In this document: piece after piece, positions 1 to 64,000 of the stretch
Layout: every line of letters begins with the position of its first letter
How positions within the stretch are numbered: position 1 is the first letter of the stretch
NCBI GenBank assembly: GCA_038049695.1
Contig: CP142452.1
Coordinates: 92,201,501-92,265,500, forward strand
Length of the DNA stretch: 64,000 bases
Direction: 5' to 3'
Origin: Cinnamomum chago
Taxonomy: Eukaryota; Streptophyta; Magnoliopsida; Laurales; Lauraceae
Translations under genes and position numbers: made by a program
The notes under the pieces: generated by a model
The model's input: the letters and a program-made list of their open reading frames with translations, nothing else
What the model was told of the DNA's origin: nothing
Database searches by the model: none

Positions 1-818
1 GACGGACGGTGTGATACCGTGTCCGGTCTTGAGTGATGAGTAATGAGATTGATGAGTGATTTGCGGGATTAGTAATTCCCAGCACTGGTGAGATTTTCCC
101 GCCGCAACTGTGTTCAGTATGGGAGGGCCGCGGCATAATATCCCGCAGTATTCCAGCTCGTGTGAATGTGCCATTTTGTAGTAGATTAGATGTTGTATAT
201 TTATCCTGATTCCTTATGCTTATCTTGCTCAACTGCTTAGTTCATTTACCTTGTTATTCTTTAAATTATATACATGTCTCTATTCATTTGATATATATGT
301 CCTATGTTACTTGTATACTGTGACTTGCCAGATCTTTTAGATCGACCCATCTTTGGTGCTTAGGCCTTGACCCAGAGATCGCAGACGATGCGCTTGCGCT
401 CGTAGAGGCGCCTGTCGTGGGAGAGTATGGATAGGGCCCGGCCGACCCAGATGTCGAGCCGGAGGGTGGAGAGTTATTACCAGGGTTTTGAGTGCTTACT
501 TTATTTTGGGTTTTGAGAGAATTTTTGTAGTGAACCGGGTAGTTAACAGAAATGTATTAACTTTGATATTAACAACTCATACTTTTAAACTAGACTACTG
601 TTCCGCTCTTACTTGATATATATATCGATACCAAATTGCCTCCGCTTTACTTATTATGCTTCCGCAATTTTAACCATTGAGTTTATATTGATCAAAAGTT
701 TTAAATTGGACCTCATTGCGGGCCTACGATCTTAGAAGTTCTCGGATTTTCCGGGAAGTAGCGCGCTAACTTCGGATATTCGAGCGACTTTATCGGTATC
801 CGGAATTGGGGCGTTACA
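1..818. mobile_element. LTR fragment, Ty3/gypsy-like
   Basis: The segment ends at 818 with GGGGCGTTACA, the inverted form of the TGTAACGCCCC terminus common in plant Ty3/gypsy LTRs. Its last 100 bases are CG-richer than their surroundings, and host-like AT-rich DNA follows. The other LTR end lies outside the window, so orientation and full length are unknown. No internal coding region is present here. The element type is inferred from the terminus only. Confidence 0.5.
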
Positions 819-1356
819 AGCAGCTTCTCAGATCCTCAAAAGGATGTTTCTAATAAATAGATTCTCTTAAATATTTCATCTCACAACCTCGTGAGAATTC
901 TAATAAATTTTCACAGAGGTTTTGGTTACATGATTGTGGGAGGGGCTGTGGTCTGTAATATCCAAATCATAAGGTGCACTCATAGCCTGTTGACAGATAT
1001 TAAGGGGATTCAATTGCTAATAAATGTGTGCATTTCTGCAAAAAAAAAAAAAAATTTAACTTGATAGTGGAAAAGCGTAGAACCACACCATTTAGAATTT
1101 TCAGCCGCATTTACATGGGAGAATAGGCGTTGGAGTAAGGTGGAAGAAATGGATGGGCTAGGTGTCTTTCTTCAGCCAATTACTCGGTGCTCATTAACAG
1201 ATCCATTATAGGTGTTTTCTTGGGAACAAAGGGAGTTGTTTTCGCCTAAACAATAAGAAGGATGATTGAGGCAGCAATAAGGGAGCTATCAGGAATTTAG
1301 ACATAATTCACATATGGGAAAAATTCTCCGAAGGTGGGATATTCAAGCTCTTAATG

Positions 1357-1425
1357 GGGGCCCATAGCACAGTTAGAGGTGCTAATTGTCACAAACACAA
1401 GGCTCCGGATTCAAGCCATGTTACT
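1357..1425 (+). mobile_element. tRNA-derived SINE-like copy
   Basis: It shares the block GTCACAAACACAAGG...TTCAAGCCATGTTAC with copies near 10192 and 19643. An A-box-like TAGCACAGTTAG and a B-box-like GGATTCAAGCC suggest a pol III promoter of tRNA origin. An A-rich stretch follows. It is short and diverged. Confidence 0.4.
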
Positions 1426-3019
1426 GATCGAGAAGAAAATAAATAGAAAAGGAAAGAAATTCAAGCTATTCTCAAAGGAATTCATACATTTTTGGCTTGA
1501 GGCGGTATTCCAATAATCACTAAAGGGTGACTCAAGGAATGCAATAGAACAGATCCCTCAAGAGAGGCGGTGACCATTGTGATTAGTTGGATAGGTGGAG
1601 AAAATCAAGGACATTGTCTGTACCATAGCTCCTCTTTTTCCTCTACTCTTCGTGATACTAAATGAATCATATTACTGAGGGATAGTAAAGGGTTTCTCAA
1701 CTACATCTAGTAGTCATCTCGTTACTTTGCACAGTGATTTGGGCTCCTTTGCACAGTGATTAAACTTCCTTAAATTAATCAAACAAGATTGTAAAAAAAA
1801 AGCCTTTATTGGAAATCATTAATAAGAATCAAAACTCTAGCATGGATCAAATAATACGAGAATATAAGAGAAAGGCACCTCAGTGATATTCACAGTGACA
1901 TCAATACAGTAAGCCACATAAAACTAGAAGTTGAGACAATTCTAGGTGCATCCCTTCTTGTTTTTAAATGAGAATTTTATATTAACCGTCTATGGGGTTT
2001 CTAAGAAGGAAAAGAGAGGACAAGTTCCTCAGAAAGAAAAATATTAGGGAAGTAGAGGAAAAGGAGAGTGAAGAAGCTACTACAACTCTTCTGCCTGAGA
2101 AGAAAACTGACTATTGCAGTCAACTGTAGTAGTTAACTGTTTCGAGGTATAGAGGTAGAAACTGGTTCTCTTCTTCTCCTTTTCATGTGCAACCTCACGC
2201 CCCAGTTGAGCAATTTTATATTTATTTTTCCTTCCTTTTCTTCTCCAGTCTCAATAACACACAGGGTTGACTATTACATTCTTTTTTCGTTTTTATTTCT
2301 CCCTTCTTGTTCTTCTTTTCCATTATATTTCCATCGTCATCATCGTGTTTACCTTTCCCCTCTTATTTTCATCATAATCTTCTTATTCTTTATTCACTTT
2401 TTAATTTTTACCATATGACCTCTTCTCCTCTCGTTATTCTTCTTTCTCAGCTTAGGGTTGTTTTTTCTCTTTTATGAATAATCATTGTACAATATTTCTA
2501 AAGGCTAAACAAGCAAATTTTGTTCCTTTTAAGGGACCAACAAAAATACACGGCCCAAAGGCTACAGTTTTGGAGTCAACATATTTTCAAGGCCATATTT
2601 TTGGAGTCAACATCATTCTTTTGTTAAATTTTATTTTAAATGTGAATAAGCATATACATGGACAATTAGAATGCAAATAGGGTCAAACGGTTTTATGTAG
2701 TTTATTTTGGTGCTGCGTAATGATAGAAGCTAAAAAAGAATGCACATGCATATGCTTATTTCCTGGTTTTAAGGTTTGCCCAGCACTAGGTTGAATCACA
2801 AGCCTCAAGCTCTAGCTGGGCGTGGCACCTAGTCCGCGCTGTGCGCCATGACTACATTGATATTTCATGAAAAGAGCAAACGGTAGCACAAAACATATTT
2901 CAACTAGATCATGAACAACCCAAAGTGGACAAAGTATATAATAATACTAACAGGATTAAGCACCAGCACCAATTTCAACTGGAAAAATCAAATGAAATAG
3001 GAAAACGAGGGAAAGCTAC

Positions 3020-6000
3020 CTCTGGGGACTCCAAATTTGTGTTCAAGTAAGATAAAAGATCCTTCGGCAATTCATTTTTAAGCATATTTGCAAGTTTAGG
3101 AGTAAGCAAAGCTCTGAGAGCATCAGTTGCAGCCTGATTATAAGGTGTAGCAATTCCTTCAGTACAAAAACCACTTAGCCTCGAAAGGGCCTGAGATGCA
3201 CGGATGGCATGCAAGTTTTTAGCAATTTGCACACTAGCACCAACACCATGTGCCTCTGTCACATCAGTTTCCTCAGCAGTAGAGTCGTACTGAAGCAGCA
3301 GAGGTAAAAGGTACCTGAAAAAACATATATCAAGAAACAATGAAGAACAGAGTGTTTTACACTAAACTGTGAGGTTCAACTAATTTACCATCACAAAAAC
3401 GCAAAATATAAAGTTTTCTCCATCACAAATGATATTGTTTTACTAAAGCAGAAAAGAACCAATAAGATAAGGATGGCATCTCAAAGCAAAGACCAAAATG
3501 GACAAGCAGTCAACCTACTAAAAACAAGAGAGCGGCTTGACCCAGCAAGCATTTGGTTTGCATAATAATCATGGCTACTGAGGAATAATAATATACTGAA
3601 TTAAAATAATCAGACAGGAAGTTGTTTCTCAGCCACTCAGCACGTACCACAAAACACCAGCCTTAAGTAAACTGTCTTGCAATTCAGATGATACAGATAT
3701 GTGTGCAGCAGTTTGAAGAGAAGCATCAACAGCTGCAGGCACAAGCTCTAGTTCTGTACAATGCACAACATCATCAACCAGTCCACTAAATTTAAGCACC
3801 TCAACTCTGGCACTATCAAACTGGCTCAGTACAGAAAACGTGCGCATCACATTCGTAACAATTAATGCAGCGGGTTCACTTGCAGGAGTAGTGGGCTGAA
3901 CGACGCACATGCAACGAGAAAGAAGAGTTGCCAGAAGTGGTATGCCACCATCTCTAACAAGTTCTTCACCATTCAATGAAGAAAATGCACATCTGAAACA
4001 AGAGATACAGAGAGGAGGTTAAGGCCATCTTCAGGACTGATTTTCGTACCAAAAAATCAGTAAGGAACCAAGACAAACAGAAAAGAAACCATCAAATATT
4101 AATGACAGGGATTTACGCACGTCAGCCAAATGAGCTCTGAAGCTGCAACAAGAAGAGGCACTCTATCAGAAGAAAGAAAATTGTTGTCATCCTTGTCCAC
4201 GGTGACTGCATTGAGCAACATCGGATAGCCAGCATATTTAAATGGCTCCAAGACATCCCCATATCGCCGGTACAATATACATTGTCCCTTCAATAGAAGC
4301 AACAACCTCCACGGTTGAGGACCTTGAAGACCTTGCATAGTAGCCTGATAAAAGGAATTAAAATCTATATGTTATGCAATGACCAAAATGGCAGAAAAAT
4401 AAAATAAATATTTAATTTACTATAAAATGGCAGAAAATAAAATAAATATTTAATTTTGAACTGCTTAAAGAACTTGAGGAACATTTGGAAGATGGTCAAA
4501 AAAATTTGGAGGGAATTTTTAGTATGTGTCATCAAATGCAAGGCCTACATTTTTCTCTCTATTGTTATTACCTTGCTCTGAGCACTCACACAATGAAACT
4601 AAAATTACATGGGATAACTGTAATATATGTCCAACCAAAGACAAATTTTCTACCTTTTCACGCTAAGTTGAATGTAAAGCAGCAAAAGATAAGATGGCTG
4701 ATGGAGGAGCACATGAGGCCTGCCTCGGAGAGAAGGGAGATAGCAGGAAAGACCCAAAGAAAATTATCTCAAGGCCTTATGCACAACTTAGTAATAAAAT
4801 GTTGAAGCCTCCCAATTCTTTTGGAGACATGCAAAAAGAAAGGTTTAAGGTTTCAACAGCATCGAAAAAGTTGTTTTATACACAAGGATAAAACCATTTA
4901 CAGTTTATAACAATGAGTTTACACATCTCTCTCTGTAAACTTTAACCGTTTCCATTCATTCATAATTCGGATACTACTCAGTGTTACTCTAAAAAACTAG
5001 CATTATACTCACTGTCCCTTCCTCTCCCTCTGAAAAACTATGACAGTTTCCGGTCATTCCCATTTGAGGCTATATTCTGTCGCACCAAATTTACACGTGT
5101 ACGCTTATTTCATGGAATTATATATATTAAAGCAAACGGAGAGGAGGGCTGTGGAGGGTGCCACATCAGCACCCATTAATTCTCCTTTTAGAAAAAATAC
5201 TTACAAAATCACACACGGCTTTGGTTTTAATGTAGGCCTCTCCAAATCTCCTCCCTAAATCTCTCTATTTGAATTATCCTATCTAAATTCCTTCCCTAAA
5301 TCTCTCCATCTCATTCCTTTTTTATTTGTATCTTTCCTCACATCTTTATCTTTCCTCTCATTTCTCTTAATTTATCTTTTCAAATTTCAAAATGGACTTT
5401 CTAAAGAGGGAAGCTATAATGAGAACCTCTAGGACATTAGAATGTCAATCTCCATGGGATCTCCATACATGGGCCTTCCATCTTTAAAAAGTGATCGATC
5501 TTCCAAGGTCCAACTACAATTCATCAGCTAGAAACGAGGGTAGTCCATCGTATCTACCACTTGCAGAGTACACTCCAGAAAAAGGTTTGCTACAACTAAA
5601 CAGGAGCCTACATCTAGCCCACATATGCGAGACTCGCTAACATGCATGATGTGGAAGTGGCTCATGTTCTTGGCCCAAAAATCAGGTCAGTTCACTTGTC
5701 AGGTGATCGATGGGCCATACATGCGAAACTTAAATGGTAAATTAACATTAACCAACAGTCCAAAGTCAATTGAAATAACACATGGGCCCTTATTACTGGT
5801 GGACAGTCTAGGTTATCTCAAAGTCGGGGAACACCGTTGCAAGGTTTGAAGGTAGTAGACATTCGAGTGAGGGATGGCACCAAGAGTCCATCAAAATCAA
5901 GAGTCGGGGACCACTTTGATCTCCCAATTGATAGACACCTTCAAAAGGCACCACCATCCAGCTTGGCCCATCAAACCAGCAGCACGGATGATGGAACACC

Positions 6001-9000
6001 CAACAAAAGGGACCAACCAACCAATATGGAGTTGTATCAAGACCATTAGTTTCATGATCTAGACCGTTAATTACAAAGGTAGAATCCAACGTTCAGCGAA
6101 TAGAAAATAATGGACTCTGATGATCAATTATATTTGTTATTAAAATACATATTAAGAATACATTTCATTTCTAATTATATATACATGAAATAGTATAAGG
6201 GTTGATATGAGACATGCCTTTAATAATTGTTGTGGACGATGCCAACTTTAAACACATTATGATGCACCTTAATGAATTAGGATAAGAGGCCCACTTTTAA
6301 ATAGTACATCATGTGACCCACCAATGCTCTTTGGAACTCCAAATCAACAAGGGCCTACCGTCCAAATGTTCAATTGGACACACCTTTAGATATTTGGATA
6401 TGGGCCTATCTTTAGATGTTACATCATGTGAACCCACTAAGGATCCTCGGAATGACACATCAGCAAGGTCCCACTGTCCAATTGGACACACCTTGAAGGA
6501 ATTAGGATATGAGGCCCCCGTTAGATGTTACATCATGTGACCCCACCAAGTTATTTTTTCTTTTTTATTAAAGTTATATATATATATATATATATAATAA
6601 ATATAAACTACTTATTTATCTCTATAAAATCTGTTCTTTTCCAATAATATCTCAGAAAAAATCACATATTTCATTATATTTTTTTTAGCCCGGGCACCAT
6701 ACCGCTCCATTTACTTCTGTAAGCTTACGCTTATGGGGCCCACCCTTGGTCCATCCAAATGGACCAAACACACGACCTCTATAAATTGCACTTGTCCGCT
6801 AGCTTTTGGTCAAATCCGGATTTACTGGACCGTTGGATTGACTATGTACCGATCCAAATGCATTATTGACCATTAAACTTTTGGGGCTAAATGGAGATGG
6901 TAAAAACCACAGTTGGGACTAATTTTTTGTAAAGAGAAAGGTCCCAGGGAGTCCTTGAAATCCCCCCATCACCACCCCCATGTGGGTCGCCAGGTGGGCC
7001 CCACCACAAACTTGAGCTTACCTTAACCTAAGCTTTAGCTTAGGAGAGCTGCCCCTATATAGACACACATTCATACTTGTGTAATGGCCAATGCCTTTAA
7101 ATTCAAGAGGTCGTTATGTTATGTAAGTTTACTTTATTTTATATTTATTTTCATTACATGTTAAAAGATTCTAATATTCAAAAATAATAAATTCCTTTTC
7201 TTTAGACTTATTTTATCTTATTAATATTTTTAAATAAATCTTAAATTTTTAATATAATTTTATTTTTGGCCTGGTCTTAGCACAGGCGTTTGTTGCTAGT
7301 TTACCTGTAAAAGAATCACATGTAAAAAAATGGTGTAAAAGGTCCATTAAGATAGAATCAGATGATGCCCAGATACTTCAAAGTAGGCAATGTACTATGC
7401 CGTATTGTATCCAATACTTCACTCTTTATATGTAAAATCTGGGTCACTACCGTATCCATGGTGTGTCCTACCCATATCTGTGTTGTATTTGGGCATCATA
7501 GATGAGAAATGAGCGCTTTGGGGAGCATTTAGGGGTAGTATCAATGGGGGATGAATTAAGAGAGACTCATTTGAGATGGTTCGGGCACGTCCGATGTTGG
7601 CCAGCAATGGCACCACTGAGGATTTTTTTTTATTTTTTTTTATTTTTTATGTAGATTGATGACTAGCCAAGGAAAATGGATAGTCCAAAGAGGACATGGA
7701 TGGAAACAGTCACAAACACACCCTTACAACAATACTGCGACATCAAGAGCAGAATTCACAGTAAGTAAACTAACTGAACTTGAATTCTATCTCCACAGTA
7801 AAAACAAATAAAAACTCAAACAAGCCTGATTACTGAAGGAGAAATCACAACACTCATGGAACAATCTGAAGCACACAATAGCCGTCCTTTCAAACCAATA
7901 TTATCACCAGATAATTAAGCAGTTTAAGTCATTTACAAAACACAAGGGTAAGTCATAAACTCATAATAAAACTAAAACATCAAGGTGATTCTCTGAAAGT
8001 GTGGTGAGTGTCATTTGTCATTAACTGATATGAACATCAATGTTCAGATCCTGCAGAAATCAGTTATCACATCTGCTGAATTGATCATAACCAGTCAATG
8101 AATTAACACCAAATGCTGAAAGCACGTTTACCTGCAAGCGTTCATAGGCCTTCTGCACAGAAACAAATTTCTCCCTCCCTTCTGGATTTTTGTCTGGATG
8201 ATATTTCATTGCAAGCTTCCTATATTGTCGTTTGAGCTTTTCCTCATCTATGTTCTCAATCTTTCGCTTGGTTATGTTGCCAACCTCTTCTTCAGGCTCA
8301 CTGGGTGGCCTATTATCACCATCATCACCAGATACATCATCAAGGGATATCTCCAATATTTTACAAGCTTCTTCTTCAGAAAGATCCATGGGCCGTCGTG
8401 TTAACTCCTCACGCCACATTGCCAACAATGACTGTAGAAACTCTACATGCTCAACAATTGGCCAATTTGGAAAGCGTATCTCATCACACAAGTTTCGAAG
8501 GTAATATCGATGACACCACATTTCATCTCTTAACTCTGGATATGTCACTGGTGGCATAGGAGCATAATCATAAAGAGAATGGCAATGTTGTGACAGTTTC
8601 TGAGGAAAATCTCCAAGGTGCTGCAAAACCTGAGAGAGCAATAAAAGACAGAACTCACAAGTGTGAAGTGAATATCGATGAGTACTGTGTGGTCTGTTAA
8701 AAAAACGAACAAACAAACAAACTAAACAAGATAACATCTAATAAATCACATCTTTCACAGCCTTGTGTGAATTACCTGACGAATCAAATGTTCAGCTCTC
8801 ATCTTGTGTGTCCAGATGATCTCTGGAGTATCAGAATCAGAAACCATTGCAGCAGCAAATGCAGATGGCCCACTACGCTCCAGCACATACAACAATGATT
8901 CAGGCAGAAGCCCACCCAACACACTACGCTTTGCCAAAGGCAATGATGAAGACATTGCGGCCTCTTCACCACCATGAAATGCTTGGTGGACATGTGTCAA

Positions 9001-10891
9001 AGAGAAGAGTTGAGCAATTGAATGGAGATTAGATCCAGGATATGCCAGGGCAAAGTAAAATGCACCAGTGCTGTATAATCGTATCATTGCCTTGGGATTT
9101 CTAGTGACAATTGCCTTCAGTAAAGCAGCAGCACCATCAACTATACTGGGCTCCCCAGTAAGCATAGCCTGGTTTTATTTATAAAAACAAGAATTCAAAT
9201 TGAACAAGTGTTCATCCATATGAATATTTAAGACTACAAACCAAAGACAGATATAATGACCACCAGATAAGCAGATACATGTGGATACAGACTGCAGAGG
9301 CAATGCAAGAAAGAATACATACAATAAGCAAGAAGTACAGGTAAATTGCTAAGATAATAGAGGGAAAATCTGGGAATCAGTACCAAGCACAAGTGGTGTA
9401 CTGACTATATTGCATGTAATTGTGCACTATAAGACAGTTACAAGTTCCATAACTGGTTCCATCATGAACATTGTTTGAGAGTAACCAAACAACTGTTGAG
9501 AAGAAGGGTAGTCATAATAGTTGTATGTCAAGCACGACTAGCCCCATTTCTACAATAAGAAAGACTACAATGAGGATGGACAATTAGCTATTCTGAGCCT
9601 GGGGACAGACTTAAAATTGTTGTTCAGAAGTACTGCCATTCTGATGATACAAAACAGACTGGCACTACCTTTCCAATGAATCCTTCATTTCTTTCAGCAA
9701 GATCACCTTCATGAAATGACAACCACAAAACTTTATAGTTAACTGCTACAATAGATTTATCTGCTCGTACAAATTTCATCGGCACACATTCAATGCGACA
9801 AGGCTAAGATGATGATGATAGTGATGAATAGTTGGGTAAAAACCAAGAAGGATCCATGCAAAATAATGTGTTACCCAAATAGTACAGTGGTAATACCTAA
9901 GCAAATGAGTTGAAAATGAAATGGACATCTTTCTTCAATCAGACGGCCAGGCAGCTTTAGAATATACACAAAAATTCACAGCATAATCATATTTTCAAGG
10001 GCTCAAAGTTATCCAATCCAGAGTGCCCATTAATGCATCCAAGCCCACAGCCCACTCACATACAAGACAATGCCAAAAAGGCTTGGTCAACAAGACTTCT
10101 AAAAGTGGGTCTCATCATCACTTAAAGCGGCAATTACTCACATGCTCAAACAGAGTTGTCCCCAGCCTTTTAGAACAACTCATAAAGGACACGAGCCCGT
10201 GGCTCAGTGGAAGGTGCTCGCTATTGTAAATTGCAGCCTTGAGGTTGTGGGTTCAAATCATGTTACCAATAAAATAAAAACTCATAAAGCATCTTAGTTG
10301 TGATTGAAGATAGAAGAAGTGTCTTGCATGTGGCTCCCCTATAGAAGGCATTGAGTCTGACGAGAACTGGGTATGCAGTGGTGCATAAGTCCCACATCGG
10401 AAATATGCTAGTCCTGACCTTGGGTATATGTGTGTAACCTGATCTTAACTCTATATAAGGCCTTTTAAAACCGTGCGGAAAGATTAGGTTGGAACCCCAT
10501 GAGCCAAAGCAGACAATATCATGTGATATCATGTGGATGGCGGGCTTAGGTCGTTACAGATGGTATCAAAGCCGATGACGGCTCTGTTTTCCGATGGGGG
10601 AGTATGTCACGCCTGTGGCTCCCCTGTAGAAGGGTGTTGCGTCTGACGAGGACTGGGTATGCATCAACATCGGAAACATGCTAGTCCTGATCTTGGGTAT
10701 ATATGTGTGTGACCTGATCTTAACTCCATATGAGGCCTTTTAAAACCGTGCAACAAGATTGGGTTGGAATCACATGAGTCAAAGCGGACAGTATCCTGTG
10801 GATGGCAGGCACGGGTCGTTGTAAGAAGAAGAGTGTCATAGGTATCTTAGAGTATGGAAAGGTAATCCAGCGCAATGCAAACACAATCAAA

Positions 10892-10931
<40 letters not shown>

Positions 10932-13900
10932 GTCCAAGAGGCCAATATCCTCCTTTATTCTAATACATTGAATATTGTTGTTTGATTGGTTCCAGTGGTC
11001 TTTAAGAGTCAATTGCTGGTGACTCAATTGGACATGCAAGAGAGATGAGCTTTCCAGGCTGCATAGGTTGTTTTCGTTTGTAATGATTCTTATTTCCTAA
11101 TGAAATTAACATTACTCCCAAAGAAAGGGGACCGGCTGCATTAAAAAAAAATGAAAACATGCTTTGTATATGTGCGGCTTTATCATAATAAGTAGTGTTT
11201 AGCATCCAAAAAGGATGATGATTACCAACCAAAAATAATAACAATGATGATGAAACCAGCAGTTAGAGCACATTGCATCTTGGACAATTTAGTCTTTTGG
11301 TTTCTACAAACACAATATGATATAGCCATTCAAAGTCGTTGCCATTAATGTGTAATCAGCATTCACTCTTGGGTGAGCGTAATGACCAGCACAGGCAAAG
11401 ACAGAATCTGAGAAAGAGATATACTTGAGCATTATATCCTACATCCATCTAGAGAGAGAGAGAGAGGCCAAAAGTTTATCCTGGCTAGATCATGCCAGCT
11501 GATGAGGGACCTCCAAGGCTCCAACTATCCATTTGTAGGTCCTAGTTTTAAATGGCCATTATCGTGCATTAAAATGCAGATGGTCCAATATGGATCCCAT
11601 AAAATCATGTGCACCACATTTTAATGCAAGTGAATTGCGATGTGCATTTGATCACCCCTCTCCATGGCTAAATAAATGCACATATAATTGTCATGGTGAA
11701 CATGCAAAAAGAAGTCCAAAATATACCTGTGCAACATGTGGAAGGCATCGTGGACTTGACAAAATCCGCTTTACCCTTGGTGTTGGGGTTACTATCTCTC
11801 CCGCATCATCTAGATCAGAATGTGCTGATACCATGGTATGCAGTATAGCCAGAGCAGCATCTCCCACCTAAACATTGGGAATGTTAAATCCGCCACAGGA
11901 TCACAATATAACCAAAAATATGAAATGAGGAAACAATGGCCAAAAATAAGGAAACAAGAAAATGAAGTGTGGAAAGTTTTATTGTAGCTGACTCTCTATC
12001 ACAAAGACAACAGCAGGCCACAATTTGAATGCAAGCAACCAGATAGGGAATAACAAAGCAATGCACTGAACTCTTACTAGATAAGCACTTAAATAACTAT
12101 ATACAGCAACCAAACCTAGCAAAATATGACCGTGCATATAGCTAAGAGCGACATAGGAAAATTTGTATGAAAAAAAAAAACACCTGAGTTGGAGTGAGAA
12201 CGGGAACACGGACAGCCAGTGCCCAACGCAGTTCACGGATGTCCCGCAATCTCTTCCAGTCGAGCATCCCAGATGCCCAGCACCTGGTTGTCCAATCAAT
12301 AGTCTTTTTAGACCAGAATCTTCTAACGGCATCCTTTTCTACTGGCCCAACTTGTACACCATCCTTGTCGATGAGCATCCACTCCTTGAGTGGCTCCATA
12401 AAGGCAGTTGCAGCAATCAAATTAGATTGCAAAGGGATAGAGGTCCTTTCAGATGCTTCATGAGCTGCTGTCAGAAGATCCACAGCTAAAACACATCCCC
12501 CAACCAAGACACAAGCCTCTACATTTGAAAGAACTTTCATTAGAACCTGCACAGGCAGCAACAAAAGAAATCAACATTTTCCAAATCTGGCTGACACCCT
12601 TCACCTCATCAAACAATAAGACGCACTAACCATAGAAACCATTAACTGATGGTTAAGCAAAAAAGAAAGACAAATTAGTAGCAAGACAGTCGTTGCTAAT
12701 GCCTTGATGCAATGTAGTCTAGAATCTAAACATGAGGGGGAAAGGACAGAGAGGGCAGGGAAAATAAAGGAGTTGTAAACAAACTAAAAGGAAATAGATA
12801 CAGCAATCACATTCAAATAAGACAGCAAGAAATGTTATATTAATTACAAAACGAGGGAACATTGCCTTTTTCTAGCTTTTATTAGTAGAAGCAGGAAGCA
12901 TTTATGTTACTTAGGAACAAGATTCACTAACTATATAAAGAAAACCCATCTGGACTGGTATTTCTCCTGCACCCTCTCCTCATATCTAAATTTTAAAGTA
13001 ATTAAAAATAAATTTAATAATCCCTTCCTCAATTTCCGATCATGCTCCTCGAAAAAGCAAACGTTGGATGAAGAAATAAGATACAAATACCTTATGTAGG
13101 ATCCTCGAATAAAGAAACAAGAAGAAATTTATATAGAATTTGTTAAGCACTACAAATAGGTCGAATGAGAATAGGATCAAAGTGAGCCGAAACCTGAACC
13201 GAATATATATGGTTGGATCTAGGACCCAATCTTAGAATCCATGACCAAACCCAGGCCTAGGCCCCATTATATTTGATCAGGTTTGAGTGGTGTCCACTGT
13301 TATAACCTAAAATGCAAATACTATAAAGATTATACTATAATTGTATATCTAATTATAATATTCAAGTTTGGGTAGAGTCCATTATCCTATTGTTCAGGTT
13401 CATTGGGAACTAAGCACCTGGATCCAATGTTAGCCATAAGAGAAACTCTGGCCCAAACCCAGTAATCATTGGTTGATTCAATTGGGTCAGCAGTCTGACT
13501 TATGCATTAACAAATATCAACCCAGATTGCAGGTAACCCTCCTTTGAAAAGGAGTTTTTAACTTAGCAAACAGATATATTACGGGGTTGTTCTTTTGTGG
13601 CTGTCATGTGGTGAGGATAGAAAGGAATAACCATTCTGGATCCAATAACGAAACGGTCCCTCCTTAACCAGTCATCCATAATATCAAATAAAACATTTCT
13701 TCTTTGGTAAATCTGCCAACGGCTATAGTCATATCGATCCTCCTATTCAACTACTTCAACCATTTCCGAACACCTCATATCATTCTCAGGGCATACGATG
13801 GTTCGGTCATCTATGAACGATTCCTCGTCCACTGCGCCTTCCAATGGGTTTCGAAGATACAAATCCTTCCTTAAGGCTTCAGGTCGAATGATTTAAAGGG

Positions 13901-15562
13901 CAACTCCCACAAAAGAGTTTCATGGTGTAACAATCAAGGTTGGAAAACTCAGAGAGTTGACTCTTGACTCTGCCGAGTCACCTTGTTTTGACAAAAGACC
14001 AAGTCAAATAGAGGGTACACTCAGCCAAGTTAAATATAAGTAATTAATGCTTGAGGTTTGGAGTCAGCAATTTAAAAATGACTGATTGAAAATTAATAAA
14101 TTAACTAATTTTAACTTATTATTATTAATACATGTAATACATGTATATCTAAATTCTATAAGTATTTGATCTATTTTTAAATATTTGCTTAAAAAATATG
14201 ACTATCCCAAGTCGTCGATTTGACTTTCTCCGAGTTATTATTTTAGAGATGAACGAGTCAAGCCCAAGTTACGAGTTTTCCAACCATGGTAACAATATAT
14301 GATATTTGGAATTGTCGGAGAGAGTGATGTGGGGTTGGTATCCTGTAATAACATGAGGTTCTGTGTATAATGTGAAGGGTCGGTGGAGTCTGTGGAGCTC
14401 ACTGGTCTTTGAAACCTTTTTTTTTCCTTTTGACAAATAATATTTTTACCTACCATTTGGGAAGAAGGAAAAACAATTTCATAGTGAAAAAGCTTGGGAG
14501 TTCATGTAAGCTCTAAGTAAGGCTGAAAACAAGTTGGGTCCATTCCAAATCCTAAGATCCACACTTATATCCAGTCCTGGACCAGTTGATATCATGTTGA
14601 GCCAGGTCTAGGGTACCTAAAAATAATCAATAGTTAACATTATTCTAATATAATAAATTATTATAACTGTAACTGAGTAGGGTCCATCATCATGTCATTA
14701 AGGTCCTTAAGGTCTTATTGCTAGACCAAGAAACAACCTATCAGATCTTAAAATTGGAACGCAGGGCAAAGAAAAATTCATCAGTAAATGCAAAGAAAAT
14801 TTATAAGGACAAATGCAATCTAGACTCTCAGCCCACCAATTTACAGCCTTGGTTATAAATGAGGTAGCAGCATGTGTCAACTGAAGAATTGGGCACTGCC
14901 CGCACATGGATCATTTTCAAGTAGATATCCTTTTAGGTCCTCTATTTCATTCTGATTGGACTTCTCCCTTAAAATTCATGTAGGGCTTCCTCCTTTGGAT
15001 ATGTTAAAAATAAATATTCATAGAAGTTAAATGAGGCATATGATTCCTTCTGTAGTTGCATAATAAAGAATGAAAAATATATCAATCAAGAGAAAAAAAG
15101 ATAGGCAAGACATTACCTGCCTTTCAGGGTCCAGTTGGATTGATAGATTCAAATGTGGCAGATATTCTTGCCATTTAGGAGGCCAACGATTTGGACAAGG
15201 CATTGTCATGAAATAGAGGAAGCTCCCATCCTCCATGAGAATTTGATATTCAAATCAAGCAAATGAACTTGATGGGCCATTCAGTAAGGACACAGTTTAG
15301 GCAAGTAGTCAAGATCAAGCCACTTGGTAATGGCACAGTTCATGCAAGTGAATCAGCTTTATCCAATTCACTAACGACATTGGGATAGCAGAGACAACTT
15401 GGTGGGTGGTCACACTCACACATGTTCAAAGCAGTCATATTTTTTGTTTTTCCATCTTATCAGTTTGATCTATCTTTTGTATATTCTACTTTATTTACTT
15501 TCAATAGCACAGCTATTCTGTATATTCTACTTTATTTCCTTTCAATAACTCAGTTGTTGTCT

Positions 15563-15603
<41 letters not shown>

Positions 15604-18600
15604 GTAAGCCCAATAGTAAGTCCTAATCCCTTTTTCATCTTGAAAGTAAACCAGTAATGTTTTACCAGGAAAGAGTAGGAGCAGAGAAAACTCATTTCTG
15701 GTTTCTCACAAAAAGCCCACTCCACTACCTAGAAATCCATATGGACCTACTCTAATTCTGAATGACCTTCAGAGTCATTAGTGAAAATTCAACCAAAATC
15801 TTCTCATCCATGATGAAATGTGCAAGTTCTGTTCTTTCTTCCTTCCGGATTTTGGGATAAATAAGCCGCCAAGCCAAGAGCAGTCGTTTTACACATGCCC
15901 AAGACTCCAGTCAACATTTTAGGATTCTCCACAATTTCCAGAGTTGATGTCAACATTTGCATTGCTTTTTCTTAGAGGCCAAAGGCCCTTAACTGTCCAG
16001 AATTAATGCTGCAGCACACATGTTTTGTAGGTGCTCCAAAAAGAAAAAAGGCAATCCTTAAGGTGCTTCCCAGCCAGATGTCCAGTCTCAGAATATGTTT
16101 AACAGGCTTATACTAACAGAAATGCATCGGAAAAATAAAGAACTGGATTTACATTACACCAGCATCTACTGGAGACAAACAGAAAAAATTAAATTAAGAT
16201 AAATAACATCAGGAATTTCAGCACAAAAAGCTACCTTTAGAAGAAGAAGTAAACGATGCCTTAAAGCTCGATCATCCGTCCTATCCAACAGAACTGTAAT
16301 GTGAGCAGTACCATCAAAAGGACCTACAGTTTTATAATGTTGTTCATAAACAATTGCCATTGCCCTTGCACAAAGTTCTCTGACCGATGAACCTCCACCT
16401 CCTCCAAAACCATCTAATCTTCCCATATCACACCAATCATCAGATGAACCCAATTCATCAGGTATAGCACCATCCACAGTAAGTCCTGTATCAGCATCAC
16501 AAAGGAATCGATGATACAATGCTCTAAAAAATGCCACTGGATCTCGAAGTGGAAAATCTTGTGCACGGCCACAGCTTCCACTCTCAAGCAACAGACGCAG
16601 GTAATATTGACCAACACAAACTTCTTTGGATAAGCTGGGATAACTAACTGAGAACTCAGTGTAGTTCCATGAAATTTGAGGCACGTTATCTTGACCAGCT
16701 GCGGCATCAACTATAGCACCCCCAGGAACAATATCTTCAGTGCGAGCCTTCTCAACATCTAATTTATGAACCTCAGCTTGTAAAGATTCTCTCAGTTCTT
16801 GCCTCGTACGCTCATTCCATATCAAGTCTGCACGGTTGTGGTCTAAACCAAATGCTCGCCAAAATTCTGGCCAGTTACAGAGTAGTCTACCAGATCCCAC
16901 TGGTGTGCTCTCCACAACAACCTGAGCAGGGGCAGGGAGGCCTGAGTTAGGAGAACCAGTCATACCAGCATCAGAGTCAACTGAATCTGTAGTATTTGGA
17001 TCCAGAGCCTGTGACGTAGCAATAGCAGAAACAGCAGCCCCCGAAGCATCAGTATGAAAAGCAACCCCCAAGGATGAAGAATCATTTGCTGGATTGGCTC
17101 CTGAAAGAACAGAAGAGTGGACAACCGAAACCTGTGCAAAATTTGAATCAGCAGCAGAATTTGGGAAGGCATCTGCTACTCTTGAAGCTCCAGCGCCTAC
17201 TTGCTTGATCAAATCACCATCTTCAGCATTACTAGGTAAAGCATGATCTTGAGATGTTACACCCCTCGTGACCCTACCCTTCCTCTGCTGAAGTATACGT
17301 CTTTGTCTTCTCCTAAACAAAGGTGCATCTTGATTAGACTGATTTTGCACGTCGTCAGGTGAAACATCATTAGACCTCGTGTGCAAATAAGCAACAAGAC
17401 CAGGAGGAAGAACTCGAGACAGCAAATCAAGAGCAGGTTGGTAAGAGTCCGCCCAAAGAGCTACAAGCTGACGACTAACATCACACCGCTCGCCAGCAGA
17501 AAGGAAAAAGGCATGCAACAAGTGTCGCAATAGAGCACCATCTCGCAATGCAGCATCACGCATGGACTCTGCTGCAATGGCATCTTCCTCTGCAATAGTA
17601 CGCATGATTACAGCTACAGTTTCTCTTACACTTTCTGCAGGATGTCCAAACAATGCAAACAAACGACGCCGCAACCCAGCCACTTGTCTTAATAATTCGA
17701 CAAAAGTTGTGTATTGAGTAGTCTCTCCATGAGGTTCACAAAGCATAGCCTCAAGAACTTCCACAATGGACATCGACAATAAAGGAGACACAGATATGGG
17801 CTTCAATCTGTTCACAAGAATAGTACCGTAGTTCTGATGTGAAAATAACACAGCTTTGGTGTGCATAAATGTTGCATGACGATCTCCCTTCGAATCCATC
17901 AACAAATTTGAATCCCCAGGGCCACCACCAACTAGTATGGCAACAAGCCCTGCAGCTTCTGCTGCTACACCTTCTGAGCCATTTCTGAGTAGCCCCATTA
18001 TTCTCCCAACAGCAGCAGGAAACGACATCACATGTGAAGCTGCACTTCTTGATGCAAGCAACCTGCGCAAGCATGCAATGAAGCCCATCACTGTTGCCGC
18101 CGCTTTAGGTGATGGAGGTGGTGGGGGAGGTGACTCTGGGGGAAGGTTCGGGGTAGCAGGAAGCATTGTGATTAAGGCCATCAATGTCACCTCAGGCACT
18201 TCTATGTTGGAGGGCACTCCAATATAAGGTATGCATGCATTGAACTCTCTTATTCTACGCCACAACCTAGCTCTAGAACCAGGAAGTGAACCCCCTTCAG
18301 CTACAGCATCTTTTGCAGCTGCTGCTAAATGTTTCAAATACATGGACGCACTCTCCATATCAGCGACAGATCGTTGTTGTCCAGTAGGAAATTGTTGGAG
18401 TTGCAAAAAAACTCTACCACAAGGAGGGTCGATACGGTGACCGGGCATGGTTAACCTTGGCAATACAGGAACAGGGCACTGACCCTGCATGAGTTAAACC
18501 ATGACTGTCATCATGTAAGGAAAATCCAGTTGGTCTGCTGCTAGAAAGAGAGGGAAAATACTGCTAATTCAAACGGAATGATAAATTCCAATGTGAGAAT

Positions 18601-21600
18601 TGTAACAAATGTTCTTAAATCAAATAACATGCATCAACATGAGAACACAACTACCTACTTCCGTTTGCAAAACATCTCGAACTGCTGCCAGCAAGCTATC
18701 ACGAGAGGTGCTTGCATAAACCTGAAATTAAAGAACATATGCTGACATTTAGATAGTTTGTTCAGATGAAATATTTGGAGATTTTTTCCCCTCAATTAAT
18801 CAGAGGTTGAGTCAAGTTCTTACATGAATAGGACAACCATCGTTGAACTCAATCGCAAACATCTGTGGTTCTTCAGCAAAACGAACAAGAGAACTCACAG
18901 CAGATAAGGGGCGAACAATCACAGCCTACATACACAACAAATTCTCAGTCAGAGTACCCACCATAAACCCTATCCATGTACAAACCTCATACTTCATAAA
19001 TCATAATCCACATATCCAGAACTTATGGAAGAAACAATTTAGAGAAGAAATTATGGGAACAAGACGAGACTGGAGAGCCAAAATCATGTATATTCACTAT
19101 TCATGAAAGAAGTGAATATCAAAACAAAAGGTTTAAGATTCACCACTCAAGTGGGCTTCACTTAAGAGCCTCAGAAACTTTAATTAAAATAGAAAGAAAA
19201 CCATTGGGATGTGGCATGCCCACTTTGCCTATGCAAGGAGGATGACGAGGACAACTTCATGCCAAAAGAGAGGAGGCGGTATTGAATGTTTGTTCTTTTT
19301 ATTTTTTTTATAAGAAAGCAAAAGACAAGAATGCCTGTATTATTTTCTAAAATTCTGTTTTCTTGGTAAAGAGCAATGACTGTTGAGGAGGGGCAAAAGG
19401 GTATAACATTAGAATGCCCATCTCAATTCCTAAAATTTCTCCATTTCAAACAAAGCAAAGAAGATGTTGAGGATGGGCAATTGCCCCCACTCGACCCCTC
19501 TTGGCTCCATCCAAGATTGTGATTCATTTAGGACACTGTAATCAGGCAAAAGCCGATACAAACAGAAAGCCTAAGTGACAAGTAAATTAGAATCTTCCTC
19601 ATTTCAATAAAAGCACCATGCAACATGTGCATTAGTAATAAATATAGCCTGGCTCGTTGTCACGAACACGAGATGGCAGATTTGAGCCATGTTACCAATT
19701 GAAAAAAAAAATTAAAAAAAATAAATATAATTTTTCCATTTGCATAGACAAAATTAACCCTTTTAAAAGAAGAAAGTTAAAAAAAATTTGCCATTTGCAA
19801 AAACAAAATTAACCCTCTTAAAAGAAGAAAGTTCAAAGTAAAGTAGCAACATTATTGGCAAAAAAAATGAACACAACTGATGCAGCCCGACAAAAGACTA
19901 GGGCCTGCAGGCCCCTCTGATGGACCATTTGATGGGGTCCACATGATTTCTGATTCAATCAGAGATCCCTATCCTTATCTAGATTAGTAATATTATTTAG
20001 TTGCTTAATAGGATTGCTTTCTAAATTCTATTTAGGATAGGATTAGGTAACTTTCTATTAGTATTTTGATTAGTTTAGAAACAGGATGCTCTATATATAG
20101 AGAAGAGACCTATTGTTTTTATTATGCATTATTAATCAATTCAATTCAAGTAACGTGAGTTATTCCCATGAGTTCATGGCTGTGAGTGCTATTTTGTGTG
20201 GAATCCCTTTGTTGGATTCGATCAACCTCATCTGAGAGGTTGGTCTATTCGATCGAAGGTCCAGGGCTGTGTCAACAACACCAGAACAAACTTAAAAGCC
20301 CAATGATCCACAAATACATCAAAAGAGAGCAAACAAGACTAGAGAGCCCATTAATAGACCTTCAACTTACCTCATAGTTCTCTGGACGCCTTTCAACAAG
20401 AGAAACCTTTGTAAGAATGAGTTGACGAGAAACAGCATCACCTTGTTCCCCAAGCCCTCCCTTAGGCCCTACTCCTAAACTCAGTCCCAAAACATTAGTT
20501 GTACCATGAGCAGCAGAACGCAACCTCGTCACAGACCATCCTCCAAAAGGTGTTTCATCAGCCCCAACCGCCTCCATGGCTGCACAACAAGGTAGCTTCT
20601 TTAAAAACTGTGCCAAATAAAATAAAAAATAAAAAAATTTGTACCAATAACCAGCTCATTTTTTATGGGAAAAAGATGCATAGCTAGAAGGAGAAGACAG
20701 TATTGTGCCACATAATAAAGCAACACAAGAAGGTTTTTAATTCATGAGAAAGAACTATTATGCCCGGAAATGGATACTTTTATGATTAAGTGATGAAAAT
20801 AAGAATATCTTCGAAGTCATGCATAAAAAGAACAGGACAAAGTTGCAGCTAATTCCATGCCTTCAATGCATAATATGCATATCATGCGAATGACAGAAAA
20901 ATTAAAGGCCTATTTGTTTGCATAGAATACATAGGAATTGCATACATAGGAATTCATTGTCGAACGAGCTCCACCGAAGGATTATTGAAGGAAGAGGGGA
21001 GGGGTCAAGGAAATAAGATAGTTGTGTAGACGGGACCTTGACTTTCCTAGAATTTAAGTCACTAGGGTGATGGCGTGTTATTCATTTCCCATCTTCCCTT
21101 GATTCAATTTCCTTTGTTAAAGTTGACTTTAGTTCTATCTTGGATATTTTTGTTAGTCTCCCTTGGGTCTCAGAAGCCTTGATTGCGAAAAACAAAAAAA
21201 TTGTGCTTTTCTAGCTAAACGTTGGTGGAGGTTTGGGGAAGGGAGGTCTGTGGAGGAGGATTATTGTCAAAGCATGATGAGCAAGAGTAAGAGGTTAGGG
21301 CTGTAGAAGAGTCCCTAGGTATTGTGTATACGGTTTGTAGGGTACAATTCAATGTTTTGGAGAATAGTGCAATGTTAGAAAGAAGTCGTTAGTTTCATAG
21401 TTGTAAACCATCTTGCTCTGAGAGGTTTTCTTTTAAGTCACTCTATGTAGTATCAAATTCATCCTCAGATTCTTGATGCATGGCTAGGTGGCTAGCTCTG
21501 GCACCATCCAAAGTGGAAACATTTTGTTGGCTAGCAGTTGCAGGTAGAGTGTCAACAGCTGATAATCTTAGAAGCAACAGAATTACATCAGAGAACATTT

Positions 21601-21786
21601 CAGATGTACTCTTTGTACGAAAAGGACAGGAAGTTGATTAATCATCTCTTTTTACCTTGTAATTTTTCATTCTCATTTTGGAATCATTTCCTTCAAAAGT
21701 GTGCTAGGTGTATTCCAGGATCCATCACGTTGGCAGATGCTTGGACTACAACTCCTTTTCACAAATTGTACCCAAGACAAAGAGTG

Positions 21787-21835
<49 letters not shown>

Positions 21836-24800
21836 CGCATGACATTTTGGAGAGATTGAATGTGGAATGAAGAAATATCCAAAACACTGTGCCCATTTAG
21901 GGTCGTCTGTTGTTCTCTTATAAAGGGAATGAATCCCTGATTACAAGCCATTAAGCTTATCTATAGGGCTGAATGCCTTGATTACAAGCCTAAATAACTG
22001 ATTTACAAACTAAGAATGTACAGGTGTAATTGACTAAGTAATACATGAAGACTGGGCCCAAAATGGGCGTGTGCTTGGATTGACACCCCCCTTCAAATTG
22101 ATGCTGGGGAGTCATAAAGCAGCAATTTGGAAATAAGAAATTGATGTCTAGGCCGAGGACGTCCCTTTGTGAAGATATCTGCAAACTGAAACTCTGTAGG
22201 GACATGAGGTAGACTAATGACATCCTGCTTAAATTCATCCCGAATAAAGTGGCAGTCAACTTCAATATGCTTGGTGCGTTCATGGAATACTGGATTTTCA
22301 GTGATTCGGATAGCCCCAATATTGTCGGCATGCAATGGAGTAGGAGAGGTTTGAGCGAACCCGAAGTCCGAAAGAAGTCCCCGTAGCCATAAGACCTAAG
22401 AACAAGCAAAAGACATTGCCCTATATTCAGCTTCTGTGGAAGATCGAGACACCCGTTCTTGTTTCTTGCATTTCCAAGAAATGAGAGAATTGCCAAGGTA
22501 CATGCACCAACCAATAGTAGAACGGCGTGTGTCCTGACAGCCTGCCCAGTCAGCATCTGCATAAGCGGTCAGATGAAGAGGATTATCCTTTGGATAATAT
22601 AAACCACGAGGGACAGTTCTTAGCAGATAGCGGATAATGCGCTTCACAACTGCCAAATGAAGGTGGCGAGGAGCTGTCATAAACTGGCTCACAAGATTAA
22701 CAGTATAGGATATGTCAGGTCTAGTGATGGTGAGATAAACAAGACTTCTCACCAGGCGCCGGTATGGTTGAGGATCAGGAAGAAGATCACCATCATCCTT
22801 ACTCAGCTTGAGATTTACCTCGACAGGTGTATCAACAGGCGAAGAATCATGGAGGTCAGCCAACTCGATAAGATCTGATGTGTATTTGTGTTGATTAACA
22901 AATAGACCTTTGGACGATTGATGCACCTCTAAGCCCAAGAAATAATGCAAGGGGCCCAAATCCTTCATATGGAAGTAAGTCCGGAGAGAATCTTGAAGAG
23001 ATTTGATCATACCATCATCCGTGCCAGTGATAATAATATCGTCAACATACACTAGAAGCACAGTAACCCCAGTAGAGTTGTGGCAAAGAAAGAGAGATGG
23101 ATCATAAGGACTTTGAGTAAAGCCACTTTTGCATAAGCGACCCCTAAAGGTTTCGAACCATGCCCGAGGTGCTTGCTTTAGACCATAAAGCGATTTCCGC
23201 AGCCGACAGACAGACCTCTTGGAGGGAGAGGGGACGCCTTGTGGTATACGCATATAGACCTCTTCTTGCAAATCCCCATGGAGAAATGCATTTTTGACAT
23301 CCATTTGGTAAAATGGCCAAGACTGAGATGCAACAATGGCAAGAAGTAACCTAACAGATGTCATCTTTGCACAGGTGTAAACGTCTCCTCATAGTTAATG
23401 CCATACTCCTGTCTGCTTCCGAGTGCCACAAGTCGAGCTTTGTGTCGATCCAAGGACCCATCAGATTTAAGTTTGATCGAGTAGATCCATTTGCAACCAA
23501 TGGGCTTAACTGCTGAAGGGCACTCCACAATATCCCATGTGTGATCCAGAGCCAATGCATCTAATTCCTCCTTCATGGCCTGGTTCCAGCAATCTTGTTG
23601 GACAGCCTGCAAATAAGAACTTGGGATAGAGATAGAAGATAGGGTGATCATCAAAGAAGTGTGGGTAAAGCCATACCGCTCAGGCGGTCTAGAAGTTCTG
23701 GAGGAGCGACGTAAGGCAGGAGTAGGCGTGGAACCATTTGTCGGTGGAGGATCAGGGGGAGGGCCATCTGCAGTGGGAGGTTTCTCCCGTCGGTGGTATA
23801 CAAAAGCAGGATTAAACCTAGTAACAGAGGTTTGATCCGAAAAACCTGGTAAGAGAGCTGGGGAAGAGGGAGGAGGACAATCCATGTGAGTTTGGAATAA
23901 ATATTGATTTTCAAAGAAAATAACATTTCGAGAAACCCTGATACGACGACCAATGGGATCATAACAAACAAAACCTTTTTGATTAGTGGCATAACCGAAA
24001 AAAGCACACCTGCGAGATTGTGCTGTGAGTTTCGTTCTTTCGGTGGGAGGTAAATGAACAAAGCAAACACAGCCAAAGGTATGTAGGTGATCAAACACAG
24101 GATGATGACCAAATAATTTAAAATGAGGTGTTAAATGAGCAATGGTAGGTGATGGAAGGCGGTTAATGAGATAGACAGCCGTTGTGAGAGCTTCAGTCCA
24201 AAAACGAGGGGGAACAGATGATTCAATCAGAAGAGTTCTAGTTACATCAAGAAGATGTCTGTTTTTCCGTTCTGCGACTCCATTTTGTTGTGGAGTATAC
24301 GGACAGGTACGTTGAGAAATGATTCCTTTATTGGTTAAAAAGGATTGAAAATCCTTGAAAACATACTCCCCCCCTGAGTTTGAGCGCAAAGTTTTAATGC
24401 ATTTAGAAAATTGGGTTTCCACATATTTAACAAAAAATGTAAATGCATTAAGAACATCAGACTTCGAATGTAAGAAATAAATCCAAGTAAATCTGCCGTA
24501 GTCATCAATGAATGTGACAAAATACTTGAAATGACTATGTGAAAGGGTCGGAGCAATGCCCCAAACATCACTGTGAATTAAGTCAAAACATGCAGTGCTC
24601 CGTGTGTGAGAGGTTGGAAAGGGTAAAGTTTTACTCTTACCTAATTTACAAGCATCACAGTCAAAAGAAGCAGAAGCAACAGGTTTATTTATTAATCCAA
24701 ATTGAAATAATGTAGACATAGTAGAAGCATTCGGATGACCAAGTCTATTATGCCACAAATGAGAATGATTCTGAATGAAAAAACAAAATAACTGATGTAA

Positions 24801-27800
24801 AGGATTATTCGCAATAACAGAAGACATTGGTAACGGAAAAAGTCTGCCACGCTTAGGCCCCCTCGCGATCACTTCCCCCGACTCCTGGTCCTGCACAACA
24901 CATCCAGAAGAAGAAAAGGAGACAGTGTAATTATTTTCAACAAGTTGTCCCACAGAAACCAAATTAGTAGCAAGAGGAGGAGAAACCAAAACATTGGTTA
25001 AGGGTAAGGGGCCAGGGGTATCACCAATAGAGGTGATGGGGAGATGATCTCCGTTGGCAGCTTGAACAGTGAGATGACCAGTGTAAGGAACATCATTTTG
25101 TAATGTGGCGGGTGATGAGGCCATATGGTTACTTGCACCAGAATCTAAGTACCAGGTATTGGAAAGAGAGGAAGCAATACCTGCGATGTTCATGGATGCT
25201 AAGGCATTGATGATCATTTGGTTAACCATATCAGGGGTGAGGAGCAGGAGACATAGATTGTGATGAGGAACCAGGCTGTGAGGATGAATCATACGGCAGA
25301 GATCCACTGAAGTCAGATGAAACATATGGTGGAGTAGTCACTGTGTAAGCAGTAGGAGCAAATGACACAGTGGAAGTACCAGGGCCGGACTGCACATAAT
25401 TGCGGGAAGCTGAATTGCGAGCCTTCTTCTGACATTCTTCAATAACATGACCAGTGGCCTTACAATATCTGCAAATTTTTTACTTGCATTGATTTGCATA
25501 GTGACCATATTTTTTGCAGTTATGACACTGAACTTTACTGATGTCCCGAGGAGGTTGTCTGGTTGTGGCAACATAGGCAAATGGAGCCTCCGCAGAGCGG
25601 CGTTGTTCCAGATTAGTTTTAGTAGCTAGACGTTGCTCCTCCCGCAGAAGTTCCTGAAGACAGGCATCCAAGTTGGGAAGAGGAGCCCTGCTCATCAAGT
25701 TCGATCGAACTGTCTCAAACTCCAAACGAAGCTTCATGAGGAGCTGATCCCGATGACTACTTTCCTGTAATGGAAGTAATTCCGGTAGAAGTGCTGCAAA
25801 GACCGTGGCAAACTTAATCTCATCATATTCAGACCACAGTCGGCAGAAGCCATTGTAATACTCCTGAATAGACTGGGTACCTTGAGTGAATTGAGAGATT
25901 TCAAGTTCCAATTGAAACTGGCGAGCAACATTGCCCTGTTGATAAACTTTCTGAAGATAGCCCCACATTTCATGAGCATTTTTGCAGGGTTTTAGGTTGA
26001 GAATAAAATGTGACTCAATAGAGCCTAGCAACCAGGTCTTGATTTTAGCATCCTTTGTCTTCCACGCTAAAATCTTTGTATCATCTTCCTCAGGTTGAGG
26101 TTCAGATCCATCAATGTGTCCCCATAGTTCTTTTCCTTCCAAGTAAATTTGAAATTGAAAAGCCCATGATGTATAATTTGTGCCATCAAATTGAACCAGG
26201 GCTAGCTCATGTTTATCCATGACAAAAGACTAGGAAGAAGCACACAAAGCAGTAGCAGCAACAGATCAATGTACAGAAAACAGTAGATGAAATAGAAGAG
26301 GCCACAATCACCAAGAAGAATGAAAGGAACATCGAACAGTACGCATCACCAGCAATCCAATATGAAGCAGATGGTCACAGAGACCCAAAAAAACCAAAAA
26401 AACAAGCCAGACGACCTCCTGGGTTGTGTTTGGAGAAGCACGTGGGGCCCACAGATAGATTGGAATACAGATCAGGTGTAATATCTGAATGCCATTCTTA
26501 ATTGTCTTCCTTGAGATGAAATCTGGTGTACAGAAGCTAAGGATCCAAAGTTTTGGACGGTATAGATGAAATCTATTTCCAGAAATGTGATAATGACGAG
26601 ATGGAGGAAATGACCCACTTCTGATTGGCAAAAAATTGTGAAAAAATCACAAAAAATTCCTCCTGCAGTGGTCGACCAAGACTGTGTAGGATTCCAAAGG
26701 TGTCTGGATGATCACAAGTGGCCCACTGTTAAACAGCTAGGATCAGCAGGACACGTCCTTGGTCGTTAGTGGAAGAATATCCACGTGGCCCCCAGTGGAT
26801 GATCAGAGTTGGGGGATGAAAAGACAGATTTTCCGCAACTATGGGAAGAAGTCCCACTTGAAACGGATCAGAATCCACAATCTTGGATGGTTGAGATGAA
26901 AACTTCTTGATAAAATTGAAATATCACAAAATAAGCTGGATGGCCTACCTCTAATGAGACAAAATTCCTGGAAAAATAGTGATAAAAAAGAGGAATAACA
27001 GGCGACCTTGGAGACTGATTCTGTCAGTTTATGATATGATGATCTTCAATGGGCCATGAGGGATCTGCAATGATCAGAGATGATTGGAGATGATCCGGCT
27101 GAAGAGGGTGATCACAGATGATCACAGCTTCCAATGCTTGGAAGATGACTTAGCAGAAGATCACAGATGATTGACCTTTGCTCTGATACCATGACATTTT
27201 GGAGAGATTGAATGTGGAATGAAGAAATATGCAAAAACATTGTGCCCATTTAGGGTCGTCCGTTGTTCTCTTATAAAGGGAATGAATCCCTGATTACAAG
27301 CCATTAAGCTTATCTATAGGGCTGAATGCCCTAATTACAAGCCTAAATAACTGATTTACAAACTAAGAATGTACAGGTGTAATTGACTAAGTAATACATG
27401 AAGACTGGGCCCAAAATGGGCCTGGGCTTGGATTGACAACGCACACTACATTACCTCATACAAAACAAACACAAACCTTACTTCACCAACGCACACTACA
27501 TTACCTCATACAAAACAAACACAAACATTACTTCACCAGAAACTTTATCTCACATTTTCCATTGATGTGACATTTACTTTGCCATTAATTTACCAGCAAG
27601 TATCGTGGTCACCTCCTCCAAATGGAGTCTTAATATTCAACACCGATGGAGCAGCTAGAGGTAAGCCTGGTGCTGTGGGAAATGAAAGAGTTTTGCATAA
27701 TACCAAAGGGGAAATGTAATATGATTTTCCAAGTTCACAGGTGTCAAGAATATAGACGAGGTTGAGGTGATTGGTATCTTGGAAGCTATTAGGATTTCCA

Positions 27801-30800
27801 ACGCACCTTCCAAGATAGGTTAATTGCAGAAAGTCCATCCTCCAATGCTATCTCATGGGTGAGATCTTCAGATAAGGGACTCTGGAATATCACTTTCTAA
27901 TACAATGAGATAAAATTATCTTCTTCTATCCAAGTGGTATTTCTGCCTATCGGTAGATTGGGTACCAGCATGGCGAACTCCTTGGATAAGCAAGGAGTTG
28001 TTATGAATGTTTCCTCACATACTTCTATCATGTAGTTTTTTTGGTTTGGTGGTGTAGGGTACAATGCTCTTGTACCTACTTCTGTTATTTTTCTGGTTTT
28101 TCTTCGTACTCCTCTATCACTTTATGGAAGTTACTTGTTGTCTATCCAAAAAAAAAAAAACTTGATATAGATCTTACTCATGATCTAAATGTAAGCCAAA
28201 AGTATTGCGATTGATAATGAGACAAAGAAAGTCGAGAATACATTAATCATTAAATAAATCACTCTCCCTATAAACCACAAGCTAAGAGATATGCAAAATG
28301 CTTAAGAAGCATACCTCTTTTCTTGATAAATTCTGCAGTGGTCAATGTTTGAGTACTGTCCACAGCTAGTGACACACCGACCATGGATTTTGCAGTTTTA
28401 GTCTGCACAAAAAGTTCAAGAAATAGCAATAAAAAAATAATTTTCAATGCCAGAACTTGAAAAATACTGCAAATAAAAAATAGAAAAAAAAAATTCCTTA
28501 TGCTTGCATAGAGGTTGAAGCAGTTTTTTTTTTTTTTTCAGAAATGCAATTTTTTATGTTTGTTGAGAACACTTTACCACCTTGAGCATTCAATCTCTTT
28601 TTGGGCTAGGAAATTTTGTGTGTACCATTTATTTTTACAGTATAGTTCTCCTCTGCTATACAAACTTTCTTTTGTCATAGTTGTCTCAGTTCTAACACCT
28701 TCAATGACAGTTTCTTTTTTCCTGATTGAGGTTAGAGAGGGAGTAATTCCAATGTATGTACACATTAATGCCAAAGTCCAAACTCAAAAGAGCTCGCCAT
28801 AAAATCACCATCACGGAATGAAAATAGAAATATGGTCAACTCCACTGCAAAAAGAAGTCAGAAAGTCACTCACTCACAAGACACATCTACCTGACCTTTC
28901 CTCTCTTTTTTCTTTTCTTTTTTTTTTTTTTTTTGACTAATCTTTCTCAGTTGTTTCCTTAATTCTGTTTCTTTCTCAATAATATTTCCTTTTTTTAATG
29001 GTAAAAATGCATTAAAAAAAAAGTAATACAAGAGGGCTATACTGCCAGGCAGGCAATAATATTACATTATTTTTTGTTGCAAAAATATACCATTTAATTT
29101 TCTTCTAAATCAATTAAAATTAAAAAAAATAAAGAGGGCAACAAACAAAAGAAGACAATCTCACCAGAGTTGATATGATGGCAGCATTTGTGGTCCCCGA
29201 GGAAGCTACAAAAGCTTTGCATTTTCTTCCATATAAGGGGCAGAGAACAAAACCTCCATGTTCAGCAATTTTCTTGCCATAACTATCAGCCAAAAGTATA
29301 ACAGCAGGTGCATCCATGTCTCTAAAATCCAAGCACCAACGCAAATCCCCAGATTTTCCATCAATGAGTTCAACTCCCACAGCAGTAACTTTCAATTTCT
29401 GCACAATAACATAGTTTGCATTTAACAATTCTGAAGCCCAAATTACTGTAAAACGATAATGAAATAAAAATACGACTATGAACCTCCCATAAGAAGATGT
29501 TTTTTCCTTTTTTCAATTTCTGCACAATAACATAGTTTGCATTTAACAATTCTGAAGCCCAAATTACTGTAAAACGATAATGAAATAAAAATATGACTAT
29601 GAACCTCCCATAGGAAGATGTTTTTTCTTTTTCTTTTCCTTTTCTTTCTTTCTTTCTTCGTTCTTTTTTTTTTTTTTTTTGGTTTTGAATGATGTCTCAT
29701 AATAATATGGTCATATCACTGTTTTGAAATCTTACAACTTACAATTTTAAACAAGTGCTTTTAGAAAAATTTGAATACTCATTCTCAAATCCATATTCCC
29801 AAAAATCTTATTTAACTCCAACAGTTACTTACTCTCTAAACAAAAGCCTGATTCTTTCTTTTATTGGTAATACATGTATATTTCTTGGTTGTCCTTCAAG
29901 AAAAAAGGGTGTGTTATGATCCTATCATGAGAAAAGGATTAGTTCCCTAGGATTAAACCTTAAAGAGTTGACCATATTCACCTTCAAAAATCACTTCCTC
30001 ATTATGACATAAGCCAAGAACTCATAAAAAGGTCACTGGTGCCTTTTGAGTCGAAAAGTAGTCTTGTTGTCTGCCTTAAGCGTGCAGGTGACCAGTTTCG
30101 ACACCTTTAACCTCTATGCTGTGGGCAACAATTTCAGTCATATTTGGACAAGATTAGAAACAGAGCAGCCAGGAGAGTACACACTGCATGACCATTTTCT
30201 GTTCCGCAGTACACGCCTATGCATTCCATAGTGCTCACTTTGAGAAAAGCTTATTGCAGAGGTACATAGGGGATCGTCTGTGGGGAATGGAGGTAGGGAC
30301 AAAACTATCACCGTACTTGAAGAGAAGTACTATGGGGCACGGATGCAGCAGGATGTAGCCCGATGTGTGGCTCGATGCAGGGTATGTCAAATGCAAAAGG
30401 GAGTATATAAAAGCAGACTGTATACACCTTTGCCAGTTCCACATGCACCATGGGAGGGTGTAAGTAAGAATTTTATTTTAGGATTGTCCTGAACCATTAT
30501 TCCATCTTTGTTGTAGTGGACCATATCCAGAAGATGGCCCATTTTATACCATGTAAGAAGACCCGTGATGCATCTAATGTTGAACTACTTTATTTTCAGG
30601 AGGATGGTAAGCTACATGGTGTGTCAAAGAACAAACTTGCGATAGGGACAACAAATTCGTTAGCCATTTCTGGAGCATCCTATGGAAGATACTAGGTACC
30701 AACTTGTGTCTTAGCAGTAATCCACGAACAGATGGACAGACCAAAGTTGTGAACAAGAACCTTGGAAATATCTCACGAGCCTTGGTTAAGAGCCAACCTA

Positions 30801-33065
30801 ATGATGGCATAATGTGCTTCACATGCATATTTCTCTTATCACCGATCTAAAAACAAGACAACCTAAAAGAGTCTGTTTGAGATAATTCATGGAATGAACC
30901 CTACTAAAGTAGTTGATCTATTCCAATTCCCACTACATGTTGGTATTGGGGTAGTAGATTTGGCCACACGTCTCCAAAACATTCATGCAATGAAAGTATA
31001 TCGGTGGAAGAAGAAGAAGAGGAAGATGCAGTGATGCCAATCAATTGCTAGAATTAACGTTACAAAATTATTATAATAAATCAATGAAATCAACTATCTA
31101 AATATGGCTAATAATAACTCCTTAGTAACTATACTATGCCTGACTGAGACTCAAGTGGATATGTGTGTGTGTGATCAATTACATGTGACTAATGTACATG
31201 TGGGTCATGTGGGCTTATTTTGGTGGACCACACTTCCACACTCCCCCTCAAACTGATGGAGGTTCTGAGAGAGCATCAATTTAATGTATTGTTTTTTGGA
31301 TTATTTCATGACCTGTGAGCCGTGACTGCATCAAATTGTTGCTCCATTTCATTCGCTTACTATAATGATGTTACCTTTCATACTGCCCCATGTGTGACAG
31401 AAAGCATTGCCTCACTGGAGGCTTATAATGATGTTGCCTCAAATTGTTGCTCCATCTCATTTTCTTGCTATAATGATGTTGACTTTCATACTATCCATGG
31501 AGGCCTATTCCTTATAGTATTATTTGGACTATCTGGATTGTTAGGAATGACAAAGTTTCCAAAGTGGTAGCTTCATCTTTTGAAGAAATGTTGGATGTTG
31601 ATCCCATTAAGATAGCAAAATGGATGACGATTAAAAAGGAATGTTAGTTTTTTTTTTTAGATGGTTCATAATTGGGAGCCATGCTTGGTTAGGGGACCAT
31701 GCAAGGAGAAAACTCAGAAGAATTGGCCTCCTCCTCATTTAAGCTCTTTTTTATTCAATGTTGATGGTGCTGGTAGAGGCAAACCAGGCCATGCAGGGAT
31801 AGGTGGTGTGCATTGCAACTTCAAAGGTTAATCATTACTCTCCGTATCCAGGTACATTGGCATCAAATATTCAAATGAAGCTGAGCTCGTCATTAGAGGA
31901 TGTGTATGTCAGTTCCTTCAAAGAGGATTTTGTCTTAGAAAGCAACTCTTCTAATACTATCTCTTAGCTGTCAGGAGATGTTAGCCTCCTTGGAAGTTTC
32001 TTTTCCATCTTAGTAAAATCAAATGCCTTTCTTCTTCACTTTGAGTGGTCTTTTGCCATTTTCTTCAGTTTGTTAACAAAGTAGTGATGGTTCAGCCAAG
32101 CAAGGAACTAGCAGGGTAGATCCTAGTGTTACTTTTTCATAGTTGTTTGTTTCTTTGGGTTCTTTTTGCTGAGGTGTGGTGTATAATTCTCTTAAACCTT
32201 TATGTACTTTTGTGGTTTCTTTTGCCTTTGTAGATTGCTCTTTCTTCCTTCGTTAATAAAATTTTACTCACTGCCACTAAAAAGAAAGTGAAATTATACA
32301 AGAATTTCCAAGAGACACATCCTAGTTATGATATGACAAGGCCAAAGCAAGTAATAATGGGTGCATCACAATAATAATTTGGGAATGATTAATGATCATT
32401 CCTTACTAAACCTAATCATTTTTCAGCAAGTTAATAATTCAAATCATGTACTGTTCATTTACATAATGAATTTATCACACGCAGTTCACCTACCTGATTA
32501 AACTTCAGCAAACTTACACTGCAAATCTTATATACTTAGCATAATACATACAATAATCACAAGTATGTGGCATGTGGTAAAGGGATCAATGACTTACAAA
32601 AGGGACCCACTCTGAAGTCCTTCTGCGAAGGTGAAGTACTGGAAACTCTGCGACAGCCCCAATCTTGCTCCACCTGATCTTATGCAATTCTGTCAAAATG
32701 CTTGCCCTGAACCGCGACGAGAACTTAATACCTTTGAACTTTCCACGACCGTCGGTCCGCACACTGATTGTGAACTCATGTGAATTGTCATCACGTCCCA
32801 GCACTGGCAAAGATCCCTCGTAATCATTCGCTACATCATATGAATTGGTCACCACGAGTGTGGAGGGATCCAACGTGATGATGGCAACATTGGAAATGCA
32901 GAGAATTCGTTTGTAGCGCCCGCGCCATGAGTGCTTCACCACTGTATAGCGGGCGAGATACTCGAGCTCTTCCGGCCCCGCAGCTGCGGGAGGAGCCAAG
33001 GCAGAAGGGGAATCGGCGGAGGGGGGCTGGCGGGGGTCAGTGGCGTGGCGGCTTACAAAATCCAT
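3020..33065 (-). CDS. GRV2: GRV2/KAM2 (RME-8 homologue), J-domain endosomal protein; 3' part outside window
   Basis: Large peripheral endosome protein that works with HSP70 in vacuolar and endosomal sorting (known for GRV2/RME-8). Coding exons on the minus strand, all phase-consistent: 33065-32598, 29398-29165, 28402-28315, 20579-20371, 18925-18824, 18721-18659, 18484-16235, 12546-12184, 11867-11727, 9168-8776, 8629-8132, 4344-4121, 3992-3648, 3314-3020. They sum to 5,673 nt, or 1,891 codons. Residues 27-367 form the N-terminal RME-8 region. A GYF-like segment lies at about 1193-1245, and a J domain with HPD at 1581-1583 begins about 1562. Armadillo-like helical sequence fills the rest. The family is about 2,550 residues long, so some 650 C-terminal residues should lie left of base 1. 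I chose the start at MDFVSR because plant homologues begin there; an in-frame ATG at 33236 would add 57 residues. Exon 7 alone encodes 750 residues. No internal stop was seen in any exon. Confidence 0.93.
6240..6545. repeat. Diverged tandem repeats, about 115 bp
   Basis: Three imperfect copies share the order CACCTT, TTAGGATA(T)GAGGCCC, then TTTAGATGTTACATCATGTGA followed by CCCAC. Copies end near 6310, 6430 and 6540. The origin is unknown. Confidence 0.6.
7490..7730 (+). mobile_element. RTE-type LINE fragment (C-terminal end of RT ORF)
   Basis: Plus-strand translation gives [10 protein letters not shown], then a segment ending LRWFGHVR, then KRTWMETV. These are the conserved C-terminal motifs of plant RTE-type LINE polyproteins. 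A T-rich insertion at 7622-7650 splits the segment, and it has stops and frame changes. Related ends occur near 40770, 47515, 48560 and 61200. Confidence 0.6.
10192..10282 (+). mobile_element. tRNA-derived SINE-like copy
   Basis: An A box, TGGCTCAGTGG, lies at 10200-10210 and a B box, GGTTCAAATC, at 10250-10259. This is tRNA-like spacing. The CATGTTACCAAT tail is followed by A-rich sequence and is shared with the copy near 19643. No cloverleaf or acceptor stem could be drawn, so this is not a functional tRNA gene. Confidence 0.55.
10320..10823 (+). mobile_element. TRIM-like retrotransposon with two short LTRs and 5-bp TSD
   Basis: Two direct repeats, 10320-10558 (239 bp) and 10605-10823 (219 bp), flank only 46 bases. 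They share TGGCTCCCCT, CTGGGTATGCA, ATGCTAGTCCTGA and GGCCTTTTAAAACCGTGC. The first begins TGTC and ends TTACA. Two bases later comes TGGTATCAAAGC (10561-10572), which resembles an initiator-tRNA-Met primer-binding site. A purine tract (GATGGGGGAG) precedes the second repeat. The flanks are an exact 5-bp duplication, AGAAG, at 10315-10319 and 10824-10828. There is no coding capacity, so this fits a terminal-repeat retrotransposon in miniature. The family was not assigned. Confidence 0.85.
10892..10929 (+). repeat. Homopolymeric G run of 38 bases
   Basis: An uninterrupted G tract lies 68 bp downstream of the TRIM-like element, inside GRV2 intron 9. It reads as C on the transcribed strand of GRV2. 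Its length may be inaccurate because such runs assemble poorly. Confidence 0.9.
13935..14288. mobile_element. hAT-type MITE, copy A, with 8-bp TSD
   Basis: The termini are inverted: CAAGGTTGGAAAACTC at the left and the complement of CATGGTTGGAAAACTC at the right. The exact 8-bp flank GTAACAAT occurs at 13927-13934 and 14289-14296. An 8-bp target duplication is typical of hAT elements. The interior is AT-rich, noncoding, and contains GAGTCA-type subterminal repeats. A second family member lies at 47728-48253. Confidence 0.85.
15567..15600 (+). repeat. (GA)n microsatellite
   Basis: This is a pure GA tract of about 34 bases inside GRV2 intron 7. Confidence 0.9.
19643..19702 (+). mobile_element. 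tRNA-derived SINE-like remnant
   Basis: It shares TGTCACGAACACGAG and TTTGAGCCATGTTACCAATTG, followed by poly(A), with the SINE-like copies near 1357 and 10192. Only the 3' half of the tRNA-like region is well preserved. Confidence 0.4.
19878..20274 (+). mobile_element. Solo LTR with 5-bp TSD
   Basis: This 397-bp block starts TGATGCAGCCC and ends GGGCTGTGTCA. The exact flank ACAAC lies at 19873-19877 and 20275-20279. A TATA-like CTATATATAG near 20090 fits an LTR promoter and sets the plus orientation. No second LTR or internal domain adjoins it, so it is read as the product of LTR-LTR recombination. Confidence 0.75.
21788..21832 (+). repeat. (TC)n microsatellite
   Basis: The TC tract of about 45 bases lies inside the LINE fragment, a few bases left of the copia insertion site. 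Confidence 0.9.
22093..25325 (-). pseudogene. copia pol (protease-integrase-RT-RNase H), frameshifted
   Basis: Segment 25325-23361 holds the protease active site (YLDSGAS) and the pre-integrase HLWHNRLGH with CxxC. The integrase core ([23 protein letters not shown]) and the beginning of the RT follow. Segment 23364-22396 holds the RT catalytic YVDDIII and the RNase H start (STEAEYRAM). Segment 22335-22093 holds the RNase H end ([12 protein letters not shown]). Breaks: a single-base frame change at about 23361-23375 and another between about 22335 and 22400. All domains are otherwise complete, consistent with recent inactivation. Confidence 0.9.
25480..26220 (-). pseudogene. copia gag, interrupted by a stop
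   Basis: A 246-codon ORF begins [16 protein letters not shown]. It covers the UBN2-type gag domain (about residues 10-200) and ends in a CCHC zinc knuckle ([14 protein letters not shown]). A stop codon follows immediately. In the same frame past the stop a second knuckle-like stretch ([14 protein letters not shown]) can be read. Gag and protease are therefore separated by at least one stop and a frame change, and the product is likely nonfunctional or truncated. Confidence 0.85.
27439..27538 (+). repeat. 50-bp tandem duplication beginning at the copia TSD
   Basis: Two 50-bp copies, 27439-27488 and 27489-27538, differ at one base. Each begins ACGCACACTACATTACC. The first five bases are the right target-site duplication of the copia element. 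Confidence 0.95.
29391..29632 (-). repeat. 121-bp tandem duplication covering the GRV2 exon 2 splice acceptor
   Basis: 29391-29511 and 29512-29632 are near-identical copies with a 121-bp period. The copy nearest exon 2 contains its real acceptor (exon starts 29398). The upstream copy repeats the same acceptor and the first eight exon bases, creating a decoy site. Confidence 0.85.
30046..30990 (+). pseudogene. Ty3/gypsy pol remnant (RNase H end to integrase)
   Basis: Plus-strand translations give [13 protein letters not shown], then the integrase zinc-binding segment ([14 protein letters not shown], with [10 protein letters not shown] and [10 protein letters not shown]). The integrase core start ([15 protein letters not shown]) and the later TDGQTKVVN motif follow. 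These are the expected order for a Ty3/gypsy integrase. Stops and frameshifts interrupt it, and no LTRs were recognised nearby. Confidence 0.8.
31032..31240 (-). mobile_element. Probable copia LTR (3' end of a minus-strand element)
   Basis: On the minus strand a pyrimidine/purine boundary (complement of CTCCCCCTCAAA, 31241-31252) resembles a polypurine tract. It is followed by a block starting TGTGG and ending ATCA. The same PPT-plus-LTR layout is seen in the complete copia element at 22086. No second LTR or TSD was found. Confidence 0.4.
31500..32290 (+). mobile_element. L1-type LINE 3' remnant
   Basis: Degenerate translation shows [11 protein letters not shown], then an RNase H-like start ([16 protein letters not shown], followed by [10 protein letters not shown]). 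These are the same motifs as in the LINE at 27439-28160. It lies on the plus strand within GRV2 intron 1, opposite to the gene, and has several stops. Confidence 0.65.
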
Positions 33066-33647
33066 GGGAGGGAGGAACTCAAGGTAGTGTGTTCGACGTG
33101 CATTCGGGCGGAGGAGGAACCAGAATCCCAAGCCCCCGTTCGCAGCCGCCGCCGGGCTTTGACGAGACTGATTCGCCCCCAGGGCTTCCGATGGTTCGGA
33201 TTCTTTCCCACAGATGAACCTCTCGGATTGAAACAAAAACCCTCAGCTTCAAATTCGATGCGAAGAAGAAAAGAGAAGAATCTTTACAAACTCCACCAAC
33301 TTCTCATTGAATTCCTAATGAAATTGAAACAAAATCTGATCGGATTGCATCAGAAATCTTTCAAAGCCTCGACAAGGATTAGGGCTTTTTGGAATCTCGC
33401 TCTCTTTCAAGATCCAACAGCAGGAAATGCTCCGACGAAACCATCGAAATTATCAGATGCCATCGAAGAATCCGAATTTCAAAATGAAGGAAATGAACTC
33501 TGCAATCAAAATCAAAACGAAACAAAAAAACCACTAGCGATCTTTTTTTATATTCTCGTTCGTCTTTTTTTTTTTTTTTCTGTAACTGATAGCTTCTTCA
33601 GATCAGAAAGTGAAGGAGAGATGAAATATAGGAAAGAGTGTCTGATG

Positions 33648-33656
33648 AAACCCTAG
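33648..33656 (-). promoter_or_regulatory. Telo-box-like motif in the GRV2 leader
   Basis: AAACCCTAG on the plus strand, which reads CTAGGGTTT in the GRV2 direction, lies just downstream of a CT-rich tract (33681-33700). Such motifs are common in plant 5' leaders of housekeeping genes. Function here is inferred. Confidence 0.4.
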
Positions 33657-35126
33657 AAATTACGATTTCGAGAAGATTGGGAGAGAGAGAGAGAGAGTGA
33701 GAGAATGACGAGCTGGAGAGGCGCAGATATGGAAGGTAGCTAGCCTAAAACTGGTCTTCTCCGTCTTACGCCAGCTCGGTCGCAAAGGCGTTTTTTCTAT
33801 GTTTATTTATACGATGCTTTTGCTACACTGCGCCTTGGGTACAGCTTACGATGATTTTTCTTTTAATTAAAGAAACTTTTGATTTTTTATTTTTTTTTTA
33901 GGATAAATTTTTGACTTGAAGTAGATAGAGATATAAAATGGGTTGGTTCCTCGTATGGATGTATTAAATTTATTTGGTTTTGTCCGGATTTATTACGTAG
34001 ATAATGATAAAAAAAATTAAGGTAATTATTTAAAAATTGAAATAATATATCAAGTTCACGAGTTTTAACTAAAATGAAATTGAATCCGAATTCATTTATT
34101 TATTGGAGCCTAAATAAAAAATCAAACCTGATTGTAATGGATACTGCAGTAATTGGATACTCATTTGCATCCTTAATTTGAAGTCATCTGCATGGGATCA
34201 ATCAAGTTTTTTATTTGATTTCATGTTTCATATTACTAAATGCTTGTGATACGCATTTCTTTCGTTTTATTTTACAGTGTATGCATAGATGGGGAGAATT
34301 TAAATGAATCAAAATTTTAGAAAAATGTCATATTTTGATTGATAAACTATTTGCATTATTAGAGAATTGCATTAGAGGGAATCAGCTCTTGCGAGCTCGG
34401 TCTTTCGAGTTAGTTTGCTCATAAAAATCTTAAGAATTTTTGTCTAAAAAAAAGTTTGGAATTCTCCAAATGTCCTCTCGTGAATGAATTTTAAAATGCT
34501 CGGGCACAGTGTAACATTTAGAAAATAAAAAATATTGAAAATCCAAAATAGTTAAAAGGCCATTTCTCCAATGTATTTGTCTTTATAATCCTCACAGCCA
34601 AATGCAAAATTTCAAATGTCATGTTAGCTCCATTGCATAGAAATTTGATTAATAAGTACCGGATCTAACTACATTATTTTCTAAATTTTGTCCCAACCAG
34701 CCGATGATTGCAGTCAAAAATGGACTTGTATAGATGTCCTTACACATATTTTAGCCATTTGAATTGTAGTATGGTGTACTGGACACGAAAAGATTTAAAC
34801 ACTCACGCATGCAACCAGCTAAAAAAAAGGGCCCCTAGCCAAGAGCAATGTAATTGAGGATCAACTCCCAATCACAATAAAAAAAATGTCTTACCATTGA
34901 TCCATCGGAAGAGCATGTCAGCCCAACCTTTTGTATAATTTCATCGCCATTGTTAGTTTGTAACATAAAAAAAAAATTTGAATTAAAAAAGTAGACACTT
35001 TATGTGGCTACTACACCAAACAGGGACTTTAGCCGGCAATGCACCAAACAAGGAATCCATACATAAAAAGTAAAAATTTTCACTATTTTTTTGTGAATGC
35101 ATTCGACATTCATTTTATGTGTTGAG

Positions 35127-35172
35127 GGTCAACCGCGACCCTCGCTATAACAAGTGAGGGTCGCATTTGACC
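35127..35172. repeat. Imperfect inverted repeat (hairpin)
   Basis: Arms GGTCAACCGCGACCCTC (35127-35143) and GAGGGTCGCATTTGACC (35156-35172) pair with two mismatches around a 12-base loop. It could be a MITE relic or a structural element. Confidence 0.7.
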
Positions 35173-36696
35173 TTGAGCTTGCATAACCTTTTATTCTTCT
35201 TCTTTTTTCTTTTAGCATTCGAGTTTTGGATCAAAGGAAGAGACGATCAAAAGATCTAACCTAGTAAATTGCCAATCAACCCTAAAAATATTGTTGGTGG
35301 GTTGGTCAATTTAAGAAATGTTTGGTCCCTAGTAAATGTTGTCGATTGGTTGTGTATCATGTGAACCGTTGGTGCCCTGATCTCTTCCTCATATCTGGTT
35401 CTATTGTTGGTAGCATCTTTTATTTTAGGCCATTGGTATCTTCTTGTATAAGCATGATTTTTCTGGCCCAAAGCACAAATGAGTGTGGATTTTAGCTGTT
35501 GAATTTGCTCCTCCACTCCTTTATCCCATTTTAGCAAAATCTGTTTCACCTGATGTTGCACAAAACCATAGCATGCTATAAATTTGGGTTTATAATTGCA
35601 GGATTTTTTTTTTCAAAAGGATCCTCTATGAGAAATAAAATGAAGGTATAATGCAACTAAAAAAAATGGTGGAAAAAGTTACTTTTTCTATATGAATTTC
35701 CTACTTGATACACGCTAAAGTTTTCTATTTGGTGCAGTGCCCATTTAAAGTGTTTTTTTTATAATCCTCTTAAAGAAAATTTAAAAAGACAATTATATAT
35801 AATTTTTTTTATAGGATTTAACCTGAAAAATCATCTTTAACTTGTCAAAAGCAAAAAAGGCCATAAATGTATTATATAGACTAGTTTTTTCTTCTTCTTT
35901 TTTGCATTTGGAGCTGAGCAGGAATATCGCAGTTCATTATAAGTAAATGAGTGGGGATATCCCCGTTCATCGTTCATTACAACAAAAAAAATGTCGAACT
36001 CCCTTTTCACATTTGTCTTTTTTTTTTTATCCGGACGGATCTCCCAGCAAGCTCGTTTATAGCACTAATTTGGGTTGGAATAGAGAAGAAGATGGGAGAA
36101 TAACAAAAATGGAAAAAAGGACTTTAAGACTTTCTAAAATAAAAGGAACAGGGATATCTCCTGCTAAAAAAAAGAAAAAAAAAAAAAACCCCAAAGATAG
36201 CACGTGAGACCACTATAGTTTTTATAAAACATTGAAGGCGTTTTTGGCTTATAATAGGGAATTTTTCCAGAAAAATTCCTTTTTTCTTAAATACTTCGAT
36301 TGATAAAAATCTCAATCCAAATGTACTGACCGGATTTGCAGAGACAGACATTACCTGCAGCCTTCCCTGGTGTGTGCTCAAATGCAACCATAAAACGGAC
36401 CCCAGCCTGGTCACTGCAACACGAGTTCGTACCTTTTGACAAATGGCTGTCTTACTCGCGCATCCCGACAAACACAAAAAAAGTGTTTAAATAAGGAGTG
36501 TTCGGTGGGCCCCACCATCCCACTCGAACCAACGCAGAAGCCCAGCAGATCAAATATCTTCACGGCCCGAACATGTTATCTTAGCCTGTCGGTACTCTGC
36601 ACGCTTCGCCTCGCACCGACGTCAGTCTTATTCCCTCCCGCTCAAACCCAATTTTAAAACCCAAAGGCGAAGGCGAAGACTCTCTCTCTATCTCTC

Positions 36697-36705
36697 TAGG
36701 GTTTT
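36697..36705 (+). promoter_or_regulatory. Telo-box-like motif in the CENP-C leader
   Basis: TAGGGTTTT follows a CT-rich tract 80 bases upstream of the CENP-C start codon. It mirrors the arrangement in the GRV2 leader. Confidence 0.4.
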
Positions 36706-36784
36706 GATCTTTGGATTGATCTTCGTCGTCGTTTGGTCTGTTCTTGCTGTTGCATTGGGAACTGGAAGAGATCTTTCATGAGCG

Positions 36785-39700
36785 ATGGTGATCGAGCTTC
36801 AAAATCCGCCTCAAAGTCAAAACGATCCCTTAGCAAACACATTCCTATTGCCTCGAACCCTAGAAGGGTTTTCGGCCGACAATGGCATGGGATTGGAATT
36901 CGCCCATGATTTTCTCAGCTCTAAGGTACTCCGATTTCCTCCTCTCTTAGATCAGTAGAAATATGTGATAAAAATCCATGCTCTCTCTCTCTCTCACTCT
37001 CTTCGCTTTTCCTCCGATTTCAAGGATTCTAGATCTTGCAAAGATGACGATGATGATGATATTGTTGTTGTTACTTTACTACTGTTATCATTTCTTTCTA
37101 TCTGCACAAACTAGGGCTGGAATTGATTTCTAGGTTTTCTGTTGTTAACGTTTAATTGCTATATACTTTGTTTATCTATTGCAGTATTCATCAGTTGATT
37201 TGCATTAAAATGGAAGGTTTTGCTGTATTACCACATCCCAACATGTAAAACAGATGAATGCTATTGTAATATGTAATATTTGCATTCTGTGATGCTATAA
37301 CTATTCCTTTTGGTCTATATGAAAAGAAAAAAAAGGTCATACATTATAATGACACAACAAATGAGAAGTTCCATGTCTGTTGTGAGAATGCAGGCCCTGA
37401 ATGATCCAACTAAGCTTATTGAGCAGGCAACTGCACTTTTAAATGGCATTTCAGAAGGGACAGAGTTTGACTTTGCACAGCATTTGTCAGTTAAAACTGT
37501 CAATAAAGAGGGCATTGCAAATGGTGCAGTGCATCCAGAAAGGAGAAGGCCGGCATTGGGTCGTAAGCGCGCTCGATTTTCTTATAAGCCCAGTCAAAGG
37601 TAAAATGTTGTGACTTCTATATCGTTTCAAAGGAAGTGGTTTTTTTTTTTTTGTTGCTGTTGAAAATGGCACAAAAAAAAAGGGTTTTCAAGATAGCTCT
37701 GCGATATTAACTGTTTTTTTCCCTGGACAGTGAACCTGCTTCACATGTGGATCTGAGTGTGGACATTGATAATCTGCAAGATCCAGATGAATTTTTTGCA
37801 GCTCATGAAAGACGTGAAAGTAATTTTAAGCTGTCTTTTTTTGGGGTTCTTCTTTTCTTGGATCAAAGTGTCTTCTCTCTGATTCTCATTCTTGCTGTTG
37901 GACTACAGATGCTGAAAAAGAATTAAAGAAATCAAGGGGAGACACTTCAGATGATCCAATTCAACATCAGCTTGGCACGTCTGCACGTTGCCGTCGTCCA
38001 GGGATTCGTGGGTATGGTATACATTGTGTATTAAATAAATATCAATTAGTCATTTCTTTCTTTCTTCTTCATGTAATATTTGAAAATAAAATGCAACTAC
38101 TATTCTAAGTATATGAGGTGTAGGAAATAGTCACCATTTTTCACTTCACGGACTTGTTGTCTCCCTATACACTGTTATGATAATAGAATGAGTTTCTTCG
38201 TTTAGAATTGTAAAAACCCAACTTGATCACTTGTCTTTCAGAAAAAAATCACTTATCTTTCAAAAAAACAAAAAATTCAACTTGATAGATAAGGTCTAAT
38301 GGCTATTACAACTTACAAGAATTGAGGGATATGAGAACTGAGAATAGATCAAGATTGCGAGCGTGTGACCTTCGAGACCATATACAGTGAATACTATACT
38401 GGATTGGTCACAGCATAAGAGTTGGGTCAATGATCCATTTTATCTGTTAAATGAATTTTTTATCTGTGCAATGTGGATGGCTCTTTTTTTTTCTCTGCAA
38501 GCAACCATCTTCGAATGACCAAACCAAGGGACAGGAAAACAGGGCTTACCTTTTGATTTTATGCTATGCTATTATCTTATCTGTAATTGATGCTGCTGAT
38601 TTTGTTGCTGTTGTACGTGTGCCTGAATGGTTCACTAATTCTTGAAAATTTGAGTGTCCGATGCTTGTCTCAGTTCTGTTTTGGTATCTGCGACACATGC
38701 ATGACTTTTAAGAATTGACAATTCTTTGTACCTAGTATTTATTGGAATCATTTGTTTTCTCTCCGTTATCAGGAAGACTGTTAGTTATAAGCATCTCTAT
38801 CCAACAATTTCTGGTAAAGAGAACCTTGTATCATCACAAGAAGAAAAATCCATCATGAAAGGTCCTAGATCATCTATTGGAACACTCAATTTGTCATCCT
38901 GTAACATTTCATACCCAGAAGCTGGCGAGCCTGGTGAATCACAGAAAAGGCAAACCTCTGAGGAAGGACATTTGACTGATACTCAAGGAAAAGGTTGACC
39001 ATTTTTGCAAATATACTACTATCTTTCCTTCACCGGCATCTGCAGTTTGTTGCTCATTTTCTGACCCTTAAATTAAATTTACTGGATTCAGGTTCAATAG
39101 CCGAGACAGAGAACAAAGTCACTGAACTTTTGGATGAACTGATGTCAACCTGCAAAGGTCTAGATGAAGGTGAAGTGGTATCTATTTTACAAGAATGCTT
39201 GCAAGTTAAGCCAATCACCCTCGACAAAGTATCCCTCCCTGACTTAGGCAGTGTCCAAAGAACAGAACTTAAGGCATCACAGGAAACATTTTTGAGGCCG
39301 AGAAAACCTTTGTCAGTTTTACAGGGAGCAACAAAGTCAAGAATCAACTTGAAAACACCAGCAGAAGCCAGGCAAAACTCTGAGAGTTTCAGATGTTTAT
39401 CATCTACTTCACCAACCCCACCAAGGAGCCCATTTGCATCGATGTCCATACTGCGAAGGCGCATTTTACAGGAAGATTCAATGAAAGACCTGTTCTCTAT
39501 GTCTCTTGACCCTGATGTTTCATCTACTGAACAACATCGTTCCATTCAAGGCATGGGGAAACAAGCTGGTTGCCCTCCCGCTAGAACCAGTCAGTTTGAT
39601 TCAAAGAGTTTGGATGTCGTAGTTGATTCTGTTCCTCCAAAGATCAATGAAAAGCGTTCCAGTTTGGATGCCAAGTTGCAGTCATCAGTTCTTGCAGTGG

Positions 39701-42700
39701 GTAACACTGTAGTCAGTGATGTTAATTTAGAAAAATTGCCAACAGTAGATTTATCCTGTCCATTTGACAGGCCCACCAATGAAAATGCAAATAGGTCAGA
39801 CAATGATGTTAATATTATGTCAATTGAAGAGGGCAACATTGCAGGATGTTATGTCAGTTCAAGAAAATTGCCGACAGTAGATTCAGCCTGTCCACCTGAC
39901 AGGACCACAGATAAAAGCACAAATAGGTTTGATAATGGTGTTAATATTACATCAATTACAGAGGGTCACATTGTAGGCCGTAATGTCAATGCTGGAAAAC
40001 AGCCACTGGTAGATTCAACAAGTCCGTCCTGCAGGCCTACAGATGAGACCGTAAATAGGTTCGACAATGACATGAATATTACATCAAATGAACTGGTCAA
40101 CAATTCACAAGACAAGGCAAGTGTTTTTGATGTGTCAATGCAGTTTATAATATCACATCATTTGTTGCTATTTGGTACTTAAAAATTCATTTGTGATGTT
40201 TTAATTCTAGTCCCAGGTCAAAGATATGCTGCTCAAAGTATCAGTAAATCCTGAGACAGAGGAATGTCCTGAAGGTCTGATGTCAGAGACAGTGCATTGC
40301 AATGAGAACCAGCTTGGTATGTTACCTGTGTTTATTCAATTGCACTATTTTAGAAAGCTTAAGAAAGTAATCAGTCATTAAAATAGTGTAGGCATGTAAT
40401 TGTTTGATCAATTTTAAGTTCTTACATGCAATATTCTTTGTAACATTACTTTTACAGTGGCATACCTGAAGTTTTTCATGTTTATGAATTTGTTCATGGT
40501 ATAGAAATGTTCCTCATAAAATATTCACAATTTTATTAATCTGTTTCAATAAGGGCAGGATGCCTAAGGGTAGCATTTTTTCCTCCAACATAGCTCAGAA
40601 TTTTGACTCATCCATGTCATTGATAGGACTAAGAACATTAAGAATGGACCCACTTCCACACCCTTTCTATCTTCTCTTTTTCATATGGGGTAAAAATCTG
40701 GTAAACCCCTACTGACTTTATGGTTAAGATGTGGAGCTACTGAAAACATGGCTGCAAATAGGATTGACTGTAAAAGTTAAATTCCAAAGTTGACCCCAAA
40801 TAGATGGGACGAGGCTTCAGTGATGAAGCTGACATATATGCATATATATGCCCATCGTTTGACATAAACAACAACCCCGCCCCCCCAACACAAAAAAAAA
40901 GAAAGAAAAAAAAGAAGCAAAGAGCTTTACATGCATTGGTGAATGAGCTTTATATGCGTTGGTGAATTAGCATTCACTTGCACTAACCACACTTCCTTGT
41001 GAATTATCATTCGCCTAAATTTGATGCGCATCCCAGTTAAATAGGCCTTTGGACATTTTAAACTCCTACCCCTCCATGATTTTTATGCTTCTAGGTCGGC
41101 CCCACATATTTAATGTGCCTAGAAATGACTTATATGCGTGTGGATAGGATCCCTTGTGCACTGTAGGCATCTTAGGTCTGAACTTGGCTGTGGGATCCAC
41201 ATGGATGCATGACAGTCATGGAGGGCTGGAAAGATCTGATTGACGCCTTGGGTTGTACTGAAAGTCAGCTATCATATATTCCTGATCTTATGATAAATGA
41301 CCGGTGGGGGTGGGGTGGGTGGGGGGGGGCTTGGGTTTGGGAAGTACTGAGTGTGACACCCTGGATTGTACTAAAAGTCAACCCTATCATATCATCCTAA
41401 CCCCCTGATGTTTGGCCCTCAAATTTGAATGATTTAATCACAGGCATTGATGTTTTGGGTTTTTCAGTTCAGTGGTAAGTGACAGTGTGATGAGTGTCAA
41501 GTTGTTTGAGTGCCAATTCACAGGGGGGGGGGGGGGGTGGTACTGAGTGTGAGGAGGTTGATGAATCATGTGTGGGCCCAGTGGAAAGACAACGGAAGCT
41601 TCACTCCTAATTTAGGTAGTGTAGAGAAAATGGAAACTTTGCATTTAAGTTGGGTGCAAGTTATACGCAATGGATCACGTACCTCTCTCCCTCTCATATA
41701 TCAGTATGATCAGATAATCGTAACCATGAATTTAACTGTCCCCAGTTCAATGTTTTTGTAACTATTTTGTAATAAATAATAAATTTTCAGATTGTACTAG
41801 TATCTTGTCCACTTTTGATCCCTGTAAAATCTTCCAATCCCACTAGTGTTTGCAAGTTTTGTGGATAGTTCATAGCTGAGTGTTCTTCACAAATACACAT
41901 ATAGATTCTTTATGTTGAGGCATTCTGCTTCCTGTGTTTGCTATAGCTATAGTGGTTTGGTTTTCTGCTTATTCCTTGAATTTTGACATCTTAATTTTTT
42001 TTCTCTTTATTTAACCAAAATTTAACTCCAACTACAGGTGCCCACCTTCCAATGGATGAACAGCAGTTTGAAGACCCTGGCATCTCAAAAGAAAAGCAAA
42101 CTAAGGTTGACTGAGTTTTCCACGTAGATTCTTGTCTTAAATTTTTTTTTTTTCCAAAATGTGATTTGCATTTTTCTCAGCCTCGTTCATATATTTGCAT
42201 GAGGCGTGGTTGATATTTGTTAATGAAATTGATTTGCATTTATTATATAACTATACATGCAAATATCTTAGACGAACCAATAGTTTTTTGTGGTTATTTT
42301 TGCTTCATGTATTGTTTGTGATGAGCACTTTCTACTTCAAATCTCATTTTAGTTAATGGGTATTCATTGAAATTGAGATTTGGGGTGGCATAAATGGTAT
42401 TCGTGAGCTACCTTTTGCCATGAAAACATCTAAATATAGCCACTGGCAATATTTCTCTCACATGTTGTATCAGAAATGAATCTCCTCTCTGATAATGGGT
42501 AACTGAGGGTGTACTGTTTTAGTAGTGAGGATACTGTAAAATCTATGAATTAATAGAGTAGTGAGTGATTACGAGAAATATCACATTTTCAGATGGCTCG
42601 TACAAAGCAGACGGCTCATAAATCCACTGGAGGAAAGGCTCCTCGGAAGCTGCTTGCAACTAAGGTTTCTTCTTCTTGACAAAGACTTTATATAATCTTT

Positions 42701-45700
42701 CAAGTTGTTCCCCTAAACCATTTATCATAATTTTTAGTTTTTGCAATTTATTTTTTCTATGTTTGACAATAACTTGGAGAGGGCAATGGGTTTTAAGGAA
42801 TGACAGAATGTGTAAGGTATTTGAATTGATGTGGGTTTCTATATGAAGTTAGCCTCCTAAATCCAAGTAGTGTATTTGTTTTTTCTTTCTTCACTTTACA
42901 AAATTATTGCACTTATGTACCCACACATACTAAGTAATGTCCCAGAGCAACTGAGCAATAGCCATGAACATCAGTTTGAATTTTTGTTCTTATATTTTAT
43001 GTGTTGGATCTTTTACTGCTGGCATTAGACCATCTGTCAGGGCCTTTGCTTCTGTTTCTCTTTTTCACTGCTTATTTAGAGCATTTGTTAGGGCCTTTTT
43101 TTTTTCAATTCCTTTTATTTTGAGCATTTATCTGGACCTTTACTTCTTTTTCTTTTCATTATGGATAAGATGATTTTTTTTTCCTTTGATTGGTTATAAA
43201 TTGGAGTGGTGGTGAACAGGGGATATGGAGGATGAATCTGTAAGGTTATATGCATTGACATGGGTTTTTACCATCCCCTAAAAGTTCATATAGTCTGAAT
43301 TTGATTCTTACGATCTGTTGGTGTTGGTGTTGGAGCGTCTGTCAGGGTCTTTGATTCTATTTCTCTTCATCCATCACTGCTTCATCTAAAGAAGAATGCT
43401 GTCACACAGAAAACTTTGAATCCTTATTTAGACCCATTCCTCCTCAAAATTCTCGTCTTCACTAGATCAGATAAAAGATATTTCACTTCGTTGGTCCTTA
43501 ATTTATCTTTGTCTATTGTGCATGGACTGGGATTTCCCATTTCTGGCATCAAGATTTTGCTTCAGAATACCTGCCTCTTGCAATCAATTCATCTTTGATC
43601 CGTGCCCTTCAGTCTATAAAAAGTCTACTACCTACTGCCTTTGGATTTCTTAATTATTGCCTAATTAAAACAGCTGGGCTTGATTACGGCATTCTTCAGC
43701 TTGTCATCCAATCCTAGCGTTTAGAGATCCCAATGTTTCTTTCTTTTCAAGCCCCCACATAAGTGAAGAAGGAAGCACAATTGGAATCTCCCTACTTTAT
43801 AGGCTCTTCATACGTATACGCATCATGTGCATAAGTAATCTATTTGTTTCTTTAAAAGGGCAAACTTCAGATCTTCTCCAAAGAGATTAAAAAGTGATTT
43901 CAATACTGTTGCTAGCATTTTTTAGGTGCAGTTGATCCATTGTTTGTTCAAAATCCAACACATATAACATATACTTTCTATGTGACTTATTGAAATTATC
44001 AAATCAATGTTTTTTTATTAATTTATTTTAATAAAATTCATCCACAAGAATTTGCAATGCTGCTAATAAAATTCGTCATTGTGACTTTAGGGTGCTTACT
44101 GTAATAACGCTTAGTTGTCATGCAACTGCAATCGCCCCATACCTTGTTCGTCTATTATTTATCTTTTGTTTCTTCATTCATATACTCTGGCTTTGTTAAG
44201 TGTAGCCACACACTCATACTCACCCAGGCATTTGTGACTGATATATCCAAGCTGCAATTCATTCTAAGCTACTGGCTAAATATCCTATCTGAAAATCAGG
44301 CTTGCCACCCATCAAGTTCCCTTATATGTTTGTCTAAATTTTTCCATTGTCCCATTGTCATTGTCATCATTATAGCCCCGTCCCATCAGTATGGGGGGTG
44401 CTTAAAGAGTTTTACAAGTGGATTATAGAACAAGCTATGTTGTGGATATCCTTACTTTATAGGGAAGGTGCATGGAAGTAAGCCTCTCTGTGTGTGTGAT
44501 GGAAACAAGAAAAAGGAAGTGTCAAGGAGCGACCCTAAAAGCACATCATGATATGGGGTTTGTTAGCTAGATCATGATATGGAACCTTACTTCACAATTC
44601 TCTATTTTTTATCTCATTGCTACCATCGTGCACGTCCGTACACAGAAGTCAGAACCAATTTTGTTTTGTATGCCTTAGTTTCTTTTTAAAAAATGAATTA
44701 CCTTATACAACAAATTTGACGCAGTCCCACATAACAGTAACTATAAAAGTAATAGATATCACATACATATGGATACCGATAAAATTAATAAAATATAAAT
44801 ATAGAAATAATATAGTAAAAAATATGTTTAAGATATTGGGATTTTTATTTTAAATCAACCCACACATATAATTTCTTTGCTCATGTTCCATACGCTCTAT
44901 GTTGGGAATCACGCTTAACAAATCCTGGCCATTTGCACTAACCTGTCCCACATGAGTTGACACTCTTCCTACTTTGAGACCGACCTGACCATTAGCCACT
45001 ATTGGATTTAATCACAAAAATAAATGCACTCAGAAAACCATCATACTTTGAGGTGCCTAAATTAATTTTTAGGATTATTCAATAAGCATTATATTTGTCC
45101 TATCCCTTATTCCCAATGTCTCCTTCAGATGCAACCTGCCTCTGTGAGTGAATTGGATGTATCCAAATTGCGCTCACGTTGGAGTGAAAACACTTATTAA
45201 AAAGTGCACGTGGGTTGAGTCACTCACAATAATTGTAAATAAAATATCATTTTGAAGTTAATGAATTCTATATTTTTTTATTAGTGCCCGGGCTTAGCAT
45301 AGTTGTGTTTTGCTAGTGTAGAATGATGGATAATATGGATATTTGTTATTTTTATTGATTGGTGGGCCTGCCTATCTCAAGCTACAATTTCCTTTTTCTA
45401 TGACTGGCGCAGTTGAGAGTTTCTAAATATTTTGGAATTTTCTTGCAGAAAAAGTGAAACTTTTCGGGCTCAAGTATCTGACATGGAGATTTATCGTTGT
45501 TTTTCTTGCTGTGTTTTCCTTTTTTGGCTTTCCGTTTGGTCTTTGATTTGAACTTTTATGGCTAATTGCCCTTGGTGACACTTAAAAAAAAAAACCGTGA
45601 CACTTTTTAAAAGAAAAAAAATCTTAGTTGGCTATAACAGTATTTGTAATTTTCTTATCATAATATTTTTTTAGCACAAATCTCAAATGAACTGCTCTCC

Positions 45701-46347
45701 TGTAGAAATGTTTGGCTTGCTTGTATTGAAGCAATTAGTTTGCTGTCAAACAGGAACATCAGGCACCTTGTACAACATCATTGAATGAACAAGCAAAAAG
45801 AGAGGCACCTCAACAGAAACGAAGCAAAAAAGATGCACCTCCACGTAAGCGGGGCAAAAGAGAATCCAGTTTGATGAGGAAAAGTCTTGCAGGTTGCAAT
45901 TCATTGCCATCATTGCTAGATTTGAGCTTTTTACATGAGTTTTGATTTCTGAACGATGATATTTTTTACAAACACCTGTCTTGAAAATATTTGTGATCTT
46001 ATTTTAGTATGGTTTAATGTTGTGTATCTTCAGGAGCTGGTACTACTGTGGAATCTGGGGTAAGGAGAAGCACTAGAATCAAGTCAAGGCCTTTAGAGTA
46101 TTGGAGAGGCGAGCGGTTTTTATATGCACGCATACATAACAGTGAGTATTTCTTCATACACGCATGCATGTGTCTTTACTTTTATGTACACGTGCATGTC
46201 TATGTATGCGTATTTGGGCATGTTAGTATTTATTCATTTGTGTGAGCATGTGTGTGCATTCAGGTATTTCTTTGTGTGAGTATTTGTTCGTGTGTATATG
46301 AGAGAGAGAGAGACAGGTATTTCTTTGTGTGAGTATTTGTTCGTGTG

Positions 46348-46423
<76 letters not shown>

Positions 46424-47001
46424 TGTGTGTGCATCCATTCGAGTGTGTTAGCATTTTATCTCAACCAGGGTTCTCATATGTTTGGTGAATGATTACTGTT
46501 ATGTATTGAACATCCTCAAGGCTTTTATCCAATTCAATTATTTGCTTGAACTAAATAGATGGTGGAATTGCTGGGCTGCTTTATTAACATGAACCCTCCT
46601 ACAGTTGAAATGAAAGGAAGATGGCATCTTTTAAATGGTGACATTTGTCTTTTGAGAAACTGATCTTGAAATTTCTTTCAATAGATTATAGATCTCTTAC
46701 TTTGCCATTTCAGCAGTGGTTCCTTTTCATCTCTTTCTAGGAAGTGAAGGCTGTACTTGTTGAACAAAAGAAGATTTATAATTGAATTTTTGTTTTCTGT
46801 TAGTTTTGATTCTGTTATGGGAATGCAGAACAGGAAATTTGATTTGACTTGGTTTCTTTTCTCCTGGCAGGTTTGCCAACGGTAATTGGAATGAAGTATT
46901 CATCTCCAGTTGGTAAAGGGGGCAAAGAACTCGAGCTCAAGGTGAAGTCTTATGTCTCAGACGAATTTGCAGAGCTAGTTGAGATTGCAGCTCTACATTG
47001 A
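36785..47001 (+). CDS. CENPC: CENP-C, centromere protein C (inner kinetochore)
   Basis: DNA/nucleosome-binding kinetochore protein that anchors CENH3 chromatin to the outer kinetochore. Exons, all phase-consistent: 36785-36925, 37394-37599, 37731-37819, 37909-38011, 38773-38993, 39092-40116, 40211-40316, 42038-42105, 45754-45892, 46034-46141, 46871-47001. They sum to 778 residues, against about 700 in Arabidopsis. Plant hallmarks: an N-terminal DPLA...PRTL start, the [13 protein letters not shown] segment, [11 protein letters not shown], and the CENP-C motif [14 protein letters not shown] (about residues 710-723) near the C-terminus. Residues 464-595 form three 44-residue repeats. Intron 6 uses a GC donor (AAG/GCAAGT). 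An out-of-frame ATG at 36778 overlaps the start. A 72-nt histone-H3-like block in intron 8 could add 24 residues after residue 653. The first intron and N-terminal borders are the least certain. Confidence 0.93.
39721..40116 (+). repeat. Three in-frame 132-bp repeats in CENP-C exon 6
   Basis: Units 39721-39852, 39853-39984 and 39985-40116 each encode 44 residues with the pattern KLPTVDxxCP, then DRPT, then NRFDNDVNI and an EG(N/H)I segment. The third unit is the most diverged in its last ten residues. The array ends exactly at the exon border. The repeats have no known function that I recognise. Confidence 0.9.
40317..42037 (+). other. CENP-C intron 7 with G-rich tracts
   Basis: This 1.7-kb intron holds an RTE LINE end (about 40770-40835) and A-rich runs near 40895. 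It also has two strongly G-rich stretches on the coding strand, about 41300-41345 and 41521-41540. Each is followed by GTACTGAGTGTGA, so they are diverged copies of one repeat. A TTGTACTRAAAGTCA block also occurs twice, near 41253 and 41366. Confidence 0.65.
40770..40835 (+). mobile_element. RTE-type LINE 3' end remnant
   Basis: The segment GTTGACCCCAAATAGATGGGACGAGGC followed by a GATGAAG-type end resembles the last codons and 3' end of plant RTE LINEs (compare 47660 and 61545). It is very short. Confidence 0.35.
42106..45753 (+). other. CENP-C intron 8 containing the H3-tail block
   Basis: If the H3-like block at 42593-42664 is an exon, this region splits into introns of 487 and 3,089 bp. 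Diverged tandem repeats with GTCAGGG(C/T)CTTTG and TTTCTCTT...CACTGCTT occur near 43035 and 43345. A Helitron-like 3' end candidate ends at 45316. No other H3 exon was seen in it. Confidence 0.7.
42593..42664 (+). other. Histone H3 N-terminal tail block, exon-like, within CENP-C
   Basis: Seventy-two bases encode Met plus H3 residues 1-23, starting [10 protein letters not shown] and ending [10 protein letters not shown]. The changes from canonical H3 are R8H and Q19L. K4, K9, S10, K14, K18 and K23 are kept. It follows TTTTCAG and is followed by GTTTCT, so both borders look like splice sites. Plant H3.3 genes, as I remember, have an intron around this codon. It begins and ends in phase 0, and CENP-C exon 8 ends and exon 9 starts in phase 0, so inclusion keeps CENP-C in frame. 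Read through the donor, the frame stops after four more codons (ORF 42593-42679). Alternatives: an exonised capture, an alternative cassette, or an unspliced pseudogene fragment. Confidence 0.85.
46142..46870 (+). other. CENP-C intron 10 with microsatellite
   Basis: A 53-bp unit (AGGTATTTC...GAGAC) is duplicated at 46262-46314 and from 46315. The second copy runs into a long (GA)n tract, 46352-46421. GTGT-rich text precedes it. Otherwise ordinary intron sequence. Confidence 0.85.
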
Positions 47002-47514
47002 CATAAAAGACATGAAAACTTGAGATGTTTCTCTGTACTAAATGTTGTTCAGAATGAAATGCGAGACTTCCTGTTCCAGTTTTCTTTTGTAAAATGTACA
47101 ACCAATTCATCATGCTTCATCACCTCCAATATATGTTCTTTTTACAGATTGTTTTACTATCATAAATTCGAGACGTCTTATTTTCTCAATTTAATTAAGG
47201 GTTTGCCCCTTCCCCTTCTCCCAGGCTTTTTGTTCCGACTTCTATATTTGATCAAGTTTTATTATTAAGATGAGTTGCTAGTACATGCTTCTTGGTAGGG
47301 AAAAGAAAAAAGGATATGAAAGTGTCATAGAAGGATGGTGCAAATGATCTATAGGTTTTTTTTTTTTTCCGAGTCAAAGCATTCTGAGGTTTGTATTAAT
47401 TAAGTTGCTAATCAATAGACCCAAAATGTTTAGGATTTAAAAGGTGTGGCAAACTAATAAACTAATTACTTAATAACCACCCCACCCCCCCCCAACCCCC
47501 ACAAAAAAAAAAAA

Positions 47515-47680
47515 AAAAAAAAGAGGACGTGGATGAAAGGAATAATAATATATCTAAAAAAGTGCAACATCTCCGGGGATTTAACTCAAGACGGATTGGA
47601 ATGTAGAAATAAAATTCATGTAGCTGACCTGATGTAGTTAGAACGAGGCTTTCATGGTGGTGGTGCTGATGAAATAGGCC
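47515..47680 (+). mobile_element. RTE-type LINE 3' end
   Basis: Plus-strand text matches the terminal region seen at 61430-61580: GAGGACGTGGATGAA at its start and AATTCATGTAGCTGACC, then GAACGAGGCTTTCATG, then a TGGTGGTGCTGATGA-type end. Diverged and noncoding. Confidence 0.5.
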
Positions 47681-47727
47681 CTTAGGGCACGTTTGTTTCA
47701 TGTAATTGAATTTTATGGTATTCTAAG

Positions 47728-48253
47728 CAAGGTTGGAAAACTCATGACTCGGACTCGACTTGTCCAATGTGCAAAAAATTGATTCGAATAGAGTCAACGT
47801 GAGACTTGGGATAGTCATGTTTTTTAAAAATAATCTCAAAAATATTTTAAAATGAACCCATTACTTATAAGATATAAAAATGCATTTATTTACAAGCATT
47901 CATAATAACCAATTCATTTTAATAAATTTATATGTGCAAGAAAAGTACTACAATAAAAAAGATAAAAGAAAAATATTTCATATTACATAATTTGTTAGTC
48001 TAAATATCTCATGTAAAAGATTAAATATAAGTTTTAGATTACATTTTGGTCATCATTTTTAAATTACTAAGAACTCCAAACCTCATGCTTAATTACTTAT
48101 AAACAAAAAATTTTTGTTTAAATTTAGATCTCCGTATTAAATAGTTTATAATATCAACAATTCATTAAATTGAGAGGACTCGGCCGGGTCTCCTCTATTT
48201 TTTACTCAGTCCTTTGTCAAAATGAGATAATTCGGGAGAGTTTTTCAAACATG
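47728..48253. mobile_element. hAT-type MITE, copy B, with 8-bp TSD
   Basis: The left end is CAAGGTTGGAAAACTC, as in copy A (13935). The right end is the diverged inverted form (GAGTTTTTCAAACATG). The exact 8-bp duplication ATTCTAAG lies at 47720-47727 and 48254-48261. It is 526 bp long, against 354 in copy A. It has an AT-rich interior and no ORF of note. Confidence 0.85.
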
Positions 48254-48559
48254 ATTCTAAGAGTTTTATTTATAGAAGTGGTTAAATTTGAAGAAACGAA
48301 GGTAATGTCCAAAAACGGCCATCAAACAACCTATCCTTTGATGAAAAATGAATAAGAGAACATGGGGAATGAATACCCTAGTCATCATCTACATGGAGGC
48401 CATTTGACTATGAAAAGAAACGGGGTCTTAGAATTATTTTTAACTATACATTGCAGCTAGAATTGATTGGTTTTTTAACCAGATAAACTTTTGACAGGTT
48501 ATCTGTTGAAATCATCATTTTGATAATTTTTAATCCTTCCCAAGCCTGGATAAAAAAGG

Positions 48560-48665
48560 ATGGTTTTGTTAGGTTGGCAATTAGTGTAAAATTTGTCGCA
48601 TCTGCCGCGTGCATAGGTCACCCCAACATAGTTGAGAGAAGGCTTTGATGATGATAATATTATCT
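48560..48665 (+). mobile_element. RTE-type LINE 3' end remnant
   Basis: The segment GTCACCCCAACATAGTTGAGA, then GGCTTTGATGATGATAATAT resembles the RTE 3' terminus near 61545 (CCCTAACATAATTGGAAC, GGCTTTAATGATGATGATT). Confidence 0.45.
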
Positions 48666-49489
48666 TACCACTATCTCGGTGAGCTTTGTCAGTTCTACAT
48701 TTTCATTTATTAATTATATTAAGGCAGGTTTTCAGTCACTTGACAGTAATTTATCATTATTCATAAACATATTTTGTAAGAAGAGTTTCTCATCTTTATG
48801 TAAATGTTCTTGAAGCAAAGCCTTTGTCCAACTAATTCAAAAGAAAAAGTGGAAGGACCGATAAGGAAATCTAAGTGCTTGTTTCTTTAGAATAATTCAT
48901 AGAATTCCTACCTAGAGAATTTGTAAATTCTTGAAAAGTTGTCCCCTGGGTTGAATTTCTAAATCTTTCTCTTCATTGGAGAATTTGCAACTGTAATTCT
49001 GAGAATTCAAAAGTCATTTGGGACTTTTTGGGTGGTTGAATTTGCAAATATCAGAGAGGTTGGAATTCTGAAAACTCCGAAGGTCATCTGCGACTTTTCA
49101 AGTGGTTGACTTTTGACAATTCTGTTAAAAGGAACACTGCATCCAGAAATTCCAAAGGGACAGCATCAATAGGATGTCAAAAACTCCTGCCATTATAAAA
49201 TCTAGTAAGGAATTCTACCAAAAAAACATGCCAAAATTTGGGTGTTGGCTTTCCTTCAGATCTCTAATATAGATCGAACGATCATGTCTATAACATGTTT
49301 AGCCGATGTTTGGGGGTGGCTATCATTTTAAGAACTATCCATTTCATGGTCAAAATCTTCTTCTTAAACATCTCCCATCTCCCTAATTTGGGTCCCAAGG
49401 AAATATTTGATGAAGGCGTCCTAACATAATCCAAATTGAAGAAATCAATTACAAGGCATTTCTTACACTTTATTACATCTGTATCATTT

Positions 49490-49600
49490 AACAACATATA
49501 CAACAGGAAGACAAGAAGGGAGATTTAACAACATATACAACAGGAAGACAAGAAGGGAGATTTAACAACATATACAACAGGAAGACAAGAAGGGAGATTT
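49490..49600. repeat. 37-bp tandem repeat, three copies
   Basis: Exact units 49490-49526, 49527-49563 and 49564-49600 (AACAACATATACAACAGG...GGGAGATTT), then a partial diverged fourth copy. It lies about 140 bp downstream of the DnaJ stop codon, probably in or near its 3' UTR. Confidence 0.95.
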
Positions 49601-49741
49601 AACAACATATACATCATACACAACATTTAACAACTATAACAATCAGACAGAGAAAAGAGTAACAAAAATTACAGACAATCTGGCTCATGGACAAAACCAG
49701 TATCTAGTTGCATTATCATGGTTGAAACCATCATTTTATTT

Positions 49742-52260
49742 TCAACCTCCCAAGAGGCGCTTGATACCAGCCTTTTGTTCTGAATTCAATTTTGTTGGGA
49801 ACATGACATCAAACAAAATCCTCAAATTCCCCCTCTTCCTTGACTCCTTGGCAATTGGCATCCCTTCCTTCTTGATCACAAACTCAAATCCAGGACTAAT
49901 GATGTCATTCACTGGGACTGTAAGATCGCGCCCGTCGAGTGTACTCAGATGAACGGTTGTCCCCACTAATGCCTGCGTCAATGTTACCTTCTGGTCCACG
50001 ATGAGGTCATTGCCATCCCTCTTGTATATATTGTGGGGCTTCTCATCAATTACAAAGATCAGATCTGCTGGGAGTTGGTTCAGCTGCTCATTTCCCTTAT
50101 CAGGGAAAGTAATCTTTGTTCCTTTCTTCCACCCGGGCTTTACGTCTATTGTTAAGATCTCTGTTTCTGACACTGATTGCCTGTTCTTTAATGAAATTTG
50201 CGATCAGTAATCTAATATTTGCGTGCAAGTTAAATCACAATGCAAAATGCAATTCTACGTGCAATCTTGAAAGTTTAGTTAAATATAATCTAATTGTAAA
50301 TGCCCTATTATACTTTAGTAGATTCTGAATCCAATACAGGAAGAAGGAAGCTTAACTATTAGACCTTATCTTACAACTTTGCATAGTACTGTGCTTTGAG
50401 CATCATTTAAGTCCTAGAGACTGAATGATTTGGGTGTGGCTGCATGAAATCATGATCTCATTCTAACATCTACTCTGAAGTCATCAAAAACTGATGAAAA
50501 CTAAGAGTTTGATACGTTGGATCTTCTGAATGAAATGTTGACTTAATTGGTAGATGGGGCACAGAAGCTATCAGACAAGGCATGTTGAGTGCATACCTAT
50601 AAATATTTTAGCATACTTGATACATTTTAATAGATTGTGTTAGTCTAGATACCGTAAAGGACACTGACAATCATACATCAAAAAGCAGAACACCCCCACT
50701 TGTTTCCTGGTCGCTTGAACAACCATAGTAACCCATGATGGATCAGGTCCTCAGGCGCTATCCAAACTTCAGAAAATTAAGATTTAAGATATGGAAACAA
50801 GTACAATGAGTTAAGATTACTTCTTGTCATTTGCGTATGTTTCAGCCATTCAATTATGTAAAGATTTCCAGAACTTGTTTTCTATTGAACCTGAATGAAA
50901 GTAGCAACAGATCAAGTATAATGAGGAGTGAGAGGCAGGGATATGAAAGTGTTACCCATTAGCATCAATGACATTTCTGGAGATCTTCATCTTCCTTGTT
51001 GACCCGCTGTAGAGCTCCTCAAGGCTGCATGGCAGTTTGCTCTCCACAGGTGGTGGTTTTCGCAGCACACCTCTACTCGGCCCGACGCCCTCACTGTAAG
51101 ATCGGAAAACATTCTCCGGCCCACCAAATCCTCCAAAGAACCCGCTATCCGGTTGATGCCTGACGGACTTCGCTCGACCCATTGAACTGAACTCAAAGGG
51201 GCTGCTCCCAAAGAATTCGGCAAAGATGTCCTCTGCATTGCGAGGATTGAACTGGAAATCATCATCTGAACTTTTGAATCCACTGGTTGAACCCTGTGGA
51301 GGCCCACCTTTCAGGCCTTCTTCTCCATATTGATCGTAGACCGCCCTTTTCTGTGGATCGCTCAACACCTGAAGCGCAATTGTGATAATGTGATGACAAT
51401 ATTTGGTGTGAATGTTTGCTATCTCTAGTGAAAATTCATCAACTTTCTCTGGAAACTCTTGGCAGGAACTGACAGTTTTTTCTGTTATTTGTAAAAGGAG
51501 GTAGTCCCCACCTTCAGTTGGATAGATAGAGCCCAGAAGTCAGGAATTAGTCTCATTCAGCCTTAATGGTGGAATTAGGACAGGAAAACTCCGGTGGGGT
51601 TCTTTATGTAATTTTTCCTTTCATTATCACATGCAAAAATACTAAGATTTCACTTTTGTCTTTTTGTTGAGAAATCAACAAAATAAGCAACCAAGTTTTC
51701 AAAAATACCTAGATTTCATGGCTTTTCTCCTCAATGTTGTTTAGAATTTCAAAGTTTCTCACATTGCCGCCCCAAAACCCCCCCTCCGTAAACAAAATAA
51801 AATATTTTCAAACCGACAAAATATTTGTCTTAGATAAGATGACTAGAAATTTTTAGTAAGAGTAATTTTTGGGAGACCACCAATCCACACCATATCCTCA
51901 GATGTGGCTATTCATCTACCAGACAAAAAAAAAAAAAAAAAAAAAGAAGAAGAATTCTGATAGATTTCTTTCGCATATAAATTCCAGAAGCAAATCTCAA
52001 AAAAAAAAAAAAAAATCTATTGTGTAGCAGGCAAGGACAATGAACATGTTTATTTATTTCTAAAAAAGAAGAAGAAGATAATAGATAGAAAGATAGAATA
52101 CATCATAGGCTTCAGAGATTTGCTTGAATTTGGCTTCAGCCTCTTTCTTGTTGTTTGGATTCTTATCAGGATGCCATCTCATGGCCAATCTCCGATACGA
52201 TTTCTTCAAATCCTCATCCGTTGCATTCCTGTTCACCTTCAATATATTGTAGTAATCCAT
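49742..52260 (-). CDS. Class B (type II) DnaJ/HSP40 co-chaperone
   Basis: HSP70 co-chaperone, likely cytosolic or nuclear, since no signal peptide is visible. Exons: 52260-52102, 51368-50956 and 50180-49742. They give 336 residues, the usual length for DNAJB1/DNAJB13-like plant proteins. The J domain spans residues 1-66, with HPD at 30-32. A glycine/phenylalanine-rich linker runs about 70-150 (GFFGGFGG). No cysteine-rich zinc domain is present, which makes it type II. The C-terminal client-binding domain begins about 163 ([15 protein letters not shown]) and includes [19 protein letters not shown] and a GRDLTVP stretch near the end. All splice junctions are GT-AG and phase-consistent. The start is the first Met before the J domain. 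Neighbours are unrelated in function. Confidence 0.93.
50181..50955 (-). other. DnaJ intron 2
   Basis: Ordinary AT-rich intron sequence of 775 bp. Nothing recognised in it. Confidence 0.8.
51369..52101 (-). other. DnaJ intron 1
   Basis: A 733-bp intron with poly(A) runs near 51927 and 51998. Nothing else recognised. Confidence 0.8.
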
Positions 52261-55200
52261 TCTCAGATAGAATAAAAAGCAAAGCAACAAAAAATCAAAA
52301 TCTCAGATATCTGCAATTCTTCCAAAAGATGTCTCCAGTCTCTGTCATTTCATCCAACCCACAACATCAGATCTCGAACTCAGTGATTTCTTCTCGGATT
52401 GGAAAAACAAAGCTTTGCAATTCCTTCCTGATAAAATGCCTACAATCTTTGCATTCAGATTTCTTCTTTTTTATTTTTAGCTATCTTCTATAAGAAAAAA
52501 AAGAAAAAAAGAAAAAAAGAAAATTGTTCTTCCTAATCTTTGCAAATTTGTGAAATTGGAGAAATGAAGAGAGAATCAGAAGCTTTTCTAAATTATTGGC
52601 TGAAAAAGAGGAGAGATAGTTACACAATTGCCTACATTGTTAATTTTTTGGTCTGAAAACAATGGTTCAAAAAAAGAAGGGAAATCACTTGCCTAGTTTT
52701 TTTTTCAATTTAAAGTAATAATCTTTTTTCTTATAAATAATGTTATTGTTGTTACTGTATATTTATATGGTGAATCTTATTTAGATTTATGTTCTCTAGG
52801 TTCATGAAAGGGGACCATTTTAAGCGTTCCAAAGAAGGTCCAACCTATGGGGCCCACCTCAAAGCATGACCATCATTACGTTGTTTTCGGAAGATTAGTT
52901 ATGGGTTTTTTGAGACATTAAAGTTGTCCAAATTTAGCCTTGGGCAACGTGTCATATCATATCATGTCGTATCGTATTTTATATTTCAGTCTTCTTTTTT
53001 TTTTGTGAAACTTGTGTCCACATATTATATCGTATTTAATACTTCAGTGTTTTTTTTTTTGTAAAATTTGTGTCCAGCCAAGTTCACGGTGTGTTCTCTA
53101 CCATATCCATGTCATATCTGATTTCATGGCGTGTTCTTGACCATATCCATGACATATCTGGGTTTGATAGGGGATGAGTGCCCAAAAGTGCATAATCAAT
53201 GAGCCTATGCAACTTAGATGGAAATCAAATTTAAGCCAAAGAGGAAACGGAGGGGGAGTAAATGTGAATGGCTTGTATGGATCAAAGAAGGAAGCAGGTG
53301 GGCCCCGAAGGCTGCACTGTTGATCACTGGAGGAGGTAAGGCCCCACATGCCGAACCTTTCCTACATACCCAAATGTGGGATGTGGAACTCAGATCACTC
53401 CGCGACGGACGTAAGAAATCAGTGGAAGGTCCTAACAGATATATGAAAATAAGTCAAACCCATTACTTGGGCGAGGTGGGAGGTGGGATGTGGGACTTCC
53501 AATAGATTTTAGGATCAAATGAGAACAAAATACAACAAGTTTATTGCTATATGTTTTATTTCTTAGAGAACATGCCTTTAAATAGATTGTGATTGTTGCG
53601 GTGTTCTGAATCTAATCTTTCACCAATCCCTTTCATATTTGCAAGCGGAGAATCCTACAGGATTCAATGCAAAATATATTCTTGCCTTTTTTTTTGAGGC
53701 ATTTCCCATGAAAATTGCGAGTGTTGGAGATTTCTATGCCGGCGTGAGATCATATCTTTACTAGAGCTTTTGTAAGGAATTTACCACGTTGGATTTCTTT
53801 AGATATGACGTGACATTTTGTCATCTAGAATTTGCAAATGTCACGTTTTTTCACAAGTATTTTAATATTCCAGTCACCTGAATGGTCTCACACATGTCAG
53901 GAGCTCCAGCCCCTTTGCTTTTTGGTGGAATTCCTGGATGCTCAAGCAAAGAGGGAGCATTAAGGAATTCCATAATGTCTGAGAATTTCAAAATTCTCTA
54001 GATAGGAATTCCATGGATTCTAATAAAGAAACATGACCTAGGGTATTTGGAATTCTATGCTTTGAGTGCTGGAGTTATCGAAATGAACCTCCTAGAAGGT
54101 TACTTTTAGCCTCATGGACTGTACTTAATAACATTTTGAAACCACTTGGGGTAGAGCACTTGGAGAATTCCTAATTCTCCCCCACACAAGAATTCTCAGG
54201 ATTCTTCCGACCAAAGAGGCCGTAAGGGCACCCAATATCCTCAAGAGTTTCCATTAGTCCTAATGAAACTTGCCCTAAACAATTGAAAGAAAAACTTGTG
54301 CATTTGAGTATTTCAACACCAATGAATGTGGCCCTCACCACCCGTGGTCCACCTCGTATGGGCTACATCAGAGTGTGAAAAGGATAAGTCTAAGAAGATG
54401 ATTGTAAATTGTAATGATACTTGACAGTGGTATAAACATACTCGCATATTGATTGGGTTCTTAGCAACAGGTTATGGACAATTATTCTAACCATATTAAC
54501 TGGGCTCTTTGTTGGATCTAGAATTTTGTGGTAGGCAGCTGCATGCATAGAGCTGTAAAACATTGAAGTTATAGACTCAAGGCCTGTTACTTTTTTTTTT
54601 TTTGTTATTATCTGAATGACTGTTACAAACTAATGACAAACTCAACTTACAGAAGTCTATCACTTAGATGTGTAAAAACTTGGAGGTGGAAATTCCACTT
54701 TACTAGTAAATATTCTTCACTGGGATTTATTCCACTTTACTAGTAGCAATTCTTCACTGGGATTGGGCTTTATCAGAGAGCCATGTAAGGAAAATCATTT
54801 AAAACCTTCCCTTCAACAGAAAAAGTTATCTTTTAAATGCTGAAGTGAAACTTTCTTAAAATAACATTTTAGTTCCATTAAAACCTAACATTTTAGTTCC
54901 ATTTCTCCTACTTTCTACATGACATCTGCTGGCGCCAGAGTTACTTTTTCTATTTCTCTAGAGAAAAGTGATTATCCTCTCCACATTTTTCCTCCTGAAA
55001 ATGATGAGAAAGTTGTACATATTTGTTGGAAAAGAGAGAAAAATGGAGGTGGAGAAAGCTGTCCATAATACAGTTTTCATTTGTAACAGCCACACCACCA
55101 TAGTCTAGCTAGGCCCCTTTAAATTGTGAAGCTTAGACATGTCAGGATCAGATCAACCATACAGATCATTCAACAGTGGCCACTCTAGGACACCCATGGC

Positions 55201-56278
55201 ATAATGACAACATACGCATCATTGGGCCATCCCTGTACTGGTGATTGATTAGAAGACTTAGCATGCACCTTGGACAGGACATCAATGGGTGGCCAAATGG
55301 CTGAGAAGATCTCTGCCCGCTCAATGCTCAAATCATCTCCTCTATTCCACAGTCTTCCTTAGGATAAACTCAATTTTGATGGATCAATGAATGGATCAAG
55401 AGCGGCCAATGCACTCATGGTTGAGTGTATTGGTAAAGTAAAGCCCCACATCGCGTAAGTAATGCCTTTGACAAGGCTTCACATATACTTGTTTAGGCCT
55501 TCCCCCTATGAGCTTAAGCTTTTGGATCCTGCACCTGAGGGGTAGTGTTGGTAAAGTAAAGCCCCATATCCCACATCGCCTAAGTAATGCCTTTGACAAA
55601 AATTTCCTTCCCCCTATGAGCTTAAGCTTTTGGGTAACCACTAGCCCAACATAAGGAAAAAAAAAGGATCAAGAGTAGGTGTGTTGGTTGCATTTTAAGG
55701 GATCATTCAGCATTTGCTTGGGCTAAACTTATCATTGGAATGATCAGTTATTGCTGAACTCCTGCATTAATTGTGTATGCAGTTTTAGGTAGCTAGATAT
55801 GGAGGATACTTGAAAACCATCCAGAATCTGAATGCGAAAAGGTCCACAAAAGCTGGATCCAGTTGCCCAGATCAAATGGTGGGAGGAGCATTGGAGGCTG
55901 TTATTGAAAAAGATCAACGATTGACAGCCTCAGCATTGTTTGTGATTAGCTAATTGCGCTGCAGATGCCCAGTAGAAACTGGATCTGCAGAAATAACGTT
56001 TGTGGACCACTAATGTTTCTCCATCAATCAGTTAACTCTCAGGTTTCTCAATAATTTTAGAAACTACTCAATATCCTCTTTTCCACACACACAAAAAATA
56101 AGTCACTTCTTTGCATAATAATCGAAGCATTTATACATTGTCGACATCTTTTTTACTGGGAAAGAAGTAATAAAATGAAAACTACTATGCGTTTTCAGAT
56201 GAGGAAAGATCCATCTCTTAGTTCTCATGGGTCAACAATATCCCACTGGAGATCATCGTCCCACGAAACCAGTACCCA
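52261..56278. other. Gene-free region upstream of the DnaJ
   Basis: The DnaJ promoter and leader should lie at about 52261-52620. Further right come a 45-bp direct repeat (about 53080-53165, containing CCATATCCATG) and a block related to the TIR-like element at 48880, in inverse orientation, ending near 54035 (about 53940-54035). LTR-like duplicated sequence lies at 55424-55651. The rest is AT-rich, with no supported gene. Confidence 0.55.
55424..55651 (-). mobile_element. Duplicated short LTR-like sequence
   Basis: Two related blocks lie side by side, 55424-55545 and 55546-55651. Both contain TTGGTAAAGTAAAGCCCCA, AAGTAATGCCTTTGACAA and CCCCCTATGAGCTTAAGC. The second runs TGTTGG...CCAACA, the inverted ends expected of a small LTR. 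No internal domain was found. Confidence 0.5.
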
Positions 56279-57712
56279 TCATTGCAGTTGAGAACCTGAA
56301 CCTGAACAAGACGGATGGGATGGCCCTATTGATTCACCATAGGCAGTTGTCTTCTGTATTCTGGACACACCATCCACAGTGGAAGATTCTGAAATTTCTG
56401 GGATATTTAAATCCTGTAAAAAATGAAGTGATAATCAGTTTAAAATTCATCACAATAGGGCTTATGAGAAGTTCTCATTGGCAGAGTGAGGACAGTGCAT
56501 ATCTCATAGGCAAGAACTAGAAAAAGGTGGACACAACAGTTTGTTTTCCAAGCAGGTGTGATCGACAGATCGAATTCTGTGTCCTTTCTATTTGGGTTAG
56601 AAGTGCGTCCGAGTGATAGCAGATTATGAGGTTTCACACTTATATTTATGTAAGAAACCCAATAGTTATTGCAAATAAGTGCATGGATCTGATGGTAGAA
56701 TTCAAATTGCAAATGTGTAATTTATAAAGTTTAGTTGAGTTTAAAAGAGAAGGGTGAAACTATGTGTCTTTCTCATAAAACTATATCCACTAATGAATTA
56801 AGGTCATTCTGAACATGATTGCTGTAATGGGTAATTGTAACCCCACCGGAATTCGGATTTATTAAAGAAAGGTGTTTTTTAAAGTTTCAAGTCCATGAAA
56901 ACTATTAGATATCTTTGGACGGATATAATAGATAAAAGACCTACATAGTCAATCAGATATATCAAAGAAGTAAAACCCAAGTAAATAAAGCCATATATGA
57001 ATTTGAGGATGAAAGAAACAGGATAATACAGCATATAATCAGACATTCATTGATTCATGATACCAATAATGAGGTTTGTACTTAATTTTGCGGTGATTCC
57101 TGTAAACCATCACCATATTCCTCCTACATATAACAATTTGTCCATTACCATTCGCAAGGGCAGATGAAGAAATAACATTAAACATACTGCAGTTGGTGCA
57201 TTAAAAAGTACCTCAAGTTGGATCAGCATATCAACAGAGGCTTCCAAATCACCGGAATTTGCACAGTACACGTCCACAAGGGACTGCTCCGATATACTGG
57301 GAAAGGCAGCTGCAAGATATGCCAAATCCAGCTCATAGTCCTCAATCAGACTCTGCCCGTCAGCCATATCATCTGCCTTTTGGGGCATTGAATCTTCATA
57401 ATTGTGGGCAATACAGTCCTTCCACAATGAAACTCCAGAGTCAGTCAGTCCTTCAATGCTAGAACCATTCATGTTCAATGTAGCAAGGTTGGGGAGATGA
57501 TGTGCATTCTCATCACTTAATATGGAATCTCCAAAAGTTATTTTAGCATCCCCAGTCTTGCTCTCTGTAACTTGATTGTAGCATGCAGTTGGATCATAAA
57601 TCTTACTATTTTCAGATGTTGTAGGAGCTATATTCTCATTGTCTGTTCTTTGTCTAGATAGTGGTATGAATGGCGCTGCATATGGATTCAAAGAGGACAT
57701 TCCCGGCTTCAT
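56279..57712 (-). CDS. PAM2/CUE-like protein, CID5/CID6 type poly(A)-binding-protein interactor
   Basis: A small protein of 211 residues in two exons, 57712-57212 and 56413-56279, phase 0 at the junction. The N-terminal PAM2-type motif SLNPYAAPFIPL (residues 7-18) is the peptide that binds the MLLE domain of poly(A)-binding protein. A CUE-like, ubiquitin-binding-type helical segment lies at about 121-167 (LAAAFPSISEQSLVDVYCAN, then DMLIQLE). This architecture matches the Arabidopsis CID5/CID6 group. The middle is acidic and low in order. The start is the Met two residues before PG in MKPGMSSLNPY, as in homologues. The ORF extends upstream without a family match, so that part is leader. Confidence 0.85.
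56414..57211 (-). other. CID-like gene intron
   Basis: A 798-bp AT-rich intron between the CUE-encoding exon and the last exon. Nothing recognised. Confidence 0.75.
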
Positions 57713-58304
57713 TGTGTCTACAGAATATAGGAGTATTCTTCTAGGAGACAAAATGCTGTAAACCCGTGATTTTGAGTAATAGAAACAGCAGGACAAGTGA
57801 TGCAGGAATTGCCAGAAACACAAATAATTGAGGATAGGATAAGTTGGTAATTAGTAGAACAAGCACATCATCAGCAGTAATGTTTGTCAGCTTAACACTG
57901 AACGTAGGACTGTGTGGGTTATGATTAGTATGTGCATATTGGAAATGTGTCAAACAATTTACTTACTGTTTTTATTGGGTTTGATGTGTGTAATGAGGAT
58001 ACTTATTATGAGAAATGCTATGGTGCAATTGTGGCAGACTCATACCAGATCTACACATGCTAATAAGACAATCATCTTTTTCGCTTTGTCGCTATTACCT
58101 ATTTGATTTATTGTATTTACTACAACGTATAAGGAATTCTCTTATAACATTAGTTATTCATGAGACACAAAAAGGGAACTATAAGAGATTATACCCTAAA
58201 GCAAACTCACAAATCAAACCCAAAAAATTAGCTATTCACTGTCCAATCAGTTCCCAGAACAAACTGAAGTTTCTCTTCGTGCTTTGATTAGAATCTAAAA
58301 ATAA

Positions 58305-58449
58305 GAGAGATTCTCTAACTAACATGTGCAATGACTTGTGAGAAGTGGAAGATGATCCTACATGTGATTTGTAGGAGAGATTCTCTAACTGACATGTGCA
58401 ATGACTTAAAATATGTGGAAGTAAGATGATCCTACATGCGATGTGTGCA
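58305..58449. repeat. 70-bp tandem repeat, two copies
   Basis: Copies begin GAGAGATTCTCTAAC at 58305 and 58375. They share ACATGTGCAATGACTT and GATGATCCTACATG. Confidence 0.85.
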
Positions 58450-58859
58450 ATGGTGAAAATATCTGTTAGACATGAAAAATCAACTTTGTAGACTATGAGC
58501 AAAATTAAGCTGCATTCAAATGCTAAGATGGAGTTGAGGTGACCCAACCACTGTGGACTGATTATATATTTGGAAGGTTCAGAAGCAATGGTAAATAATG
58601 CTATCCTAGGTATTAATGCCCATATCTATCCTTATGTGGACAATACCATTGGAAACTACTAATATCAGGCATACTAATATACTATAGCTTGGGGAAAAAA
58701 CTGTGCCCTACAAGTGGTTATGCTATTACAATTGCTTAGATAATGGCCTAGCTGGAAGATTGGTTTCAAACTCTAACAGCATGTTTGTGTTTCTGGCCTG
58801 ATTTTCGCAGAAAGTTGCATAGGATTGAAAGGCATTAATGGTAAGAGTAACAGAGCCAA

Positions 58860-59270
58860 GGTGTGGTTACTTATACCGGACCTAATTTATGGGTTTCTCA
58901 TCTTCATTTTGCAAATGACACAATTATTTTTTGTAATGCCTCCCTCATCCAAGTACAAAGAGTATTCAGAATATTGAGGTTCTTTGATGCATTGTCAGGG
59001 CTTTGAGTGAATTTTGCTAAGAGGTCAATGGAGGGGTGGCAGTGGATGATACGTCCCTTTCGTTTCTAACATCATCAATGGGATGCAAAGAGGCAGTTTT
59101 CCATTTAATTACCTTGAACTTCCTTTGGGTGTGAATGTCAATGCCCCTCCCATGTAGGACTTGGTTGTTAAAAACTATAGAGAGAAATTGGCCTCTTGGA
59201 AGAAATCATCTCTTTCTCTCTCTCTCTTGGTTGGACAAATATTGTTAAGATGCAGGAAAATGGATTCTTT
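58860..59270 (+). pseudogene. L1-type LINE reverse-transcriptase remnant
   Basis: Plus-strand text translates to VSHLHFANDTIIFCNASLI, then VFRILRFFDALSGL, VNFAKRS, and GCECQ...LL(V)G with LLRC. These correspond to the RT catalytic and downstream motifs of L1 LINEs, with the catalytic D-D pair altered to N-D. Frame changes and stops are present. Confidence 0.7.
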
Positions 59271-61199
59271 TTGGTAATTTTCAGACATACAGGGACAGAT
59301 TTGTAGATTCTGAAAATCTAAATGATAAAAATATAACATGCTGGATGTCCAACCCTAAGTATATTTATTTTACTGAAATTGAATGCCGAACTGGCTGAAA
59401 ACTTCTAGTCCACGGTACAACCGAACCGGGGTTTGAAAAAAATTTGAAAACTATGATTAGGTGCCTGAAATTGATTATTACATTTTATTTGAGATGTATC
59501 CTAGAAAAACCGCGTACATCATATTAATCACATCGGTCGTGTATAAAAAATAAATAAATACAAATTTCAACGTAGGCATATACTTTTTCTATTTAAATCA
59601 CAAACATTATATGATCCATTTTCTTGGAATTTTGAAACTCACTTCTTTGATTTATGCATAGGCAGGAAACTACCACACATGAACAATTGCCACTTGTTTA
59701 TAAGGAATTATATACTACACACACTAAAAGTGATACATGAAAAAACAATACTGGGGTTTTCCTCATTGACAAAACCAATCAAAAGAGAGATCCCAAGGTT
59801 GAGAAAGAAACCAGAAGAATGTTAAAAAGAGGCTAGACCATACTCTGGCAGAGCCATGGAGGTTCATAGTTCATACACATGCATGTATACATAGTGTACC
59901 ATCCAGGAATGCCTAATAATGGACCCCATGTGGACATGGTGGAAGGGGTGTGGTCCAAAAAGACCAAATTGATTTGATGGGCAACAATTGGATAATCTGA
60001 TCAGCGCATTTTCGGGCCATCACCCAATTCCAAGTAAGGCCTTTATTTTGGTGGTTCGGATTCAACTTCATGCATACAAGTATGAAATGGATCTCCCTTA
60101 TTCATCCAGAGAAGCAATATTACCATTCAATAAAAGTAATGATATAATTCAGATTAATGAATAAAAACCAAATTCTTATTTACCCCATGACCTACAAATG
60201 CACATCCAAAACTAATCTCAAGAGAATGAAACCACAAAAACAAAGAAAGCAATCTACTAAATAACACAACTGAATCAAACCAACCACAACCCTCCCTTTT
60301 TTTTTTTTTTTTCCTCTCTCTTTTTTTTTGAGCATTTGAGCATTAATCTTCTTTCAATGTAAAAAGAAGACTAATATCACAGAATCTTGATCAATACAAA
60401 TAACAACAATTCAAGAAAACCCAGAAAAGATATGAATGCAAAATGGGATATAGCTCAAAACCCACCTGGAAAAACGTTCTTGGGAGCTGAAAAAAGAGAT
60501 CACCCAATCACCCCATAAATATATTGCCCTCTTCTCTCTTGAGATTTCGACCTTTGAAGAGTCTTAACACCAGGTTTTCGGATTTGGGTGTGGTAAATGC
60601 ATGAAGGAGTAGAATGCATTGAAATGAAGAAGAAAAACAGCATTTACTTTTCTTGGTCAGGGAGATGGAGAGAGAGAGAGAGTTCACAGACCGCCCACAT
60701 GAAAATAACTTCCAACGGTACGGTATTAGAGAGCGAGAAAACCATGAGGAGGATGTTTGTGGTTGAAATGACTGATTTCGCCCTATCATTTCTTCTATGG
60801 AAGGTAAAGCTCGAGGGTAAAATTGGACTGTTTTTTTCATCATTTGCAATTCAACTATTAACCATTTGTACTGGTAATCCTGATAAATAATGATTAGGAT
60901 CTTGTACTCATGGACCCACATGCCAAAATACATTTGTCCCAAAACAGTATGGTATCTCTACTTTTTTGAGGACTCGATCAATGGTCAGGATCATGCTGAC
61001 TTTATACATGTGGCTCAATGCAAAAGTTGACTGAATGAGAAATGTGATCATGTGATTTGATTGTTGTGGGTTTTTTTTTTCTTTCAAAAAATAGATTCAA
61101 AAGAGTTTGTGAATTAATTATCTAAAAAAATAATTCCTAACATCGCAGATTGACCTATGGAGCAGAATATGCTAGCCAATCAAAAAGAAGTATATGCAC

Positions 61200-61580
61200 A
61201 AAATGTTTGTAGTAGAGATGAGAATGTTGAAATGGATTGTGGTAAAACGAGGAATGATAGAATTAGAAATGAGCGCTTTCTAACAGCATTTAGGAGTAGC
61301 AATAATATAGGATAAATTTAGAGAAGTTCGTTTGAGATGGTTTGGGCATGTCCAAAGTATGCTAATAACAACACCGGTAAAAAAAAGTTTGACCATTAAG
61401 GTTGATGGCCTACCAAAGGGAAGGTAGGGCAAAGAGGATATGAATGAACGTAATAAAAATAGATATGAAAAATGGTAACTTATCTGAGAATTTGCCTCTA
61501 AATAAATCAGAATAGAGAAACAGAATTCGTGCAGCTGACCCTAACATAATTGGAACAAGGCTTTAATGATGATGATTGTT
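61200..61580 (+). mobile_element. RTE-type LINE, C-terminal end and 3' terminus
   Basis: The translation shows VEMRMLKWI, then LREVRLRWFGHVQSM, then TTPVKKSLTIKVDGL, KEDMNERNK, and a terminus before GATGATGATT. This is the conserved end of plant RTE LINEs, and the best of the five copies in the window. It has stops and frame changes. Confidence 0.75.
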
Positions 61581-62207
61581 AACATCGCTAACCTAAAAAG
61601 ATTGAACCATGACAAATAGAGCTCAAGTCCTGACCCGTGCCTGTGAGGGAATCAATATTTCCACCACCATCCTAAGCAAATAATTTAAGCTCAAAAGTAC
61701 ATGGACCAAATTGAAATACTAGCTCAAAAGCATGGTTTGGTTCGTAATACAAATATGTTGTGTAGCATAGTAACTAGTTTTAAATAAGCAACTTGTAAGA
61801 ATGGTTCAAGACACCAGAGTGGTAAATCTAAATAAACCTTCATCAGCTACCTACAATTTGGAATTATGATGTGTAAGTTTCGACTTTATAAACATAGAAG
61901 TTCTCGGTAGAAATCTGTCAAATAAATTGATTTGCAAACTCAAAGCGCAGATGTTATTACAGTGAATCAATCATCATTGCCTGATTCCTCCAGAGGGAAA
62001 AACCATATTGCAATTTTTCTTATATAGTCCAGACTCCAGACATCAGATGCTGCTTAATTTTAGTCCATACTCCAAACAGACACTCCCTGAATCTTCTCTC
62101 ATACGTCAGGAAGATTGTCCACTGGATGATCATTAGCTTCCCTCTGCAAGCTCAAACTGCTCAGGCCTTTTCACTTCAATCGTTGATCTGACATTTTCTT
62201 CTCTTAA

Positions 62208-62536
62208 GCGCTTGTTTGGATAAAGGAGGAGTGGAGTAAAATGAAATGGATTTCACATGTGGAGTGGAGTAAAGAGAAGTAGGTTGAAGTTAAAGTAGAG
62301 TACTTCCGTTCACTCCATTTGAATGCATATTTTAAAATTAAAGTTTGGAGTAGAATCCACTTTTACTCAAGAAAATGGAAGTATTTAGACTTGAAGTGAA
62401 ATTGAGTATATGTAGCTCACAACATTACTTCATTTATTGGGTCAGACTCATCTAAACGGGATAGAATTGAAATTTTAGACTGTTGGAGCCCATTTAACTT
62501 CATTCTATTATATTTCTTGCCTATCCAAACACGCCC
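62208..62536. mobile_element. TIR-bounded element (MITE-like)
   Basis: The ends are inverted: GCGCTTGTTTGGATA (62208-62222) and TATCCAAACACGCCC (62522-62536), matching except at two bases. The 329-bp interior has no ORF of note. No clear target duplication was found, so the superfamily is open. Confidence 0.6.
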
Positions 62537-62970
62537 AGGCCCACACGCCACATTCCCCAAGAACGTGTCCAACAGTGGATTCACAAGTTTTGGTCAAAAA
62601 CTTACTGAGGGCTTCAATGGTACTGTCTTGAATTCCTTCTTCTGACTCCCATACATGTGCCAACGGTGGCATCTAGATTCGTTCTTGTCCAATTGAGCTT
62701 AGAGTTTGAGCTAGGCGCCAAACTCTTGAACCCTGGGACAAAGATCATGAACCATGACCCATTTGGTCATCATGCCTAAGTTTAGGACCACACTTAGCCA
62801 TGACCATAAAATAAAGGTTGAAGTATATCTAAATTGAAAATCATGCGTATAGTTATTTATACTAAATATGCTAGCCAGGCTAAAAGGCTAGGCTCTTGTT
62901 TAGCCCACGGGCAAAAGAATACAACCCAATTCCAATATTGTGTTGGTCAAGTTGAGGTTCAACTCCTACA

Positions 62971-63385
62971 ACTTTTTCTCTAATTTAAATGAAGAAAAAC
63001 CTGCAGATTTTCTAATTTCCTATTCTGTATTCCTGTGTCACTTTTCATCTACTTTAAGCAAAGGAAAACCTATAGATTTTCTAATTTCTCACACGGTGCA
63101 ACTTTTCATCTACTCTAAGCGAAGGAAAACCTGTAGATATTCTAACTTCCCACACTGTGGAACTTTTCCTCTACTCTAAGAGGAGGAAAACCTACAAAAT
63201 TTCTAATTTCTCAGTGCAACTTTTCCTCTACCCTAAGAGGAGGAAAATCTGCAGATATTCCAACTTCCCACACTTTGAAACTTTTCATCTACTCAAAGCG
63301 GAGGAAAACTTGCATATTTTCTAATTTCCAAACATGTATAACTTTTTCTCTACTCTAAGCGGAGGAAAATATGGAAATTTTCAAA
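62971..63385 (+). repeat. Minisatellite, about 61-bp unit, seven copies
   Basis: Units start ACTTTT(C/T)(A/C/T)TCTA at 62971, 63040, 63101, 63162, 63219, 63280 and 63341. Spacing is 61 except for the first (69) and one of 57. Each has GGAAAACCT and TTTCTAATTTC. A protein ORF across part of it is fortuitous. Confidence 0.9.
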
Positions 63386-64000
63386 TCTTTTGCAACCCTA
63401 TAGGTTTGGGTTGGGTATGGGGTATGGTTCCGACAAATCTATAGATTTTCTATTTTTTTTTCCACCCTCCAGGTTTGTGTTGGATTTGTAGTATGGCTCA
63501 TATGAAAATGCATAATTCTCAGTAATGGTTTCTATTTAAATGCATGGTGGGGCTCATTTATTGAACTGAACTCATTTTTATTCAAAGAAAATGAACTCCT
63601 AAAGTAAACGTCCTTTTCTTTTATGGAATGTCCCCAAACTCGCTTTAATAAAAATCAATGCCCTTCATTGGATTAAAATTCAGGGATAACCCACAGATTA
63701 AGAGATGTTTTTTCAAAAGGCATTTATCTCACGGAGTTCCCTCACCTAACTCATGGGAAGCGTGAGTGAGATACTTAGAGGATCTACACTCATTTTGTTA
63801 GGTGTAGCCCAAAAGTCTTATAGGTCTAACGTGAGTCAACTTTTATTAAGTAGGTTGTAAGTTGGCCTTTTGGAATTTTTGTTGAATTCCAGTTGAATGA
63901 AATTCGGATTGCCTCCTTTAACACTTTCGAACCATCTTGAAATTGGCTCAGGATCAACTATCAAGCTAAGATTTGAACTACTGTCATTGATCCTCTCAAA

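Follow-up and report, generated by a model that had tools for sequence, protein, structure and literature searches.

We found a genuine histone H3 exon lying in frame within the CENP-C gene, in intron 8, and confirmed it by translation, by searches with full H3 and by a rebuilt gene model. The window (the whole stretch of DNA that was analysed, 64 kb) carries this exon as a 72-nt block, which is the product of an old exon capture and, as far as sequence comparison can tell, probably serves Lauraceae as an in-frame exon of CENP-C. To the explanation as a whole, that is capture from an H3.3 gene, most likely splicing into CENP-C, and a basic contact as the likeliest role, we assign a probability of about two in three. 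CENP-C binds the centromeric H3 variant and forms a base of the kinetochore, and a centromere protein in the avocado family may carry an H3 tail of its own. The coordinates are collected in Table 1.

An earlier note on this DNA had read the 24 codons as Met plus H3 residues 1-23 with only R8H and Q19L changed, and our translation of 42593-42664 (forward strand) gives exactly this. A search with full H3 against the window (tblastn) returned the block at E 2e-8 and the next best place at E 2, with no convincing match to a further H3 exon in CENP-C intron 8; the H3 match is confined to residues 1-23 and a complete histone fold is absent. The block is bordered by ACATTTTCAG (5') and GTTTCTTC (3'), and its length of 72 nt, AG and GT borders, phase 0 at both ends and phase-0 host intron are those of a symmetric cassette. 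The rebuilt CENP-C model agrees with the claim that it stands in frame between the phase-0 exons 8 and 9 (ending at 42105 and starting at 45754) after residue 653, and the frame stays open whether the block is included (802 aa) or left out (778 aa). The encoded stretch has a net charge of +7 and lies on the N-terminal side of the CENPC motif, at the 56 residues proposed before, the distance to the basic segment being 21 residues (to KRSKK) and not the proposed 30 or so. The block donor GTTTCT and the CENP-C exon-8 donor (GTTGAC) are far from the donor consensus GTAAGT, which counts against use of the exon, though the same holds for the donor of the H3.3 gene on contig C9 discussed below (GTTTGA).

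Table 1. Features of CENP-C and of the captured H3.3 piece (positions in the window).
Feature	Position	Strand	Support
CENP-C coding part, 11 exons without the block	36785..47001	+	open frame of 778 aa; avocado homologue full length, 45/802 residues different with the block
CENP-C exons 1-11	36785-36925, 37394-37599, 37731-37819, 37909-38011, 38773-38993, 39092-40116, 40211-40316, 42038-42105, 45754-45892, 46034-46141, 46871-47001	+	
CENP-C exon 8	42038..42105	+	phase 0 end after residue 653; junction the same in the avocado protein
Copied 3' part of H3.3 5'UTR intron with acceptor	42284..42592	+	C9:60062054-60062417, K 0.286, 295 aligned sites, 8 indel runs
Copy of H3.3 first coding exon, candidate CENP-C cassette exon	42593..42664	+	64/72 nt identical to C9 exon; 23/24 residues identical to avocado CENP-C
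Beginning of H3.3 coding intron 1, copied with its donor	42665..42700	+	30/36 nt shared with C9 (K 0.19), similarity fading further on (K 0.56, 56 nt)
CENP-C exon 9	45754..45892	+	phase 0 start; codes for basic stretch N-terminal to CENPC motif
CENP-C exon 10	46034..46141	+	CENPC motif; conserved across aligned plant CENP-Cs

The host gene was rebuilt as an 11-exon model with borders picked by eye. Alignment to plant CENP-Cs showed a CENPC motif, a conserved C-terminal domain and the plant exon layout, and all 10 introns end in AG, 9 of them starting with GT and intron 6 with GC.

The genome that carries the window (1.06 Gb, 14 contigs) yielded 31 H3 matches, among them four intron-containing H3.3-type genes (on C9, C8, C5 and C3), in all of which the first coding exon runs from Met to K23 and comprises 24 codons. 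The block is identical to these exons at 64 (C9), 63 (C8), 61 (C5) and 60 (C3) of 72 nt, and to the ten tabulated intronless H3 copies at 52-57 of 72 nt. The exon alone barely separates C9 from C8, C5 and C3, and C9 was picked as the parent because of the flanks: positions 42284-42700 align to C9:60062054-60062525 (E 2e-54, 67% with gaps), so that the 5'UTR intron and coding intron 1 of this gene (C9:60062418) match about 310 nt on the 5' side of the block and 36 nt on its 3' side, respectively, whereas the alignments to C8, C5 and C3 end within about 10 nt of the exon. Comparison with the H3 genes of the same genome, one of the checks suggested in the earlier note, thus placed C9 first and extended the homology into both flanks. 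The C9 gene looks like a living gene, since its four exons (24, 26, 30 and 56 codons) read through with AG and GT borders; its 5'UTR intron was placed by eye at 60061758-60062417 and a TATA-like box, also by eye, at 60061659. Introns of Arabidopsis replacement H3 genes reportedly enhance expression.

Chance resemblance is ruled out by the E value in the window and by the homology to a single H3.3 gene of this genome, which extends past the exon into the non-coding flanks at either end. A retrocopy of an H3.3 mRNA is likewise ruled out, as intron sequence was copied along, and so is an intronless H3 gene as source, given its lower identity in the ten tabulated copies and the confinement of the listed alignments to the exon. 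Judged by its sequence, the block is therefore a captured piece of an H3.3 gene and not an exon born within CENP-C. The acceptor- and donor-like borders noted before are indeed present, and because the flanks were copied with the exon they are H3.3's own and did not arise in CENP-C. With plant H3.3 genes the block shares the 24-codon first coding exon, the borders and, for C9, the flanks; it differs in consisting of only that exon and pieces of intron, with no histone fold. The CENP-C block would stand as a clear example of a histone-gene exon captured by another gene. A separate set of five H3 copies (on C2, C4, C3, C8 and C10) covers only residues 1-115 at 94-96% identity, with an internal stop in four of the five; the set has the look of an H3 family that has decayed.

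Searched with 42240-42760, the genome yielded nine matches: besides the window, these were two stretches of the C9 gene, matches at exon level on C8, C3, C12 and C1, and two places on C4. As very common words are skipped in such a search, nine matches are no proof of low copy number. The result lends no support to a dispersed repeat: the flanks matched only the C9 gene and the two tandem places on C4. This tandem pair (C4:85664989-85665146 and C4:85670107-85670264) shares about 220 nt at 66% with 42233-42453 of CENP-C intron 8, extending further 5' than the C9 match, and more weakly resembles the 5'UTR intron of the C9 gene; no match to H3 or CENP-C was found in it. The pair could be what is left of an element by which the H3.3 piece was transported.

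Related CENP-Cs were searched with residues 560-802 of the model that includes the exon. The top match among 244 proteins was the CENP-C of Persea americana 'Hass' (MRB53_011979, 802 aa), which holds the H3 block at the same junction, shares Q19L with the window species (the species whose genome carries the window) and has R8, so that ARKS around K9, which reads AHKS in the window species, is intact there. The two proteins differ at 1 of 24 residues in the block, 1 of 23 in exon 8, 1 of 46 in exon 9 and 45 of 802 overall. The earlier note had named loss or frame disruption in a sister species as evidence against the exon; the opposite was found, and the comparison favours the exon because an annotated avocado protein contains the block in frame. 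R8H, put forward as a feature of the H3-like tail, does break ARKS in the window species and is not a shared design, as avocado has R8.

Beyond avocado the block was not found in the CENP-Cs that were compared. Among the best 120 of the 244 matches, H3-tail words occur only in MRB53_011979, and the block is absent from the seven other CENP-Cs that were aligned (Magnolia, Nelumbo, two Tasmannia, Nymphaea, Macadamia and Tetracentron). The best match of a second search (87 proteins among 1494 candidates) was a 159-aa protein of a relative, encoded on a 939-nt contig, in which exactly 24 residues are missing at the position of the block; this relative either retains the ancestral state or skips the exon. 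The proposed check of related CENP-Cs for the exon was thus positive for avocado and negative for this protein and the seven aligned ones. Three Lauraceae-like fragments run past exon 6 into intron 6, and therefore come from genomic DNA; they stop short of the block junction. None of the 84 proteins new in the second search combines H3-tail words with a CENPC-like motif (54 have the words alone), and a third search, in which 7 of 235 candidates reached E 1e-8 or better, brought nothing new. The avocado sequence stands for 18 sequences clustered at 90% identity, among which there may be variants lacking the exon. In a hmmscan against Pfam-A it matched no family at E 10, and the protein database lists PF28563 for it; the Pfam copies behind these two results seem to differ.

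The avocado protein also bears on the reading that the H3.3 piece is an inert relic, which stays in the intron unspliced and owes its place in the avocado model solely to the exon's good score with gene predictors. The MRB53 tags are those of 'Hass' assembly GCA_029852735.1, as far as described in PMC11347836, and the 'Hass' genes were, according to the account in PMC9531333, predicted with BRAKER 2.1.6 and RNA-Seq from many libraries. The RNA-Seq-aided annotation supports splicing of the block, short of proof, and argues against a relic, although the CENP-C model could be an ab initio call. The intact frame, start codon and both splice borders in the window species and the intact exon at the protein level in avocado argue in the same direction, while the loss of R8 in one of the two known species is what a relic could show.

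How far the block has been constrained was estimated from an alignment read by eye, with the other three H3.3 genes as outgroups. On the block lineage we count two replacements, Q19L (present in avocado as well) and R8H (absent there), along with two or three silent changes; on the C9 lineage three or four changes are silent and none is a replacement. K is 0.146 (38 nt) and 0.189 (36 nt) in the nearest flanks and 0.286 (295 sites, 8 indel runs) in the upstream copied intron. A neutral simulation that assigned half of K to the block side led us to expect roughly 4.0 to 6.3 amino-acid changes, and the probability of at most two changes in a block free of stops and indels, its splice dinucleotides intact, was 0.0067 at the far-flank rate, 0.017 at the middle rate and 0.053 at the near-flank rate, or 0.139 at the near-flank rate with indels ignored; a binomial comparison gave 0.028 or 0.066. 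Preservation of an inert piece is thus unremarkable at the near-flank rate, whereas the far-flank and binomial values speak against it. These probabilities are suggestive only, because equal branches were assumed and a decayed block would have gone unnoticed; selection may have kept the block. Taken with the avocado model, we consider an inert relic unlikely, if far from negligible; even as a relic, the block would represent an exon capture that can be tested, in a gene with a record of gaining exons.

In the explanation that we prefer, exon capture followed by use in CENP-C, three adjoining parts of an H3.3 gene were copied in sense orientation into CENP-C intron 8: the end of the 5'UTR intron, the first coding exon of 72 nt and the beginning of the next intron. 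The capture took place in an ancestor common to the window species and avocado, as place, sequence and the shared Q19L show at the protein level. The piece is a ready-made symmetric cassette, because the exon starts at ATG, comprises 24 codons, came with an acceptor and a donor and entered an intron of phase 0. Splicing of the block into some or all CENP-C mRNAs of both trees is then most likely, the avocado gene model being in line with it, and the insert would place 24 additional residues, basic and presumably disordered, N-terminal to the basic stretch and the CENPC motif.

For such an insert the likeliest role would, by analogy, be an extra sequence-independent contact with DNA or the nucleosome, and this is the plainest role because this part of CENP-C binds DNA and has gained exons in other plants. 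In Arabidopsis the CENPC motif alone is described as not targeting centromeres, in contrast to fragments with the adjacent DNA-binding regions (passages of PMC11879092), and exons 9-12 of maize CENP-C are stated to bind DNA and RNA (PMC2816676, in part). Repeated exon gain is described for the middle region of grass CENP-C and positive selection for exons 8-9 of Arabidopsis Cenpc (Talbert et al. 2004, sections of PMC549713). The grass case resembles ours in that new exons arose in the variable part N-terminal to the CENPC motif; as described there, grasses duplicate their own exons, whereas here the exon came from another gene.

A more far-reaching reading is that of a working histone mimic, in which K9/S10 or the K4-K23 lysines of the included exon would be modified and recognised as they are on H3, so that H3 readers would be recruited to the kinetochore or decoyed there. 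The avocado tail, complete for residues 1-23 save Q19L, fits this. Against it, the tail is internal: H3T3ph readers and many K4 readers need a free N-terminus, which such a tail does not have, and readers needing a free A1 would not bind it; R8H in the window species is a further point against. Mimicry of H3 marks is accordingly possible in avocado, with its intact ARKS, and less so in the window species, and use as a modified H3 tail would be secondary to the basic contact. A working mimic seems improbable to us on these grounds. The strongest form, a Lauraceae CENP-C with a constitutive captured H3.3 tail that would be written and read like H3 at the kinetochore where ARKS is intact (avocado), and that would thus bear a nucleosome-independent histone mark, we regard as a similarly long shot. 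A natural fusion of CENP-C and an H3 tail would offer a ready test of the role of this tail at kinetochores apart from the nucleosome, with R8 in avocado and H8 in the window species as a natural point mutant.

Use of the block ATG as an alternative start, giving a 149-residue isoform with a free H3 N-terminus, the CENPC motif and the C-terminal domain, is very improbable: the start codon is kept in both species and the frame is open through to the CENP-C stop, but no H3.3 promoter came along, since the layout of the parent gene shows that the copied piece begins (C9:60062054) 395 nt after the TATA-like box and inside the likely 5'UTR intron (from 60061758), and none of the 7 proteins at E 1e-8 or better among the 235 candidates of a protein search with a size range that included 149 aa was such a Lauraceae CENP-C.

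Several known systems share parts of this arrangement. The N-terminus of Sgo1, also a centromere protein, has been proposed to present an H3-tail-like stretch; as far as set out in PMC12420818 this is a free N-terminus with a resemblance to H3, whereas the CENP-C block is a homologous H3 tail in an internal position. The H3K9-type mimics of EHMT1/2, such as WIZ and LIG1, resemble avocado CENP-C in having an internal ARKS-like motif; in the portion of PMC10611923 that describes them this is a short motif, whereas the block comprises the whole tail 1-23 and has lost R8 in the window species. The histone-like domain of PAF15 (PF15715) is likewise an H3-tail-like stretch in a non-histone protein, and the block matches it weakly (E 0.075), at 14.2 bits against a curated cut-off of 23.4 bits, a match that reflects the H3 tail itself. 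In the open-licence papers that were searched, no H3-tail exon in plant CENP-C and nothing on CENP-C in Lauraceae was found, and 'histone H3 mimic' was absent among the literature matches listed. Exon capture, histone mimicry and CENP-C exon gain are each known; their combination is new to us.

Some further observations concern the surroundings of the block. Intron 6 of CENP-C (40117-40210) is apparently of the rare GC-AG type (AAG/GCAAGT ... CTAG), and fragments from other Lauraceae-like contigs also read into its sequence. Elsewhere in the window we found an RME-8/GRV2-like gene, with its first exon at 32586-33242 (RME-8_N) and a later part with a DnaJ domain at 8060-8737. A Copia-type retrotransposon with RVT_2 and gag domains (22396-26229, reverse strand) lies between these two parts, and therefore probably inside a long intron of that gene.
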